Assembly: GCF_963678195.1 (NCBI RefSeq)
Contig: NZ_OY782759.1
Span: forward strand, 2,976,001-3,040,000
DNA length: 64,000 nt
Reading direction: 5' to 3'
From: an uncultured Hyphomonas sp.
Lineage (GTDB): Bacteria; Pseudomonadota; Alphaproteobacteria; Caulobacterales; Hyphomonadaceae
Position 1 is the stretch's first letter. Each line of letters begins with the position of its first letter. Positions 1 through 64,000 of the stretch are shown here, piece after piece. The position numbers were made by a program, and so were the translations under genes. The notes under the pieces were generated by a model, which saw nothing but the letters and a program-made list of their open reading frames with translations, did not search any database and was not told where the DNA came from.

Positions 1-1055
1 TGTTCACCTGCCGAGAGGCTCGTATAGATGCCGTAGGTCAGACCTTTCTCCATACGGAGGGTTTTCATCAGCCGGCTCTCAAAGCCGCCGCCGCCATAGG
101 TGTAGTTCAGGACATAGGCCGGGAAGAAATCCGGATCGTCGCGCTTCAGGCCCGGTCCGGTGAACTGGACCAGCGATTGCGGCTGCGGCAAATCAACGAC
201 GATCGGGTCAGCCGGTTCGAGTTCCGGCAGGACGATATCCGGCGTCTCCGGCAGTGTGGAGGTCTCTGGAAGCTCGGCGATGACTTCGTCGATCATCGGC
301 GCCAGTTCCTCCGGTGTAACGTTGCCAACAGCTGTGACCAGCAGACGGTCTTTCACCATCAGCTTGCGCATCTGCTCTTTCGCCAGTTCCGGCGTCAGTG
401 CGGCGATGCTTTCCTCTGACTCCGACCGCGCAAAAGGATGATCGGGATAGAGCGCCTGCGACCTGGCCTTCCAGGCGAGATAGCCGGGGCTGGTCTCACG
501 GGTTTTGAGGCCGACCTGCTTTTCACGGCGGAAGCGCTCAAACGGGCCTTCGTCAAAACGCGGATCGGCAAAGGCCGTCGCGATCAGGTCCATGGCATCG
601 CCGGCATTGTCGGTCAGCATGGAGGCCGAGCAGGAGGTCCAGTCATTCGACGCCGAACAGGCGAAGCTCATGTTGAGGTCTTCCATCCGCGTCTGGAATC
701 CGAGCGAATCGAGATCGCCGGCGCCTTCATTCATGTGATAGGTAACGGCATTGGTCAGGCCTTCCAGTCCTTCCGGGTCGCTCGCCTCGCCGCCTTTCCA
801 GGCCATGTTCAGCGACAGGATCGGGATCGAGGGTTCTGACACCAGCCAGACCGAAGCGCCGCCCGGCGTCGTGAATTGCTGGATCTCCGCGAAGTCACCG
901 GAATGGACCGCCACATCAAGCGGCGCCGGTTCCTCGACGGTTTCCACTTCGACTTCAACAATCGTTTCCGGTTCCACCGGCGGCGGATTGAAAGAGGCGC
1001 AGGCGGACAGGCTGGTTGCGGCAAACAGGCCGGCAGCAAAAGTCATGAGTCTCAT
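1..1055 (-). CDS. M16-family peptidase-like lipoprotein, non-catalytic partner (C-terminus cut by window edge)
   Basis: Reading starts at 1055, one base after the stop of the upstream M16 gene, which implies translational coupling. The N-terminus is a lipoprotein signal with lipobox L16-S-A-C19, followed by a Pro/Glu/Val-rich linker. The M16 fold then follows, but at the place where the family has HxxEH this protein reads N-A-V-T-Y (residues 102-106), so the zinc site is missing. Near the left edge the 'GGGGFESRL...GLTYGIY' region keeps the second M16 domain's substrate-binding signature. Known M16 pairs, such as mitochondrial processing peptidase and PqqF/PqqG types, join one active and one inactive subunit; I infer the same here with the neighbour at 1057-2427. 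The frame stays open to position 1, so the C-terminus is not seen. Confidence 0.85.
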   Translation of the reverse strand, partial: MRLMTFAAGLFAATSLSACASFNPPPVEPETIVEVEVETVEEPAPLDVAVHSGDFAEIQQFTTPGGASVWLVSEPSIPILSLNMAWKGGEASDPEGLEGLTNAVTYHMNEGAGDLDSLGFQTRMEDLNMSFACSASNDWTSCSASMLTDNAGDAMDLIATAFADPRFDEGPFERFRREKQVGLKTRETSPGYLAWKARSQALYPDHPFARSESEESIAALTPELAKEQMRKLMVKDRLLVTAVGNVTPEELAPMIDEVIAELPETSTLPETPDIVLPELEPADPIVVDLPQPQSLVQFTGPGLKRDDPDFFPAYVLNYTYGGGGFESRLMKTLRMEKGLTYGIYTSLSAGE

Positions 1056-1056
1056 G

Positions 1057-2427
1057 TCAGTTTCCTTCCTCGGACGGCAGCAGCTGCGCCTCGATGAAAT
1101 GACGGTCGGGGCCAAACACGGTGCGCACGGCCGCAATGGCATCTTCCGGTGTCACCGCGCGGACATCGTCCGGATAGGAGAGAACACTCTCAATCGTCCC
1201 GCCGATAGCGAGGGTCGAACCGAAGACGTTCGCCATGGTCGACTGGCTGTCACGGGCATAGATTGCGGTTGCCGCAAGCTTGTTCCGGGCCCGGATGACT
1301 TCTTCCTCCGTGAAACCCTCTTCCAGCGCTTTTCCGACTTCAGCCATGACGGCGGTTTCAAGCTCTTCCATGCTGACACCGGGAGCCGGGCTGGCCGAGA
1401 TCACGGCCGGGCCCTGATCGTGCAGATCGGTCCAGGCATAGGTGGACGCGCTGATCGCCAGTTTCTGTTGTTCCACGAGCGCCTGATAGAGCCGGCTCGT
1501 CATGCCGCCGCCGAGCACTTCCAGGCCAACCTCAAGCGCATAGGCCTCTTTCGGTGTCCGGATCTTTGAAAAACCACTATAGTAACGGCTCCAGACCGGC
1601 TGGCGGACTTTCGGGTCGGAATGGATGATTTCATCATCCTCGGTCAGCAGCGGCACGTTGCGCCATTTGCGCTGGCTGTGTGCTGTGCCGGTCGGAACGA
1701 TCTGGCCATAGGTCGCCTCGGCGAGCGTGCGCACTTCATCTTCGGTCACATCGCCGGCGACGACGAGGATGGCGTTCTCCGGGCTGTAATATTCGTGATA
1801 GAAGTTGAGGCCGTCTTCCGGCGTCAGCGCGGCCACTTCATCCATATTGCCGATGACGGTGATCTCGTAAGGATGGTCCTTCCAGAGTTCCGACAGGACC
1901 TGTTCCTGCAGGATCACGCCGGGATTGTTGTCGATCCGCTGGCGGCGCTCTTCCTTCACCACGTCGCGTTCGGAAATGAAGGCGCCTTCCGGGTCGTCAT
2001 CGATGACAAGGTTCACCATCCGGTCGGCTTCCAGCTCCATCATGGTGCCGAGCTGTTCCTTGGCCACGCGCTCGAAATAGGCGGTGTAATCCCAGCTGGT
2101 GAAGGCGTTCGACTGGCCACCATTGCGGGACACGATCGAGTCGAACTCGCCCGGTGCCAGCGTATCGGTCTGCTGGAACATGACATGTTCGAACAGGTGG
2201 GCGATCCCGCTTTTGCCGGGCACTTCATCAGCGGCCCCGACCTTGTACCAGACCATATGGGTGACGACCGGCGCACGGTGGTCGGGGATCACCACGACCT
2301 GCATGCCATTGTCGAGTTCGAAGGTTTTCGGGGTCCAGGACTGTGAAGGCTCCGCCGCTGTGTCGGCCAGGGCCGGCAAGGCGAAGACGGCGAGGGCCGC
2401 AAGCCCTCCGGTCAACATCCGTTTCAT
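1057..2427 (-). CDS. M16-family zinc metallopeptidase, catalytic subunit
   Basis: Predicted periplasmic zinc endopeptidase of about 456 residues. The start at 2427 is chosen because it begins directly with a signal peptide (MKRMLTGGLAALAVFALPA, cut near ALA-D); an ATG at 2463 would put 12 extra residues before it. The inverted zinc motif H77-L-F-E80-H81 is intact and a downstream 'VVKEERRQRIDNNP' segment supplies the expected third ligand Glu. The C-terminal half has the inactive second M16 domain (GGGMTSRLYQALVEQQ). It is followed at once by a second M16 gene lacking the zinc motif, so the two probably form a heterodimer. It lies at the end of the ileS-lspA-DUF3035 run. Confidence 0.92.
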   Translation of the reverse strand: MKRMLTGGLAALAVFALPALADTAAEPSQSWTPKTFELDNGMQVVVIPDHRAPVVTHMVWYKVGAADEVPGKSGIAHLFEHVMFQQTDTLAPGEFDSIVSRNGGQSNAFTSWDYTAYFERVAKEQLGTMMELEADRMVNLVIDDDPEGAFISERDVVKEERRQRIDNNPGVILQEQVLSELWKDHPYEITVIGNMDEVAALTPEDGLNFYHEYYSPENAILVVAGDVTEDEVRTLAEATYGQIVPTGTAHSQRKWRNVPLLTEDDEIIHSDPKVRQPVWSRYYSGFSKIRTPKEAYALEVGLEVLGGGMTSRLYQALVEQQKLAISASTYAWTDLHDQGPAVISASPAPGVSMEELETAVMAEVGKALEEGFTEEEVIRARNKLAATAIYARDSQSTMANVFGSTLAIGGTIESVLSYPDDVRAVTPEDAIAAVRTVFGPDRHFIEAQLLPSEEGN

Positions 2428-2472
2428 GAGCTTGTTCCCTTGCAAGAGTTGGAGGTCCGGCACCGGGATGGA

Positions 2473-2964
2473 TCAGGTTCCCGGCAGCTTCACACGCGGC
2501 TTGGCCGACGTGCTTTTGATCGTCACAGGCTCATTGCCGGTGGCGTTATCCGTCGCCGCGGATTCCGCGTCTTCCGGATTGTCCTTCCGCCAGAACAGGA
2601 TGCGGTCGGTGATGGTGGTCGGCTTCCGGATCGACTTGAACTCTTCATAGTCAAGGCGGGTGCGGATCAGCGGGCTGACGGCGTTTGCGTCCGCGGCGGC
2701 CACGAGCGCCCGTTCGGAGGCGCTGGCATTGGCGCCGAGCGTCGCGCCGAAGGCGGCCGCATTGTCGTTCTGGGCCGCTTCCACTTCAGGCGGAAGCGAC
2801 TCGCCAGCGCCCGGCGGACGGAGGGAATAGTCCGGCGGCACAGTCAGCGGCGCCTTGGTGACGACCCGGAACTCGTCCGGCGTGCGGGAGCCGGCTCCGC
2901 TGGAGCAGGCCGTCGTCGCCAGGCACACGGCGCCCAGGGCCAGAAGGGAAAGCTGCGTCTTCAT
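2473..2964 (-). CDS. DUF3035 lipoprotein, BamF-like
   Basis: Small outer-membrane lipoprotein candidate (163 residues). The signal ends in T-T-A-C20, a slightly unusual lipobox with Thr at -3. Just after the cysteine is S-R-T-P-D-E-F-R-V-V (residues 26-35), the signature of DUF3035 and of Caulobacter BamF; a similar RxPDEF-type motif occurs in gammaproteobacterial BamC. From family knowledge it may be an accessory of the beta-barrel assembly machine. The rest is Pro/Ala-rich and looks poorly folded. It sits 15 bases after lspA, the lipoprotein signal peptidase, and before two M16 genes, so it is probably part of that operon. The assembly role is inferred from the motif only. Confidence 0.8.
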   Translation of the reverse strand: MKTQLSLLALGAVCLATTACSSGAGSRTPDEFRVVTKAPLTVPPDYSLRPPGAGESLPPEVEAAQNDNAAAFGATLGANASASERALVAAADANAVSPLIRTRLDYEEFKSIRKPTTITDRILFWRKDNPEDAESAATDNATGNEPVTIKSTSAKPRVKLPGT

Positions 2965-2979
2965 GTGGCGTCCTCGCCT

Positions 2980-3531
2980 CTAAGTTTTGGATGGCCGGTC
3001 CGGTTTCCCGGACGGCTTTCTTCCAGACAGTACGAATTGATCGAAAAACAGCAAGACCGCGCCAACACTGATCGCAGCATCGGCAACGTTAAATACCCAC
3101 GGAAAGTGAAGGGCGCCGGCATTGATGAAGTCAACAACCGCACCGAACCTCACCCGGTCGATGAGATTGCCGAACGCGCCGCCGATCACCAGTGCCAGCG
3201 ACAGTTTCAGCAGCCGCCCTTCCGCCACCAGCAGCCAGCGCAGGAAGCCCAGCGCAATGGCCAGCATAACCGCCGCAAGAATCCAGCGGCCGATGCCCTC
3301 GGACTGGAACATGCCGTAGCTCATGCCCCGGTTCCACACCATGGACAGGTTGATCGGGCCGGGCAGTTCGACCGTTCCGCAGGCAAAGCTGTTATGGAAG
3401 CATTCCATCGCGCGGAACCGCTCATTCGCCAGAACCATCGATTTGGTCACCTGGTCTGCAATCAGCGTGACCGGAATGATGGCCAGCGGCCAGCCCTGAG
3501 CAGGTTTCATTTGCATGCGGGGAGATTGCAC
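2980..3531 (-). CDS. lspA: Lipoprotein signal peptidase (signal peptidase II)
   Basis: Inner-membrane aspartic peptidase that removes the signal peptide from diacylglyceryl-prolipoproteins. The 183-residue protein has four hydrophobic segments and the family motifs in order: an N-terminal 'DQVTK', 'NRGMSYGMF', 'GNLIDRVRFGAVVDF' and 'FNVADAAI'. The Asp in VVDF and the Asp in NVAD are the expected catalytic pair. It follows ileS by 43 bases, an order (ileS-lspA) conserved in many proteobacteria. Many lipoproteins in this window would be its substrates. In-frame Met at residues 6 and 8 are alternative starts. Confidence 0.96.
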   Translation of the reverse strand: MQSPRMQMKPAQGWPLAIIPVTLIADQVTKSMVLANERFRAMECFHNSFACGTVELPGPINLSMVWNRGMSYGMFQSEGIGRWILAAVMLAIALGFLRWLLVAEGRLLKLSLALVIGGAFGNLIDRVRFGAVVDFINAGALHFPWVFNVADAAISVGAVLLFFDQFVLSGRKPSGKPDRPSKT

Positions 3532-3574
3532 CCCGTCCCCGTCAGATCAAGCGATTCCGTGCAGGTTTGTCCGC

Positions 3575-6500
3575 TCACTCGCCGTGCGTCGCATCCCAGG
3601 CCTTCACGGCCAGCGCATCGCGCGGGGTGATGTCCGGAAACTCCGGATCGGCGAGGGCCGGGTCAAAATACTTCCAGCTGCGCCGGCATTTGATGCCCGT
3701 CGCTTTCTCCGGATAGACAACCACGCCGGGCGTATCGTCCAGCGTGAATCCGCCGCCCTTGCCTTCCAGCGTGTTCACCAGTTCGGCGCCCGACGTGATG
3801 AACAGGTCGCCCGCGTCTTCGCCTTCGAATGCTTCCACCAGATCCTCATCCGCGATGTGCACCACGGGCGCCGCCTCCAACGAAGCGCCGATACGCTTCT
3901 CGCGGCGCTCCACCTCCAGCGCGCCGGTCACGACGCGGCGGACGGTGAAGATCTTCGCCCAGCGGGCCGCGAGGTCTTCGTCTTTCCAGGCTTCCGGCGT
4001 TTCCGGGAACAGGAGCAGGTGGACCGAATCCGCTTTGCTGCTGAGATGGCTTTCGAGGAAGGCCTCTTCCATCGTGAACGGCATCACCGGCGCAAGCCAG
4101 GTGAGCAGGCGCTCCAGCACAGCCGCCATCACCGTGCGCGCGGCGCGGCGGCGATTGCCATAGAAAGCCGTCGCATCGTCCCAGGCATCCATCGTGCTGA
4201 AGCGCGGGTCGCAATAGAGGCTGTCTTTCCGGATGTCGAAGTAGACGGCCGACAGGTCCACGCCTGCGAAATTGATGAGCAGGCTCATCACGCGCTTGAA
4301 GTCGTAGACATTGTAAGCGGCCTTCACCTGCGCATCGAGCTCGGCGAGGCGGTGCAGCACCCAGCGTTCGAGGCCCGGCATCTTCTCCGGCGCGATCGCT
4401 TCGTCTTCCGTCCAGCCGTCGAGCGCGCCCAGCATGTAGCGCACCGTGTTGCGCAGCTTGCGGTAGGTCTCGACCGAGCCCTTGATGATCTCGTCGGAGA
4501 TCCGCAGGTCTTCGGTATAGTCGCCCGACGCCGTCCAGATGCGCAGGATCTCAATCCCGTACTGTTTCTGGATCTGCTCCGGTTCGATCGTGTTGCCGAT
4601 CGATTTCGACATCTTCTTGCCGTCCGCATCGACGATGAAGCCGTGCGTCAGCACCTGTTTGTAAGGCGCCATGCCGCGCGTCGCGCAGCACTCCAGCAGG
4701 GATGACTGGAACCAGCCGCGGTGCTGGTCGGAGCCTTCCATGTACAGGTTCGCCTGCCCGGTTTCCGGATCGATGATGCCGCGCTCGCGCAGGGCGAAGG
4801 CGTGCGTCGTTCCCGAGTCGAACCAGACATCCAGAACGTCCGTCACCTTGTCCCACTCATTGGCCGACAGGCCGAGCGGGCTCAGGAAGTCTTCCGCCGG
4901 TGTATCGAACCAGGCTTCGACACCGCCCTTGGCGATCGCGGTCTTGATGGCGTCGTTCAGTGCGTCCGCCTGCTCTTTCGGTAGCGCAGCGGTGTGCGGC
5001 TGGCCGGTCTTGTCGACGAAGATGGTGATCGGCACGCCCCAGTTGCGCTGGCGGGAGATCAGCCAGTCCGGGCGGCCTTCCACCATGCTCTGCAGGCGGT
5101 TGCGGCCAACAGCCGGGAAGAACTCTGTGTCCTCGATGGCCTTCAGCGCATTCTCACGCAGCGTTTTGCCGTTCGGGCCGGGCTTGTCCATCGAGATGAA
5201 CCATTGCGGCGTCGCCCGGCGGATGACCGGCGCTTTCGAGCGCCAGGAGTGCGCATCGCGGATCGTCGTCATGCCGCGCGCGAGCAGATTGCCGCTCTCT
5301 GCCAGCGCCTTGATGACTTCCGGGTTCGCCTTGCCCGGCTCGCCGCGTTTCTTGCCGCTGGTGCGGATGATATCCATGCCCGCAAAGCGCGGCACGTCCG
5401 GCGTGTAGCAGCCATCGGCATCGACGATCTGGCGGATGTCAGACGCCTTGTGACCGGATGCGAGCCAGACGTTGAAGTCATCCTCACCATGCGCAGGCGC
5501 CGTGTGCACGAAGCCTGTACCGGCATCGTCGGTGACATGCTCACCCGCGAGGAGCGGGATTGGTTTGTCGAAAAAGGGATCCATCGCGTGGAGCGGATGT
5601 CTGAGTGTCCAATTGTGGATCTCAACAGGTCCGATGTGACGGTACTTTTTGACTTTCGCTGCCTGCATAACGTCATCAGCCAAGTCGTAAGCCAACAACA
5701 ATTTTTCGCCGGGAACCGCATATGGCGCAAATCCAAGCTCTTCCTCAGACATGACCTCTTCAACTTCGTACAAGCTGTACGAGATTGTTGGATTGTAGCT
5801 GACTGCTTGGTTGGCAGGAATCGTCCAAGGCGTTGTCGTCCAGATTACAACTTTTGCGTCAGCCAGCAATTCTGCGTCGCGGTAGAATTCGTTGATAGCG
5901 TCAGCGCCACGACGATAAGTATTGTTAGTAAAGTCGAATGGAAACTTCACCCAAATCACCGGCACTTTGCGGTCGTGGTATTCCACTTCGGCTTCGGCGA
6001 GTGCGGTGCGCTCTACGGGCGACCACATGATCGGCTTTGCGCCGCGGACCAGCGAGCCGGTCATTGCCATGCGCAGGAACTCGCCAACGATGGAAGCTTC
6101 GCTCTCGAACTTCATGGTGAGGTAGGGATTGTCCCACTCGCCCTCGATGCCGAGATTGCGGAATTCCTGTTTCTGAATGTCCACCCATTTGCCGGCATAG
6201 GCGCGGCAGGCGGCGCGGAACTCGCCCGGCGGCACGTCGTCCTTCGTCTTGCCTTTGGCGCGGAATTCTTCCTCCACCTTCCATTCGATGGGCAGACCAT
6301 GGCAGTCCCAGCCTGGCAGGTAAGCCGCATCATAGCCCGCCATCTGGTGCGAGCGGACGATGATGTCCTTGACGATCTTGTTCATCGCCGTGCCGAGGTG
6401 GATGTGGCCGTTCGCGTAAGGAGGGCCATCGTGGAGGATCCACTGCTCCGCGCCGCGTTCCTTCGCGTCGGCGCGCAGGCGGTCGTACAGGTTCAGATCA

Positions 6501-6616
6501 TCCCAGCGCTTGATCCAGTCAGGCTCACGCTTGGGCAGGCCGCCACGCATGGGAAATTCGGTCGCGGGCAGGAACAGGGTGTCGCGATAGTCTCGGTCGG
6601 TCAGGGAATCGGTCAT
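3575..6616 (-). CDS. ileS: Isoleucine--tRNA ligase
   Basis: Charges tRNA-Ile. The 1013-residue protein has the class I signature PYANGHIHLG (around residues 66-75), a CP1 editing domain with TTTPWTIP, and KKMSKSIGN near residue 667. It has the usual bacterial length. Two odd points. The C-terminal zinc finger is degenerate: the first pair reads C-R-R-S where CxRC is expected, and no second CxxC pair follows. Also, 5641-5940 (about residues 225-325, entry to the editing domain) is 144/300 G+C by count, against 43/60 in 6001-6060, which suggests an imported segment. It lies upstream of lspA and downstream of the YbjN-like genes and ribF. Confidence 0.97.
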   Translation of the reverse strand: MTDSLTDRDYRDTLFLPATEFPMRGGLPKREPDWIKRWDDLNLYDRLRADAKERGAEQWILHDGPPYANGHIHLGTAMNKIVKDIIVRSHQMAGYDAAYLPGWDCHGLPIEWKVEEEFRAKGKTKDDVPPGEFRAACRAYAGKWVDIQKQEFRNLGIEGEWDNPYLTMKFESEASIVGEFLRMAMTGSLVRGAKPIMWSPVERTALAEAEVEYHDRKVPVIWVKFPFDFTNNTYRRGADAINEFYRDAELLADAKVVIWTTTPWTIPANQAVSYNPTISYSLYEVEEVMSEEELGFAPYAVPGEKLLLAYDLADDVMQAAKVKKYRHIGPVEIHNWTLRHPLHAMDPFFDKPIPLLAGEHVTDDAGTGFVHTAPAHGEDDFNVWLASGHKASDIRQIVDADGCYTPDVPRFAGMDIIRTSGKKRGEPGKANPEVIKALAESGNLLARGMTTIRDAHSWRSKAPVIRRATPQWFISMDKPGPNGKTLRENALKAIEDTEFFPAVGRNRLQSMVEGRPDWLISRQRNWGVPITIFVDKTGQPHTAALPKEQADALNDAIKTAIAKGGVEAWFDTPAEDFLSPLGLSANEWDKVTDVLDVWFDSGTTHAFALRERGIIDPETGQANLYMEGSDQHRGWFQSSLLECCATRGMAPYKQVLTHGFIVDADGKKMSKSIGNTIEPEQIQKQYGIEILRIWTASGDYTEDLRISDEIIKGSVETYRKLRNTVRYMLGALDGWTEDEAIAPEKMPGLERWVLHRLAELDAQVKAAYNVYDFKRVMSLLINFAGVDLSAVYFDIRKDSLYCDPRFSTMDAWDDATAFYGNRRRAARTVMAAVLERLLTWLAPVMPFTMEEAFLESHLSSKADSVHLLLFPETPEAWKDEDLAARWAKIFTVRRVVTGALEVERREKRIGASLEAAPVVHIADEDLVEAFEGEDAGDLFITSGAELVNTLEGKGGGFTLDDTPGVVVYPEKATGIKCRRSWKYFDPALADPEFPDITPRDALAVKAWDATHGE

Positions 6617-6669
6617 GGATCTTCAGTGTGAACGGATTGGGAGAGAAATTCAGGGCTCAAAAAGCAAAT

Positions 6670-6714
6670 CCCGGCCTGGCCCAGACCCTTCGGTGGGGTC
6701 AGCGCGCAGCCGGG
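6670..6714 (-). terminator. Nested stem-loop in the ileS leader, possible terminator
   Basis: Outer arms CCCGGC (6670-6675) and GCCGGG (6709-6714) enclose a second stem GACCC (6684-6688) / GGGTC (6696-6700). Read on the minus strand the structure is followed by ATTTGCTTTTTG. It lies after the YbjN-like gene (stop at 6795) and 54 bases before the ileS start. It could end the upstream transcript or be a leader structure for ileS. The nearby bases 6751-6777 hold the palindromes AAGCGCTT and AGGTTAACCT, whose role is unknown. Confidence 0.4.
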
Positions 6715-6794
6715 CGGCTAATTCGAATTGTGAATATCCGGTCCATCGGCAAGCGCTTAACAGGCAGAGGTTAACCTGTCACTAGGGCGATGCC

Positions 6795-7334
6795 TCAGCG
6801 AGGCGCCGAGGCTGCTGCCTGAGGCGGGCCATAGGCGAGCCGGCTGGCCACTTTGGTGCACAGTGCGTCGAACACAGCCCCGTTCTCGACCAGATTGCCC
6901 CAGGTGATGCCCTGATCGAGGATCACATAGCGGGATACATGCACCGTATCCCGGTCTGCCTTGTAGATGGAGACAGCGCTGAAGGCGCGGTCCATGACGG
7001 TGACGTCCTCATAGGACAGGTCCGAGCCGAAGGCGGCCATGAACTCGACCCCGCGGCAATCCGTGGCCGCTTCATCCGCGCAGACAGAATAGATGCCCAG
7101 CGTCAGGCCATCCGGCAGCCGGGCAAACACAAAAGGCGCGCCGCTTTCATTCTGGCCCGCGGCGAGAAACGCCCCGCCCAGTTCGTCGACCAGCAGGCGC
7201 AGATCATCCAGCTGGACATTGCTGATCACGACATTTGGCGACCGGGATACGCGCGGGGCCTCTTCGGGCATCTGAGCCCGTGCGTGGCCGTAGCCGATCG
7301 CAATCATTGCAGCTGTCGCCAAAGCCGTACGCAA
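6795..7334 (-). CDS. Exported YbjN-domain-like protein
   Basis: A 179-residue protein with an N-terminal signal peptide (cleavage near GHARA-Q). The body resembles the YbjN fold: 'VVISNVQLDDLRLLVDELGG', then a central strand pair, then 'VSRYVILDQGITWGNLVENG'. The same blocks ('SLEDLKAIAVSEG', 'ITRYIILDGGQRMENVKINL') appear in the next gene upstream, so the two are paralogues. YbjN proteins are described as putative sensory or chaperone-like regulators and no enzyme activity is known. Secretion is unusual for E. coli YbjN, which is cytoplasmic. Function here is unknown. Confidence 0.7.
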   Translation of the reverse strand: MRTALATAAMIAIGYGHARAQMPEEAPRVSRSPNVVISNVQLDDLRLLVDELGGAFLAAGQNESGAPFVFARLPDGLTLGIYSVCADEAATDCRGVEFMAAFGSDLSYEDVTVMDRAFSAVSIYKADRDTVHVSRYVILDQGITWGNLVENGAVFDALCTKVASRLAYGPPQAAASAPR

Positions 7335-7426
7335 ATTTCACCCCTTTGACTGCCTATGCCAATATCCCCGCCAGGATGATGTCATGCCAGCGTTCGATGT
7401 CAGCAATATGGCAGCCATGGGGCGCG

Positions 7427-8005
7427 TTACTCGCTGTCTTCGCTCTCCTCGTCGTCGCTGAACAGCCAGTCATTGTATTCGTCGTCTTCCGCATCATACG
7501 GCCAGACGACATCTGCGACGAGCGGGCCCAGCGCGAGCGCGTTCTGCAGATTGATCTTCACGTTTTCCATACGCTGGCCGCCATCCAGAATGATGTAACG
7601 TGTGATGCCGAGCGTCTCGCCGTCCTTGTCCCACCAGGTGGAAACAGCGGCATAGGCGAGGTTCGCGTCATTGACCTTTTCTGCCGTCACATCCTCATCG
7701 CTGTCGTAACGGACCTGCACCATCATGCCGAGGCACCCCTCGGCGTATTCGGTGTCACACGCGGTGCCGATCAGGTGGAAGATCAGCCCGTCGGAATTTG
7801 TTGCCCGAAGCGAAATGTCGCCTTCGCCGCCAACTTCCGTGATCGTGTGGCCTTCGGACACCGCTATCGCCTTCAGGTCTTCCAGGCTGACGCTGCGCAC
7901 AACGCGGTCGTCGTTCGCAAGCGATGTGTCGGCGCTGAATTCCTGTGCGGAGGCCGGGAAGGATACGGCCGCTGCCAAGGCCGCTGTGGTGAGCAAAGTG
8001 CGCAT
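7427..8005 (-). CDS. Exported YbjN-domain-like protein, acidic C-terminus
   Basis: The start at 8005 has AGGGAG upstream and opens directly into a signal peptide (MRTLLTTAALAAAVSFPASA); an earlier in-frame ATG at 8062 would precede it with 19 residues. The mature part carries the YbjN-like blocks shared with its neighbour at 6795-7334 and then a strongly acidic tail (DAEDDEYNDW...DDEESEDSE). The paralogue lacks this tail. The 92-base gap between the two suggests tandem duplication and probably co-transcription. No catalytic motif is visible. Confidence 0.7.
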   Translation of the reverse strand: MRTLLTTAALAAAVSFPASAQEFSADTSLANDDRVVRSVSLEDLKAIAVSEGHTITEVGGEGDISLRATNSDGLIFHLIGTACDTEYAEGCLGMMVQVRYDSDEDVTAEKVNDANLAYAAVSTWWDKDGETLGITRYIILDGGQRMENVKINLQNALALGPLVADVVWPYDAEDDEYNDWLFSDDEESEDSE

Positions 8006-8087
8006 GGGAAACTCCCTGTTGCTGTCCCCAGATGGGCGCAGCATGGCGGGGTACGGCCGCAAAGAAAAGAGAAAATTCTAACGAAAC

Positions 8088-9011
8088 TTATAGATTCGCG
8101 AGGCGTTTGCGGGCTTCTGCAGCGTCTGCGTGCATGGCTTCAACCAGAGCATCCAGATCGGCAAACTTCAGTTCCGGCCGGATGAAGGAGATGATCTGGA
8201 CCTCCAGCCATTTGCCATAGAGATCGTCATCGAAATCGAAGATGTGGGTCTCCAGAAGCGGATCGCGGATGCCGGTCGTGGGCGTGCGGCCGAAATTGGC
8301 AACACCGTCCAGCCAGTCGCCCTGCCTCTCGATCCGCGCCCGCACCGCATAGATGCCATGACGCGGATGGATCAGGTCTCCGAGGTGGAGGTTTGCCGTC
8401 GGGAAACCGAGGGTCCGGCCATTCTTCTCGCCGCTCTCGACCACGCCATCGGCAATCCACCAGGTGCCCAGCAGTTCTGCGGCTGTTTCCGGCTCGCCGG
8501 CATGCAGCGCCTGCCGGATGGCCGTGGACGATGCCTTGCCTTCCAGCTCGATCACTTCATCAACGATCGTCACGCCGAAGCCGAGCGCCCGGCCGAGGCT
8601 GGCCAGCCTCTGGGCATGGCCCATCCGGCCGCGCCCGAAGCGGAAATCGAAGCCGACGGAGACATGGCTGACTGACAGGCCGTCGACCAGCACATCCCGG
8701 ACGAAACCTTCATCGGTCATCGACGCCATTTCGCCATTGAACGGCAGCTCGAACACAGTGTCCGCGCCAGCCGCCAGGATGGCATTGTTGCGCCGCTCAG
8801 GCCGGAAGATGCGGAAAGGCGGGTCGCTGGGCCGGAAATAGGCGCGGGGCGGCGGCTCGAAGGTCGCGACGGAGAACTTGCCGCCCCCCGCCTGCCTTGC
8901 CGCTTCCATCACCGCCCGGTGGCCGGCATGCAGCCCGTCAAAATTGCCGAGCGCAATCGAAGCCCCCCGCGCACTGGCGGGCAAGCCCCGGTAGTCGGCA
9001 TAAACGGCCAA
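8088..9011 (-). CDS. ribF: Bifunctional riboflavin kinase / FAD synthetase
   Basis: Converts riboflavin to FMN and FMN to FAD. The N-terminal nucleotidyltransferase half has GNFDGLHAGHR (about residues 22-32), and the C-terminal flavokinase half has 'GRTLGFPTANL' and 'GVANFGRTPT'. Length (307) is normal. The start immediately follows the stop of the MaoC-like gene upstream, so translation is probably coupled. ribF close to ileS-lspA is a widely conserved order; here two YbjN-like genes are placed between ribF and ileS. Confidence 0.96.
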   Translation of the reverse strand: MAVYADYRGLPASARGASIALGNFDGLHAGHRAVMEAARQAGGGKFSVATFEPPPRAYFRPSDPPFRIFRPERRNNAILAAGADTVFELPFNGEMASMTDEGFVRDVLVDGLSVSHVSVGFDFRFGRGRMGHAQRLASLGRALGFGVTIVDEVIELEGKASSTAIRQALHAGEPETAAELLGTWWIADGVVESGEKNGRTLGFPTANLHLGDLIHPRHGIYAVRARIERQGDWLDGVANFGRTPTTGIRDPLLETHIFDFDDDLYGKWLEVQIISFIRPELKFADLDALVEAMHADAAEARKRLANL

Positions 9012-9443
9012 TCAGGCCTCCCGGCTCGGCGCAACCACTTCGGCGTCGCCAGCGATGACGCGCTTGCCGTCCACGATGCACTCAATCTTGAGGACGACCC
9101 TATTGCCGCGGTCGATCTTCTCGGCGACCGTCGCACGCGCCGTGACCGTGTCACCGATATAGACCGGACGGCGGAAGCGCATGTTCAGCCCCACAAAGAC
9201 CGCGCCAGGCCCCGGCAGGTTGTTGCCGAGGATGCCGGAAATATAGCTCGCCGTCAGCGCGCCATGGGCGATGCGCTTCTCGAACATGGTCGTGGCGGCA
9301 TATTCGTCGGACATGTGCAGCGGATTGAAATCGCCCGACACTTCAGCAAAACGCTGGATGTCGTCCGCAGTGATCTGATGCACGGTTTCGTGCGACTGCC
9401 CGATTTCGAGGTCTTCATATTTGAAGCCGGTAAATTCAGTCAT
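9012..9443 (-). CDS. MaoC-like (R)-specific enoyl-CoA hydratase
   Basis: Hot-dog fold hydratase of 143 residues. The active-site segment 'SGDFNPLH' supplies the Asp and His that hydrate trans-2-enoyl-CoA in PhaJ-type enzymes; 'HGALTASYISG' and 'NMRFRRPVYIGDTV' complete the family pattern. Likely roles are supplying (R)-3-hydroxyacyl-CoA for polyhydroxyalkanoate or side-chain fatty-acid metabolism. The actual substrate cannot be read from sequence. It directly abuts ribF downstream. Confidence 0.88.
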   Translation of the reverse strand: MTEFTGFKYEDLEIGQSHETVHQITADDIQRFAEVSGDFNPLHMSDEYAATTMFEKRIAHGALTASYISGILGNNLPGPGAVFVGLNMRFRRPVYIGDTVTARATVAEKIDRGNRVVLKIECIVDGKRVIAGDAEVVAPSREA

Positions 9444-9498
9444 TCCGGGATGCTCCGATTCTTTCGACGGGCTTCGTTACACGCCTGAGGGCGATGCG

Positions 9499-10362
9499 TC
9501 ACCATCTTAAGCCTGTCATGGCCCAGGTTGCCTGCTCGCCATAGGCCGCCAGCAATTCGGCAACTTCCTCTTCGAAATGCGCGCCATGCTCCTTGAGGCC
9601 GGTGCCGACATATAGGCTGTCAAAGCCCTGTACGCCGGCGCCGCGCACATCCGTGGCGGGGCTGTCGCCAATGCAGAGCACGCGGGACCGGTCGACTGGT
9701 TTGCCGTCCGTCAGCGCCTCAATGCGCTCAATTGCGAGATGATAGATCGGCGGATGCGGCTTGCCGGGATAAATCACTTTACCGCCAAGATCTTCGTAGA
9801 CATCCGCCAATGCGCCTGCGCACCAGTAGAGCTGGCCGCCCACGCGTACCTGCTTGTCCGGATTGGCGCAGATCATGGGAAGGTTCCGGGCGATGCCGGC
9901 AGAGAGCTCTTCGCGATAGTCTTCCGGATGCTCGCCCACATGGTCGCGCAGTCCGATGCACAGCAGCAGGTCGGCCTCGTCAGCCTCGGTGAATTTGAGG
10001 TCCAGCCCCTCATAGAGGTGGCGGTCATGCTCCCAGCCCTCATCGGCGCCGAGACGCCAGACGGCCTGCCCCTTGCGGCGGTCCAGCTCTGCGCGGGTGG
10101 CATCGCCGGAGGAGACGCAATCGTCAAACGCGGCCTCCGGCACGCCCAGCGGGGCGAACAGGCGGGTCACCTGCGCCTTCGGCACGGGCGCATTGGTGAT
10201 CAGGCAGACATGGCCGCCGCCTTCGCGGAAGCGGACAAGCGCGTCGCACGCCTCATCAAATGCGCTGCGGCCATTGTGGATCACGCCCCAGACGTCACAC
10301 AGGATCGTGTCGTAGCGGCCGGCGATTTCGGAAAGCCCTTGCGGGAATTGCGGTGCGGTCAT
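9499..10362 (-). CDS. HAD superfamily IIA hydrolase (TIGR01459 type)
   Basis: Predicted sugar/nucleotide phosphatase of the NagD-like HAD-IIA group. The start at 10362 gives MTAPQFPQGLSEIAGRY; a longer frame to 10443 would overlap the upstream gene. The nucleophile motif is 'LCDVWGVIHNG' with the Asp followed by VWG, then 'LITNAP' (motif II), 'YPGKPHPPIY' with the motif III Lys, and 'VLCIGDSPATDVRGA' (motif IV). The physiological substrate is unknown. About 287 residues, normal for the family. Confidence 0.88.
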   Translation of the reverse strand: MTAPQFPQGLSEIAGRYDTILCDVWGVIHNGRSAFDEACDALVRFREGGGHVCLITNAPVPKAQVTRLFAPLGVPEAAFDDCVSSGDATRAELDRRKGQAVWRLGADEGWEHDRHLYEGLDLKFTEADEADLLLCIGLRDHVGEHPEDYREELSAGIARNLPMICANPDKQVRVGGQLYWCAGALADVYEDLGGKVIYPGKPHPPIYHLAIERIEALTDGKPVDRSRVLCIGDSPATDVRGAGVQGFDSLYVGTGLKEHGAHFEEEVAELLAAYGEQATWAMTGLRW

Positions 10363-10394
10363 GCGCGGCGAGGTAGGCCGGGCGGGCGCTGCGG

Positions 10395-10880
10395 TCAATT
10401 CCCTGCCGCGCAATCGCCGGCGGGCAACGGGTTCAGGATCCACTGGGTTGCGGTCGGGATCGATACGGAATTGGCAAAATAGCAGCCCTTGATACGGACC
10501 ACATGACCGAGGCGGGTCTCGTCTGAATACTGGGGCGCGTAGTTGCAGGAGACCATGTTTGCGGCATGCTGCTCCGGCGTGCCTGGGCGGACTTCCAGCA
10601 GCAAATGGTTGGATCCGGTGGGGACTGAGACCGACTTCGCGCTGACCTCGCCATGACTATCGCAGACTATACCGGACCATGCGCCGTCTTCCTGCTGCAC
10701 CGCCGGATCAAGTGGCGGCGCGATGGAGAGGTCCAGCCAGACCGGGCCTTCTTCCAGCGCCTGGAGCGCCTCGGGCGCCTCGAATTCCACAGGTCCCGGA
10801 AGGTCCGCAACCACCGTCCGGACCTCTCCGGCCGCGGCACCGGCGGGCAAGGCAGCAAGCGCCAGGATCATCGCACGCAT
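10395..10880 (-). CDS. Exported protein of unknown function
   Basis: A 161-residue protein with a clear signal peptide (MRAMILALAALPAGAAA). Three or four cysteines in the mature part (VCDS, MVSCNYAPQ, KGCYFAN, GDCAAGN) would allow two disulfides. I recognise no family. It lies between tipF and the HAD gene, on the same strand, and reads like a small periplasmic beta-rich domain. Confidence 0.65.
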   Translation of the reverse strand: MRAMILALAALPAGAAAGEVRTVVADLPGPVEFEAPEALQALEEGPVWLDLSIAPPLDPAVQQEDGAWSGIVCDSHGEVSAKSVSVPTGSNHLLLEVRPGTPEQHAANMVSCNYAPQYSDETRLGHVVRIKGCYFANSVSIPTATQWILNPLPAGDCAAGN

Positions 10881-10948
10881 GAAAGCACCTCCGTTTCAGT
10901 ACGGAGGCCAGCACATACCGGGATTGGGGCGATTTGAGGGAAGCTGTC

Positions 10949-12178
10949 TCAGCCGAAATTGGTCAGGCGCTGGACCATTTCCCGCGGCGGGGCGGTTTCT
11001 TCCATCAGCGAGGCCTTGATCGGGCGCGGGGCGCCGAAGACATGGCCCTGTCCATACGGGATCTCGTATTCGAGAATCTCGACGACGCTCGCCTCGTCTT
11101 CCATCTTCTCGGCCACCATGGTGATGCCGTAGCGGGAGAAGACGGCGGAGACTTCCTCGCCATCGACGCGGCGGTTGATGGACGACACCGGACGCGGTCC
11201 GGCGGGGTCGCGCAGCTGGTCGATCAGGGCGCCGCCATTCATCTTCACAAAGCGCACGCCGGCCGACTGAAGACGCGGCAGGTCGAGGCCGAGGTCCGGG
11301 GCGTGGTCGATGGAGAAGCGGAAGCCGAGCGCGGTCAGCTTGTCCATATTGTCCCGCATGGTGCGCGAGCGGGTCTCGAACCGGTCGGCGCGGATCTCGA
11401 AAATGACGGCGCCCGAGAGGTCCCGGTTTTCCGTCATGAATTCAAGGAACATCGGGAAGAAGGTCGAATCTTCCAGCGAGCTTGCCGCGATATTACAGAA
11501 GACGCCGACGCGGCGGTCGCGCTCTGCCAGGCGGCGCACGATCTGCACACAGCGGAACAGGGTGAAATTGTCGATCTGCCCCATCAGATTGGCGCGGCGG
11601 CCGGCATCGAGGAATTCCGCCGGCAGGATCAGCGAGCCATCGGGACGACGGAGGCGGGTGAAGCCTTCATAGAAAGACACACGGCGCTGCGGCAGCGATA
11701 CGATCGGCTGCAGATGCAGGTCGACACGGCCATCCTTCAGCGCATCGCGCACATCGCGGAGAATTGCGTCTTCCTGCGGGGCGACAATCTTGTTGGTGGA
11801 GGTTTCCGCCAGACGGGTTTCGAAGCTGTGGGACAGCCGGTCGATCAGGCTTTCCAGCTGCTTCATTTCCGAGACCAGCGCATCGCGCCGCTCGGTCAGC
11901 TCATGCTTGACGGTTTCCTCGACCACGTCGGTGCGCGCTTCGATCACGTCCATCCGGCGTTCGGCGTCGCGGTTCTCTTTCTCAATGGCCTGCATGCGCG
12001 CATCGATCTCGCGCTTCGAACTGCCATTGGAAACAAGGACATGGATCTGGCTGAGAACAGCTGTGGTCAGCACGCCTGCGCCAATGGAGACCGGCAGGCC
12101 GAGTTCCAACACCGTCGCGCCGACGTATCCGGCGGCACCGCCGGCTGCCATGTACAGCAGGAACAAGAGAAACGTCAT
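10949..12178 (-). CDS. tipF: TipF-like membrane protein with degenerate EAL domain
   Basis: Two N-terminal hydrophobic helices (about 1-22 and 27-48), a long coiled coil (about 50-125) and a C-terminal EAL-type domain (about 139-400). This is the architecture of Caulobacter TipF, a c-di-GMP receptor that helps place the flagellum at the pole. The phosphodiesterase motifs are degraded: E-G-F replaces EAL in 'FYEGFTRLRR', and 'SIDHAPDLG' replaces the usual DDFG. A binding rather than hydrolysing role is therefore likely, as for TipF. No flagellar gene is next to it in this window, so the assignment rests on architecture alone. Confidence 0.7.
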   Translation of the reverse strand: MTFLLFLLYMAAGGAAGYVGATVLELGLPVSIGAGVLTTAVLSQIHVLVSNGSSKREIDARMQAIEKENRDAERRMDVIEARTDVVEETVKHELTERRDALVSEMKQLESLIDRLSHSFETRLAETSTNKIVAPQEDAILRDVRDALKDGRVDLHLQPIVSLPQRRVSFYEGFTRLRRPDGSLILPAEFLDAGRRANLMGQIDNFTLFRCVQIVRRLAERDRRVGVFCNIAASSLEDSTFFPMFLEFMTENRDLSGAVIFEIRADRFETRSRTMRDNMDKLTALGFRFSIDHAPDLGLDLPRLQSAGVRFVKMNGGALIDQLRDPAGPRPVSSINRRVDGEEVSAVFSRYGITMVAEKMEDEASVVEILEYEIPYGQGHVFGAPRPIKASLMEETAPPREMVQRLTNFG

Positions 12179-12502
12179 CAGCTCAGCACCCGAAACAATT
12201 CGTCAATCTTAACAGATAAGGTCCAGAAGTTAACGAATTGCTTGGATGTGGCGCAATTTGGGTGGTCCGGCAATCCCGCCGAACATTGTTGCGGAGAGGT
12301 CACAGGCACGCCGCGTGTCACAATCGGATACAAACCGTAACTGGACAGGACGTGGCACGACCGATAGCCAGAATACAGAGACCCGGCACCACCGGTCCGC
12401 GGCCATCTTATTGGCCGGAGCGGGGGCAGTCTCGGGGGAGACACGGGGCGCGCAGAAATGTGCGCCCCGGTCCTTTCTCAGGGCTCTGTTTTCAGACAAA
12501 AA
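12179..12502. other. Intergenic region with a GNRA-loop hairpin
   Basis: This 324-base gap separates two minus-strand genes. The main feature is a near-perfect hairpin at 12444-12469: CGGGGCGCGCA, loop GAAA, TGTGCGCCCCG, with a single G-U pair. It would follow the lipoprotein gene that ends at 12503. There is no T-tract on the minus side, so it may be a processing or transcript-end hairpin rather than a classic terminator. The rest is the leader of tipF, in which I see no convincing promoter. Confidence 0.5.
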
Positions 12503-13237
12503 TCAAGGTTCTGCGCTGGCCCCTTCAACAAGGTAATGGACCTTGCCGAGCGGCCAGGCATTCGGCGCCTCCGCGTCGCAAGCCAGCGCAAAGGCCTCCT
12601 GTTCATTGAACTTCACCGCGAGGGTCATGCCGCATGGCTGCAGCACCGCGCGCTGGCCGCCATAGTCCACCCAATATCCTGCCCGGCCATCCGCCGACTC
12701 GATCTTGGTGACGACCAGGTCGCCGGTATTGAAGACTTCCGTCTTCGCATCGCCTTCGCCCGGCAGGACACCCAGCAGCGCCGCGCCAAAGCCGCCTTTC
12801 GGCGAGTCCTGAACGAAGATTTCCGCATCGGAGAGTTCGAATGCCTTGTTCAGCGCCGCGACAACGTCGCGCGTTCCGGACGGGCCGCCGACCGCCAGCG
12901 GCGTTTCGCGCCCGGCCGACCAGCCCGCATTGCGCACTTCATCCAGACCTTCAAGATTCGCCCCCTGCAGGGAGAACAACAGGACCGCGTCGAGGCTGGC
13001 CAGTACCTGCCCGTCTATCGTCCCGCGCAAGCCGGGCGGCGTGCCGAACAGCACCCGCTTGCCACCAGCAACGACCAGCAGGCACGGCGCAGCCTCGCTC
13101 GACGCGGCACAGGGCAGCAGGGCAAAGTCGGCGCTCCGGATGTCATCCGGGCCGATGGCTGGCGCAGCGCCCTGCCCGTTTCCACACGCAGACAGGATGA
13201 CAGAAAGCAGGAGGGCGAAGACGCCGGATCGGGGCAC
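12503..13237 (-). CDS. Lipoprotein with degenerate metallo-beta-lactamase (RNase Z-like) fold
   Basis: A 244-residue lipoprotein (lipobox I-L-S-A-C). The body follows the RNase Z/MBL pattern: a 'LLVVAGGKRVLFGTPPG' strand pair, 'LDAVLLFSLQGANLEGL' in the place of the usual LDAILLTHxHxDHxxGL, then 'RETPLAVGGPSGTRDVV', close to the RNase Z 'PLxVYGPPGT' block, and later 'AGYWVDYGGQRAVL'. None of the metal-binding His/Asp residues of HxHxDH remain, so I infer a non-catalytic relative exported to the envelope. It lies 16 bases after the FAH-family gene on the same strand. The family call is my own alignment by eye. Confidence 0.6.
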   Translation of the reverse strand: MPRSGVFALLLSVILSACGNGQGAAPAIGPDDIRSADFALLPCAASSEAAPCLLVVAGGKRVLFGTPPGLRGTIDGQVLASLDAVLLFSLQGANLEGLDEVRNAGWSAGRETPLAVGGPSGTRDVVAALNKAFELSDAEIFVQDSPKGGFGAALLGVLPGEGDAKTEVFNTGDLVVTKIESADGRAGYWVDYGGQRAVLQPCGMTLAVKFNEQEAFALACDAEAPNAWPLGKVHYLVEGASAEP

Positions 13238-13253
13238 AGGACTACCTCGCGGT

Positions 13254-14087
13254 TCAGCCGATCACCGTACGTCCCGGCTCTGTCACGATTTGCTGTTCTA
13301 TGTAACCCAGCGCGTCGATCTCGACCCGGACACGGTCTCCGGCCTTCAACCATTTCGGCGGATCGAAGCCTGCGCCGACGCCGGCCGGTGTGCCGGTGAA
13401 GATCAGATCGCCCGGTTCCAGCGTGAAGGCCGCCGTCAGGTGCGCAATCTGTGCGGGAATGTCGTGAACCATGTCCCGCACATGGCCGGACTGGCGCTGT
13501 TCGCCATTCACAAAGGTGCGCACTTCCAGTGCGGAGAGGTCGTCGATCTCGTCCAGCGTCACGATGGACGGGCCGACCGGCGCATGCGTGTCGAACCCCT
13601 TGCCCATGATCATGGTCTGGCTGGCGCGTTGCCAGTCGCGCACCGAATAATCGCAGCCGATGGTCACGCCCGCCACGATTTCAAACGCGCGTTCGCGCGG
13701 CACATGCCGTCCGCGCTTGCCGATCACGACGACAAGTTCCCCTTCATAATCAAGCTGCTGTGACACTTTCGGAAGTTCTACATCCGCATACGGATTATTG
13801 ATTGCTGTGGCCTGTTTGTTGAACCATTTCTGGACCTCCGGCTTTTTCGTATCGACGAAGCTGACGCTCTCTGCGGCGTGCGCCGCATAGTTCACGCCAA
13901 TGCCGAGGATTTTTCCCGGCCGGGCGACGGGCGACAGAATGTCGATTTCGGACAGCGGCACAGGCGCCCCGTCCGGCTCACCTTTCATGGCATCTTCCAC
14001 GCTCGTCCCCCGAATGGGGGTTACAGATTGCGCAGACAGTATTCCATACCGGATAGAATTTCCCTGTTGGTACCTGATCACATGCAT
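13254..14087 (-). CDS. Fumarylacetoacetate hydrolase family protein
   Basis: A 277-residue member of the FAH family, a group of divalent-metal C-C bond hydrolases, decarboxylases and isomerases. Visible motifs are 'ILGIGVNYAAHA', 'DYEGELVVVIGKRG' with the metal-ligand Glu, 'GYDYS'-like 'GCDYSVRDWQ', 'GKGFDTHAPVGP' and 'GDLIFTGTPAGVG'. Bacterial members of this length usually cleave acylpyruvates or act on catechol meta-cleavage products. The substrate cannot be told here. It is the first gene of the long minus-strand block, divergent from the DUF262 gene. Confidence 0.9.
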   Translation of the reverse strand: MHVIRYQQGNSIRYGILSAQSVTPIRGTSVEDAMKGEPDGAPVPLSEIDILSPVARPGKILGIGVNYAAHAAESVSFVDTKKPEVQKWFNKQATAINNPYADVELPKVSQQLDYEGELVVVIGKRGRHVPRERAFEIVAGVTIGCDYSVRDWQRASQTMIMGKGFDTHAPVGPSIVTLDEIDDLSALEVRTFVNGEQRQSGHVRDMVHDIPAQIAHLTAAFTLEPGDLIFTGTPAGVGAGFDPPKWLKAGDRVRVEIDALGYIEQQIVTEPGRTVIG

Positions 14088-14198
14088 ATCGTTACCCTCT
14101 CGTCACACTTCAGCCAGAAACACACGTCACGCGGTTCATCTCGCGTTGTGACGTGGGTTGGCAAGAGCTAGTCAGAAGACAGTTACGGGGGCGCCAGA

Positions 14199-15878
14199 AT
14201 GGACACTGCCATGGACCAGAATATCGACCTTGGAGTCCGGGCGCAGGAAAGCTCCGTGCGGGCGATTTTTGCGCCGGGCGAACGGCTGCGGATGCCCCCC
14301 TACCAGCGCAGCTATTCCTGGGAGACACGGGAAGCCAACGAGCTGCTGGGAGATCTCATCGATTCCGTCAAAACGGGGACGCCGCACTTTGTCGGCGCCA
14401 TCGTTCTGATCAATGGCGCGGAAAGCGGTGTGCTTGAGATTGTCGACGGCCAGCAGCGGCTGACCACGCTGACCATCCTGCTCGCCGTGCTGCGCGACCT
14501 CGAACCGGACAAGGCCCGCGCCGCCATGCTGCACGCGCTGATCGCAGACGAGGCCCGGCCGATGCTGGGCGAAGGCGCAAACTGGCGGCTGACGCTGAAC
14601 CATATGGACGGGCCGTTCTTCCGCGAATCCATCCAGACGCCAGGTGCGACGCGGAACCTGGACAAGGAACCGGGCGAAAGCGAAAGCCAGGCGCGGATGG
14701 TGCGCAACGCCGCCGCCTTTGCCAAACGGATCGAAAGCATGAGCGATGACACACGGCGCGCGCTCGCCGATGTCGTGATGAACCGCTGCGCGCTGGTGAG
14801 GGTCGTCGTGGGTGAAAAGGATCAGGGCTTCAAAGTGTTCCGCGTGCTCAACACGCGCGGCAAGGAACCGGACGCGCACGACATCATCAAGACCGAACTG
14901 TTCCAACGGGCCAAATTCACCGATGAGGAAGCCAGCGCCTATGCCGAACGCTGGTCGGAACATGAGGCGGCGCTCGGCGGATCCGCCTTTGACGACCTGC
15001 TGCGCCAGATCCGGTCCATCTACGACAAGTCCGGCCGGGGCGAACTGGTCTCGGCCTTCCCGAAAGCGGTGCTGTCCAAGGTCGACCCGCGGACCTTCCT
15101 GGACGAAGTGCTGCCGCGCTATGTCGATGCCTACCGGCTGATCACGACAGGCGAAGTGAAGGACGGGCCGAATGCGAAGATCGTCAGCGACAAGCTGAAT
15201 CAGATGCGCGCGCTGGATCAGAGCAGCTGGCGCGCACCTGCCCTTAAATTCCTGGTCGAACGCGGCGTGGCAGACTCGAAAGCGCCGGAATTCTTCACGC
15301 GCCTCGAACGGCAGGCCTTCATCATCATGCTGGTGGTCACCGACCGCGACCAGCGGAACCGGCGCTTCAACAAGGTGATGGACGCGATCACCAATGACCG
15401 CACCCTTTTCGCTAAGAGCGGACCGCTGTCTGTCGACCGCTCGGACGCGCGCAAGGCCCGCGAGCGCATGCTCGGCCGGTTCGCCACCTTTGCCCAAAGG
15501 CGGGCCATGGCCCTCCGGCTGAATGCCGCCCTCGAAGACGGCCTGACCATCCCGCCGGAATCCGATGCGACGGTGGAGCATGTCCTGCCGCGCAATATCC
15601 ATGAGGACAGCCACTGGCTGACCGTCTGGCCAGACCCGGCGAAACGCCGCGAACAATGCGACACGCTCGGCAATTTCGTGCTGCTGACCCACAAGGTGAA
15701 CCAGAAAGCCGACCGGCAGGACTATCGCGCCAAGAAAGACGTCTACTTCAATGGCGGCGGCGGGATGGACTTCGCCCTGACCCGCGACCTGCAGGACCAG
15801 CACGCCTGGACAGCAGACGTGGTGCGCAAGCGGACCGAAATGCTGGTCAATATTCTCTGCGAAGCCTGGGGCATCTGA
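14199..15878 (+). CDS. DUF262 / DUF1524 (GmrSD-like) nuclease protein
   Basis: Single polypeptide of about 559 residues. The N-terminal DUF262 part (ParB/Srx-like) has 'PPYQRSYSW' and 'EIVDGQQRLTTLTIL'. The C-terminal DUF1524 part has an HNH-type 'ATVEHVLPRNIHED..W' followed by 'CDTLGNFVLLTHKVN'. These are the two domains of the type IV, modification-dependent restriction enzyme GmrSD and of SspE-type defence proteins. From family knowledge it may cut modified phage DNA using a nucleotide. It stands alone, with no methylase or other defence gene beside it, and its base composition matches its neighbours. A second in-frame ATG at 14211 is possible. Confidence 0.85.
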   Translation: MDTAMDQNIDLGVRAQESSVRAIFAPGERLRMPPYQRSYSWETREANELLGDLIDSVKTGTPHFVGAIVLINGAESGVLEIVDGQQRLTTLTILLAVLRDLEPDKARAAMLHALIADEARPMLGEGANWRLTLNHMDGPFFRESIQTPGATRNLDKEPGESESQARMVRNAAAFAKRIESMSDDTRRALADVVMNRCALVRVVVGEKDQGFKVFRVLNTRGKEPDAHDIIKTELFQRAKFTDEEASAYAERWSEHEAALGGSAFDDLLRQIRSIYDKSGRGELVSAFPKAVLSKVDPRTFLDEVLPRYVDAYRLITTGEVKDGPNAKIVSDKLNQMRALDQSSWRAPALKFLVERGVADSKAPEFFTRLERQAFIIMLVVTDRDQRNRRFNKVMDAITNDRTLFAKSGPLSVDRSDARKARERMLGRFATFAQRRAMALRLNAALEDGLTIPPESDATVEHVLPRNIHEDSHWLTVWPDPAKRREQCDTLGNFVLLTHKVNQKADRQDYRAKKDVYFNGGGGMDFALTRDLQDQHAWTADVVRKRTEMLVNILCEAWGI

Positions 15879-15976
15879 CGGCGCCAGAACTGTCGCTTTC
15901 CTTAGGGAACCCCTAGCGGCACCCCGCCGGAGGGCCTAGCCTGCGCGCGATAACAAAGCATGCAGGGAGCCCCGCC

Positions 15977-16744
15977 ATGAGCCTGTTCGACCTTTCCGGC
16001 AAAGTTGCCGTCATCACCGGATCTTCCCGCGGCATCGGCAAGGCCATCGCTGAAGCCATGGCAGACGCCGGCGCCAAAGTGACTATTTCGTCCCGCAAGC
16101 CCGGCCCGTGCCAGGAAGTGGCCGATGCAATCAACGCCAAGCATGGCGAAGGCACGGCCATCGCCGTTCCGGCCAACATCTCGTCCAAGGAAGACCTGCA
16201 GGCCATGGTGGATGCCACCAACAAGGCGTTCGGCAAGATCGATATCTGCGTCTGCAACGCCGCTTCGAACCCGTATTACGGCCCGATGAGCGGCATCGAG
16301 GACGACGCCTTTGCCAAGATCCTGCAGAACAACATCATCTCTAACAACTGGCTGATCCAGATGTGCGTGCCGCAGATGCGCGAGCGCAAGGACGGCGCGG
16401 TGATCATCGTCTCTTCAATCGGCGGCCTGCGCGGCTCGCCGGTAATCGGAGCCTACAACATCTCCAAGGCGGCAGACTTCCAGCTGGCCCGCAACCTCGC
16501 CACTGAACTCGGCGTCGACAATATCCGCGTGAATTGTATCGCGCCGGGCCTGATCAAGACCGACTTCGCCAAGGCGCTGTGGGACAATCCCGACACGCTG
16601 AAGCGCAGCCTCTCCGGCACGCCGCTCAAGCGGATCGGCGAGCCGGAAGAAATCGCCGGCGCCGCCGTCTATCTCGCCTCGAAAGCCGGGGCCTACATGA
16701 CCGGCCAGATGATGGTGGTCGATGGCGGGGCCACGTCTACCTGA
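15977..16744 (+). CDS. SDR family oxidoreductase
   Basis: Classical short-chain dehydrogenase of 255 residues. The NAD(P)-binding motif is 'TGSSRGIGKA', the structural motif 'NAAS', the catalytic Ser lies in 'IIVSSIGG' and the Tyr/Lys pair in 'YNISK'. The C-terminal 'GQMMVVDGGATST' is typical. The substrate is not known; similar enzymes reduce 3-oxoacyl or steroid-type carbonyls. A strong AGGGAG ribosome site precedes the start. The stop overlaps the csaA start (TGATG), so it heads a three-gene overlapping operon. Confidence 0.92.
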   Translation: MSLFDLSGKVAVITGSSRGIGKAIAEAMADAGAKVTISSRKPGPCQEVADAINAKHGEGTAIAVPANISSKEDLQAMVDATNKAFGKIDICVCNAASNPYYGPMSGIEDDAFAKILQNNIISNNWLIQMCVPQMRERKDGAVIIVSSIGGLRGSPVIGAYNISKAADFQLARNLATELGVDNIRVNCIAPGLIKTDFAKALWDNPDTLKRSLSGTPLKRIGEPEEIAGAAVYLASKAGAYMTGQMMVVDGGATST

Positions 16745-17115
16745 TGCATCTGATCGACACACCGGACAACGCCCCGGCAGACGAAATCACCTTTGACGAT
16801 TTCCGCAAGGTGGACATCCGCATGGGCACGATACTGGAGGCCGCGCCGCTTGAAGGCGCGCGCAAGCCCGCCATTCGCATGCAGATCGATTTCGGCCCGG
16901 GCGTCGGCGTCAAGAAAAGCTCTGCCCAGGTGACGGTGCACTATTCGCCGGACGAACTGGTCGGCAAACAGGTCGCCGCGGTCGTGAATTTTCCGCCGCG
17001 CCAGATCGGCAAGTTCATGTCCGAAGTCCTGACGCTCGGCTTTGCCGATACCGAGGGCGCCATTGTCATGTTCTCGCCTGATAAACCCGTCCCCAATGGA
17101 GCACGTCTCGCATGA
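16744..17115 (+). CDS. csaA: tRNA-binding chaperone-like protein CsaA
   Basis: A 123-residue OB-fold tRNA-binding-domain protein. 'FDDFRKVDIRMGTILEA', 'FGPGVGVKKSSAQVT', 'GKQVAAVVNFPPRQIG' and the terminal 'VPNGARLA' match CsaA through its whole length. CsaA has been described as an export-related chaperone and binds tRNA. The ATG overlaps the stop of the preceding SDR, and its own stop overlaps the start of the thioesterase gene, so all three genes should be translated from one message. The SDR and thioesterase give no clue to its local role. Confidence 0.9.
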   Translation: MHLIDTPDNAPADEITFDDFRKVDIRMGTILEAAPLEGARKPAIRMQIDFGPGVGVKKSSAQVTVHYSPDELVGKQVAAVVNFPPRQIGKFMSEVLTLGFADTEGAIVMFSPDKPVPNGARLA

Positions 17116-17600
17116 GCCGGACCGAACTTTCCGCACAGCAAGCCGCCTTTTTCAAGCGGCTGAAAAGCGGCGAATGGGAACTGCCCCCGGGCATCCGCAA
17201 TCTCGGCATCCGCCCGGACCTGTGGCTGAAAGAGGTCAGCTATGGCCGCACGCTGTATGAGTGGCCGAACGAAGGCGACCGTGACATCAATGATGGCCGT
17301 GTCTTCGGCGGCTGGGTCGCAGGCCTGTCGGATCACATCGTCTCCATGACCATGGCCAGCGCGCTGGAAGACGGCGAATGGTTCACCACGATGGAACTGC
17401 AGACGCGCATCCTCCGCCCCGTCACGCATGGCCTGATCACGATCGAAGGCCGCCTCGTCAGCCGCGGCAGAACGACCGGCCTCGTCGAAGCCGACTGGCG
17501 CGACGAAAAAGGCCGTCACCTCGCCCGCATCACCGCAGCAAAAGCCATCCGTGAAATGACGGAATTGCGACCGGATGTTGCCTCTCAACTAGGGAAGTAG
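17112..17600 (+). CDS. Hot-dog thioesterase (PaaI-like)
   Basis: A 162-residue protein with a PaaI/4HBT-like central block: 'GRVFGGWVAGLSDHIVSM' replaces the usual HGGxxxxLxD helix, followed by 'TMELQTRILRPVTHGLITIEG' and 'GLVEADWRDEKGRHLARIT'. It probably cleaves an acyl-CoA; the substrate is unknown. The start overlaps csaA by four bases (ATGA). The 3' end overlaps the end of queA by 12 bases, tail to tail, so neither gene has a separate terminator here. Confidence 0.8.
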   Translation: MSRTELSAQQAAFFKRLKSGEWELPPGIRNLGIRPDLWLKEVSYGRTLYEWPNEGDRDINDGRVFGGWVAGLSDHIVSMTMASALEDGEWFTTMELQTRILRPVTHGLITIEGRLVSRGRTTGLVEADWRDEKGRHLARITAAKAIREMTELRPDVASQLGK

Positions 17601-18644
17601 CAGGCAGGCATCGCCGTAGGAATAGAAGCGATAATCGTTCGCGATGGCGTGGGCATAGGCTGCGCGCATGATCTCTGTTCCCATCAGGGCCGAGACCAGC
17701 ATGAACAGGCTGGAACCCGGCAGGTGGAAGTTTGTCACCAGCGCGTCCGTGCCCCGCACAGCGTCGCCGGGCTTCAGGAAGATGTCCGTCGGGCCGGTGG
17801 CCGGATGCAGCACACCCTCCGTATCCACACAGCTTTCCAGCGTACGCATGGCCGTTGTACCGACCGGCACCACCCGATAGCCTGAGGCGCGCGCCGCGTT
17901 CAAACGCTCCGCCGTCTCCGGCGTCAGGCGGCGCCATTCCTGATGCAGCCGGTTTTCTTCCAGCTGTTTCTCTTCCAGCGGCTTGAACGTGCCGAGGCCG
18001 ACATGCAGGCGCACGGTCTCCCGCACGAGACCCGCCGCATCGCACTCTGACAGGAGGCGCGGCGTGAAGTGCAGACCGGCCGTCGGCGCGGCAACGGACG
18101 CGGCATCTTCGCCTGCAAATTCGGTCTGATAGGTTTCCCGGTCTTTCGCATCTGCCGGGCGGCGCCGGGCGATATAGGGCGGCAGCGGCATGGCGCCGTG
18201 TTTGTCGAGCGCCGCGGTGAGCGCCTCGCCGGAAAGGGAGAAGCGCAGGCCGATCTCGCCGCCGTCATGATGACCGGTGATCTCAGCCGTAAAGCCTTCC
18301 GCGAAGATGATCGTATCGCCATCCTTCAGCCGCCTGCCCGGCCGGGCGAGCGCGCGCCAGCTGGCGGCGTCGATCCGCTCCGTCAGGTTCACATCGCAGG
18401 CAACGTCCTGCCCGATCTCATCACGCGCCGGGCGCACCCCTTTCAGGGCCGCGGGCAACACCCGCGTATCATTGAAGACGAGTACGTCACCGGCTGTCAG
18501 ATAGCGCGGCAGATCCCGCACACTGGCATCTTCCAGCCGCCCGTCCCCGTGCACGACCAGCAGCCGCGCAGAATCCTGCGGCTCCACCGGGCGCAGCGCA
18601 ATCAGCCGTTCAGGCAGGTCAAACTGGAATTGGCTCAGATCCAT
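17589..18644 (-). CDS. queA: S-adenosylmethionine:tRNA ribosyltransferase-isomerase
   Basis: Makes epoxyqueuosine in tRNA from preQ1, using S-adenosylmethionine as ribosyl donor. The 351-residue protein has 'MDLSQFQFDLPERLIALRP', 'DSARLLVVHGDGRLED', 'FNDTRVLPAALKG', 'MPLPPYIARR', 'YQTEFAG' and 'VAAPTAGLHFT', all QueA signatures. It is the last gene of the ssb-bla-gyrA-coaD-PPIase-queA run. Its partner tgt is not in this window beyond this point. Confidence 0.97.
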   Translation of the reverse strand: MDLSQFQFDLPERLIALRPVEPQDSARLLVVHGDGRLEDASVRDLPRYLTAGDVLVFNDTRVLPAALKGVRPARDEIGQDVACDVNLTERIDAASWRALARPGRRLKDGDTIIFAEGFTAEITGHHDGGEIGLRFSLSGEALTAALDKHGAMPLPPYIARRRPADAKDRETYQTEFAGEDAASVAAPTAGLHFTPRLLSECDAAGLVRETVRLHVGLGTFKPLEEKQLEENRLHQEWRRLTPETAERLNAARASGYRVVPVGTTAMRTLESCVDTEGVLHPATGPTDIFLKPGDAVRGTDALVTNFHLPGSSLFMLVSALMGTEIMRAAYAHAIANDYRFYSYGDACLLLP

Positions 18645-18698
18645 GGGGCGCCCGTCTCGCAGAAAGCCGCGCGCCGCGCAACAAGACCTGTGCAGGCC

Positions 18699-19601
18699 TT
18701 ACTCGCTGACAACCGCAGGCACGGACGGCAGCGAGCAGACATCGATGTCGTCCTTGTCGGCCACACTGGCCAGGAACAACGGCCCATCCGTCCGCTCAAC
18801 CCAGACCTCCGGACGCTCTCCTTCAGGCAGATCCGCGGCGATCTTCGCCGACTTGAGAATATCCGGATTGGTAACCAGTCCATCGCGGGCTTCCGGTCCA
18901 TGCTTGATGGCCTTCACGACGTCTTCGCCAACCACCACACGCCCCCAGGCTGTGTATTTGCGGTCGAGATGTTCTGCCTGTCCGCGCATCAGAAAGAATT
19001 GCGAATTGGCGGAGTTCGGGTCGTCGGACCGGGCAGTGGAGACCATCCCTTTGCAGTGCGGAATGTAACTCTCAACCATGCCGTCGACCGACATTTCTGC
19101 GAAGAAGCTCGCCTGTGTCCCGATCGGGAAGCCCTTGATATAACCGAATTTCGCCGTGTCTTCCGGACCAATCGTGGCCTCAAGCGGCATCGTTGCCGGA
19201 TCGCGCCGGAACGTGAATTCACCCTCAATATTCGGCAGCCCCGAATCCTCGCCCTTGAGCGCGAAAATATCGCCGCCCTGCGCCATGAAATGATCAATCA
19301 CACGGTGGAAACTGGTGCCATCGAAATCGCCGGACCGGATGATCGTCGAAAACTGCTTGTAGTGTTTCGGCGCGACCTCCGGAAACGCTTCGATCAGGAC
19401 GCGGCCCTTGGTCGTATCGAAGATGAAGAGGTTCTCAGGATCGACCGGGCGCCAATTGTCCGGATCCGCCTTGGCCTGTGCCACAGTCATTTCAGCCGGA
19501 GGCGTCGCCTCCGCCGCATCCTCAGCGCTTGCCACAAAGGACAGGGCCAAAGCGGAGGCCGCGAGGGCCAGGGACGCAAATTTCAGGGGGGCCAGGGTCA
19601 T
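18699..19601 (-). CDS. Exported cyclophilin-type peptidyl-prolyl isomerase
   Basis: Cyclophilin of about 300 residues that catalyses cis-trans isomerisation at proline. The start at 19601 gives a clear signal peptide (MTLAPLKFASLALAASALAL, cut near VASA-E) and has GGAG upstream. The cyclophilin core shows 'FDTTKGRVLIEAFPEVAPKH', 'DGTSFHRVIDHFMAQGGD', 'GMVSTARSDDPNSANSQFF' and 'LDRKYTAWGRVVVGEDVV'. A roughly 60-residue insertion follows MAQGGD. It is probably periplasmic. The position between coaD and queA is common in alphaproteobacteria. Confidence 0.93.
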   Translation of the reverse strand: MTLAPLKFASLALAASALALSFVASAEDAAEATPPAEMTVAQAKADPDNWRPVDPENLFIFDTTKGRVLIEAFPEVAPKHYKQFSTIIRSGDFDGTSFHRVIDHFMAQGGDIFALKGEDSGLPNIEGEFTFRRDPATMPLEATIGPEDTAKFGYIKGFPIGTQASFFAEMSVDGMVESYIPHCKGMVSTARSDDPNSANSQFFLMRGQAEHLDRKYTAWGRVVVGEDVVKAIKHGPEARDGLVTNPDILKSAKIAADLPEGERPEVWVERTDGPLFLASVADKDDIDVCSLPSVPAVVSE

Positions 19602-19713
19602 GGTACGCAACGTCTCCATCCGGGCGCACGAACGGCGCCATGTGCTGCCCGTAATGTCAGGCATCACCTGTCAGGTTTCAACGGTTTGAGACAGTTTGTC
19701 CGTCGCGCAGGGA

Positions 19714-20211
19714 TTACTTCCCGTACTTTTCCATCAGGGCGCGCTTCACATCCGGAGTCAGGAAGGGCGTGATGTCGCCGCCGAGGCTGGCAATTTCCTT
19801 CACGAGACGCGATGCCACAGCCTGATGGCGCACATCGGCCATGAGAAAGACCGTCTCAATGTCCGGATTGAGCTGCTCGTTCATCGCGGTCATCTGGAAT
19901 TCGTATTCGAAGTCCTGAACCGCCCGCAGGCCGCGAACAATGATCTGCGCGCCGCAGGCTTCGGCGAATTTCATGAGCAGGCCGTGCATCGGCATGACCT
20001 TGATGTCCGCCAGGCCCGGCCCGTTCAGTTTCTCACATTCAGAGCGCACCATTTCAACGCGTTCTTCCAGCGAAAACAACGGCTTCTTGGCTTCATTGAT
20101 CGCCACGCCAATAATGAGCGTGTCGACCAGTTTGCGCGCCCGGCCAATGATGTCGATATGGCCAATAGTCGGGGGGTCGAATGTTCCCGGATACAATCCA
20201 ACGCGGTGCAT
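19714..20211 (-). CDS. coaD: Phosphopantetheine adenylyltransferase
   Basis: Adenylates 4'-phosphopantetheine, the penultimate step of coenzyme A synthesis. The 165-residue protein has 'YPGTFDPPTIGHIDII' (the TxGH nucleotidyltransferase motif), 'IIVRGLRAVQDFEYEFQM' and 'ISSSLVKEIA'-like 'VASRLVKEIASLGGD'. Length is normal. It starts 41 bases after gyrA on the same strand and is likely co-transcribed with it. Confidence 0.97.
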   Translation of the reverse strand: MHRVGLYPGTFDPPTIGHIDIIGRARKLVDTLIIGVAINEAKKPLFSLEERVEMVRSECEKLNGPGLADIKVMPMHGLLMKFAEACGAQIIVRGLRAVQDFEYEFQMTAMNEQLNPDIETVFLMADVRHQAVASRLVKEIASLGGDITPFLTPDVKRALMEKYGK

Positions 20212-20252
20212 GGCAGCCCTCCCCGGCCCTGTTATTCGTACAACAGCGGCGC

Positions 20253-23045
20253 TTACTCAGCGCCGCCGCCCTCCTCAATAACGTTTTCAGCGTCTTCCAC
20301 AAGGCGAGCGACCGAAACAACCCGCTCACCTTCCGCCGTACGGAGCACCCAGACACCGCCCGTAGACCGGCCAGCAATGCGGATCTGATCCACCGGCGTG
20401 CGGATCAGCTGGCCGCCATCGGTGACAAGCATGACCTGGTCTCCATCATCGACCGGGAAGGACTGGGCCACTTTCTTGACCGGGCCCTTCTTCTTGTCGC
20501 GGCCCCAGATATTCTGCGCGACAAGGCCTTTGCCGCCCCGGCCGGTGACGCGGTAGTCATAAGCGGAGGAGCGCTTGCCCATGCCATCATCGGCGATGGT
20601 CAGGACAAACTCCTCTGCAGCGCCGAGTTCGGCTAGGCGCTCAGTGGACAGGGAGGCCTCTTCGGTGGTCTCGTCGTCATCGTCGGACACCTCTTCTTCC
20701 TCGCCCGTCGCAGCACGGCGCATGGCAGCGGCGTGCTTGAGATAGGCGCGCGCCTCTTCGGAGGTGACGTCCACATGGCGCAGGATGCCCATGGAGATGA
20801 CTTCATCGCCATCGGCCAGACGGATGCCGCGGACACCGGTGGAGTTACGGCCTGCAAAGACCCGTACGTCCGTCGCCTGGAAACGAATACACTGGCCGAG
20901 CGCCGTGGTCAGCAGGATGTCATCCTTCTCGGAACAGATCTTCACGCTGACAATGCCGTCATCGGCATCTTCTTCCAGCTTCATCGCGATCTTGCCGTTG
21001 CGGTTGACGCGGATGAACTCTGACAGCTTGTTCCGGCGGACATTGCCTGTCTTGGTGGCGAACATGACGTCCAGCTCGTTGCGGGACTCTTCATCGTCCG
21101 GCAGCGGCATGACGCTCTCGATGCGTTCATCGGCGGCCAGCGGGAAAATGTTGACCAGCGCCTTGCCGCGCGAGGTCGGCCCACCGACCGGCAGGCGCCA
21201 CACCTTCTCCTTGTAGACCATGCCGGCCGACGAGAAGAACAACATCTCCGTATGCGTCGTGGCCGAGAAGAGCTGGACGACGAAATCGTCCTCCTTCATC
21301 GACACGCCGGAACGGCCCTTGCCGCCGCGATGCTGGGTCCGGTAGGTCGAGAGCGGCGTCCGCTTGACGTAGCCGCCATGCGTAACCGTGACGACCATGT
21401 CTTCGACCTCGATGAGGTCCTCGTCTTCCATGTCGATGCCGCCGGCGGTGAATTCCGAACGGCGCGGCACGGCGAACTTCTCTTTCACCTCGGCCAGCTC
21501 CGCCTTGATGATGTCGCGAATGCGCGGGCGGGAGCGGAGAATGTCGAGATAGTCAGCAATCTTTTCCGACAAGCCCTTGGCTTCATTGCCGATTTCATCC
21601 CGGCCAAGACCGGTGAGGCGCGACAGTTGCAGCGCGAGAATAGCGCGGGCCTGCTCGTCCGACAGGTAGATCGTATCGCCTTCGCCCTTGCGCGTGCGGC
21701 GGTCTGCGATCAGGTCCAGCAGCGGCCCCATATCCATGACCGGCCAGGCCTTGGCAAGCAGCTGCTCGCGGGCCGTGTTCGGGTCAGGCGAGTGGCGGAT
21801 AATGCGGATGACTTCGTCAATGTTGGCGACGGCCATGGCGAGGCCGACAAGGACGTGAGCCCGGTCGCGTGCCTTGTTCAGGTCATGCTTGGTGCGGCGG
21901 ACAACGACTTCCTGACGGAACGCAACGAAGCAATCGAGCACCTTGCGCAGATTCATCAGTTCCGGCCGGCCGCCATTCAGCGCCAGCATGTTCACCGGGA
22001 ACGAGTTCTGCATCTGGCTGAAGCGGTAAAGCTGGTTCAGCACGACGTCAGCGCTGGCGTCCTTCTTCACCTCGATCACGACGCGGATACCGTGCCGGTC
22101 GGATTCGTCACGCAGGTCGGCAATCCCCTCGATCCGCTTTTCGCGCACGAGTTCGGCAATCTTGGTGATCATCGCAGCCTTGTTCACCTGATAGGGAATC
22201 TCGGTGACGATGATGGCCTGGCGTCCGTTTCGGGCTTCTTCAATATCGGTCTTGGCCCGGACGATCACGCTGCCGCGCCCCGTCAGCAGGGCCTTGCGGG
22301 ACCCCGACATGCCCATAATGAGGCCGCCGGTCGGGAAATCCGGACCGGGGACGATTTCGCACAGCGCATCGTCATCGATCTCCGGATCGTCGATCACGGC
22401 AATCGTCGCATCGACGACTTCACCCAGATTGTGCGGCGGGATGTTCGTCGCCATGCCGACCGCGATGCCGCCGCCGCCATTGACCAGAAGGTTCGGGAAC
22501 TGGGCCGGGAGGACAATCGGTTCCTGCTGGGACCCGTCATAGGTGTCCTGGAAGTCGACCGTATCCTTTTCGATGTCAGCCAGCAGATGCGTCGCCGCCT
22601 TCATCATCCGGGATTCGGTGTAACGCATGGCGGCCGGCGGATCATTGTCGATCGAGCCGAAATTGCCCTGACCGTCGACCAGCGGCAGCCCCATCGAGAA
22701 GGGCTGCGCCATCCGCACGAGCGCGTCATAGATCGCGCTGTCGCCGTGGGGGTGGTAGTTACCCATCACGGCACCGACGATGTTGGCGGATTTCTTGTAG
22801 GGTTTGTCCGGCGTGTTCCCGTTCACCTGCATAGCATACAGGATGCGCCGGTGGACCGGCTTCAGGCCATCGCGCACATCCGGCAGCGCCCGGCTGACGA
22901 TCACGCTCATCGCATAGTCGAGATAGGAGCTTCTCAGCTCCGATTCGATGGAAATCGGTTCAATCCCGTCCGGCAGGCCGGCGCCGCCCCCACCGCCATT
23001 TTCGGGGGTTTCCGGGTCTTCCGGAGGGGTTGTCTGGTCGCTCAT
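20253..23045 (-). CDS. gyrA: DNA gyrase subunit A
   Basis: DNA breakage-reunion subunit of gyrase (930 residues). The quinolone-resistance region reads '[16 protein letters not shown]', with Ser and Asp at the positions equal to E. coli 83 and 87, so it is of the susceptible type. The catalytic Tyr is in 'PAAMRYTE'. The C-terminal wrapping domain has the GyrA box 'QHRGGKG' and blade repeats such as 'GRGGKGLVA'. A Glu/Asp-rich loop ([16 protein letters not shown]) sits between blades. The N-terminus has a Gly/Pro/Glu-rich extension of about 25 residues, which explains part of the extra length over E. coli. Confidence 0.98.
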
Positions 23046-23114
23046 GAGAAACTCGTGTCAGCTGCAGAGGGCGCGCGGGAATCGCGCTTCAGAATCTTAC
23101 CGTTTTGTCTAGCA

Positions 23115-23150
23115 TTTCGGGGCGCCAAAACAAACCTGAAAGCCCCGAAA
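23115..23150 (-). other. Inverted repeat in the gyrA leader
   Basis: Perfect 9-bp arms TTTCGGGGC (23115-23123) and GCCCCGAAA (23142-23150) with an 18-base loop. They lie between the beta-lactamase stop (23194) and the gyrA start (23045). A run of seven T on the minus strand lies before the hairpin (about 23172-23178), not after it, so it is not a typical terminator of the bla message. It could be a leader hairpin of gyrA. Confidence 0.45.
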
Positions 23151-23193
23151 ATTGCAGTGATTCCGGGGTAAAAAAACGGTTTTACAACAAGGC

Positions 23194-24033
23194 TCAGGGC
23201 GCGGGCAGCGCCCCGATATCCACAAGCGCCTGCCGCACAGCCGCCGGACGCTTCGGAATGTCCGTTTCCGGGGTGTCGATATCCATGTCGAAGGCGAACA
23301 CATAGGTGCCCGGCACGGCCCCGCTGCCCTGTTCCAGCCAGCCGACATACCAGCCGATGTCCTGCGCTTCATCGCTGCTATACCAGCCGGTTTTGGCGTA
23401 AAGGCGCCAATCTTCGCCCTCGTCCGCCAGCATGACCGGAACGGCAAGGTCATAGGTCCGCGCCGAAAGGGGCAGCTCCCGCTGCACCAATCGCGTCAGA
23501 AAGCTCACCTGCTCGCGCGCCGAGATGCGGAGCGGGCCTTTCAGCCAATAGGTCGTTAAGTCCTCAGGCGCGCCTGTGTCAGCGTTTCCGTAGCCGAATG
23601 CTTCCAACCAGTCATGCAGGGCCTTGCTGCCGATGCGCGGCGTGATCGTCTGGTAGATCCAGACGGTCGAATGACGGAAAGCGTCGGCCAGCGTCTGGCT
23701 CTCATTCCAGGCCGGCACGAACCGCGCCTGCCCGTCCCACTCAAACCATTCGTCGGGGCCGGAAACCGCGCCGGTCTCAATGGCGATCAGCGTATGCGGG
23801 ATCTTGGAGGTGGAGGCGGCGACGAAGCGCCGGTCTACCCGGTCGCCGCCGCTGGACCAGGTCGCCCCATCTTCCAGCCGCACGATGAGCATCGCGGACC
23901 GTGACGGGTCCACGCCTGCTTTTTCGACAGAGGCTTCAAGGCTTTGCGGCGCAGTACCGGACACCGGCATTGCGCACGCTGCAAGCAGAATGGCCGATAC
24001 CGCCAGAAGTGGCCGGAGCAATGCCCTGACCAT
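23194..24033 (-). CDS. Class D (OXA-type) beta-lactamase lipoprotein
   Basis: Serine beta-lactamase of 279 residues. All class D signatures are present with normal spacing: S74-T-S-K77 (active Ser and carbamylatable Lys), S122-T-V124, Y148-G-N150 and K214-T-G216, followed by 'WYVGWLE'. The signal ends in L-A-A-C20, so the enzyme is probably a lipid-anchored periplasmic protein. The gene begins 11 bases after ssb, so it should be read from the ssb promoter, which carries a LexA box. Base composition is like its neighbours, so it looks resident rather than recently acquired. The substrate profile cannot be predicted. Confidence 0.9.
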   Translation of the reverse strand: MVRALLRPLLAVSAILLAACAMPVSGTAPQSLEASVEKAGVDPSRSAMLIVRLEDGATWSSGGDRVDRRFVAASTSKIPHTLIAIETGAVSGPDEWFEWDGQARFVPAWNESQTLADAFRHSTVWIYQTITPRIGSKALHDWLEAFGYGNADTGAPEDLTTYWLKGPLRISAREQVSFLTRLVQRELPLSARTYDLAVPVMLADEGEDWRLYAKTGWYSSDEAQDIGWYVGWLEQGSGAVPGTYVFAFDMDIDTPETDIPKRPAAVRQALVDIGALPAP

Positions 24034-24044
24034 GCCGGGCCGCC

Positions 24045-24527
24045 TTAGAACGGGATCTCGTCGTCGAGATCGTGGCTGGCAAAGCTTTCCTGCGGGCCGC
24101 TCATCTGGCGGGCACCGCCGCCACCTTGCGAATAGCCACCGAAATCGCCGCCGGCAGACCGGCCGCCGCCTTCACCGCGGCTGTCGAGCATGGTCAGCGT
24201 GGAATTGAAGCCGCGCAGCACAACCTCGGTCGTGTAGCGGTCCTGGCCTTCCTTGTCCTGCCATTTGCGGGTTTCGAGCTGGCCCTCAATGTAGAGTTTC
24301 GAGCCCTTCTTCACATAGTTCTGAACCACGCGGACAAGGCCTTCACTGAACACGGCGATCCGGTGCCATTCGGTTTTTTCGCGGCGCTCGCCTGTATTCT
24401 TGTCTTTCCAGGTTTCGGACGTCGCGAGCGAGAAGCTGGCGACCTGCCCACCATTCTGGAACTGGCGAACCTCAGGGTCCTGCCCGACATTCCCGACGAG
24501 AATGACCTTGTTTACCGATCCTGCCAT
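24045..24527 (-). CDS. ssb: Single-stranded DNA-binding protein
   Basis: Coats single-stranded DNA in replication, recombination and repair. The start at 24527 gives [19 protein letters not shown], with GGAGCG upstream; a frame to 24560 would add 11 non-conserved residues. The OB fold occupies about residues 1-105. A Gly/Arg/Ser-rich linker follows, and the C-terminal acidic tip is D-L-D-D-E-I-P-F, the site used to recruit partner proteins. A promoter and a LexA box lie upstream (24606-24655). ssb heads the run toward bla and gyrA. Confidence 0.97.
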
Positions 24528-24605
24528 GACTTCGCTCCGATCATTCTGCTTCCGAATCAAGCCGACATCATATCGCCGATCCTTTCGGCTGTCGCGACCC
24601 GATCA

Positions 24606-24634
24606 TCTGTATCCACAGAGGATCACCGCGTCAA
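24606..24634 (-). promoter_or_regulatory. Putative sigma-70-type promoter of ssb
   Basis: On the minus strand TTGACG (24634-24629) and TACAGA (24611-24606) are separated by exactly 17 bases. The transcript would begin near 24600, about 73 bases before the ssb start. The LexA box lies six bases upstream of the -35 element. Confidence 0.55.
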
Positions 24635-24640
24635 GAAAAC

Positions 24641-24655
24641 GTTCTTTGTTTGTTC
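24641..24655 (+). promoter_or_regulatory. LexA (SOS) box upstream of ssb
   Basis: GTTC TTTGTTT GTTC is an exact match to the alphaproteobacterial LexA direct repeat GTTC-N7-GTTC. It lies just upstream of the ssb promoter, and 160 bases before the PAP2 gene on the other strand. Repression of ssb, and by read-through of the beta-lactamase gene, is inferred. Confidence 0.8.
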
Positions 24656-24814
24656 TCTCTTTTGTGAATATCCCTTCCTGTCCCCGGATTCAGCTAAATA
24701 GCCCCCCATCAGTTTGTCGCTGAGGAGGGAATCCCAAACAGATCCCCCCTGAAAATTCAAGAATTCGAAGGTGTTCGATACGGCTTCTTAAGCGACATAC
24801 GGTACCTGTTCGGC

Positions 24815-25906
24815 ATGACTGACCGCAGCCTCATCGCCACAAAACCGACCTGGTTCGCAGCCGCGCGTCTGGCGCCGCCACAATCCGAGCTGCGGATGCT
24901 GGCACCGGTCTTTGCCGGACTGGCTGCCTGGCTACTGCTTGCGACAATTCTGAAGAATACAATCCATGGCATTGATGGCGCCACGGCCACTCTGACCCCG
25001 GCCTATTACGGTTATGCGATACGAAATTCGACACTGTTCTTCGAAGGCGTCCTGATAATCGGCCTTCTGAAGCTTGCCCTGCAGATCCATCAGGACGGTC
25101 TCGCCGGCCTGACAGACAGGCTCTGGTCACGCCACCATAAAACCTTGACGGCAGCCCCCGTCATGTTTGTTGCGGGGGTGGCCTCCTTCGGGGTGCTGAT
25201 GTCATCTTATACTACGGTGAAAGTCCGCATTCCTTCCGTCATCCCGTTTGCCTGGGACAATACATTTGCCTCGCTGGACGCAGCCCTCTTCTTCGGCACA
25301 GACCCGTGGAAGGTCTTCGGATGGATCTATGAGATTCCCGCGCTGCTTCGTACCGTGGATTTCCTCTATGATTTGTGGGCGGTGCTGCTGGTTGGTAGCT
25401 GGATAACCTGTTTCGTCGCTGGCGGGATCGATCCTGCCCGGCGGCTCCGCTATTGCCTGTCGCTAATGATGACCTGGTTCATCGGTGGCAACCTGATCGC
25501 CCTGCTGTTCTCGTCCGCAGGCCCCTGTTTTTACGAACATGTCGGCGCAGATCCAGCCCGCTATTCTGAACTGATGACGCATCTGCGCACCCTGCCTGAC
25601 CTGCGTGCGCCCGGCATGCAGGACATGTTATGGCAGACATTCGAGCAGGATGGTCTTGGCATCGGTGGCATCTCGGCCCTGCCCAGCATGCACTGCGCCA
25701 CTGCCTTCCTGTATATCCTGATGTTCGGACGGACACGGGTCTGGCGGATGGTTACTTCAGCTTACTTCCTGGTGATCCTGTTTGGCTCCGTCATTCTTGG
25801 TTGGCACTATCTGGTCGATGGCCTTGCTGGCGCCGCGGTCGCATTTGCATGCTGGAAGCTCAGCCGGCTCATCGTCGCGCGAGTCTATCCTGCTGAGAAA
25901 AATTAG
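24815..25906 (+). CDS. PAP2-superfamily integral membrane enzyme (AUR1/IPC-synthase-like motifs)
   Basis: A 363-residue multi-pass membrane protein with about seven hydrophobic segments. The C-terminal half carries PAP2-type catalytic motifs: '[15 protein letters not shown]' with His in PSMH, and '[13 protein letters not shown]' with His and Asp in HYLVD. PSMH and HYxVD are the forms seen in the PAP2_3 group, which includes inositol-phosphorylceramide synthases. A lipid phosphatase or head-group transferase is likely; which one cannot be told. It stands between ssb and uvrA, genes that are usually direct divergent neighbours, so it looks like an insertion that split a shared SOS promoter. Confidence 0.8.
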
Positions 25907-25922
25907 CTGCGCACGCAGTAGT

Positions 25923-25937
25923 GTTCCCATTTCGTTC
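25923..25937 (+). promoter_or_regulatory. LexA (SOS) box upstream of uvrA
   Basis: GTTC CCATTTC GTTC matches GTTC-N7-GTTC exactly. It lies 98 bases before the uvrA start, in the 128-base gap after the PAP2 gene, where the promoter must be. uvrA is a standard SOS gene, which supports the site. Confidence 0.82.
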
Positions 25938-26034
25938 TTGCTGTAAATCTGGACTCGCGCCACACATACGCACTAGCAAACAATCCACTTCCGTTTTGCA
26001 GTCGTAACGAGCAAGAAGCCCGAAAGTCTCCTCT

Positions 26035-29082
<3,048 letters not shown>

Positions 29083-29096
29083 CGGCTGGCCGCGCC

Positions 29097-30041
29097 CTAT
29101 TCGAATTCGCCGAGCGTGCCTTCGCTGATCCATTCCGGATCTGTTCGCGCAGCCAGCGCCGCCGGGCCGCTGAAAACATGCATCAGCATGGACTGGGCGA
29201 CGGCAAACCCCAGCACCATAACCAGCATCGGCCCCCAGAAGACCGGGGACATCACCGCCGCCATGATCTCATCGTCAGGGGCGCGGCCGTCCATGAGGTC
29301 CGGCACCTGCGCCGACAGGAGGCCGGCGCCAAGGGCGAACAGCAGGAGATAGAAAGCGATCATCACCAGCATCGCAATCAGGCCCAGAACGATCCAGGCA
29401 CCGAGAATCGTCCAGCCTTTTCCGCGGGTGACCCGCCAGGATTCGAAAAAGCGGATCTGTTTGTCCCGCACCGTCAGCGCGGCCGCTGCGGAGAGCCGTG
29501 CCGAGAACCACAGGACCAGTAACATGTATCCCAGCACCAGGACGATACCGAGCAGGACCGCCAGCAACGCCGCGTCCGGGCCCATGGCAAGCCCGACACC
29601 AACCGGGATCGCGATCATGATGGCAAAGCCGATATACATGCCGATGAACAGCGCGATCCAGATCAGTCCGACCAGCAGCAAACGGCCTTCATCAGCCCCG
29701 ATGCGCACGCCAAATCCGGCTCCGCGCATGTAACGGCGCTGGTTCGCCCCTTCAAACATCACCCAGAGCAATATGCCGAGCGGCATGGTCAGCAGGCCGG
29801 CCAGCGACGTGGACATCGGCATTTGCTCCATTTCCGTGGCGTAGCGATCAAAGTCCCCGCCCCCGGTGAAGAGATGGATATACGCCTCATAGATCGGCCA
29901 TTGCAGGAAGGCCGTAAACACCTGCATCAGGCAGGCGAGCGCCGCATAGGCCAAGGCGAACTTCCAGAGAAAGCCGCGCGGCCCGTCTGTCTTGGTGAAG
30001 TGGCCGACGGCGTTTCCGAAATTGAACTCGATCGGGGTCAT
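29097..30041 (-). CDS. Multi-pass membrane protein of unknown function (paralogue 1)
   Basis: About 314 residues with six or seven hydrophobic segments. The start at 30041 is preferred because AAGG lies nine bases before it; an ATG at 30047 is only three bases from it. Features shared with the next gene are an N-terminal 'FNFGNAVGHF...WKFALAYA', a middle 'ANQRRYMRGAGFGVRIGADE', 'SWRVTRGKGWTILGAW' and a C-terminal 'FSGPAALAAR.DP'. I recognise no named family, though the SWxxTRG-W block recalls membrane domains of the UPF0259/GPDPase-membrane type. Confidence 0.72.
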   Translation of the reverse strand: MTPIEFNFGNAVGHFTKTDGPRGFLWKFALAYAALACLMQVFTAFLQWPIYEAYIHLFTGGGDFDRYATEMEQMPMSTSLAGLLTMPLGILLWVMFEGANQRRYMRGAGFGVRIGADEGRLLLVGLIWIALFIGMYIGFAIMIAIPVGVGLAMGPDAALLAVLLGIVLVLGYMLLVLWFSARLSAAAALTVRDKQIRFFESWRVTRGKGWTILGAWIVLGLIAMLVMIAFYLLLFALGAGLLSAQVPDLMDGRAPDDEIMAAVMSPVFWGPMLVMVLGFAVAQSMLMHVFSGPAALAARTDPEWISEGTLGEFE

Positions 30042-30052
30042 GAGCATTTGCC

Positions 30053-31027
30053 TTAGTTGAATTCCTCGACACTCAGAGCATCATCGACACTGCCGCGCGG
30101 ATCTTGCCGCGCCGCGAAGGCGGCAGGCCCCTGTACGAAGTGCATCAGCAAGCCGGACAGGAAATAGCGGATGAAGGCATAGAGCAGCAGCGCAATCGTC
30201 AGCGTCGGGGTGAACAGGCTGCGTAGCTCAGATGAATCTTCCACCCTGGTGACGGAGTCCATGAAAGCGGGCGTCATCACCATCTGGGCAATGGATGAGG
30301 CAAAGCTGACCGCCATGCCACCGACGATGGCGATGATCAGAAAGGCCCCGAGGATCGGCCAGAAACGGCCGCGTGACACGATCCAGGCGTCGCCGAACGC
30401 GACCCGGCCTTCCTTCATGGTCATGGCAAACACCGGCGAGAACCGTGTCGCGAAAAAGACGTAAACCGGGAACAGCACCAGGGAAATCAGCGCCACGATG
30501 CTCATGCGCCCCAGCATGAAGGTCACCATTTCGTTTTCCGAGATGTCGCCGTTCGCGAAATCGGTGATCATGCCGAACATCGGCAACATGATCAGGCCCG
30601 GCAACAGGTACATGAGCGACACGCCAAGGTACCAGATGACGCCGACAACCATCATCCGCAATTCATCGGGCCCGAACCGGATGGAAAACGCCTCATCCCG
30701 GATGTAACGCCGCTGCGTGGCAGTCATGAACATCGCCCACACGACCAGACTGGCAAGCGACCCCAGCACGATCCAAGGCAACAGTCCGCCAAACAGGTCG
30801 AAAAATACGCTGAAGACCTGTGCCGGGTCGTCGGCACCCACACTGTCGAGCTGCTCAACCGTGTCGATAAAGCCGAAGATCGCGTCTTTGGTCAGCCAGG
30901 CGAACAGCGCAGTCAGCGCCGTGCTGACAAGCGCAAATGCCAGCGCAAACTTCCAGGGAAACGACTTTGCATGCGCGGCCCGAAAGCCGAACATCAAAGC
31001 GCCATCGAACGTGAACCGGCTGGCCAT
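30053..31027 (-). CDS. Multi-pass membrane protein of unknown function (paralogue 2)
   Basis: 324 residues with about six hydrophobic segments. It is clearly related to its neighbour: 'FPWKFALAFALVS', 'ATQRRYIRDEAFSIRFGPDE', 'DAWIVSRGRFWPILGAF' and 'FVQGPAAFAARQDP' align block for block. The two genes are 11 bases apart, so they probably arose by tandem duplication and are co-transcribed; the proteins may work together. No enzymatic motif is visible. Confidence 0.72.
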   Translation of the reverse strand: MASRFTFDGALMFGFRAAHAKSFPWKFALAFALVSTALTALFAWLTKDAIFGFIDTVEQLDSVGADDPAQVFSVFFDLFGGLLPWIVLGSLASLVVWAMFMTATQRRYIRDEAFSIRFGPDELRMMVVGVIWYLGVSLMYLLPGLIMLPMFGMITDFANGDISENEMVTFMLGRMSIVALISLVLFPVYVFFATRFSPVFAMTMKEGRVAFGDAWIVSRGRFWPILGAFLIIAIVGGMAVSFASSIAQMVMTPAFMDSVTRVEDSSELRSLFTPTLTIALLLYAFIRYFLSGLLMHFVQGPAAFAARQDPRGSVDDALSVEEFN

Positions 31028-31081
31028 GTTGCATCCCTCCGCCTTGCCCCGCAGGCGGGAAGCTAAGCCGGTTTCGACGGC

Positions 31082-31900
31082 TTAGGCAATGTCGGACGCC
31101 GGGCGCACGGCCTTGAGCCCGGCCACGGCCAGGCCATGGCCTGCGAGAATAAATGGTGCCTGCAGCAACAGTCCCGTTACCCCTGTTGCAAACAGGGCGA
31201 TGTCGCCCTGCCCGGCCACGCTATTGATCGCGAGGTTGGCGACGTATCCCACAAGGAACGGCAGGACATGGGTGGCCAGCGAGGCGGACCCGAAGCGCAC
31301 GACATCCCCCTTCGTCCAGCGCCAGGTGCGGAACACCATGACCCGCCCGGTTTGCACTGTGGCTGCGCCCGTCAGCAGCAGCCGCAGGGCAAGAAAAGCG
31401 ATACCGCCGAGCCCGGTGGCGTACACGATGGAAAGTGCCCAGCCATAGGGCGTCGACATCATGCCTGCCAGCGCGGCGGGAATCTGCTGGTCCGCGCCTT
31501 CCGCGGCCAGGTCCACCAGTCCTGACAGCTGCAGCATCACCACGCCGAAGATGCCGACAAAGAAAAAGATGAAGAAGCTGACAAAGAAGAAAGCGAGATA
31601 AATCGCAAGATTCATATGCATCAGGGCCATGAAGGCCCCTTTCGCATCGGGAATCATCGCCCGGTAAATCATCAGGGAGGCCTGCACACCCGCCAGGAAC
31701 AGCACGACCAGTGCTGCGAGGGTCAGCATCGTGCCGCCTGTGCCGGTGTTCAGCGCCCATTTGTAGAAACCGCCCATCAGCGACAGCAGCGCCAGCCAGG
31801 GCAGCGCCGGCAGAGCCGCCTTCGCCGCCAGCCGCCAGGCCTCGACGATCAGGTCCGCAATGGAAGGCACCGGGGCCGGGGATGAGGTATTTGAATCCAT
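31082..31900 (-). CDS. Multi-pass membrane protein of unknown function (paralogue 3)
   Basis: About 272 residues starting at 31900 ([17 protein letters not shown]); longer upstream frames run into trmFO on the other strand. It has six or so hydrophobic segments and retains '[19 protein letters not shown]', matching the SWxxTRG-W block of the two genes that follow. It is more diverged, and the QRRY block is absent. The three genes form one minus-strand group between uvrA and trmFO. Confidence 0.68.
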
Positions 31901-31978
31901 GCAGACTGCCTTAGCGCCCCCGGCCGCAGCCGCAAACCCCGTCTTGACGGAACCGGCCGGCCTGCGCATGTCCCGCCC

Positions 31979-33382
31979 ATGAGCATCAAACCCATCCATA
32001 TCATCGGCGGCGGCATGGCCGGATCGGAAGCAACCTGGCAGGCGGCAAACGCCGGTGTGCCGGTGATCCTGCACGAAATGCGCGGCGTGAAGGGCACCGA
32101 CGCCCACCAGACCGACAAGCTGGCGGAGCTGGTCTGTTCCAACTCGTTCCGCTCCGACGATCACACGTCAAACGCCGTCGGCGTGCTGCATGAGGAAATG
32201 CGCCGCGCCAAGGGGCTGATCATTTCCACAGCGGCAGAACACCAGGTGCCGGCCGGCAGCGCCCTTGCCGTTGACCGGGAAGGCTTCGCCGAAGCGGTCA
32301 CCGCAAAGCTGGAAGCGCACCCGAACGTGACCATTGTGCGCGAAGAAATCGCTGGTATCCCGCCGGAAGACTGGGACAGCGTGATCGTCGCCACCGGCCC
32401 GCTGACATCCATTCCGCTGGCCGAGGCAATTCATGCCCACACCGGCGAGGATGACCTCGCCTTCTTCGACGCCATCGCCCCGATCATCTATTTCGACAGC
32501 ATCGATATGTCGAAAGCCTGGCGCCAGAGCCGCTATGACAAGCCCGGCCCCGGCGGCGACACGGCGGCCTATATCAACTGTCCGCTGTCGGAAGAGCAGT
32601 ACAACGCCTTCATCGATGCTCTGATCGCAGGCGAAAAGACAGAGTTCCGCGACTGGGAAAAGGACACGCCCTATTTCGAAGGCTGCCTGCCGATCGAAGT
32701 GATGGCGGAACGCGGCCGCGAGACGCTGCGCTTCGGCCCGATGAAGCCTGTCGGCCTGACCAATCCGCATCAGCCGGACGTGAAGGCCCACGCGATCGTC
32801 CAGCTGCGCCAGGACAACGCCCTCGGCACGCTGTGGAACATGGTCGGCTTCCAGACCAAGCTGAAATACGGCGCGCAGACCGACATCTTCCGCATGATCC
32901 CCGGCCTTGAGAAGGCAGAGTTCGCGCGCCTCGGCGGCATCCACCGCAACACCTTCCTGAACTCACCCAAACTGCTCGACGCCCAGCTGCGCATGAAGTC
33001 CATGCCGCGCCTGCGCTTTGCCGGACAGGTCACCGGGGTGGAAGGCTATGTCGAGAGTGCGGCCATGGGCCTGCTGGCCGGGCGCTTTGCCGCCGCCGAA
33101 CGCCTCGGCCGGACACTGGACGCCCCGCCGCCAACAACAGCGCTTGGCGCGCTCGTCACACATATCACGGGCGGCCACCTCGAAGGCAAACAGACCTTCC
33201 AGCCGATGAACGTCAATTTCGGCCTCTTCCCGGACATCACCGATTTCCCGAAGACCGACGAGAATGGCAAACGCCTGCGGGGCAAGGCGAAAGGCCGCGC
33301 CAAGAAAGGCGCCCAGGCCGCCCGCGCGCTGCAGGACATCGATGCGTGGCTGGCCGGTCAGGCGCTGGTGGCAGTGGAGTAG
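31979..33382 (+). CDS. trmFO: Methylenetetrahydrofolate--tRNA-(uracil-5-)-methyltransferase
   Basis: Folate/FAD-dependent enzyme that makes 5-methyluridine at position 54 of tRNA. The 467-residue protein opens with the FAD motif '[16 protein letters not shown]', followed by '[11 protein letters not shown]', '[15 protein letters not shown]', '[11 protein letters not shown]', '[14 protein letters not shown]' and '[19 protein letters not shown]', all TrmFO blocks. Its end is 10 bases from the end of the glutaredoxin-MauE gene on the other strand. Confidence 0.97.
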
Positions 33383-33392
33383 GTCGCCGCCT

Positions 33393-34133
33393 CTATTTCA
33401 CCAGCATCCAGATCGCCATCGCGACCATCATGACGTTCTCCAGCAGCGAGATGAAGCCCAACGGCACATTGCTTTCGCCGCCAACACAGGCGCATTTCAG
33501 GTCGCGCTTCTCGATATAGACGGCCTTGTAGACAGAGACCGCCCCAATCCCGCCGATAAACAGCGCCATCGGTGCAGCGAGCCAGGTCAGCGCGCCGGCG
33601 ATCATCAGCACGCCGGCGAACAGTTCCGCAAACGGATAGACATAAGCATAGCGCACATACCGCCGCGCCAGCAGGTCGTAGCCGAGAAAACTGTTGGAGA
33701 AGGAATCAATGTCGCGCAGCTTCTGAACGGCCAGCAGACACATGCTTATCGCGATGAACCACTCGACCACCCGCATTGACAGCAGAGTGCCAAACGCCGC
33801 CCAGCTTACCGCCAGCGCCATCAGCGCCGCCGAGGCAAAGATCGCGATCACCGGCGTGTAGGTCTTCGCGTCCTTGTCCTTCTGCGGCAGGCTGAAGAAT
33901 TTGCGCAGGTCGTCATAGCCGCCGATCCGCTTGCCTTCGATGAACGTCTGCGGCGTCGTCTTCACGTCATACTTCGCCTTGAAGGCATCTGTTTCCTCGC
34001 GGGAGGTCAGCAGATGGTCATCCACCTTGTAGCCCTTCCGTCGCAGCAGGCCGCGGCTCTTCAGGCCGAAGGGGCAGATGTGCTGCGGTGTTTTCATCCG
34101 GTAGAGCGTGGCGACAGGTTTGGCTGATGACAT
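33393..34133 (-). CDS. Glutaredoxin-MauE/DoxX fusion membrane protein
   Basis: About 247 residues. The N-terminal third is a glutaredoxin-like domain with 'HICPFGLKSRGLLRRKGY' (one Cys in CPFG) and the conserved 'KTTPQTFIEGKRIGGYDDL'. The rest has four or five membrane segments of the MauE/DoxX type and ends with a C-A-C pair in 'DLKCACVGGESNVPLG'. The start at 34133 fits the promoter at 34167-34197. It is divergent from a MerR regulator. A role in thiol or metal chemistry at the membrane is inferred from the Cys pair, the glutaredoxin domain and the mer-type operator. Confidence 0.8.
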   Translation of the reverse strand: MSSAKPVATLYRMKTPQHICPFGLKSRGLLRRKGYKVDDHLLTSREETDAFKAKYDVKTTPQTFIEGKRIGGYDDLRKFFSLPQKDKDAKTYTPVIAIFASAALMALAVSWAAFGTLLSMRVVEWFIAISMCLLAVQKLRDIDSFSNSFLGYDLLARRYVRYAYVYPFAELFAGVLMIAGALTWLAAPMALFIGGIGAVSVYKAVYIEKRDLKCACVGGESNVPLGFISLLENVMMVAMAIWMLVK

Positions 34134-34166
34134 GGGAAAGCTCCGCTTGCGGGTCAGGTCCTCCCT

Positions 34167-34197
34167 ATATAACTTCCGTACTATGGTACGGTTGCAA
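34167..34197 (-). promoter_or_regulatory. MerR-type promoter with 19-bp spacer
   Basis: On the minus strand TTGCAA (34197-34192) and TTATAT (34172-34167) are 19 bases apart. This over-long spacer is typical of promoters that a MerR-family protein activates by untwisting. The dyad CCGTAC-N4-GTACGG occupies 34176-34191 in the spacer. The transcript would begin about 27 bases before the glutaredoxin-MauE start. Confidence 0.78.
34176..34191. promoter_or_regulatory. MerR-family operator (mer-like dyad)
   Basis: Perfect inverted repeat CCGTAC TATG GTACGG. The half-sites and spacing match the operator I remember from mercury-resistance transposons (TCCGTAC-N4-GTACGGA), and the downstream half continues as GTACGGAAG in the same way. 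It lies in the spacer of the promoter described at 34167-34197. Confidence 0.75.
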
Positions 34198-34209
34198 GAC
34201 GATCTCAGC

Positions 34210-34605
34210 ATGAGTATCGGTCAACTCGCCCGCGCTGGCGCGGTGGGGGTCGAAACCGTCCGCTATTATCAGCGTCAGGGCCTGATGGCGCTGCCTCCCC
34301 GGCCAGCGGGTGGCGGCGCGGCGGGCGGCACAAGGAAGTATGGCGCGGCAGATCTGGAACGCCTGCAATTCATCCGCTCCGCTCAGGCCGCAGGCTTCAC
34401 CCTGAAACAGATTGCGCGGCTGATCGTACTCGACGCCACATCAGACCGGTCCGAAGTGCGCCAGATGGCCCGCGACAGAATCGATGCCCTGGATGCCCGG
34501 ATCAGAGAGCTTAAAGACGCCCGCACCGCCCTGCAGAAACTCGCCAACCAGTGCGACCATGCCGAAGATGGCCCTTGCCCGATCCTGAAGGCGTTCGAGG
34601 CTTAG
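34210..34605 (+). CDS. MerR-family transcriptional regulator
   Basis: About 131 residues. The N-terminal winged helix reads 'MSIGQLARAGAVGVETVRYYQRQGL', then the dimerising coiled coil, then a metal-loop-like C-terminus '[19 protein letters not shown]' with two Cys separated by seven residues (eight in mercury MerR). The Cys that starts the MerR dimer helix (C82 in Tn501) is Ser or absent here, so mercury as the signal is uncertain. The start at 34210 fits the helix-turn-helix; an earlier ATG at 34183 lies within the operator. It is divergent from the glutaredoxin-MauE gene and overlaps the next gene's end by four bases. Confidence 0.88.
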   Translation: MSIGQLARAGAVGVETVRYYQRQGLMALPPRPAGGGAAGGTRKYGAADLERLQFIRSAQAAGFTLKQIARLIVLDATSDRSEVRQMARDRIDALDARIRELKDARTALQKLANQCDHAEDGPCPILKAFEA

Positions 34606-35252
34606 ACCTGCCCCGTCCGGATGGCTTTCAGGATGCTGAGGCGCTTGGTGACGGCGTCCGGTTCGCCCTTTTCGCTGTAGTGCTTGCGCAGGCGGTAATG
34701 GGCGACGGCCGGGCGGATGGATTTCGGCACGGGCTTCACGTGCGGGCCGAAGGCTTTGGTCTCTGACCGGCGCAGCGCGGCATAGGCGGGGGCCACATCG
34801 CGGATTTCCTCGGCCCAGTCATGATGGCTGGCCAGCAGGCTGGCCGCGATCAGGGCCAGCCAGGCTTCAGGTTCCTGGTTGCGGTCCTCTGCGACGAAGG
34901 CCGCCTCATAGCCGTCGACCAGCCGCTGCATCGCGCCGGGCTTCAGCCGGCCGGCCGCGACTTCCTCTGCCAGGGCGAGACAGACATCATGTTCGCGGGC
35001 CGGCTTGCCCTCTTCCAGTTCTGTCAGCGCCTCACGCCACCACTGGAACCGGATCAGACCCAGCGTCTCTTCCGAGACGGCGAGACGCACCCGGGCCAGC
35101 TCATAGGCGAGTGCATAGAGGGCTGTCAGGGCCCGGCGCTGGGCCGATGGCGCATAGCGGCTGGAGATCCAGCGGTCCTCATCGACCTTGCGCACCCGCT
35201 TGTCGATTGCGGCCCACTGTGTTTTGGAAAGGGGGTTGGTAGTATTCGGCAT
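34602..35252 (-). CDS. Squalene/phytoene synthase-like protein (NDUFAF6 type)
   Basis: About 216 residues of the trans-isoprenyl diphosphate synthase head-to-head fold. '[18 protein letters not shown]' and '[17 protein letters not shown]' match the family, but the Asp-rich motif DxxxD expected in YALAxELDDxxD is Y-E-L-A-R-V-R, so catalysis is unlikely. This form resembles NDUFAF6, a mitochondrial complex I assembly factor with alphaproteobacterial homologues. The start at 35252 ([10 protein letters not shown]) is preferred; ATG at 35261 is possible. Divergent from sodB with a 64-base gap. Confidence 0.72.
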
Positions 35253-35316
35253 GGAACCCATATGTCGGATGACGCGCTTATCTACCAGATACATACCTGC
35301 AAGAAAGGAATTCCAG

Positions 35317-35925
35317 ATGGCATTCACACTTCCCGATCTTCCCTATGGGCGCGATGCTTTGGCGCCGCACATTTCCGAACAGACCCTGAATTTCCACCAT
35401 GGCAAGCACCATCAGGCCTATGTGACGAACCTGAACGGCCTGATCGAGGGCACTGACCTCGAAGGCAAGTCGCTCGAAGACATCATCAAAGTCGCTGCCG
35501 CTGACGCGTCGAAGGCCGGCCTGTTCAACAACGCAGCCCAGGTGTGGAACCACACCTTCTACTGGCACTCGATGAAGCCCGGTGGCGGCGGCAAGCCGCA
35601 TGGCAAGGCTGCAGAGCTGATCGACCGTGACCTCGGCGGCTATGACGAGTTCGTCAAAGCGTTCAAGGCGGCCGGCGGCGGCCAGTTCGGCTCCGGCTGG
35701 GCATGGCTTGTTCTGAAGGATGGCAAGCTGGCCATCACCAAGACCCCGAACGCCGAAACCCCGCTGACCGAGGAGGGCACGACCCCGCTCCTGACCATGG
35801 ATGTCTGGGAACACGCCTATTATCTCGACTACCAGAACTCCCGCCCTGGCTACATGGACACTTTCCTGAACAGCCTGGTGAACTGGGACTTTGTGAACCA
35901 GAACCTCGCTGACGCGGGCGCCTAA
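35317..35925 (+). CDS. sodB: Superoxide dismutase [Fe/Mn]
   Basis: Dismutes superoxide in the cytoplasm. The start at 35317 has AAGAAAGGAA just upstream. The 202-residue protein carries the metal ligands in '[10 protein letters not shown]', 'NHTFYWHSM' and '[13 protein letters not shown]' (His, His, Asp, His). '[11 protein letters not shown]' and '[11 protein letters not shown]' favour the iron type, but cambialistic use of manganese cannot be excluded. Confidence 0.96.
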
Positions 35926-35933
35926 TTGAGGTA

Positions 35934-35963
35934 GGGTCCCTGCGAAATATGTCGTGGGGACCC
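35934..35963 (+). promoter_or_regulatory. Hairpin covering the ribosome site of the zinc-ribbon gene
   Basis: Arms GGGTCCC (35934-35940) and GGGACCC (35957-35963) are perfect, with a 16-base loop. The right arm contains the only purine-rich ribosome-site candidate (GGGGA) and ends four bases before the ATG at 35968. It could be the end hairpin of sodB or limit translation of the next gene. Confidence 0.4.
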
Positions 35964-35967
35964 GACC

Positions 35968-36645
35968 ATGTTCTGTACGCAGTGCGGCCGAAAGTTCGGC
36001 GAGACTGACAGATTCTGCGCCCAGTGCGGCGCACCGAAAGCCGGCGCTGACGCCGTTTCGCCCCAACCTCCCCCTGTACCGGAAACCGATCCGTCTCTCG
36101 ACTGGCGCGCCTCCATGGTACCGCGCGAGATCATGGGGCATCCCGAGGTCCGCGCCCGGATCGAGGCGGTCACCGGCGCCAACCCAAGAGGCATGTCGGC
36201 CGAACAGTTTTATGAATTTGCACGGCCCGTCATGGCGATCGCCGGCGCCGGCCCCGTCCCGCCGCTGAAGCTGATCAAGGACATCTCCCTGCCGATCTCT
36301 GCCAAGCTGGGCATGAAAACCAGCCGGGACACATTGCAGGGCTTCCGCAACACGTTCGGCGAAACGCTGGCCGCCGTGCTCTGCTCCCTCGCCAGCCGCA
36401 GCCAACCGCTTGAAGACATCAATGAAGCCACGAACGGATGCATCATCCGGTCGAAGATGCTGTCCTCGGTCTGGTCCTGGGAAGGTGACCTCATCATCAC
36501 GCTGGAAGCGAAAGACGAAGGCACGCTGATGAGCGCCGCCATTACCGTTCCCGGGCAGCTTTCCGACATGGGCCAGTCCAAGCGCGTCCTGAAGGCGCTG
36601 GTGGAAGATGTCATGAAGTATCGTGACACGCCGGCCGGGGGCTGA
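35968..36645 (+). CDS. Zinc-ribbon domain protein of unknown function
   Basis: 225 residues. The N-terminus is a compact zinc ribbon, 'MFCTQCGRKFGETDRFCAQCGAP' with two CxxC pairs (zinc_ribbon_2 type). A Pro-rich linker follows, then a mixed alpha-beta domain with 'SWEGDLIITLEAKDEGTLMSAAITVPGQ' at the end. I do not recognise the second domain. It comes 42 bases after sodB on the same strand, with a hairpin between. Confidence 0.7.
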   Translation: MFCTQCGRKFGETDRFCAQCGAPKAGADAVSPQPPPVPETDPSLDWRASMVPREIMGHPEVRARIEAVTGANPRGMSAEQFYEFARPVMAIAGAGPVPPLKLIKDISLPISAKLGMKTSRDTLQGFRNTFGETLAAVLCSLASRSQPLEDINEATNGCIIRSKMLSSVWSWEGDLIITLEAKDEGTLMSAAITVPGQLSDMGQSKRVLKALVEDVMKYRDTPAGG

Positions 36646-36825
36646 CTCCCGGTCCTGAACGCAGGCTCTTCACCTCAGCCCCGAAATACACTATGTGCAG
36701 CGCACAAGACGCTCCGGGCATGGAAAGCGCCCGGTCCGTGGAACGCACATGGGTGCGGAAAGCGGAATGTTGGCGGCCATTCGGGCTGCACCGGGTAACA
36801 ACTTCCATCCTAGGAACGACAGACA

Positions 36826-38439
36826 TTGACTGAAAAAACATTCGCCGACCTCGGGCTCGGCCCGAACATTCTCAAAGCCCTGGACGAGTCGGGCTACACG
36901 CATCCGACCCCAATTCAGGCTGAAGCCATCCCGCATGTCCTGAACGGCGGCGACGTCACCGGCATCGCCCAGACCGGCACCGGCAAAACGGCTGCCTTCG
37001 TGCTGCCGATGATCCACCGCCTGGCCCGTGGCCGCGCCCGGGCCCGCATGCCGCGCTGCCTGATCCTCTGCCCGACGCGCGAACTCGCTGCGCAGGTCGC
37101 CGAGAGTTTCGAAAAATACGGCAAGTATCTGAAGCTCACCATGGCGCTGCTGATCGGCGGTGTCAGCTTCAAGGAGCAGGAAGGCCTGCTGCAACGCGGC
37201 GTCGACGTGCTGATCGCCACGCCGGGCCGCCTGCTCGACCAGTTCGACCGCGGCAAGCTGCTGCTGATGGGCGTGGAATACTTCATCATCGACGAAGCCG
37301 ACCGCATGCTCGACATGGGCTTCATTCCGGACATCGAGAAGATCTGCGCCAAGCTGCCGCCGCGCCGCCAGACGCTGCTCTTCTCCGCGACCTTCCCGAC
37401 CGATATTCAGCGTCTGGCGAAAACCTTCCAGCGCGACCCGGTCAAGATCGAAGTCGCCCGTCCGACCGATGCCGCGACCACGATCACCCAGCATGTCGTC
37501 CACCTGCCGAACGACAGCGCCAAGGCCAAGCGGACCGCGCTGCGCCGCGTGATTGAGTCGCGTGACGTGAAAAACGGCATCGTCTTCTGCAACCGCAAGG
37601 TCGAAGTCGACATTGTTGCCGCCTCGCTGACCAAGCACGGTCATGACGCCGCGCCGATCCATGGCGACCTGCCGCAATCCATCCGGACCGAAACGCTTCA
37701 GAAATTCCGTGACGGCGACCTGAAACTGCTGGTCGCCTCCGACGTGGCCGCCCGCGGGCTGGACATTCCGGACGTAGGCCATGTCTTCAACTACGCCCCG
37801 CCACCGAAGGACGAAGACTACATCCACCGGATCGGCCGCACGGGCCGCGCCGGACGTACCGGCGAGAGCTTCACGCTGGTCTCCCCGGATGATGAGAAGT
37901 CCTGGGGCTTTGTCCTCAAGATGATCAACAAGGATGTCGAAGAGTACATGCCGGAAGGCCTGCTCGAAGAGATCGAAAACCTGCCGCCGGAAGAAAAGTC
38001 CGGACGCGGGCGCCGTGGCAGCAGCCGCGATGGCGGACGCAGCCGGGGCGGACGTAGTGAGCGGACACGCGGCGGAAGCCGAAGCCGAAGCCGCCGCGAG
38101 GAAACGCAGCAGGACGACGCGGAAACCGCGACGGCCTCCGAACAGGCAGAGACGCCTGTGAAAGAAGACGCGCCGGCGAAGCCTGAAGCAGAGGCAAAAC
38201 CCGACAAGCCGCAAAAGGCTGCAAAGACTGAGAAGGCTGAAAAGCCAGAGAAGTCCGAGAAGTCTGAGAAATCTGAAAAACCGGAAAAGTCTGAAAAACC
38301 GAAGCGCGAACGCGCCGAGCGCAAGGACAAGCCAAAACGCGATCGCAGCAAACGCAAGGATGACGATCTCATCCTGGATCCGGCCCCGGAAAACGTCAAA
38401 GGCTTCGGCAACGACATTCCGGCCTTCCTGAAGCGCTAA
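36826..38439 (+). CDS. DEAD-box RNA helicase (RhlE-like)
   Basis: ATP-dependent RNA helicase of 537 residues. The start is TTG at 36826, with AGGAACG nine bases upstream; no ATG begins the conserved 'FADLGLGPNILKAL' region. Motifs in order are the Q motif, 'AQTGTGKTAA', 'PTRELAAQV', 'TPGRLLDQ', 'DEADRMLDMGF', 'LFSATFP', 'ASDVAARGLDIPDV' and 'HRIGRTGRAGR'. The C-terminal 150 residues are low complexity: an RG/SR-rich part, then Lys/Glu-Lys-Pro-Ser repeats, an RNA-binding type of tail. The 180-base leader has a hairpin (CCGGGC/GCCCGG at 36714-36734). It is followed by a strong terminator. Confidence 0.95.
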   Translation: MTEKTFADLGLGPNILKALDESGYTHPTPIQAEAIPHVLNGGDVTGIAQTGTGKTAAFVLPMIHRLARGRARARMPRCLILCPTRELAAQVAESFEKYGKYLKLTMALLIGGVSFKEQEGLLQRGVDVLIATPGRLLDQFDRGKLLLMGVEYFIIDEADRMLDMGFIPDIEKICAKLPPRRQTLLFSATFPTDIQRLAKTFQRDPVKIEVARPTDAATTITQHVVHLPNDSAKAKRTALRRVIESRDVKNGIVFCNRKVEVDIVAASLTKHGHDAAPIHGDLPQSIRTETLQKFRDGDLKLLVASDVAARGLDIPDVGHVFNYAPPPKDEDYIHRIGRTGRAGRTGESFTLVSPDDEKSWGFVLKMINKDVEEYMPEGLLEEIENLPPEEKSGRGRRGSSRDGGRSRGGRSERTRGGSRSRSRREETQQDDAETATASEQAETPVKEDAPAKPEAEAKPDKPQKAAKTEKAEKPEKSEKSEKSEKPEKSEKPKRERAERKDKPKRDRSKRKDDDLILDPAPENVKGFGNDIPAFLKR

Positions 38440-38463
38440 GCCAGCGCTCACCGAAAAGAAAAA

Positions 38464-38500
38464 GGCCCCTCATCCTTGCGGACGAGGGGCCTTTTTCTTT
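38464..38500 (+). terminator. Rho-independent terminator of the DEAD-box gene
   Basis: Arms GGCCCCTC (38464-38471) and GAGGGGCC (38484-38491) followed by TTTTTCTTT. It lies 25 bases after the helicase stop. On the minus strand the preceding run of A makes it act as a weak bidirectional terminator, for the aldehyde dehydrogenase gene ending at 38515. Confidence 0.9.
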
Positions 38501-38514
38501 GTCTGTTGCCGGGG

Positions 38515-39951
38515 CTAGCGCTTCAGCCTGCCCTGGATCTGCTTGCGGAACTTCTCGCCATAAGGCGGGCGGATCATCGAGATCATTTCGCTGCCCGTCT
38601 GTGTAAAGACAGATTTCTTGTGGCTGAATTCCAAAAAGCCTTCGCGGCCATGGTAAGACCCCATGCCCGACGGGCCGACGCCGCCGAAGGGCAGGTCTTC
38701 CTGGCCGACATGCATGATCACGTCATTCACGGTCACACCGCCGGAGGTGGTATTGTTCAGCACCATATCCTTCTCCGCTGCATCCTCACCGAAATAGTAG
38801 AGGCCCAGCGGACGGTCATTGGCGTTGATATAGGCGATCGTGTCCTTGGTATCGGCGTAGGACTTGATCGGCAGGATCGGGCCGAAGATCTCGTCCTGCA
38901 TCACTTTCAGGTCATCGGATGGATCGACGATGATGTGCGGCGGGATCTTGTGGTGCGGCTGCTGAGAGAAGTTCTCCCCGGTCGGGTTGATCTCGATGAC
39001 TTCGGCGCCTTTTGATTTCGCTTCGTCGATATAGCCCATCAGGCGGTCATAGTGGCGCTGGTTCACGATGGACGTGTAGTCGTCATTGTCCTTAAGGCCG
39101 CTCGGATACATCGTCTCGATGGCCTTGGTTGCCGCCGCCACAAAGTCGGACGTCTTTTCCTTCGGCACAAAGGCATAGTCCGGCGCGAGGCAGATCTGCC
39201 CGGCGTTCAGTGCCTTACCCGCCATGATCCGGGTTGCTGCCTTCTGAAGATCGGCTGACCGGCCGAGCACGACCGGGCTCTTGCCGCCCAGTTCCAGTGT
39301 CAGCGGAACGAGATTGTCTGCTGCCGCCCGCATGACATGATGCGCGATGGAGGTCGCGCCCGTGAACAGGATGTGGTCGAAGGCAAGCTTCGTGAACTCG
39401 GCGCCGATCTCCGGCCCGCCGGTGATCACGGCGACTTCTTCCTCGGAATAATACTGGGCGATGGCCTTCTTCATCACTTCGGACGTGACTTCGGTGAATT
39501 CGGACGGCTTGATCATGCAGCGGTTGCCCGCTGCGAAGACGCCTGCCAGCGGCGTGAAGGTCAGGTTCACCGGAAAGTTCCACGGGCTGATGACGCCGAT
39601 CACGCCTTTCGGCTGGTACTGTATTTCCGCTCTCGCACCCAGCAGACCGAGCGGGAATTCCGGCTTGCGCTTGTCGGGGCGCATCCATTTGGCGACATGT
39701 TTCTTCGCATGCTTCAGCGCACCGATGGAGCCGGCAATGTCGGTGAAGCCGGACTGATCCTTCGAGCGGTGCCCGAAGTCCTGGCACATGGCGTCGACCA
39801 GTTCGTCATTATAGGTGATCAGCAGGTCGATGGCCTTATCCAGCCACTCGGTCCGCTTGGCTGCGGACGGAATTCCGTCACGGATGTGCGCGGCTTTCTG
39901 CTTTGCGAGAATGCCGGCCATGCCGGTGGTGGGGGCGCTGTCGAGGGCCAT
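38515..39951 (-). CDS. Aldehyde dehydrogenase (coniferyl-aldehyde dehydrogenase type)
   Basis: NAD(P)-dependent dehydrogenase of 478 residues. The start at 39951 has GGGAG upstream; the frame extends to 40086 without support. Blocks 'PKGVIGVISPWNFPVNL', 'FTGATSIAHHVMRAAA', 'LELGGKSPVVL', and 'NAGQICLAPDY' with the catalytic Cys fit ALDH class 3/coniferyl-aldehyde dehydrogenase. The C-terminus has 'DLPFGGVGPSGMGSYHGREGF'. Oxidation of aromatic or long-chain aldehydes is likely; the exact substrate is not known. It is divergent from an enoyl-CoA hydratase gene. Confidence 0.9.
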   Translation of the reverse strand: MALDSAPTTGMAGILAKQKAAHIRDGIPSAAKRTEWLDKAIDLLITYNDELVDAMCQDFGHRSKDQSGFTDIAGSIGALKHAKKHVAKWMRPDKRKPEFPLGLLGARAEIQYQPKGVIGVISPWNFPVNLTFTPLAGVFAAGNRCMIKPSEFTEVTSEVMKKAIAQYYSEEEVAVITGGPEIGAEFTKLAFDHILFTGATSIAHHVMRAAADNLVPLTLELGGKSPVVLGRSADLQKAATRIMAGKALNAGQICLAPDYAFVPKEKTSDFVAAATKAIETMYPSGLKDNDDYTSIVNQRHYDRLMGYIDEAKSKGAEVIEINPTGENFSQQPHHKIPPHIIVDPSDDLKVMQDEIFGPILPIKSYADTKDTIAYINANDRPLGLYYFGEDAAEKDMVLNNTTSGGVTVNDVIMHVGQEDLPFGGVGPSGMGSYHGREGFLEFSHKKSVFTQTGSEMISMIRPPYGEKFRKQIQGRLKR

Positions 39952-40112
39952 GGATCCGATCTCCCTGCTTATCGGTTGTTGTGAACAGTGTAGCGCACGT
40001 TCAGGGCTTAACAATGGGAGATTGGCCTTGCCGCCGGGTGAGGCGTTCACAAGCCGTCCGGGGCGGCTAGATTGGCGCCAGATCAAGAGACACCGCCAAA
40101 GGGAGGGCGAGC

Positions 40113-40907
40113 ATGAGCTACGAGCTGATTTCCTACGAACTGAAGGGCAATATTGCCGTTATCGCCTTCAACGACCCGAAGACCATGAATGCGTGCGGCG
40201 TCGACACCGCGCAGGAAATGCTGCACGCCCTTGAGAAAGCGGCCGACGAGGCACGCTGCACCGTGATCACCGGCAATGGCCGCGGTTTCTGCTCCGGCGC
40301 CAATCTCGGCAAGGTCTCAGGCCCCTCGCTCAGCCATCCGGGCTCCAAGCCGGATGCCGGCCGCCCGCTGGATACCCATTACAATCCGATGATCGTCGCC
40401 ATCCGCGAACACCCTCATCCGGTCATCACCGCCATCAACGGCGCGGCGGCGGGGGTGGGCTGTTCCATCGGCCTGATGGGCGACCTGATCGTGGCGGGCA
40501 AAAGCGCCTACTTCCTGCAGGCTTTCCGCCGCATCGGCCTCGTGCCGGATGGCGGCTCCACCTGGCTGCTGGCCCGCAATATCGGCCGGGTCCGCGCAAT
40601 GGAAATGGCCCTGTTCGGCGAAAAACTCCCTGCAGACAAGGCACTGGAGTGGGGAATGATCAACAAGGTCGTCGAGGACGATCAGTTGATGGCCACCGCG
40701 ATGGAATGGGCCGAGACCCTTTCGACCGGCCCCACCGTCGCGCTCGCCGGCATGCGCAAACTGATCTGGGATGCCACCGAGGGCGACCTTGGCGAAGCCC
40801 TGCATGAAGAGCGCCTGGCACAGCGCAAGGCGGGCCGGACAGCGGATTTTGCGGAGGGCGTGAAGGCTTTCCTCGAAAAGCGGCCGGCAGAATTCCACGG
40901 AAAGTAA
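40113..40907 (+). CDS. Enoyl-CoA hydratase/isomerase family protein
   Basis: Crotonase-fold protein of 264 residues acting on acyl-CoA. The two oxyanion-hole segments are 'GRGFCSGANL' and 'INGAAAGVGCSIGL'. At the position of the catalytic Glu of true hydratases it has 'GLVPDGGSTWLL' with Asp, the pattern of PaaG-type isomerases (ring-opened phenylacetyl-CoA pathway). So a PaaG-like isomerase is as likely as a hydratase. It has GGGAGGGCG upstream of the start. Confidence 0.9.
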   Translation: MSYELISYELKGNIAVIAFNDPKTMNACGVDTAQEMLHALEKAADEARCTVITGNGRGFCSGANLGKVSGPSLSHPGSKPDAGRPLDTHYNPMIVAIREHPHPVITAINGAAAGVGCSIGLMGDLIVAGKSAYFLQAFRRIGLVPDGGSTWLLARNIGRVRAMEMALFGEKLPADKALEWGMINKVVEDDQLMATAMEWAETLSTGPTVALAGMRKLIWDATEGDLGEALHEERLAQRKAGRTADFAEGVKAFLEKRPAEFHGK

Positions 40908-40924
40908 CCTAAGATTTATGACGG

Positions 40925-40980
40925 TTACCCACGTGCCTTTAAGAATGGGGTAATTCCTTACCGGTAAATCCTCCCCATTC
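40925..40980 (+). promoter_or_regulatory. Alternative hairpins just before the DUF3291 ribosome site
   Basis: Two pairings compete for the same bases. TTACCC (40925-40930) can pair with GGGTAA (40948-40953). Otherwise GAATGGGG (40943-40950) pairs with CCCCATTC (40973-40980), with the 10-bp palindrome TTACCGGTAA in the loop. The second hairpin ends exactly where a perfect AGGAGG ribosome site (40981-40986) begins, six bases before the ATG at 40993. This is the layout of a translation switch, but it may also be chance. Confidence 0.4.
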
Positions 40981-40992
40981 AGGAGGCTGGGG

Positions 40993-41481
40993 ATGGGTTA
41001 TCGCCTTATTCATTTCAACTGTGCGCGCCCACTTGGGGCGTTCAGTCTTGAGAATGAGTTCATTCGTGTTTTCGTAAGCATCATGCCGCGTGTTTTTGCG
41101 GATGCTGCCGCGTTTGAAGGCCTGCACTTTCACCGTCATGGCGTGCGCCGCCCGGACGGGGTGTGGATGCCTCTGGACGGTATCTTCCCTTATCCGGAAG
41201 GCATGGGCGCGCCAGACGTGTCGACCATGGGCGGCTGGGAGTCCTTTGAAAGATTGCAGGAATTTTCCTATTCCGGCCGCACCCATCCGCCGAGCATGCG
41301 GCGTCTGGCAGCGGAGATCGACCGTTCCAATGGCGCCAGCTTTGTGATGTGGTGGTCTCCGAGGGGCGAAAAAGTCTCGATGGAGGACGGATGGCAGAAA
41401 CTGCAGCATCTGAGGCAACACGGCTCGACACCGGAAGCCTTCTCGCTGGACGATCCGATGGATCGCCCCGTCGCCGCATGA
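40993..41481 (+). CDS. DUF3291 domain protein
   Basis: 162 residues, cytoplasmic by appearance. It matches DUF3291, with 'VFADAAAFEGLHFHRHG', 'TMGGWESFERLQEFSYSG', 'SFVMWWSPRGEKVSMEDG' and the final 'LRQHGSTPEAFSLDDP'. The family is related to ABM/antibiotic-monooxygenase-like ferredoxin folds; function is unknown. It has a perfect AGGAGG ribosome site. Its stop overlaps the start of the histidine phosphatase gene (ATGA), so they form an operon. Confidence 0.82.
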   Translation: MGYRLIHFNCARPLGAFSLENEFIRVFVSIMPRVFADAAAFEGLHFHRHGVRRPDGVWMPLDGIFPYPEGMGAPDVSTMGGWESFERLQEFSYSGRTHPPSMRRLAAEIDRSNGASFVMWWSPRGEKVSMEDGWQKLQHLRQHGSTPEAFSLDDPMDRPVAA

Positions 41482-41981
41482 GCCTGACCCGCCGCGGCAC
41501 GATCGCGGCCCTGTCTTTCCTGGCCCTGGGCGCCTGCGCCAGCGCGCCGACCCCGCCTGACACAACGATTTACCTTGTCCGCCACGCGGAAAAACAGACC
41601 GGAGACAATCCGGACCTGACCGTCGTGGGCCGTGCCCGCGCCGATATCCTGTCGCGGGAACTGCAGGATGCAGGGCTGACGGAAGTCTGGTCCACTGACA
41701 CGACCCGCACGATCGAAACCGCCAAGCCGACCGCGACCCGCGCCGGCCTGCCCGTCCAGATCTATGACGCCAGCCGCCAGCCCGCCTTCGCCAACCGGCT
41801 GAAAGCGACGCCCGGCGCCATTCTGGTCGTCGGCCATTCCAATACGATTCCGGACCTTGTGGACCTGCTGGGCGGCAAGCCCGGCACCCCGATCAACGAG
41901 GCCACGGAGTATGACCGGCTCTATGTCGTAACGGTTACCAAAGGCCGGGCGAAGAGCGAATTGCGGCGCTACGGGGACTAG
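41478..41981 (+). CDS. Histidine phosphatase family lipoprotein
   Basis: 167 residues. The start at 41478 overlaps the previous stop by four bases. The signal ends in 'LALGAC', a lipobox. The catalytic motif is 'YLVRHAEK' (RHxEK, the SixA-like short branch), with a second His in 'VVGHSNTIPDLV'. The product is likely a periplasmic phosphatase or mutase-like enzyme anchored by lipid. The substrate is unknown. Confidence 0.85.
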   Translation: MSLTRRGTIAALSFLALGACASAPTPPDTTIYLVRHAEKQTGDNPDLTVVGRARADILSRELQDAGLTEVWSTDTTRTIETAKPTATRAGLPVQIYDASRQPAFANRLKATPGAILVVGHSNTIPDLVDLLGGKPGTPINEATEYDRLYVVTVTKGRAKSELRRYGD

Positions 41982-41985
41982 GCGA

Positions 41986-42018
41986 TATCCAACCGGAGAG
42001 AGAACCCGGTGTTGGATA
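41986..42018. other. Inverted repeat between convergent genes
   Basis: TATCCAAC (41986-41993) and GTTGGATA (42011-42018) form a perfect 8-bp stem just after the histidine phosphatase stop (41981). The next 70 bases to the TfoX-like gene are AT-rich (TATACACCCTATATAG). No T-run follows directly. It probably marks the end of both convergent transcripts. Confidence 0.4.
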
Positions 42019-42092
42019 AACCGCCCCTCAGACCCTCACAAATCCAATCTACAGACCTTCTATACACCCTATATAGCGGCGCCTGACCGGCC

Positions 42093-42446
42093 CTATTTGC
42101 GCTTTTTCGCCTTCGCGGCCAGCGCCACGGCGAATGCCTTGCGGCCCCATTCGCTGGCAAGGTCTGCCTCATCCATCGCATCCGGCGGCAGGCTGAGATA
42201 GCCCATGTCCGTCTGCTTGCCGTCGCTCGGCCGGGTCCAGATGAACGGCTCGCAGCCTTCGGCTTCGAGTTCTGCGCGCAAGTCCGCATCGGTTTTCAGA
42301 TAGATCACATCATCCGACAGCAGCGCGAACATCAGCCCATCCCTGAAAACACCCGCGCCGCCGAACATGCGCCGGACGCTGACCGGCCCCATCGGCGCGA
42401 ACAGTTCCATGACGAACTCATGGAACGGGTCCGGCGCTTTCGCCAT
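42093..42446 (-). CDS. TfoX/Sxy N-terminal domain protein
   Basis: 117 residues matching the TfoX N-terminal domain only: 'FAPMGPVSVRRMFGGAGVF', 'MFALLSDDVIYLKTDA' and 'MGYLSLPPDAMDEADLASEWG'. Stand-alone TfoX_N proteins occur widely and need not act in competence. The C-terminus is Lys-rich (AAKAKKRK). The start abuts the stop of the upstream gene, and three genes (NUDIX, DUF3253, TfoX-like) overlap in a chain. Confidence 0.82.
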   Translation of the reverse strand: MAKAPDPFHEFVMELFAPMGPVSVRRMFGGAGVFRDGLMFALLSDDVIYLKTDADLRAELEAEGCEPFIWTRPSDGKQTDMGYLSLPPDAMDEADLASEWGRKAFAVALAAKAKKRK

Positions 42447-42706
42447 CAGGGCGCGGCGGGGCGGCCGAGCCGGTAGACGCCCTTGAAGGCGTCGGGGTCT
42501 TCCACCGGTTTGCCTTTACGGTAGATCAGCACCGTACCTTCCTTGTGCAGGCGAACCGCCTCGGCCCGCACATCCTTCAGGACGCGCTGGAACTGCTTGT
42601 CACTGACGGCCCGGGCCGCCTGTTCCGCACTGATCGACTTTCCGGGGCCGACCGCCTCGGTCAGCTCCAGGATCGCCTCACGGACGGGATTTACGGACTC
42701 AGTCAT
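42446..42706 (-). CDS. DUF3253 small protein
   Basis: 86 residues. 'REAILELTEAVGPGKSISAEQAARAV' and 'VRAEAVRLHKEGTVLIYRKGKPVEDP...GVYRL' match DUF3253, a small winged-helix-like family of unknown function. It overlaps the NUDIX gene by four bases (ATGA) and ends where the TfoX-like gene begins. Confidence 0.75.
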   Translation of the reverse strand: MTESVNPVREAILELTEAVGPGKSISAEQAARAVSDKQFQRVLKDVRAEAVRLHKEGTVLIYRKGKPVEDPDAFKGVYRLGRPAAP

Positions 42707-43167
42707 GCGCGGGGCGCCTCTTTCAGATAATCAACAAGGTCGGCGAAGTTCTCCGGAAATACCGGGTCCGGCAAGGCCCGGATGTCAGCGGGCGAAAGCC
42801 AGGCGACTTGATGGATCATTTCCTGCTCGATCGGCTCCCAGCGGGAGCGGTCCACATCGCCGGCCTCCACGCGCAGGCAGAAATAGCGTTCGTCCGCTTC
42901 CACACGATTCCCGAACGGACCGGTAAAGACCGTATGGCGGCGGTGTATTTCTGCTGACAGCCTGCCGCTGAAACCCGTTTCTTCCCGCAACTCCCGGTAC
43001 GCCGCCTCTTCATATGTCTCACCTTCGTCGACCGCGCCGCCGGGCGTTGCCCAGAAGGTGCGGTCGGGAAAGCGGAAACGGAACAGGAGCGTCCGGCCCG
43101 CCGCATCAAGAATGACGAGGCGGGCGCTGGGCCTTTGTTGAGGCGGGGGGACATCAGGCAATGTCAT
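42703..43167 (-). CDS. NUDIX hydrolase
   Basis: 154 residues. The NUDIX box 'GGAVDEGETYEEAAYREL..EETGF' is complete (GX5EX7REUXEEXGU), so it should hydrolyse a nucleoside diphosphate-linked compound. No feature beyond the box identifies the substrate. It follows the exported protein gene by nine bases and overlaps the DUF3253 gene. Confidence 0.9.
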   Translation of the reverse strand: MTLPDVPPPQQRPSARLVILDAAGRTLLFRFRFPDRTFWATPGGAVDEGETYEEAAYRELREETGFSGRLSAEIHRRHTVFTGPFGNRVEADERYFCLRVEAGDVDRSRWEPIEQEMIHQVAWLSPADIRALPDPVFPENFADLVDYLKEAPRA

Positions 43168-43176
43168 GATGGGGCG

Positions 43177-43863
43177 CTAAGGCTGTATCTCGTCCGCCCA
43201 CACGCCGCGCCCCAATTCTGGCAGGGTCGCCCGCAGGGCGTTCAGCCGATTTGAATCGGCCTTTGAAATCGCCGGCGATTGCAACGCAGTCAGAGCAATC
43301 TCATCGATGTGGCCGGCAAGTTCATCGAACGGTGCATCCCTGCCGACGCAACCGGAAAAATAAACCCAGCGCCTGCCTGACAAGAATGACAGAACGCTCT
43401 GACGTGCGTCCGAACGAAGTACATCTGAAGACATGACTTCAAACGCGGCCGCTTCATATTCCGCCTTCCAGGCCGCAACAATCTGCGCCGCCGCGGACAG
43501 GGCGTGCACCGCCTCGCCTGGAAGGTTTCTGCTGACTTCTGCTTCCGCGATTGCCGTGTACGCCAGGTACAGGCGGAATTCCGGATGGGTGATATTCGGG
43601 CCAATGCCTGCGCGACCCGCCCCGCAGCCGTAAAAGCACTCATCACCGTTTGGACCGGAAAGCGCCATGTAGCGGTCAGCAAAGTCGCGAAGCGCTGCGC
43701 GCTCCTCATCAACGCCCTGATACGGACGCCCGATAAAGTCCTGATACAACGCCCCGGCGGGGGAGTTCTCATGCTTGTAGCTGGCCCAGGACTGCGCCTG
43801 CGCCGAACCTGCTGCGAGAAGCGCAAGGAAGACGACAGCAAAAGATCGCCTGATACGGATCAC
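43177..43863 (-). CDS. Exported protein of unknown function
   Basis: 228 residues with a signal peptide (MIRIRRSFAVVFLALLAAGSAQAQ). The mature part has Cys residues in 'DECFYGCGAGRAG' and 'SGCVGRDAP', a hydrophobic helical middle and no motif I recognise. It overlaps the end of the serine hydrolase gene by four bases, so it should be translated with it. Confidence 0.65.
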   Translation of the reverse strand: MIRIRRSFAVVFLALLAAGSAQAQSWASYKHENSPAGALYQDFIGRPYQGVDEERAALRDFADRYMALSGPNGDECFYGCGAGRAGIGPNITHPEFRLYLAYTAIAEAEVSRNLPGEAVHALSAAAQIVAAWKAEYEAAAFEVMSSDVLRSDARQSVLSFLSGRRWVYFSGCVGRDAPFDELAGHIDEIALTALQSPAISKADSNRLNALRATLPELGRGVWADEIQP

Positions 43864-45095
43864 CAGTCGATGGCTGCGTAGGCGAGCTGCTGGAACTGGA
43901 CGCGCATCGGATAGGTGGAGGACGGCATCATCTGAGTCATCTGAACACCGATGATTTCCTCTTCCGGGTCTACCCAGAAGAAGGTGGAGGCAAGGCCGCC
44001 CCAGCTGAACGTGCCTTCGCTGCCCGGCTGCTGGCTGGCAACGACATCAGCGACGACCGAGCCGCCAAGGCCGAAGCCGACGCCCGGCGACATGACTTCG
44101 CTGAACATGGACCGCCCCATGCTGCGCATCGTCTCGCCGTCCGGCAGATGGTTCTGGCGCATGAATTCCCAGGTCTTGGGGCTGATGATGCGCGCGCCGT
44201 CCAGCGTGCCGCCGCGCAGCAGCATCAGGGCGAAACGGTGATAGTCCCGCACTGTGGACACAAGGCCGCCGCCGCCGTTCAGCAGGGTCGGGCGTTTCGC
44301 ATAGAGCTTCGACTCGGCCCCGGCTGCATCGGCCAGCTTCACTTCGCCGGTAATGGCATTCTTCTCATAGCAGGCCATGAGGCGGTGGATCTTGTCTTCC
44401 GGCACCCAGAACTCGGTGTCGACCATGCCCAACGGGCCGGTGATCCGCTGGCGGAAGAACTCGTCCAGCTCCATGCCGGAAACGATCTCGACGATGGCGC
44501 CCAGCACGTCGATGGAATGGCTGTACCACCATTCATCTCCCGGCGAGCAGAGCAGCGGCAGACCGGCGAGGCGTTTCGCCATCTGCTGCAGCGTTTCGTC
44601 CGGACGACCGATCTTTTCCTTGCGGTAGAGGGCATCCACCTCGTTCTGCATCATGAAGCCATAGGTGAGACCGGACGTGTGGGTGAACAGGTCCAGCACT
44701 TTCATCGGCCGGTCCGGATCTCGCACCGTGTAGCCTTCGCGCGTGCCGCCATCGAAGACTTTCACATCCGCGAATTCAGGAATGTAGCGGGAGACTTCAT
44801 GCTCCAGCCGCAGCTTGCCTTCTTCGAACAGCATCATCGCGGCGAGCGAGGTCAGCGGCTTGGTCATGGAATAGATGCGGAAGATCGTGTCCGGGCCGAT
44901 CGGGTCGCCTTCGCCCAGATGCGTCGTGCCGGAATAGTCTTCCAGCGCGATCTCGCCATTGCGCGAAATCAGCGTCGCCATGCAGGGCAGCTTGCCGGTG
45001 TCGAGATAGTTTTCCTTGAAGAAAGCCGGGATCGCCGCGAGGCGGTCCGCATCGAGGCCGACTTCATGCGGGTCTGTGGGGTCGTGTTCGAACAT
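43860..45095 (-). CDS. Serine hydrolase of the beta-lactamase class C/esterase family
   Basis: 411 residues without a signal peptide. The nucleophile motif is S76-M-T-K79 (SxxK). The Tyr motif is 'WWYSHSIDVLG' in place of YxN, and a 'WGGLAS' block stands where HxG/KTG is expected. This is the EstB-like esterase pattern, not a resistance enzyme. It probably hydrolyses short esters. The upstream gene is an acyl-CoA dehydrogenase, with a large hairpin in the 96-base gap. Confidence 0.88.
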   Translation of the reverse strand: MFEHDPTDPHEVGLDADRLAAIPAFFKENYLDTGKLPCMATLISRNGEIALEDYSGTTHLGEGDPIGPDTIFRIYSMTKPLTSLAAMMLFEEGKLRLEHEVSRYIPEFADVKVFDGGTREGYTVRDPDRPMKVLDLFTHTSGLTYGFMMQNEVDALYRKEKIGRPDETLQQMAKRLAGLPLLCSPGDEWWYSHSIDVLGAIVEIVSGMELDEFFRQRITGPLGMVDTEFWVPEDKIHRLMACYEKNAITGEVKLADAAGAESKLYAKRPTLLNGGGGLVSTVRDYHRFALMLLRGGTLDGARIISPKTWEFMRQNHLPDGETMRSMGRSMFSEVMSPGVGFGLGGSVVADVVASQQPGSEGTFSWGGLASTFFWVDPEEEIIGVQMTQMMPSSTYPMRVQFQQLAYAAIDW

Positions 45096-45133
45096 CTGAG
45101 TGCGTTTCCTGTTATCCCGGTATTCCTGATATG

Positions 45134-45179
45134 GCCTCAGCGGGCGGACGGGAACTCTGCCCGGCCTGCCCGCTGAGGC
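45134..45179. other. Large perfect inverted repeat
   Basis: GCCTCAGCGGGC (45134-45145) and GCCCGCTGAGGC (45168-45179) form a 12-bp perfect stem. Inside it CGGG (45149-45152) and CCCG (45160-45163) extend the structure. It lies between the acyl-CoA dehydrogenase stop (45192) and the start of the esterase gene (45095), same strand. No T-run follows, so it is not a classic terminator. It may set different levels for the two genes. Confidence 0.6.
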
Positions 45180-45191
45180 AAATGTGCGCCC

Positions 45192-46352
45192 TTACAGGGT
45201 GCCTTTCTTCGCGGCCCGCGCCAGTTCGCGGGCGATGATGATCTGCTGGATCTGGCTGGTGCCTTCATAGAGGCGGAAGATGCGCACGTCGCGGTAGAAG
45301 CGCTCAATGCCATAGTCGGAGACATAGCCTGCGCCGCCAAATACCTGCACCGCGCGATCAGCCACGCGGCCGCACGCCTCTGTGGCGAACAGTTTCGTGG
45401 AGGAAGCGAGCAGGGTGACATCCTCGCCCGCATCGCGGCGGCGGGCGGCATCCATGATCATGCACTCGGCCGCATAGGTCTCGGCCTGGCTGTCGGCGAT
45501 CATCGCCTGGATCATCTGGTGTTCCATGATCGGCTTGCCGAACTGTTTGCGTTCCAGCGCATAGTTGACCATTTCGCGGATCAGGCGTTTGGAGACGCCG
45601 GTCGCGACGGCGGAGATGTGCAGGCGGCCCTTGTCCAGCACGCTCATCGCCACCTTGAAGCCCTCGCCTTCCTTGCCGATCATGTTGCTGGCCGGAACGC
45701 GGGCATTGTCAAAGATCACGTCGCAGATATGCGCGCCCTGCTGGCCCATCTTCTTCTCCGGCACGCCGACGGAAACGCCGGGCGTGTCCCGCTCGACCAC
45801 AAAGGCCGAGACACCTTTGGCGCCGGGCGTGTCCGGGTCTGTGCGGGCCATGACGGTGAAGATGTCGGCCTTGTTGGCGTTGGTGATGTAGCGCTTGGTG
45901 CCGTTGAAGACGTAATGGTCACCGTCGCGGATGGCCTTGGTCGTCAGGCTGCCGGCATCGGAGCCGGCTTCCGGCTCTGTCAGCGCGAAACTGGCGATCA
46001 GGTCCCCCGAGGCGACGCCCGGCAGCCATTTCGATTTCTGCTCCTCGGTGCCAAACAGGACGAGGGCCTGCGAGCCGATGCCGATATTCGTGCCCGCGAC
46101 GGAGCGGAAGGCCGGAGAGGTCTGGCCGAGCTCAAACGCGACGAGGCATTCGGTCTCCATGTCCAGCTGCAGGCCGCCATATTCCTCCGGCACGGCAATG
46201 CCAAAGAGGCCGAGATTCTTCATCTCGTCGACGATCGACTGCGGCACCTCGTCATTCTCTGAGACTTCGGCCTCTGCCGGCACGCATTTCTCGGTCACAA
46301 AGCGGCGCACCTGTTCAATCAGTGCGTCCCGGATCTCGGCGTCGAACGGCAT
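45192..46352 (-). CDS. Acyl-CoA dehydrogenase
   Basis: FAD-dependent acyl-CoA dehydrogenase of 386 residues. 'FALTEPEAGSDAGSL' and 'YITNANKADIFTVMART' are the FAD/substrate blocks, 'YALERKQFGKPIMEHQMIQ' and 'QVFGGAGYVSDYGIERFYRDVRI' the C-terminal ones. The catalytic Glu lies in the 'YEGTSQIQQIIIARELAR' segment. Chain-length preference cannot be read. The start has GGGAGG upstream. Confidence 0.94.
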   Translation of the reverse strand: MPFDAEIRDALIEQVRRFVTEKCVPAEAEVSENDEVPQSIVDEMKNLGLFGIAVPEEYGGLQLDMETECLVAFELGQTSPAFRSVAGTNIGIGSQALVLFGTEEQKSKWLPGVASGDLIASFALTEPEAGSDAGSLTTKAIRDGDHYVFNGTKRYITNANKADIFTVMARTDPDTPGAKGVSAFVVERDTPGVSVGVPEKKMGQQGAHICDVIFDNARVPASNMIGKEGEGFKVAMSVLDKGRLHISAVATGVSKRLIREMVNYALERKQFGKPIMEHQMIQAMIADSQAETYAAECMIMDAARRRDAGEDVTLLASSTKLFATEACGRVADRAVQVFGGAGYVSDYGIERFYRDVRIFRLYEGTSQIQQIIIARELARAAKKGTL

Positions 46353-46406
46353 CCCGTGCCTCCCTTTTCATCTGTTTGCGGCATCACTCTATGCCCACCG
46401 CATGGA

Positions 46407-46445
46407 CCTGTCATCCCGGGGCCGCGCAGCGGAACCCGGGACCTT
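46407..46445 (+). repeat. Left inverted arm of the GIY-YIG element
   Basis: 39 bp, starting CCTGTCATCCCGG and ending CCCGGGACCTT. It folds into a hairpin and matches the right arm (46843-46881) in reverse with one difference. Confidence 0.85.
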
Positions 46446-46495
46446 CTGCCCCATGACGCAATGACAGGTGCAAGCTGAAATCCTAGTCTCCGGCC

Positions 46496-46789
46496 ATGGA
46501 ATCCTACTGGGTCTATATTCTGGCGTCGAAAAAGGGTGGCGCGATCTATGTCGGTGTCACCAGCGACCTGCTGGGCCGCGTCTGGCAGCACCGTCAGGGC
46601 ACCTATGGCGGGCACACAAAGAAGTATCACATCCGGCGCCTGGTCTGGTTTGAGGAATTCCCCAATCCGGAAGACGCAATCGCCTTCGAGAAGAAACTCA
46701 AACGCTGGCGCAGGGCCTGGAAAGACGAACTGATTGTCCGGGAGAACCCGGAATGGCTGGATCTTTACGACCAGCTTGTGAGGGAGTGA
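46496..46789 (+). CDS. GIY-YIG nuclease, short UvrC/URI-type
   Basis: 97-residue single-domain GIY-YIG protein. Family residues are Y7 in 'YWVYILAS', Y18-V-G20, R28 in 'DLLGRVWQH', H32 and E65 in 'AIAFEKKLKRW'. The Arg and Glu are the expected catalytic pair. The product should nick DNA; its target is not known. It lies alone between two inverted hairpin arms, with AT-richer DNA behind the stop. The same terminal sequence also occurs at 55884-55989, without a nuclease, so the enzyme may act on the hairpin in trans. Confidence 0.9.
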   Translation: MESYWVYILASKKGGAIYVGVTSDLLGRVWQHRQGTYGGHTKKYHIRRLVWFEEFPNPEDAIAFEKKLKRWRRAWKDELIVRENPEWLDLYDQLVRE

Positions 46790-46842
46790 CGCTACGGAAT
46801 GCTTTAAAGTATCAGGCGGCAGCGTTATTCGGAATCGCAGAC

Positions 46843-46881
46843 AAGGTCCCGGGTTCCGCTTCGCGGCCCCGGGATGACAGG
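46843..46881 (-). repeat. Right inverted arm of the GIY-YIG element
   Basis: 39 bp, ending GGCCCCGGGATGACAGG on the plus strand; reverse complement of the left arm except for one base (A for C). Confidence 0.85.
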
Positions 46882-46895
46882 TGATTGGAGCGCGT

Positions 46896-47324
46896 ATGAC
46901 CAAAACCATCATGACATCCGGAGAGTTTGAAGGCTGGACCACATGGGAGGACGAACCCTTCGAGCATGACACGGCCGGGCCGTTCTATTTCCGGGTCGAT
47001 GAGAAGGGGCCGGTCGCTGCTTTCCGGGTGGCGCACAAGCACATGAATGCCGGCGGCGTGGTGCATGGCGGCTGTCTGATGAGCTTCGCGGACTTCTCCC
47101 TCTTCGCCCTCGGGCATGAGGCGATGGAGGGCGCCTATGGCGTGACCGTGGCCTTCAACGCCGAATTCATCAGCGGCGCTCTGGAAGGCGAACGCCTCGA
47201 AGCGCGCGGCGACGTGCTGCGCAAGGGCGGCTCGCTGAGCTTCATCCGGGGAATCATAAGCGGAGAGGACGGCCGGCCGGTCATGAACTTCTCCGGCACC
47301 ATCAAAAAGAGGAAACAGTCATGA
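46896..47324 (+). CDS. Acyl-CoA thioesterase (PaaI/hot-dog)
   Basis: 142 residues. The start at 46896 has GGAG seven bases upstream. 'NAGGVVHGGCLMSFADFSLF' is the HGG motif of the PaaI-type family with the Asp on the hot-dog helix. 'GVTVAFNAEFISGALEGERLEA' and 'SLSFIRGIISGEDGRPVMNFSGT' complete it. It overlaps the SDR gene by four bases, so they form an operon that starts directly next to the GIY-YIG element's right arm. Confidence 0.88.
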   Translation: MTKTIMTSGEFEGWTTWEDEPFEHDTAGPFYFRVDEKGPVAAFRVAHKHMNAGGVVHGGCLMSFADFSLFALGHEAMEGAYGVTVAFNAEFISGALEGERLEARGDVLRKGGSLSFIRGIISGEDGRPVMNFSGTIKKRKQS

Positions 47325-48109
47325 GCCAGCCACCCTATGAAGCGCTGTCGCGTTCGATCAAAGGCAAGACCGCCCTCATTACGGGCGCCGCCAGCGGCAT
47401 GGGCCGGGCGACCGCCCACCTGTTCGCCCGCGAAGGCGCAAACGTCGCCGTCACAGACCTGAAGCAGGAAAACGTCGACAAGGTGGTCGAGGAGATCAAG
47501 GCCGCCGGCATCGACCATGTGAAGGGCTGGGCGATGGACGTGTCCGACGCCGCCACGATCAAGCGCGTGATCGACGAGGCCGCAGCCCATTTCGGCGGGC
47601 TGGAAATCCTGGTCAATAATGCCGGCTTCGCCATCCCGGCCAATATCGCCGAGGAAAGCTATGAGGACAGCTGGGGCCCCAGCATCAATGTGATGCTGAC
47701 CAGCCATCAGCGCGCCATCCGCGCGGCGCTGCCCTATATGCGCAAGGCCGGGTATGGCCGGATCGTGAATGTGGCGTCTACGGAAGGTCTGGGCGCGACG
47801 CCGGGCAATTCCCCCTATGTCGCCGCCAAGCATGGCGTCATCGGCCTGACCCGCGGCCTCGCCGTGGACCTTGGGCGCGAAGGCATCACGGTGAACTGTA
47901 TCTGCCCCGGCCCGATTATCACCGGTATCACGGCGGGCATCCCGGATGAGCATAAGGAAATCTACGCCAAGCGCCGCGTGCCGCTGCGCCGTTACGGCAT
48001 TCCGGAAGAGGTGGCGAACATCACCCTCTCCTGCGTCCTGCCGGCGGCCAGCTTCATGACCGGCGTGCACATCCCGGTCGATGGCGGCCTGACAATTAAA
48101 AACGCCTAG
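47321..48109 (+). CDS. SDR family oxidoreductase
   Basis: 262-residue short-chain dehydrogenase. Motifs are 'ITGAASGMGRATAH', 'NNAGFA', 'VNVASTEGLG' and Y-VAAK in 'PYVAAKHGVIGL', then 'NCICPGPIITGI'. A 3-hydroxyacyl- or alcohol-dehydrogenase is likely. It follows a thioesterase with a four-base overlap. Its end overlaps the end of the convergent alpha/beta hydrolase gene by four bases. Confidence 0.92.
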   Translation: MSQPPYEALSRSIKGKTALITGAASGMGRATAHLFAREGANVAVTDLKQENVDKVVEEIKAAGIDHVKGWAMDVSDAATIKRVIDEAAAHFGGLEILVNNAGFAIPANIAEESYEDSWGPSINVMLTSHQRAIRAALPYMRKAGYGRIVNVASTEGLGATPGNSPYVAAKHGVIGLTRGLAVDLGREGITVNCICPGPIITGITAGIPDEHKEIYAKRRVPLRRYGIPEEVANITLSCVLPAASFMTGVHIPVDGGLTIKNA

Positions 48110-49302
48110 AGCGCGCAACGCTCACTGAGGATGGCGGCGGTGCGGGCGATCAGCGCGTCTGCCGCCGCCTCATCCATGGGGCCAAAAAGCGCATTGCTTC
48201 CAAGCGAATGGCCAAGGCCGGGCAGGATGTGGACTTCTGCCCGGCTGCCCAGCGTCTCTTCTGCGAACGGCTGCTGGAATTCGTAGCGGACCTGGGAATC
48301 CCGGTCGCCATAATAGAGCAGCATCGGCACATCCCAGGCGGCGAGCTTGTCAGCCACCGGCACATCGTCCGTGAACCAGTTCTGCCACCAGCTGTATTTC
48401 GCCATCGGAAGCGCGGCGCTCCGGAAAGGCGCCTCCGGATCCATCGCCAGCGCCTGCACCTTTGCCACCAGATAAGCGGCCTTCTGCGCCGCCTCCATCT
48501 GAGCGATCGCGGCGGGTGTCCACTCGCCGAACGGATGAAGATAAGGCTTCAGCGTGCCAAAGGCGGCAGCCGGTGTATTTGAAAGGCCCGCCCGTACTTC
48601 GTCATTTGTCGTGACCCCGTCACCGTCTTCATCCATCTGATGCAAAGAAAAGGCGTCGCGCTCTGTGTACTGCCATTTGACGATATCCATGGGTGCCTGC
48701 AGCGGTGCACCAATCCCGACCACAAGATCTGGCGCAGGCCAGCCCGCCTCGGCAAGACCGGCTATGTGCAGCATACCTTCGGATTGACCGAGCAGGGCGA
48801 CGCAGGTTGACGGCCCGCCGAAATCTTCACGTGCCAGTTCATAGACGGCGCCGAGATCGTCCCGCTGGCTCTCTACCGTGGAGGTTCCGGACACGGGCTT
48901 GTCCAGCCACTGCCCATCTGCAGGCTTGTAGCGCACGCCGCGGCGGTCATACCGGACGGTGGAAATCCCTGCTTGCGTGAACCGATGGGCAAGATCCGAG
49001 AAGACTGCATCGCGTTCCGTACCGGAATTGCCGAACCTGACGTCCCGGTCGAAGAGACCGGTGCCCGCAGACAGCACAATGACTGGCTCGTGCCCATCGG
49101 CGCCAAAGGGCGTATCCACCTGCCCGGTTATCTCCGTGCCATCCGCCGAGGCAACCGTAAACGCCCAGCTGTCTGCACCGGTATCAGACAGGACAGGTGG
49201 CGTTTCCTGCGCCCGGCTGGGCGCCGGCGCCTCAGCCCCGCGCGAACACCCCGCCGCAAACAGCAGCGACAAGGCCATGCCAGACAAGCCGATCTTATGC
49301 AT
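48106..49302 (-). CDS. Alpha/beta hydrolase lipoprotein with an EF-hand-type loop
   Basis: 398 residues, start at 49302 with a signal ending L-F-A-A-G-C (lipobox). The hydrolase core has 'VIVLSAGTGLFDRD', 'YDRRGVRYK' and the nucleophile 'LLGQSEGML' (GxSxG). The catalytic Asp and His are in 'LLYYGDRDSQV' and 'ILPGLGHSLGS'. In the lid region is D-E-D-G-D-G-V-T-T-N-D-E, a canonical 12-residue EF-hand calcium loop (D1, D3, D5, G6, E12). This is unusual in such enzymes. It is likely an esterase in the envelope, and may need calcium. Confidence 0.85.
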   Translation of the reverse strand: MHKIGLSGMALSLLFAAGCSRGAEAPAPSRAQETPPVLSDTGADSWAFTVASADGTEITGQVDTPFGADGHEPVIVLSAGTGLFDRDVRFGNSGTERDAVFSDLAHRFTQAGISTVRYDRRGVRYKPADGQWLDKPVSGTSTVESQRDDLGAVYELAREDFGGPSTCVALLGQSEGMLHIAGLAEAGWPAPDLVVGIGAPLQAPMDIVKWQYTERDAFSLHQMDEDGDGVTTNDEVRAGLSNTPAAAFGTLKPYLHPFGEWTPAAIAQMEAAQKAAYLVAKVQALAMDPEAPFRSAALPMAKYSWWQNWFTDDVPVADKLAAWDVPMLLYYGDRDSQVRYEFQQPFAEETLGSRAEVHILPGLGHSLGSNALFGPMDEAAADALIARTAAILSERCAL

Positions 49303-49392
49303 CCCGCCACCTTCCACCTTTCGGGGCAATCATATTCCCTAAAAAAACGTGCTTGTCGAAGGATACCCGCACACATGCGTGCCAGCGCCTTG

Positions 49393-52065
49393 TTACGGCA
49401 TCGCGGCGAAGGCGGCTTTGAGGTCTGCTTCCGTCTCGGCCTTCTGGGCGATGCAGAGATTGATCTGTTCGCGCGCCTGCGACAGGGCGCGTTCGTGCCC
49501 TTCGGCAAGGTCGCCATATTCCTCGAACATTGCGTTCAGGGCGTCCAGACCATCCGTGTCGCAGAAATAGGCGGCGAGCCCCGGCGTGCGGCGTTTCCAC
49601 TGGGCCGGAATGGCTTTCAGGAAGGCCGGGAAATTATCCTGCAGGAAGGCCCACATTGCCGCCCGCGTTTCCGGCGCCCGCATCTGCAACAGGGCCATGG
49701 TGTAGGTTTCGCGCGGTCCCAGTTCCGCCGACGCGATCAGGTCCCGCGTGCGGGCGGCCTGCACCGGGTCTGTCACGCCGCCGAGCGCCATGGCGACCGA
49801 CTGGCCGAAGGCCGGGTCATCAATCGTATCATAAGCCGTCAGCACACGATCGTAAGCCGCCTCACCGCCTTCATCCAGCAGGACGCTGAGCCCCGCGGCA
49901 TAAAGATCGCTGGAGAGGTTGGCATCCGAATCCGGATCGTCCAGCCATTTGTCCATCTCCGTGCCGAGACGCGCGCGGGCTGCATCGCGCTTCAGGATCA
50001 CCGCTTCGAATTTTGTCAGGCTGGCTTCGAGTTCCTTGTCGCCATCCCGCTCCATGATGCCCCACAGCCGGTCGGTGGCAGCCTCTGCATCGGCCTGCAG
50101 GCCCGGCACGTCTTCATCGTCCAGCCGGTCCATCAGGTCTGTATAGAGGTTCAGCACAGCCGAGGCGACGGCGGAGTCTTCATGTTCTGCGGCAACGGCC
50201 AGCAGGCGGCGCAGCGTGGCAGCGTCCATCTTGCCGGCGGCGAAGTCTGCCTGGGCGCTGTCGATCGCCGTCAGGGCCTCCGTCGCGGGCAGGTCCGGCA
50301 GAGCGCCGATCAGCCGGTCCCAGCCATCGCCCGCCAGGTTGAAGCGGTAATAGCCGGTGCCGTTCGCATTCGGATGATACATGTCCGGACAGCTCGCGCC
50401 CTCCAGCGGCATGACCTGACGATGTGCCTGCATCAGCGTGCACGACCGGCCCGGCTTGCCGTCCTCGCGCCAGGACACACAGACCGGGATGATCCAGTGG
50501 CGTGCCGGGTCCGCATTGGAGCCGAGCGGCCGATAGCGGCTTTGCTCAAGGGTCACTTTCGCGCCGATACTGGTGCACTGCAGCTCAGTCTCCAGCAGCG
50601 GCACACCATTCTGTGTGACGAAGGATTTCAGCGAACGGCCGATATCCCTGTTGCCGGTCGACTTGCCGATGGCCCGGAAGAACTGCGCGCTGTCGGCGGC
50701 GCCGTCGGCATATTCGGCAATATACTGGCCCAGGGCATGACGGAACGCCTCCGGTCCGAACCAGGCATCCACCATGCCCAGCACGGCCTGCCCCTTATTG
50801 TAGGTGATCGCATCATAGGCGTTGCGGATGTCGGCATTCTCAGTGATGGGCTGGGCCACCGCGCGGGCGCTGGCCAGGCTGTCGAGTTCCATCGCGGAGA
50901 CCGCTTCGGCGACGGCCTGGATATCATGCCCCCCATCCGGTTCAAGGAAGCCGAGCACGGCCGGCTCGGCCCAGCTGGCGATACCTTCCTTCAGCCAGAG
51001 ATCGTCCCACCAGGGCGGGGTGACGAGATCGCCAAACCACATATGCGACAGCTCATGCGCGTGCACGCCCTTCATGGACCGCAGGAACAGGGCGCCGGAC
51101 TTCTCGTTCGCCAGAATCCGGCTTTCCCGGTAAGTGATCGCCGCGGCGAGTTCGGTGGCGCCAGACGGCCATTGCGGCGCAGCGATAATGTCCAGCTTTT
51201 CATAGGGATAGGGCTGTTGCAGCGCGTCCTCGAAGAACTCCACCATATCCGGCGTGATGGAGAGGATCGCCTCCAGCTCCTCGCCTTTGCCAGCGCGGGC
51301 ATAACCGGTCAGCGGCACAGGCCAGTCGCGCAGGGCGTTCACCGGGATCGTCCCGGCGGAGACCTTTTCGAAATTCCCCACCGCGACCGAGAGGAGATAG
51401 GTCGACAGCGGGCGGGTGCGCAGGAAAGTCACCCGGTCATAGCCCGGCTGGTCCGGCACGCGTGAGGCAATCGGTGTGTTTCCGATCGCCAGCATGTCGT
51501 CCGGCACGATCAGCGTGATGTCGAACGGCGCCTTGAAGCCCGGCTCGTCGAAGCTCGGCAGGAAGCGGCGGGCCTGGATGCTCTCGGATTTGGCCAGTGC
51601 ATAGGCTTCGCCCTTTTCCTCGACACGGAAAAGCCCGGCAAGGTTGGCGTCGAAGGCGGCGGTATAGTCGATGTCGAGCCTGATATCGCCGGCATGAACT
51701 CGGTTCGGAAAACCTACCCAGACCACGCCGGTCGGGTCGACCTCGGTCCAGGTCGCCGGCCGCGTTTCCCCGCCTGCCGTGACTTTCACGGATGAGACAT
51801 CAAGGCCTGCCCCATGCATCCAGATGCCGGGCGAGGAGGCCTCAAGGTCCACATCGATCAGGACCCGGCCGGAGAAATGCGTCTCGCGCGGGTCGACCTT
51901 CATCTCCACCCTATAGGCCGCAGGCTGGGCAACGCCGGACAGCCGCCCCCGCGGCGCTGCATCGCGCAGCGCGTCCATGGGCACGGCCCGTACCTGAGGA
52001 CCAAATGCCGATGGCTGCACACAGCCCGCCAGCAAGAGGAGAACGGACACCGCCAGATACCGCAT
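49393..52065 (-). CDS. M1-family aminopeptidase lipoprotein
   Basis: 890-residue zinc aminopeptidase. The start at 52065 (MRYLAVSVLLLLAGC) gives a lipobox. The gluzincin motif is H-E-L-S-H, near residue 336, followed after 18 residues by E in 'LWLKEGIASW'. In the position of GAMEN it has G-A-T-E-L, so substrate recognition differs. The C-terminal half has the ERAP-like helical repeat domain. It is probably in the periplasm or outer membrane, where it trims peptides. The next gene, 90 bases behind, is another lipoprotein hydrolase. Confidence 0.92.
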   Translation of the reverse strand: MRYLAVSVLLLLAGCVQPSAFGPQVRAVPMDALRDAAPRGRLSGVAQPAAYRVEMKVDPRETHFSGRVLIDVDLEASSPGIWMHGAGLDVSSVKVTAGGETRPATWTEVDPTGVVWVGFPNRVHAGDIRLDIDYTAAFDANLAGLFRVEEKGEAYALAKSESIQARRFLPSFDEPGFKAPFDITLIVPDDMLAIGNTPIASRVPDQPGYDRVTFLRTRPLSTYLLSVAVGNFEKVSAGTIPVNALRDWPVPLTGYARAGKGEELEAILSITPDMVEFFEDALQQPYPYEKLDIIAAPQWPSGATELAAAITYRESRILANEKSGALFLRSMKGVHAHELSHMWFGDLVTPPWWDDLWLKEGIASWAEPAVLGFLEPDGGHDIQAVAEAVSAMELDSLASARAVAQPITENADIRNAYDAITYNKGQAVLGMVDAWFGPEAFRHALGQYIAEYADGAADSAQFFRAIGKSTGNRDIGRSLKSFVTQNGVPLLETELQCTSIGAKVTLEQSRYRPLGSNADPARHWIIPVCVSWREDGKPGRSCTLMQAHRQVMPLEGASCPDMYHPNANGTGYYRFNLAGDGWDRLIGALPDLPATEALTAIDSAQADFAAGKMDAATLRRLLAVAAEHEDSAVASAVLNLYTDLMDRLDDEDVPGLQADAEAATDRLWGIMERDGDKELEASLTKFEAVILKRDAARARLGTEMDKWLDDPDSDANLSSDLYAAGLSVLLDEGGEAAYDRVLTAYDTIDDPAFGQSVAMALGGVTDPVQAARTRDLIASAELGPRETYTMALLQMRAPETRAAMWAFLQDNFPAFLKAIPAQWKRRTPGLAAYFCDTDGLDALNAMFEEYGDLAEGHERALSQAREQINLCIAQKAETEADLKAAFAAMP

Positions 52066-52117
52066 GAATCGCTTCCTTGTCTTGTATGGTCCCCCTGCAT
52101 AGCGCATCACGGGGGCC

Positions 52118-53116
52118 ATGAAACCTGCCCTGTCGATACTCGATCCGTCGCCCTTGTTCGAGGGCCAGACCGCCGCAGATGCCTTTGCAAACACGCTCGC
52201 CCTGGCCGAAGCGCTGGACGGGCGGGGCTGGCGGTCGCTCTGGGTGCAGGAACACCACAATGCGCGCAGCTTCGCAGGCGCCGCGCCGGAAGTACTGATC
52301 GCCACGCTGAGCCAGCGGACGCAACACCTGAAGCTCGGCTCGGGCGGGGTGATGCTGCCGAACTATTCGCCGCTGAAAGTGGCCGAACAGTTCTGCGCGC
52401 TGGAAGCGCTGGCGCCGGGCCGGATCGAGCTGGGCGTCGGACGCGCGACCGGGGCAGACCCGCGCACTTCGGCGGCCCTGCTCGGCCCCGGCGCGCAGAC
52501 CTTCCCGACCATGCTGCGCATGCTGATGGACTGGATGCTGGATGCGAGCGGTGAGGTGCCCCTGCCGGACGGCCACCGCGCAGCAGGCATCCATGTCGGC
52601 CCGCGCGGCGCGCGGCCGGATCTGTGGATGTTGTCGTCCTCTCCGGACTCCGCCGCCTTTGCCGGGGCGATGGGGCTGAAGCTCGCCTTTGCGGATTTCC
52701 TCGCGCCGGGCGGGGCGGGCGCCGCGATCGAGACCTACCGCAAGGCGTTCGAGCCTTCGCCCTTCGCGTCTGAACCTTACGCCGCCGTGGGCCTCGTTGC
52801 GCTGGCCGCGGAGACCGAGGCAGAAGCGCGCGATCTGTCAAAGCCCGCCATTGCCTGGAACCTCGCCCGCAGTACGGGCGACTTCCGCGCTTTCGTTCCG
52901 TCCAAAGAAGCCGATGCGGTGATCGCCGCCGCCTCTCCGGACGCGCTGGCCGTAGCGGAGGGACGCAGCGTGATCGGCGCGGCAGATGACGTCGCCGGGC
53001 GCCTCGCCGCCTTTGCGGGCGAGCATGGCGCCGACGAGCTGTTCATCCTGACGCTGGCCGAGCGGAACGAGGACCGTATCCGGAGCTATGAACTGATCGC
53101 GGAAGCGATGGGATGA
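52118..53116 (+). CDS. LLM-class flavin-dependent oxidoreductase (MsnO8-like)
   Basis: 332-residue luciferase-like monooxygenase. 'SILDPSPLFEG', 'LWVQEHHNARSFAGAAPEV', 'LKLGSGGVMLPNYSPLKVAE' and 'GRIELGVGRATGADPRTSAAL' fit the MsnO8 subfamily. The enzyme uses reduced flavin and oxygen; the substrate is not known. It is divergent from the M1 peptidase, 52 bases from its start. Confidence 0.9.
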   Translation: MKPALSILDPSPLFEGQTAADAFANTLALAEALDGRGWRSLWVQEHHNARSFAGAAPEVLIATLSQRTQHLKLGSGGVMLPNYSPLKVAEQFCALEALAPGRIELGVGRATGADPRTSAALLGPGAQTFPTMLRMLMDWMLDASGEVPLPDGHRAAGIHVGPRGARPDLWMLSSSPDSAAFAGAMGLKLAFADFLAPGGAGAAIETYRKAFEPSPFASEPYAAVGLVALAAETEAEARDLSKPAIAWNLARSTGDFRAFVPSKEADAVIAAASPDALAVAEGRSVIGAADDVAGRLAAFAGEHGADELFILTLAERNEDRIRSYELIAEAMG

Positions 53117-53132
53117 TGTGCATCTCCGCTCT

Positions 53133-53206
53133 CCCCGGCGGACGCCGGGGGCCAGAGCGGCGAAGGTCAGCCCCTGCAGCCCATGGATACCGGCCTTCGC
53201 CGGTAT
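53133..53206. repeat. REP-like pair of palindromes
   Basis: Between the LLM gene stop (53116) and the GST gene are two perfect hairpins. The first is CCCCGGCG/CGCCGGGG (53133-53150). The second is ATACCGGC-CTTC-GCCGGTAT (53187-53206). The second resembles the CCGCCTTCGCGG-type extragenic repeats common in alphaproteobacterial genomes. They may serve as terminators of both convergent genes. Confidence 0.55.
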
Positions 53207-53241
53207 GAGCGGCGGACTTGCAGACAGAAAGTATCCGGGCC

Positions 53242-53856
53242 TTATCCCGCGAAGCCGCGCGCCTTCATGGCCTCAAACCAGCGGCCGAGATTGGCGTGCT
53301 CCTTGTGCGGCGCCCATTTCATCACGCCGCAGAAACCGCAGCCGATGAAGAGCGTGATGTCCGCGATGGAGAAGCGGCCGGCGGCGAGGAACTCATTGTC
53401 GGCGAGATGCGCGTCGAACCGCTCCGCCATTTTCTTTGCGGCCTTCTCGCCCTTGGCGGCGGCCTCGGCACTTTGCGGCACTTCGAGCGGCGCCATCATG
53501 GGATGGGCATTGCGGAACCAGGTGGCGAACTGGATGAAGAACATCAGCTCGACGCGCCGGTCCCACATTTCGATCAGGGCTTTCTCCTTCGGGTCCGTAC
53601 CCATCAGGTTCGGCTCCGGGAAGATGCCTTCGAAATAGGTGCAGATCGCCCGGCTCTCGGTGATCTTCGTCCCATCGTCCAGCACCAGCGCGGGCACTTG
53701 CGAGAAGGGCGAGACTTCGCGGTATTCCGCGGTCTTATGCTCCTGCTGCATGATGGAGACTTCTTCGAGCTCAACCGCATCAAGCTTGCCCTTGGCACGC
53801 AGGAAATAGACGACACGGTCAGGGTTCGGCGCCTTCGGGCTGTGATAGAGCTTCAT
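53242..53856 (-). CDS. Glutathione S-transferase family protein
   Basis: 204 residues. The N-terminal thioredoxin-like part reads 'MKLYHSPKAPNPDRVVYFL', with 'VSPFSQVPALVLDDGTKITESRAI' giving the cis-Pro and the ES glutathione contact. The C-terminal helical domain has 'FSIADITLFIGCGF'. It conjugates glutathione or isomerises small substrates; the subtype is not clear. The start has GGAGGAACCCC upstream. It lies 20 bases after the TonB receptor gene's end on the opposite side of the REP pair. Confidence 0.9.
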   Translation of the reverse strand: MKLYHSPKAPNPDRVVYFLRAKGKLDAVELEEVSIMQQEHKTAEYREVSPFSQVPALVLDDGTKITESRAICTYFEGIFPEPNLMGTDPKEKALIEMWDRRVELMFFIQFATWFRNAHPMMAPLEVPQSAEAAAKGEKAAKKMAERFDAHLADNEFLAAGRFSIADITLFIGCGFCGVMKWAPHKEHANLGRWFEAMKARGFAG

Positions 53857-53876
53857 GGGGTTCCTCCGATAATGTT

Positions 53877-56009
53877 CTAGAATGTGCGGCTGATGCCGAT
53901 GGTGGCATTGACTGGTTCGCCAGGGAAGTAGCGCTGGTTGCCGAAGGACACATCGGCCCGGTCAGCGTAGCGCTCATCCGTCAGGTTGCGGATATTGATC
54001 CAGACCGTGTGCGTATCGGTCCAGGCCCAGGCCGCGCGAGCGCCGAGCACCGTATGGCCAGGATAGGTGTTCTGGTTGCCGGGGTCTGTGAAGTATTCGC
54101 CGACATGTTCGACGTTCAGAGACAGGGCGAGGCGGTCGGTCGCCTGCCAGTTCAGCCGCGCATTGGCGAGCCATTCCGGCGCGGTGTCGATCTCGTTTCC
54201 GTCGAGAATGCTGTTGGAGGCAGAGCCCGCAATGATGCGGTCGAAAGTGTAGGTCTGGTCCGACCATGACACATTGCCGGACAGGGACAACGTATCGGTG
54301 AGGTCATAGGCGGCGGAAACTTCGACGCCCTTATGCTCTGTCGAACCGTCGGTGACGTTCAGGCCGTTGGAATCGCGGAAGAAGAAATGCTCCTTGTCCA
54401 TCCAGTAGGCGGCGACATCGAAAACGAGGCGCCCATCAAGGGCTGCGCCGCGCGCACCGAGCTCGACACTGTCCAGCGTCTCCGTGTCGATCTGCCCCAC
54501 AACCTGCAGGCTCTGCAGGCGGTAAAGGTCCGACACCTGCGGGGCCCGGGCGCCGCGGGCATAGTTCGCATAGAGATCGACCGTGTCGGAGACCGACCAG
54601 ACCGCGCCGAGCTTCGGCGTCACGAACTCGTAGGAATCTGACCGGTCGGCGGGCACATTGAATCGGCCATTGATGCCGGGGGGCGCTTTGGTCGTGTAGT
54701 CGTAGTCATGGCTTTCGCCGCGCAGGCCCGCGAGAATGCGGAATGTGTCGGACACCGACCATTCCAGTTCGGTCCACAGCGCCGCGACGGTCGTGTCGAC
54801 ATCATAGTCGTAGTGGACGCCCTGCGGGAAACGCGTGTCGCCGGGGAAGAAGCCGAACGGGTCTGGCTGGATTTCGCGGAGGTAGCCGCTCGCAGCGTCG
54901 AGGTCTGTGCCGACGCGCCAGGTGAGCTGCTGGGACACGGGCTGCTCATAGCGCACCATGACGCCGCCGCCCGTGTGGCCGTTCTTTTCCACGCCGCCAT
55001 TCGGCAGGAAGTGCTGCGCAAAGATCATCGCCTGCGAATGGGCGTAGGGCATCAGGACCAGCGTGCCATCGAACAGGGGCCGCTCAAGACGCGCGCCGAG
55101 GCGGGCGGACCAGGCATTGCGGTAGGCTTCGGGATTCGGATTCGACTTTGCGATGTCCTCGTCCTTATAGGCATCGGCACCGACGATATAGCCGCCCGTT
55201 TCCTGCTCCAGATTCTGGCCTGACAGCCAGACCGTCGCGTCCCAGAGGCCCGGATTGAACTTGCCGACGACGGAGAGCTTCTGCTGGTTGACGTCTGTGT
55301 TGTCACGCCATCCGGTGTCTTTCTGAAGGGACAGGTTCACCAGCCAGTGCTGGCCCTCGTCCAGCTTCATATCTGTGCGCCAGCGGCCAAGCGTGCCATA
55401 GGAGGCCCGAAACTCGCTGCCCTCGCCCGGCTCAGGCAGGATGACGTTGATCAGTCCGTGCACGGCATTGGATCCGTACTTCGCACTGCCCGGTCCGCGC
55501 ACGACTTCGATGGCGTCGGCGATCTCGTGGTGCGGCTCGATCAGGGAATTGACGTTGCCGAAGGCAGGGGAGCGGGTGGGGACACCATTCTCAAGGATCA
55601 GGAAACTGCCCTGCCCGGCCCCGCCGGTCAGCACTGGCGAGCGGATGGCGATCAGATGCTCCTGCCCGGAATTCATCTGCACGTTCACGCCGGGCAGCTG
55701 GTTCAGGATTTCAGCCGGATGGTCTGCTGCGGTGGCATCGATTTCGGCGGCATCGAGTGCAGAGTAACTTCCCGGATCTGTGGAGGCGCGGTCGCCCCAA
55801 ACTTCGATCGGTGAGAGCATTTCATGCGGCGTGGCATCTTCATCTGCCTGTTGTGCCTGCACCGGCAGCCCGCCCAACAGACTTGTCATCCCAGCCGCAG
55901 CACAGAGCACGGAGAGCCGGGCCCCGGTGGCCACAAGCGAAAGTCTCTGATGGGCACCGGATAAACGCGTCGCGTTTTCCGGGATGACACGATCCGGACC
56001 AGTATTCAT
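53877..56009 (-). CDS. TonB-dependent outer membrane receptor
   Basis: 710-residue TonB-dependent receptor. After a long signal region, 'SPIEVWGDRASTDPGSY' begins the plug (about residues 65-200), with 'LNQLPGVNVQMNSGQEHLIAIRSP' and 'IEVVRGPGSAKYGSNAVHGLINV'. The beta-barrel follows and ends in 'GISRTF', with aromatic terminal Phe as required for BAM insertion. The ligand is unknown. GGGAGG stands eight bases before the start. Residues 7-42, including the hydrophobic core of the signal peptide, are encoded by a REPIN-like repeat (55884-55989). Next to it lies a nucleoside transporter. Confidence 0.92.
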   Translation of the reverse strand: MNTGPDRVIPENATRLSGAHQRLSLVATGARLSVLCAAAGMTSLLGGLPVQAQQADEDATPHEMLSPIEVWGDRASTDPGSYSALDAAEIDATAADHPAEILNQLPGVNVQMNSGQEHLIAIRSPVLTGGAGQGSFLILENGVPTRSPAFGNVNSLIEPHHEIADAIEVVRGPGSAKYGSNAVHGLINVILPEPGEGSEFRASYGTLGRWRTDMKLDEGQHWLVNLSLQKDTGWRDNTDVNQQKLSVVGKFNPGLWDATVWLSGQNLEQETGGYIVGADAYKDEDIAKSNPNPEAYRNAWSARLGARLERPLFDGTLVLMPYAHSQAMIFAQHFLPNGGVEKNGHTGGGVMVRYEQPVSQQLTWRVGTDLDAASGYLREIQPDPFGFFPGDTRFPQGVHYDYDVDTTVAALWTELEWSVSDTFRILAGLRGESHDYDYTTKAPPGINGRFNVPADRSDSYEFVTPKLGAVWSVSDTVDLYANYARGARAPQVSDLYRLQSLQVVGQIDTETLDSVELGARGAALDGRLVFDVAAYWMDKEHFFFRDSNGLNVTDGSTEHKGVEVSAAYDLTDTLSLSGNVSWSDQTYTFDRIIAGSASNSILDGNEIDTAPEWLANARLNWQATDRLALSLNVEHVGEYFTDPGNQNTYPGHTVLGARAAWAWTDTHTVWINIRNLTDERYADRADVSFGNQRYFPGEPVNATIGISRTF
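55884..55989 (-). repeat. REPIN-like repeat inside the TonB-receptor gene
   Basis: 106 bp bounded by perfect 9-bp ends TGTCATCCC (55884-55892) and GGGATGACA (55981-55989). Next to one end is a hairpin CCGGA..ACGCG/CGCGT..TCCGG. The end sequence is that of the GIY-YIG element arms. The repeat is wholly inside the coding region and contributes residues 7-42 of the receptor. Confidence 0.75.
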
Positions 56010-56107
56010 AAACGCTTCCTCCCAAGCGGAAGCCTTGTGTCGTACGTACCGCAGCGGTACGCAAGGGGCAGCCAGTCACGCCTGCGTGTCAGGCTTTTGT
56101 CAGCAGG

Positions 56108-57406
56108 TCAGCCGTTCGCGCCCGCAAACAGTTGATACGGCAGCGCGCCGACGACCGCTGCCGAGAGACAGGTCGCGAACGTGCCCGCCACCAGCGTGCG
56201 CCAGGAAAGCGACAGGAAGTCATCGCGGCGGCTCGGCTCAATGATGGAGAGGCCACCGATCAGGATGCCCATGGAGCCGAAATTCGCAAAGCCGCAGACC
56301 GCGTGCGCGGTGATCATGCGGGTGCGCGGGTCCATCGCGTCGGGCGGCACTTCGGCCAGCTGCAGGAAGGCGACGAATTCGGTCAGCACCGTCTTCACGC
56401 CCATCAGGGAGCCTGACTTGGCCGCCTCCTCCATCGGCACGCCGACCATGTACATCAGCGGCGCGAAGATCCAGCCGAGCACGCGTTCGATGGACAGCGG
56501 CGCGCCGAAAACCTCCGGCAAGGCGCCGAGCCCGGCATTCACCAGCCAAAGCAGCGCCAGCGCCGCGATCAGCATGGTCGCGATGTTGAACACGATCTGC
56601 AGGCCGTCGGTCGCGCCGCGCGAGAAGGCGTCCATGGTAGAGGCGTAGTTGAAGTCCGGCTCCTTCATCCGCTCGGTGGCGGGCGTGGTTTCCGGGATCA
56701 TGGTGAGCGCCACGGCGACGGCGGCGGGCGCCGCCATGATGGAGGCCGTCAGCAGCTGGGCCAGCGGGTTCGCCATCTTGCCCTCAAGGAACGAGCCGTA
56801 CACGACGAGGACCGAGCCTGCGATGGTGGCGAAGCCGGCCGTCATCATGATCAGCAGTTCCGACCGCGTCATGCCTTTGATGTAAGGACGGATGAGCACC
56901 GGCGCCTCGGTCATGCCCATGAAGACGTTGGCGGAAACGGCGAGCGACGTTGCCCCGCCAAGGCCCATGCCGCGCCGGAAGATGAAGGCGAAGCCGTTGG
57001 TGATCCATTTCAGGATGCCCCAGTGCCAGAGCATGGCCGACAGGGCGGCGACGACGATCACGATGGGCAGGATCTGGAAGAAGAAGAGCGGCGGCGGCGT
57101 GCCGTCCATCAGCTGGCTGGCCGCCTGGTTGTCCCCGACATAGCCGAACACGAAGCCGGTGCCGGCGCGCGTCGCGGCCTGCAGGCCATCGACCACGTCA
57201 TTGGCCTTGAACAGGATGGAGCGGATAAAGGGAATGCCGAACAGGATGAGCGCGAAAACGAACTGCATCACCGTGGCGCCAATGACGACCTTCCACGGGA
57301 ACAGCTTGCGCTTTTCAGACCAGGCCCAACACAGGCCATAGATCATGGCGATGCCGAGCAATGCGCGGGCATTGTCCCAGCCCCATTCAAATCCCATGAT
57401 GTTCAT
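56108..57406 (-). CDS. Concentrative nucleoside transporter (NupC/CNT family)
   Basis: 432 residues with about ten membrane segments. The CNT signature 'FMGMTEAPVLIRPYIKGM' and 'GCAL'-like region, plus 'FANFGSMGILIGGLSIIEPSRRDDF' near the C-terminus, identify a sodium- or proton-coupled nucleoside permease. It imports nucleosides across the inner membrane. It is next to the TonB receptor gene on the same strand, 98 bases apart; a joint role in nucleoside uptake is possible but not shown. It is divergent from the S10 peptidase gene. Confidence 0.93.
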   Translation of the reverse strand: MNIMGFEWGWDNARALLGIAMIYGLCWAWSEKRKLFPWKVVIGATVMQFVFALILFGIPFIRSILFKANDVVDGLQAATRAGTGFVFGYVGDNQAASQLMDGTPPPLFFFQILPIVIVVAALSAMLWHWGILKWITNGFAFIFRRGMGLGGATSLAVSANVFMGMTEAPVLIRPYIKGMTRSELLIMMTAGFATIAGSVLVVYGSFLEGKMANPLAQLLTASIMAAPAAVAVALTMIPETTPATERMKEPDFNYASTMDAFSRGATDGLQIVFNIATMLIAALALLWLVNAGLGALPEVFGAPLSIERVLGWIFAPLMYMVGVPMEEAAKSGSLMGVKTVLTEFVAFLQLAEVPPDAMDPRTRMITAHAVCGFANFGSMGILIGGLSIIEPSRRDDFLSLSWRTLVAGTFATCLSAAVVGALPYQLFAGANG

Positions 57407-57564
57407 GCCGGCCCAGTCTCCCTTCCCCGAAGATATGAGCCTTATGGATTAAACGTGACATCGCCGCAGGGGAAGCTTTCATGTGCGCCGCGGGTGCAAT
57501 GCGCGGCAGCGGGTAGCCTCTCAGGCGCCCGGTCCGGCAACCGCACATACGGCTCAACCTTCAT

Positions 57565-57593
57565 TTGACGCAGACACCTGCGGTGGATAGGTT
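57565..57593 (+). promoter_or_regulatory. Putative sigma-70-type promoter of the S10 peptidase
   Basis: TTGACG (57565-57570) and TAGGTT (57588-57593) are separated by 17 bases, 76 bases before the start codon. The 262-base gap between the nucleoside transporter and this gene must also hold the transporter promoter, which I cannot place. Confidence 0.5.
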
Positions 57594-57668
57594 TTCGCCT
57601 TAATATTCAGGCCTCTGGCGCCGTCTCCTGAGAGACAGCCCGCCCGTCGCCCAGGAGAACAGACCCGA

Positions 57669-59207
57669 ATGAAACTGCGCGCTCTCTTCATGGCTGCCCT
57701 GATGGCCATGGCCGCCCCCGCTTTTGCCGAAACCGACAGCGCCGACGCGGCGAAGGAAACCGAAGCCAAACCAGTCCCCGAACCGGTCATGTTCGTCACC
57801 CAGCATTCCGGCACGTTCGGCCGCCAGAAAGTGAACTACAAGGTCGAGGCCGGCGAGACGCAGATCAAGAATGCCGAGGGCAAACCCGCGGCGAGCCTGT
57901 TCACCATCTCCTACGTTCAGGAGAAGGCCGGGCCTGACCGGCCGGTGACTTTCGTGTTCAATGGCGGGCCGGGCTCTGCCTCGGTCTGGCTGCATCTCGG
58001 CCTGCTGGGGCCGAAGCGCGTGGTGGTGGCAAGCGACGCCGATGCGGATGATGGCGCCGCGCCCTACCGGATGGTGGACAATCCGCTGTCGATCCTCGAC
58101 CAGACAGACCTTGTCTTCATCGACCCGGTCGGCACCGGCTTCAGCCAGGCCATCGGCGAAGGCGAGAACAAGGATTACTGGAGCGAAGCAGGCGACAAGG
58201 AATCCATCGCCGAGTTCATCCGTATCTGGATCACGAAACACAAACGCTGGAACGCACCGAAATACCTGATCGGCGAAAGCTTCGGTACGACGCGCGCCGC
58301 CTATCTGGCCAATGAGCTGACGGTGGGCGACGTGGACATTGCCCTGAATGGCATCGTGCTGATCTCGCAGGCGCTGGACTATGAGGGCTCCACCTCCGCC
58401 CACGACAATGTCTATTCCTATGTCACCTACCTGCCCTCAATGGCTGCGGTGGCGCAGTATCATGGCCGCGCCGGACAAGGCGTTCCGCAGGCGGACTTCC
58501 TGGCCGAGGCCCGCGCCTTCGCCCGTGACGAATATGGCCCGGCCCTCTGGAAAGGCGACCGGCTGAGCCCGGAAGAGCGCGCCTATATCCGCGACAAGCT
58601 CGTCTATTTCACCGGGCTCGACCCGCAATATATCGAGACGTCAAACCTGCGCATCCTGATGCACCGCTTCCAGAAAGAGCTGTTGCGCGATGAAGGCGTG
58701 GCGCTCGGCCGGCTCGACGGGCGCTATCTGGGCGATGAGGCAGACGACATCGCCGAAGGCCCGGAGGACGATGTCTCCTCCTATGCGGTCAGCTCCGCCT
58801 ATTCGGCCCTGATGAACCAGTATCTCGCCACCGACCTCGGTGTTGAGATGGACCGGCCCTACATGGTCTCCAGCCCGGATGCGGGCGAACAATGGAACTT
58901 CCGCGACGTGCCGGAAGGCCAGTACTGGGAACCGCATTATGTGAATGCCGGGCGCAAGCTGACCACTGCCATGCGCCACAATACCGGTCTGAACGTAATG
59001 GTCGCGAGCGGATACTACGACCTGATCTGCCCCTTCTTCGACGCCGAGATCACCTTCGCCCGCTACGGCATCCCGCAGGACCAGGTGGACATGACCTACT
59101 ATCAGGGCGGCCACATGATGTACCTGAACGAAGGCGCGCTGGATGCTCTGGTGAAGGACATCCGGAGCTTCTATGCCGGCCAGCTACAGGACCAGCGGCC
59201 GGATTAG
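57669..59207 (+). CDS. S10-family serine carboxypeptidase
   Basis: 512-residue exported protein (signal MKLRALFMAALMAMAAPAFA). 'FNGGPGSASVWLHLGLLGP' is the S10 oxyanion region. The catalytic Ser is S204 in 'LIGESFGTTRAAYLA'; Asp and His are expected in 'YYDLICPFFDAE' and 'YQGGHMMYLNEGAL'. It removes C-terminal residues from peptides, probably in the periplasm. It is followed by the first of two 107-bp repeats. Confidence 0.93.
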   Translation: MKLRALFMAALMAMAAPAFAETDSADAAKETEAKPVPEPVMFVTQHSGTFGRQKVNYKVEAGETQIKNAEGKPAASLFTISYVQEKAGPDRPVTFVFNGGPGSASVWLHLGLLGPKRVVVASDADADDGAAPYRMVDNPLSILDQTDLVFIDPVGTGFSQAIGEGENKDYWSEAGDKESIAEFIRIWITKHKRWNAPKYLIGESFGTTRAAYLANELTVGDVDIALNGIVLISQALDYEGSTSAHDNVYSYVTYLPSMAAVAQYHGRAGQGVPQADFLAEARAFARDEYGPALWKGDRLSPEERAYIRDKLVYFTGLDPQYIETSNLRILMHRFQKELLRDEGVALGRLDGRYLGDEADDIAEGPEDDVSSYAVSSAYSALMNQYLATDLGVEMDRPYMVSSPDAGEQWNFRDVPEGQYWEPHYVNAGRKLTTAMRHNTGLNVMVASGYYDLICPFFDAEITFARYGIPQDQVDMTYYQGGHMMYLNEGALDALVKDIRSFYAGQLQDQRPD

Positions 59208-59239
59208 GCCGGAACAAAAAGCCCTAGCCCAGCTTGCAA

Positions 59240-59346
59240 CAAGCCGTAGGGTGGGTTGAGGCAAAGCCGATACCCACCAAACTGCACCTGCCGCGAGTCC
59301 ACATGGTTGGTATCGCTTCGCTCAACCCACCCTACGGTGCACTTAC
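59240..59346 (+). repeat. 107-bp hairpin repeat, copy 1
   Basis: Same sequence as copy 2 (60439-60545) with two differences. It is a long imperfect palindrome: GTAGGGTGGGTTGAG at one end and CTCAACCCACCCTAC at the other, with inner arms GATACCCACC and GGTGGGTATC (T for G in this copy). Short open frames in it are not genes. An 18-base stretch just after this copy (59353-59370) resembles 59191-59208, the end of the S10 gene. Confidence 0.85.
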
Positions 59347-59424
59347 TGGAAGACCGGCGGCCAGATTAGGGGGAAATGGTTCCCATACGAACAATTCGCC
59401 GGATTGCGAGCATGCGGACCATCC

Positions 59425-60369
59425 TCACTGCAGATCGCAGTCGCCGATCCATTTCTCAATTTCCACCTTTTCCCCGTCGAAATTTTGAGGGTTTAGGAAG
59501 CGGGCCTTCTGTTGATCATCTAAAAGGAAACGGACACCAGTGCGTTGCTTGAGATCTATACCCTTCGCACAATACCAGTAGTCAACCTCACCTTCGGACT
59601 CGCTCTCGTGAGTGCCGAGCAAGACTGTGTCGAGACAGATGAAATTATTGTGCCCCCCCTCAATGGAATCATTGATCGATCCGTCGACCGCAGTCATCAT
59701 TAAAGCTCCGTCTTCATATGACTTAACGCGACGAGTCGAAAAATCGATATCGTAGACCGACGAAGAGGATACTGTCGCCTTAAAATCTGTTGCCCATGTA
59801 TCCCAAATTTGAAGTGAAAGGAAACTAGGCGAAGTCTCTACGAGCCCCTTATACCATTTACAGGCCACTTTAATGGAGTCTTCCCTCCCTGTTGAAAATA
59901 CTGGGCGCAAGACAGGTTTAGTCACTTCGTACGCTTGCCAATGTGACGGAAAAGACGACCAGGCTTTCAGACTGAGCTTTTGCTTGTCGACTTGCCCCGG
60001 ATTATCGAAAATAATCGGCAACCCTCGGTCTTTCCGGCCCGACTTAATATAGTCAGGTACGGATTGAACATAATCACTGTCCACCTCCACCCAAATGCCT
60101 TGAGCGTACGTTGACGGACTTTCTGATATTGGTGAAACGAAGGATTCCTCGAAGTCTGAGCGAAACTTCGGATATTTATCGTCGACATAGAGCGTTCGAG
60201 GTCGACGATCTACATCGTTCGACGAATCTTTGGATGCATCTGACATCACTGTTTGGACAGCAGGAACTTCTTCAGCCGACGCTGGCGCAGACTCTTTTGA
60301 ACAGGCCGACATAAAGGCAAAGAGAATGACCAATGTTGACCAACTGCCAGCAACGATAAAACTACGCAT
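59425..60369 (-). CDS. Low-GC lipoprotein of unknown function
   Basis: 314 residues with a signal ending in 'LFAFMSACS' (lipobox M-S-A-C). The mature part is rich in Ser, Asp and Lys and has no motif I know; Cys pairs occur in 'VACKWYKG', 'FICLDTV', 'YWYCAKG' and 'GDCDLQ'. Base composition is much lower in G+C than around it (26/60 in 59701-59760). It lies between two direct copies of a 107-bp repeat. Both facts point to horizontal acquisition or a recombined cassette. Confidence 0.65.
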   Translation of the reverse strand: MRSFIVAGSWSTLVILFAFMSACSKESAPASAEEVPAVQTVMSDASKDSSNDVDRRPRTLYVDDKYPKFRSDFEESFVSPISESPSTYAQGIWVEVDSDYVQSVPDYIKSGRKDRGLPIIFDNPGQVDKQKLSLKAWSSFPSHWQAYEVTKPVLRPVFSTGREDSIKVACKWYKGLVETSPSFLSLQIWDTWATDFKATVSSSSVYDIDFSTRRVKSYEDGALMMTAVDGSINDSIEGGHNNFICLDTVLLGTHESESEGEVDYWYCAKGIDLKQRTGVRFLLDDQQKARFLNPQNFDGEKVEIEKWIGDCDLQ

Positions 60370-60438
60370 TGTTGCGCCCCCCGAAATGAACTTGGATTAA
60401 TTAACTCAAATACAGCATGAACAAGAAATGAATGGTAG

Positions 60439-60545
60439 CAAGCCGTAGGGTGGGTTGAGGCAAAGCCGATACCCACCAAACCGCACCTGCCGCGAGTCCA
60501 CATGGTGGGTATCGCTTCGCTCAACCCACCCTACGGTGCACTTAC
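60439..60545 (+). repeat. 107-bp hairpin repeat, copy 2
   Basis: Direct repeat of 59240-59346, 105 of 107 positions equal. In this copy the inner arms GATACCCACC and GGTGGGTATC are perfect. It lies 69 bases before the start of the low-GC lipoprotein gene, in its probable promoter region. The 442-base gap 60370-60811 is otherwise made of further repeats and one terminator. Confidence 0.85.
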
Positions 60546-60557
60546 CTCCCATTCTTC

Positions 60558-60639
60558 GTCATCCCGGAATTTGCGTAGCAAATATCCGGGACCCAGTGTG
60601 CAGGCGCCGTGCCCTGCGCTTCGCTTCGGCCGGGGTGAC
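60558..60639. repeat. Degenerate REPIN-like repeat
   Basis: Begins GTCATCCCGGA and ends CCGGGGTGAC, the latter with one change from GGGATGAC. Its first half is a hairpin, CCCGGA..TTTGC/GCAAA..TCCGGG. The first half has the same plan as an arm of the GIY-YIG element (GTCATCCCGG...CCGGGACC), although the stem sequence differs. Confidence 0.65.
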
Positions 60640-60686
60640 GGAGGAGAGCCAGAGCGTGTCCGTTCCTGCTGCACTTGCCGAGTGCT

Positions 60687-60710
60687 CATGCTGAGCGAAG
60701 TCGAAGCATG
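60687..60710. repeat. Short extragenic hairpin repeat
   Basis: CATGCT-N12-AGCATG, with GAGCGAAGTCGA between. This sequence resembles a very common bacterial intergenic repeat (TCATGCTGAGCGAAGTCGAAGCATG). No gene is affected. Confidence 0.5.
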
Positions 60711-60757
60711 GGCGCGGGCTGATGGAAAGCCGCCCTGTCCGCCGACCAGCTGCCATA

Positions 60758-60787
60758 CAAAAAGCCCCCGGCCGCATGACCGGGGGC
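60758..60787 (-). terminator. Rho-independent terminator of the VOC gene
   Basis: Arms GCCCCCGG (60764-60771) and CCGGGGGC (60780-60787), followed on the minus strand by TTTTTG. It lies 24 bases after the stop of the VOC gene (60812). Confidence 0.85.
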
Positions 60788-60811
60788 CTCCTTAATTTCT
60801 GTCGCGCCGGA

Positions 60812-61180
60812 TCAGCCCAGTTTGCAGACGCAGATCTTGTTGCCGTCGGGGTCGCGGAAATAGGCGCCGTAGAAGGTGGGCATGCGCTGGCCGGGGGCGC
60901 CTTCGTCCTGCGCGCCGAGTTCGATGGCCTTGTTGTAGACCTTGTCGACCGTCGCATTGTCCGGCGCGGCGATCGCCGGCATTACGCCATTGCCGCAGCT
61001 GGCCGCCTTTTCATCGTACGGGCCGCCAATCGCCAGCATGGGCGCGCCCGGGCCGGTGCCGTAGAAATAGAGGCGGCCATTATTGAAGACCTGTTTGGCC
61101 CCCATTTCCCCGAGAACCGCGTCGTAAAAAGCGCAAGCCTTATCGGTATCATTGGAGCCGAGCGTGACATAGGCGAGCAT
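60812..61180 (-). CDS. VOC family protein (glyoxalase/bleomycin-resistance fold)
   Basis: 122 residues. 'MLAYVTLGSNDTDKACAFYDAVLGEMGAK' and 'GAYFRDPDGNKICVCKLG' are the paired beta-alpha-beta-beta-beta modules of the VOC superfamily. The final block 'FRDPDGNKI' is typical. Activity is unknown; metal ligands are not certain. A ribosome site AGGAGG lies a few bases upstream of the start. It ends at a strong terminator. Confidence 0.88.
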   Translation of the reverse strand: MLAYVTLGSNDTDKACAFYDAVLGEMGAKQVFNNGRLYFYGTGPGAPMLAIGGPYDEKAASCGNGVMPAIAAPDNATVDKVYNKAIELGAQDEGAPGQRMPTFYGAYFRDPDGNKICVCKLG

Positions 61181-61319
61181 GGTGTTTCCTCCTCTGGTGA
61201 ATTCCGGAATGGAACTGATACACGCCGCGACAACACGCGCAAGGGATGACGCAGGGGATGTGCTTGACGTTCACGTGAGCGTCTGGTCTGAAACCTCCAA
61301 ACTTTTCAGGAGAAAGCCC

Positions 61320-62243
61320 ATGTCTGACATCCGTTTTGACGGCCGCGTTGCCATCGTCACCGGCGCTGGTGGCGGTCTTGGCCGCTGCCACGCCCTCGAA
61401 CTCGCCCGCCGCGGCGCAAAAGTCGTCGTCAACGACCTTGGCGCCTCGATGGACGGTTCCGGCGGCAGCTCTGAAGCCGCAGAAGCCGTGGTCAAGGAAA
61501 TCGAGGCGCTGGGCGGCGAAGCCATCTCCAACGGCTCGTCCGTCGCTGACGAGGCCGGCGTGCAGAAAATGATCGATGACACGATGGCCAAATGGGGCCG
61601 CATCGACATCCTCATCGCCAATGCCGGCATCCTGCGCGACAAGTCCTTCTCCAAGATGACGACCCAGGACATCGACCTGGTCCTCGCCGTTCACCTGCGC
61701 GGCACCTTCCTGCCGGTGCACGCTGCCTGGAACATCATGAAGGAGCAGAATTTCGGCCGGATCGTCGTGACCACCTCCTCTACCGGCCTCTATGGCAACT
61801 TCGGCCAGGCCAACTATGGCGCCGGCAAGCTCGGCGTGGTCGGCATGATGAACACGCTGAAGATCGAAGGTGCGAAGAACGACATCAAGATCAACGCCGT
61901 CTGCCCGGTCGCCGCGACCCGCATGACCGAAGGCCTGATGCCGCCGGAAGCGCTGGAACAGCTGAAGCCGGAATATGTCACGCCGGGCGTGATGAACCTG
62001 GTGAAAGACGACGCCCCGACCGGCATGATCCTGTCGGCTGGTGCCGGTGCCTTCTCGATGGCCCGCATCGTCGAAACCCGCGGTGCCTATGTCGGCCAGG
62101 GCGAAGAGCTGACCGCCGAAGCCGTCGCCGCGAAGTGGGGCGAAATCACCGACACCAGCAAGACGCTCGACGCCTTCACCTCCGGCGGCCAGCACGGCGC
62201 GAACATGTTCTCGCTCGTTGCTGAAGGCAAAGGCCAGGGCTGA
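61320..62243 (+). CDS. SDR dehydrogenase of the MFE-2 / (3R)-hydroxyacyl-CoA type
   Basis: 307-residue oxidoreductase. The start at 61320 is chosen because MSDIRFDGRVAIVTGAGGGLG is the conserved beginning; a frame open from 61179 has no support. 'VTGAGGGLGRCHALELARRGAKVVVNDLG' with the long DLG loop, 'NAGILRDKSF' and Y-GAG-K in 'NYGAGKLGVVG' match peroxisomal-type MFE-2 dehydrogenases. It probably oxidises (3R)-hydroxyacyl-CoA. The MaoC-type hydratase in this window is a possible pathway partner. Confidence 0.92.
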   Translation: MSDIRFDGRVAIVTGAGGGLGRCHALELARRGAKVVVNDLGASMDGSGGSSEAAEAVVKEIEALGGEAISNGSSVADEAGVQKMIDDTMAKWGRIDILIANAGILRDKSFSKMTTQDIDLVLAVHLRGTFLPVHAAWNIMKEQNFGRIVVTTSSTGLYGNFGQANYGAGKLGVVGMMNTLKIEGAKNDIKINAVCPVAATRMTEGLMPPEALEQLKPEYVTPGVMNLVKDDAPTGMILSAGAGAFSMARIVETRGAYVGQGEELTAEAVAAKWGEITDTSKTLDAFTSGGQHGANMFSLVAEGKGQG

Positions 62244-62333
62244 TCACAAGGCTGAGACGCGGGCCGGGCCCCGTCTACAAGCTTGCCAAAAATGACGGCG
62301 AGGCGCAGGTTGTTCTCTCAAAAGGAGACTGCC

Positions 62334-62717
62334 ATGCGCCTCGCCGTTCTTCTGTTTTTCCCAATGTTTCTGGCCGGTTGCGCGTGGTTTCTCGAACCGG
62401 GCGTCGTGCCGGACCGGGCCGTGCCGCCGGATGAAGTGGCCGCGCCAGACCAGATACCGACCGCCAGCGAAGGCGCCATGTGCGGTGGCATTGCCGCTAT
62501 TCAGTGTGAAGAGGGCCTGACTTGCATTTATGACGACGGGGTTTGCCGCTCCATGGCAGACGGCGCCGGCACCTGCAGGAAGACCGGCCCGATCTGTACC
62601 AAGGAATACCGCCCGGTCTGCGGCTGCGACGGCAAGACCTATGGCAATCGTTGCGAAGCCTATGCCGCTGGCGTCAGCGTCGCCCTGCCCGGCGAATGTG
62701 CGGTGAAAGAGAGCTGA
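62334..62717 (+). CDS. Kazal-type protease-inhibitor domain lipoprotein
   Basis: 127 residues starting at 62334 with AAAGGAGACT upstream. Lipobox L-A-G-C16. The mature part has Cys-rich 'MCGGIAAIQCEEGLTCIYD' and then a Kazal domain, 'KEYRPVCGCDGKTYGNRCEA...GVSVALPGEC', with the six-Cys pattern. Kazal domains are typical of animal serine-protease inhibitors and rarer in bacteria. A lipid-anchored inhibitor of foreign or own periplasmic serine proteases is likely. A terminator follows. Confidence 0.88.
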   Translation: MRLAVLLFFPMFLAGCAWFLEPGVVPDRAVPPDEVAAPDQIPTASEGAMCGGIAAIQCEEGLTCIYDDGVCRSMADGAGTCRKTGPICTKEYRPVCGCDGKTYGNRCEAYAAGVSVALPGECAVKES

Positions 62718-62743
62718 TCGGCCCGCCCGTCGAGAGACAGAGC

Positions 62744-62775
62744 AAAGCCCGCACCCATCAGGATGCGGGCTTTTT
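62744..62775 (+). terminator. Rho-independent terminator, probably bidirectional
   Basis: AAAGCCCGCA (62744-62753) and TGCGGGCTTT (62764-62773), followed by TTTTT and CATTC. It lies 27 bases after the Kazal gene and 19 before the end of the HD-domain gene on the other strand. The A-run before it would serve the minus strand. Confidence 0.88.
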
Positions 62776-62793
62776 CATTCGTTCGCCTGCGGG

Positions 62794-63396
62794 CTATTCT
62801 ACGCCCTTCATGGCCTTCAGATACATGGAGTTCTTGGGCTTGGAGAAAACGCGCTCCACCATCGGTTCGAAGAATTCCAGCGGCTCGCTTTCATAGTCCG
62901 GATCGAAGGCGGCCTGATCGTATTTGTGGCAGAACTCAGCGCAGCGCTGATAGTGCGGGCTGTCCTTGAACTGGTCACGCATGTTCTTGTCGAGGCCGAG
63001 ATACTCGAAGAAGTAATAGCCTTGGAACGCGCCGTGATTGGCGACCATCCAGAGGTTTTCCTCCGACACGAAGGGCTTCAGGATCGCCGCGGCCACGTCC
63101 GGGTGGTTCATGCTGCCCAGCGTGTCGCCGATATCGTGCAGCAGCGCGCAGACGACATATTCCTCGTCCCGCCCGTCGCGGTGCGCACGCGTCGCCGTCT
63201 GCAGGGAATGCTCCAGACGGTCGATGGGATAGCCGCCGAAATCCCCGTCCAACAGGCGCAGATGATCCAGAACCCGTTTCGCGAGGCCTTTGTTGAACGC
63301 CCGCGCATTCTTCGCGATGATATCCCAGTCTTCCTGGGTGCCATCCAGCATTTGCGTGAATTTCGCGCTTTGGGCCGCGCCCTGTCCGTCCGCCAT
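62794..63396 (-). CDS. HD-domain protein, possible MIOX/PhnZ-like oxygenase
   Basis: 200 residues. The HD ligand set is visible: H63 in 'DRLEHSLQTATRAH', H87-D88 in 'LLHDIGDTLGSMNH' (with H98), H121 in 'MVANHGAFQGYYFF', and a late Asp in 'CHKYDQAAFDPDY'. The spacing resembles the mixed-valent di-iron oxygenases of the PhnZ/myo-inositol oxygenase group as much as a phosphohydrolase. I cannot choose between these. The start has GGAGGAAACC upstream. Confidence 0.75.
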   Translation of the reverse strand: MADGQGAAQSAKFTQMLDGTQEDWDIIAKNARAFNKGLAKRVLDHLRLLDGDFGGYPIDRLEHSLQTATRAHRDGRDEEYVVCALLHDIGDTLGSMNHPDVAAAILKPFVSEENLWMVANHGAFQGYYFFEYLGLDKNMRDQFKDSPHYQRCAEFCHKYDQAAFDPDYESEPLEFFEPMVERVFSKPKNSMYLKAMKGVE

Positions 63397-63501
63397 GTGG
63401 TTTCCTCCGGTTTCTTATTATCTGGCCACAGGATAGCCCTGCGGCGGGCCAGTTCCAATCCCTTTCCATCCTTGCGGTGGCAAAAGAGAGGTCCGTGAGA
63501 C

Positions 63502-63529
63502 GACGCCCCTCCGTTTCCGGAGAGGCGTC
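63502..63529. other. Imperfect hairpin, possible terminator
   Basis: GACGCC-C-CTCC (63502-63512) and GGAG-A-GGCGTC (63519-63529) with one mismatch. It lies 30 bases after the partial gene's stop (63560) on the minus strand, whose sequence past the hairpin is GTCTCACGGACCTCTCTTTTG. Confidence 0.4.
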
Positions 63530-63559
63530 TCCCACCAGGTGCCCGGATCAGTCTCCCGA

Positions 63560-64000
63560 TCAGTCCCAGAGAGCGCCCAGCATCAGCTGGTTCTGCCAGG
63601 TGCTCCGGTCCGGAACATAGGCCGGTCCACAGCGGCTGCAGAAATGCTCGTGCAGACGGCGCGCGAGCGTCCAGCTGGACTCGCCTGTCCGCCCGCCTGC
63701 CCGTTCCACAGCATCGACAATGAACCGGAGCGTTTCTTCGCGCAGGTCCATATTGCCTTTGCCTTTCGCCTCCGCGAGCCGCCAGCCCACCGGATCCTGG
63801 CGCAGGGCAAGGACGGCGCGCTCAACGCCATCTTGCAGAACGTAAACCGCCATGCGCCCGGCAGCGATGTCGCCGGTGAAGTCCCGCAGGCAATTGCGGA
63901 ACTCCCGCGCAACCTGCCCCAGCATTTTCCTGTCCGTCACCCGGAAGAAGGCTGGCGGCAGGTCCGGCGGGGACAGCATGTTGCCGAAGCGGGCCGGCTG
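63560..64000 (-). CDS. Partial protein, possibly PcfJ-like (N-terminus beyond window)
   Basis: The frame is open past an ATG at 63979 to the window edge (Q-P-A-R-F-G-N before it), so the true start is probably outside. The visible part, 'LGQVAREFRNCLRDFTGDIAAGRMAVYVLQDG...AVLALRQDPVGWRLAEAKGKGN', has the N-C-L...G...K-G-x-x-N pattern that recalls PcfJ-like proteins. A Cys pair occurs in 'HFCSRCGPAY' (C-x-x-C). Family and role are uncertain. Confidence 0.5.
   Translation of the reverse strand, partial: QPARFGNMLSPPDLPPAFFRVTDRKMLGQVAREFRNCLRDFTGDIAAGRMAVYVLQDGVERAVLALRQDPVGWRLAEAKGKGNMDLREETLRFIVDAVERAGGRTGESSWTLARRLHEHFCSRCGPAYVPDRSTWQNQLMLGALWD

Follow-up and report, generated by a model that had tools for sequence, protein, structure and literature searches.

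A small gene for a GIY-YIG nuclease lies in this genome between two inverted copies of a hairpin-forming repeat, and the question raised by the locus is whether the nuclease is the partner enzyme of the repeat. In REPIN/RAYT systems, REPs with a GTAG tag are accompanied by a Y1 tyrosine transposase (RAYT), which is thought to maintain and spread them. The original prediction put a GIY-YIG nuclease in the place of RAYT as the partner of a REPIN-like hairpin, and such a pairing is supported here by the flanks of related genes, by the match between protein clades and hairpin types, and by the copy number of the repeats. Our best explanation is a widespread system of two parts: namely, a small chromosomal gene for a GIY-YIG nuclease and its own family of CGTC/TGTC-tagged REPs, which occur as single copies, as inverted dimers (REPIN-like), and at the ends of the gene. 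The GIY-YIG protein would then be the cognate enzyme of these REPs, an analogue of RAYT with another chemistry that maintains and spreads the repeat, and we put the probability of this reading at about two in three.

The cassette and its nuclease

The window, namely the whole stretch of 64,000 nucleotides that was analysed, spans positions 2,976,001-3,040,000 of a single contig with a length of 3.67 Mb and contains the following features.

46406..46882, no strand assigned: whole cassette, hairpin-gene-hairpin, 477 bp
46406..46445, + strand: left arm, hairpin TGTCATCCCGGG-GCCGCGCAGCGG-AACCCGGGACC, tag outward
46496..46789, + strand: GIY-YIG nuclease gene including the stop codon, 97 aa, clade C1, hairpin class A
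46843..46882, - strand: right arm, the left arm inverted, tag outward
55884..55989, no strand assigned: two REPs of the arm family forming a pair, degenerate in its left half, no nuclease gene between
60557..60639, no strand assigned: CGTCATCCCGGAATTTGCGTAGCAAATATCCGGGACC hairpin with a degenerate inverted partner

The arms had been described as inverted repeats of 39 bp that match at 38/39 positions and can form hairpins; they are found to be 40 nt each and complementary at 39/40 positions (98%) with a spacing of 397 nt, and each of them is a hairpin with a TGTC tag facing outward and a GACC tail. A 4HBT thioesterase gene is one neighbour of the cassette, and the other is presumably an acyl-CoA dehydrogenase-like gene. 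A small gene might come to lie between two intergenic hairpins by coincidence in a REP-rich genome, or the hairpins might be ordinary terminators; indeed, REPs are mostly intergenic, and many genes have hairpins nearby. No T-run was seen by eye beside the window arms, however, which argues against such a reading.

Between the arms, only a 97-residue GIY-YIG gene had been noted, and the protein encoded by the open reading frame at 46496-46789 indeed matches the GIY-YIG domain of Pfam with an E-value of 1.8e-17. The catalytic residues of GIY-YIG enzymes, which we take to be two Tyr, an Arg, and a Glu, correspond here to Y7, Y18, R28, and E65, all of which are invariant in an alignment of 40 rows; the catalytic Arg and Glu noted beforehand are hence present. 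The AlphaFold2 model of the protein has a pLDDT of 91.1, and the closest PDB structure in a Foldseek search was a UPF0213 protein (1zg2, E 5e-5), while those of SLX1 and UvrC were matched at E 6e-3 and weaker. The small GIY-YIG proteins of UPF0213 (1zg2 and 1ywl) are also similar in size to the window protein. By its domain, its modelled fold, and its conserved residues, the window protein is considered to be a GIY-YIG nuclease, for which cleavage of DNA is predicted; several annotated records name its relatives merely “GIY-YIG nuclease family protein”.

Among nine pairs of closely related genes, furthermore, eight gave a dN/dS of 0.03-0.13 and the ninth was saturated, indicating purifying selection. 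Genes of clade C1 number 0-5 per genome in 105 genomes of the host family (E below 1e-20), and matches to this clade were found in 31 of 72,556 plasmid records (E 1e-12), some of which are chromosome-sized, and in none of 50,697 phage records (E 1e-8), by which phage-borne transfer of the gene was discarded. According to the annotation of the matches listed, the hosts of relatives include proteobacteria, Nitrospirae, Chloroflexi, Bacteroidetes, Patescibacteria, and others. The distribution of the nuclease is wide and mainly chromosomal.

These data bear on two alternatives. GIY-YIG enzymes are classic homing nucleases, and the gene itself might be the mobile part: REP dimers would be cut and the gene inserted between their hairpins or next to them, the REPs being landing sites multiplied by something else. 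The window gene indeed occupies the place of a REPIN spacer; nonetheless, the small number of C1 genes in each genome, their absence from the phage records and scarcity in the plasmid records, and the purifying selection in the pairs tested argue against homing, which we regard as unlikely. Alternatively, a host nuclease might resolve the cruciforms or hairpins of REPs and be kept nearby to stabilize the genome, with no part in moving or spreading the repeats. Purifying selection and a wide, mainly chromosomal distribution would be consistent with such policing, and SLX1, a nuclease for branched DNA, is among the fold neighbours. A housekeeping resolvase, however, need not sit enclosed by its own substrate, and we consider policing very unlikely.

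The hairpin repeats of this genome

When the arm was searched for elsewhere in the genome as a check of the prediction, the exact arm was found here only, whereas its hairpin family proved to be repeated and to enclose a second GIY-YIG gene. The 9-mer TGTCATCCC had 56 exact matches in the genome, part of which are lone 9-mers without a hairpin, versus none for the reversed control; within the window only, and with up to one mismatch, 18 matches versus 16 expected represent no excess. In the window, TGTCATCCC recurs at 55884 and in inverted orientation at 55981, and CGTCATCCC is found at 60557. Both places had been pointed out in the prediction. The arm ends do recur at 55884-55989, but the left half of this pair is degenerate, and the pair itself lies within apparent coding sequence, where its in-frame translation would supply the N-terminal part of the product of a minus-strand gene; the recurrence reported in degenerate form near 60558-60639 was confirmed, with CGTCATCCC starting at 60557 and an inverted partner that is degenerate. 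The pair at 55884-55989 is present in the genomes G075, G040, and G055 and absent in G056, G060, and G049, the N-terminal coding stretch being variable.

Copies of the hairpin in the genome are either single or inverted dimers of 102-104 bp; they have the form TGTC-ATCCCGG..hairpin..CCGGGACC, and the stem of the window family consists of 13 pairs, includes one bulge, and is closed by a loop of 3 nt. The loci of this genome that were read contain 34 full-hairpin matches with distinct flanks, among which one palindromic hairpin is counted on both strands, and 18 distinct versions of the hairpin. A covariation test was made on the 12 versions of equal length, the window arms being of another length and thus outside the count. 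In these 12 versions, the outer stem is constant and the inner stem is altered by compensating pairs: 98.7% of 156 cells are paired (12-54% in slid controls), and 18 cells are changed on both sides versus 6.9 in shuffles. The pairs with a double change and the further pair types were not above the shuffles, 134/500 and 370/500 of which, respectively, were as high.

Among the loci of this genome that were read, the inner stem of the window arms (GGCCGCG type) occurs in this pair only, other copies having different inner stems within the same outer frame. Also, the inner stems with the most copies (7 and 5) belong to the arms of neither class A gene. The window gene's own version of the hairpin is unamplified in these loci, and this counts against the reading of the nuclease as the cognate enzyme.

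Of five matches to PF01541 in the genome, that at 841,753, in a frame of 633 aa, is probably uvrC. The arms around the GIY-YIG gene at 931 kb have the more frequent frame of 37 nt, and their exact hairpin was read in one further copy, in a dimer at 2,250,751; the stop codon of this second class A gene (L004) lies within the downstream REP arm. A dimer of another hairpin, CCATGGATACCTGC..GCAGGTATCTGCGG, stands on each side of the gene at 1,301 kb; for the gene at 265 kb, a third hairpin type was found, on the downstream side only. Genes of classes A, B-like, and C coexist in this one genome. No Y1 transposase (PF01797) was matched in this genome, while the control was positive in 5 of the 14 named genomes, and RAYT was ruled out as the driver here on account of this absence.

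A comparison of empty and filled sites had also been proposed, and close relatives proved to have an empty site. In the genomes G055 and G056, the thioesterase protein is 99-100% identical and the DNA on either side of the place is 93-95% identical, and the cassette is absent from the intergenic stretch; it is present at the same place in G040, the place being filled in 1 of the 18 relatives read. As judged by eye, about 50 bp of the ancestral intergenic spacer is replaced at the filled sites, and the event hence does not look like a clean insertion. No target duplication was seen by eye in the one comparison of a filled with an empty site, and a clean insertion point was obtained from relatives neither for the cassette nor for the pair at 55884. 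Presence and absence of a cassette at one place among relatives would be consistent with homing as well.

Hairpin types and copy numbers among relatives

A search of genome contigs, with one genome per species, gave at least 590 matching stretches, 578 of them confirmed as relatives; the 80 most similar of these were retained. Among these best 80, an inverted flank similarity score of 18 or higher was obtained at 51 of 78 loci, versus 9.7% after flanks were exchanged between loci; namely, the arms within one locus resemble each other more than do the arms of exchanged loci. We then used a detector for outward-facing GTCA[T/C]-tagged hairpins (CGTC/TGTC type) on both sides of the gene. Two-sided hairpins were detected at 44 of the 73 loci with enough flank among the same best 80 relatives but at only 1 of 263 arbitrary windows and none of 74 neighbouring ORFs of at least 120 aa. 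In the host family of the window, 17 of 76 clade C1 loci were two-sided, a count that is low partly because many loci carry other hairpin types. In a later set, for which the detector was unchanged, 14/27 loci were two-sided and 24/27 had at least one hairpin (0/51 for windows); one locus of this set that is not two-sided (L254) has the same sequence as L105, giving 14 of 26 new loci, which are new as loci but not as a clade because the set was picked by similarity to an alignment mostly from the first set. Relatives without arms, which the prediction had named as counter-evidence, do exist, since 18 of 93 family loci have no hairpin class and 12 of the 26 new loci are not two-sided; nonetheless, arms are far commoner at these genes than at control genes. 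In one relative with well-matched arms (L065, 2501-2779), an internal stop codon was noticed.

The detector found no two-sided hairpins at the 17 loci of another GIY-YIG clade (C2). This clade was nonetheless dropped as a negative control, given that it has a hairpin of its own: its flanks hold CATCCTTCGAC..CTCAGGATGAG, or a sequence close to it, in inverted copies, and the inverted flank score was 18 or higher at 15/17 loci, beside an exchanged-flank null of 6.8% that was derived from C1 loci. Neighbouring genes were therefore taken as the controls. Hairpin partners accordingly occur in two or more GIY-YIG clades. At the loci L207-L223, we also noticed the second GIY-YIG clade (with YYVGSHRG and KGWSRAKKEA) together with CCTTCGAC..CTCAGGAT-type hairpins, several frames stopping inside or just ahead of the hairpin.

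The 93 loci of the host family (76 of clade C1 and 17 of C2) were further compared in terms of hairpin class; 70 were assigned to four classes, 18 to none, and 5 were tied. On a protein tree with few columns and many unresolved forks, in which near-copies inflate clustering, the four classes require 4 changes (minimum 3, shuffled mean 38.5, and none of 200 shuffles as low; per class, 1 for B, 2 for C, 2 for R2, and 3 for A), and host genus requires 17 on the same tree. Because more than one class is present in genomes that hold several of the genes, this genome among them, the match is not explained by shared host history. As far as these sequences tell, hairpin type follows the protein clade, not the host genus, in the host family.

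A coincidental placement between hairpins or terminators is contradicted by the flank counts (44/73 relatives versus 0/74 neighbour genes), by the better match of same-locus than of exchanged-locus arms, by the later set, and by the congruence of hairpin class with the protein tree, and we give it almost no credence. A gene that homes or polices, on the other hand, would likewise be flanked and clade-matched. Clade-specific targets of a homing enzyme would yield clade-specific hairpins, and the gene lies between two complete dimers at L060, L003, and L325, as homing would have it; a clade-by-clade match to hairpin type, however, is not required of a policing resolvase.

The copy number of the repeat was also to follow the presence of the gene if the prediction holds, and the two were related in both the family and the phylum samples, with exceptions. 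Among the 105 genomes of the family sample, in which the C1 gene was called at E below 1e-20 and the class A hairpin pattern was counted, the median was 11 hairpins in the 61 genomes with a C1 gene versus 2 in the 44 without (p 1e-4); when kinship was considered at the level of genus, none of 5000 within-genus permutations reached the observed difference (91 genomes with completeness of at least 90%). Exceptions include three hairpin-rich genomes without the gene at this threshold (G086, G092, and G042 with 31, 20, and 19 copies, respectively) and several gene-bearing genomes with zero class A hairpins. In a regression with genus terms (91 genomes), class A hairpins track C1 (p 1e-5) but not C2 (p 0.19), and the C2-type hairpin, the second repeat (ATCCTTCGAC..), goes with C1 (p 5e-4) as well as with C2 (p 0.0015). 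As the second repeat tracks both clades, the dissociation is one-sided; a full double dissociation of the two repeats and the two clades was obtained in part only.

In the phylum sample of 397 genomes, the pattern GTCATYCCNGCG..GCNGGRATCC was found in 49/110 genomes with the gene versus 33/287 without (odds ratio 6.2, p 4e-12 in a test that ignores the species tree), and the mean was 17.5 copies with the gene versus 1.5 without. The one pattern searched was absent from 61 of the 110 gene-bearing genomes, and the largest exception, G141, has 152 copies without the gene at threshold; since the phylum scan scored at most 12 first-look candidates per genome, some absences of the gene may be misses. 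Five gene-bearing genomes have at least 99 copies, and in the four whose loci were read (99-372 copies; L227, L230, L233, and L237), hairpins matching the counted pattern stand on either side of the gene. That REPs are far fewer in genomes without the gene is not predicted by homing alone. The pairing of GIY-YIG genes with hairpins, its clade specificity, and its link with copy number are thus well supported at the level of sequence comparison.

Known repeat systems and a possible role of the nuclease

CGTC-tagged REPs were defined by Di Nocera et al. (2013; PMC3733652) as repeats that are mostly inverted dimers and occur predominantly in alphaproteobacteria and also in several phyla. In the part of that text available to us, no transposase gene was found flanked by CGTC-tagged REPs, the maintaining enzyme was left open, and GIY-YIG is unmentioned. 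These REPs have a CGTC/TGTC tag, a stem-loop, a short CCA-like tail, and an arrangement as inverted dimers, as here; indeed, the window repeats possess the CGTC/TGTC tag, the stem-loop, and a short unpaired tail, and their repetition is often as inverted dimers. Unlike the published families, with stems of 8-9 bp and loops of 4-5 nt (PMC3733652, as far as available), the window family has 13 pairs and a 3-nt loop, and many relatives are shorter and near the published values. The superfamily is also characterized in the same part of the paper by a stem whose first two positions are a complementary AT; in the window family, the T pairs with A and the A before it faces C in the majority of copies, and AT..AT is found in many relatives.

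Neisseria, S. meliloti, N. aromaticivorans, and A. lipoferum are named in the available part of PMC3733652, and three of the 31 plasmid-collection records with a C1 gene were picked for reading because of these names. In Neisseria, S. meliloti, and N. aromaticivorans, a GIY-YIG gene is present with hairpins on both sides; the nearest downstream tag in S. meliloti points toward the gene, and the arms in N. aromaticivorans have CGTCG rather than CGTCAT. A. lipoferum is also among the C1 matches in the plasmid collection. A literature search, with preprints and most subscription papers outside its scope, found no paper pairing GIY-YIG with REPs among the papers listed; in the accessible part of a report on Moraxella catarrhalis (PMC9465073), RayT and a GIY-YIG gene are among the same clade-specific genes, without a stated link.

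REPIN/RAYT systems share with the present one a chromosomal enzyme gene in few copies with its cognate REP on its flanks, dimers in inverted arrangement at other places, and a clade-specific pairing, and the repeat number here tracks the gene, with exceptions; they differ in having a Y1/HUH transposase and a GTAG tag, in place of which a GIY-YIG protein and a CGTC/TGTC tag are found here. MITEs are non-autonomous copies that share their ends with a parent IS, and the ends of a gene-bearing copy are similarly shared here, but there is no transposase, no target duplication was seen, and the ends are hairpins.

SLX1 and UvrC, relatives in the GIY-YIG fold, act on structured or damaged DNA. If the nuclease is the cognate enzyme of the REPs, we infer that the hairpin is recognized, cleaved, and mobilized by it. 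The protein would recognize its cognate hairpin in extruded or in single-stranded form and would nick or cut at the foot of the hairpin, in line with the action of SLX1 and UvrC on structured or damaged DNA; repair or replication might next copy or re-insert the dimer, and the nuclease would thereby sustain the repeat population in trans, the role ascribed to RAYT in the case of GTAG REPs.

More broadly, we are inclined to think that the enzymes missing for CGTC REPs, and for at least one further class (CCTTCGAC..CTCAGGAT), are small GIY-YIG nucleases. They would represent a second, independent partnership of a REP and an enzyme, with a structure-specific nuclease instead of HUH chemistry. Such a partnership would be widespread among bacterial phyla, and the mosaic repeats of Neisseria might belong to it as well. 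If so, a clade-matched nuclease would answer which enzyme maintains CGTC REPs, the question left open in the available part of PMC3733652; also, an enzyme other than a transposase would join the movers of small bacterial repeats, and a large, generically annotated GIY-YIG family would gain a function.

Other repeats were also noticed around these REPs. At four loci (L017, L031, L039, and L055), REP partners are about 180-240 bp apart with other palindromes, like CTCCCCCGCAAGCGGTGGAGG, between them, which suggests nesting of repeat families. Furthermore, a multicopy ORF of about 141 aa (e.g., L037 622-1044 on the + strand, and near 474, 487, 925, and 1150 kb in this genome, G000) is present in at least five copies in this genome and in more in relatives; while no significant Pfam match was obtained for the two copies scanned, each of the three copies whose borders were read is bounded by a class A REPIN and, at its opposite end, by a class C hairpin.
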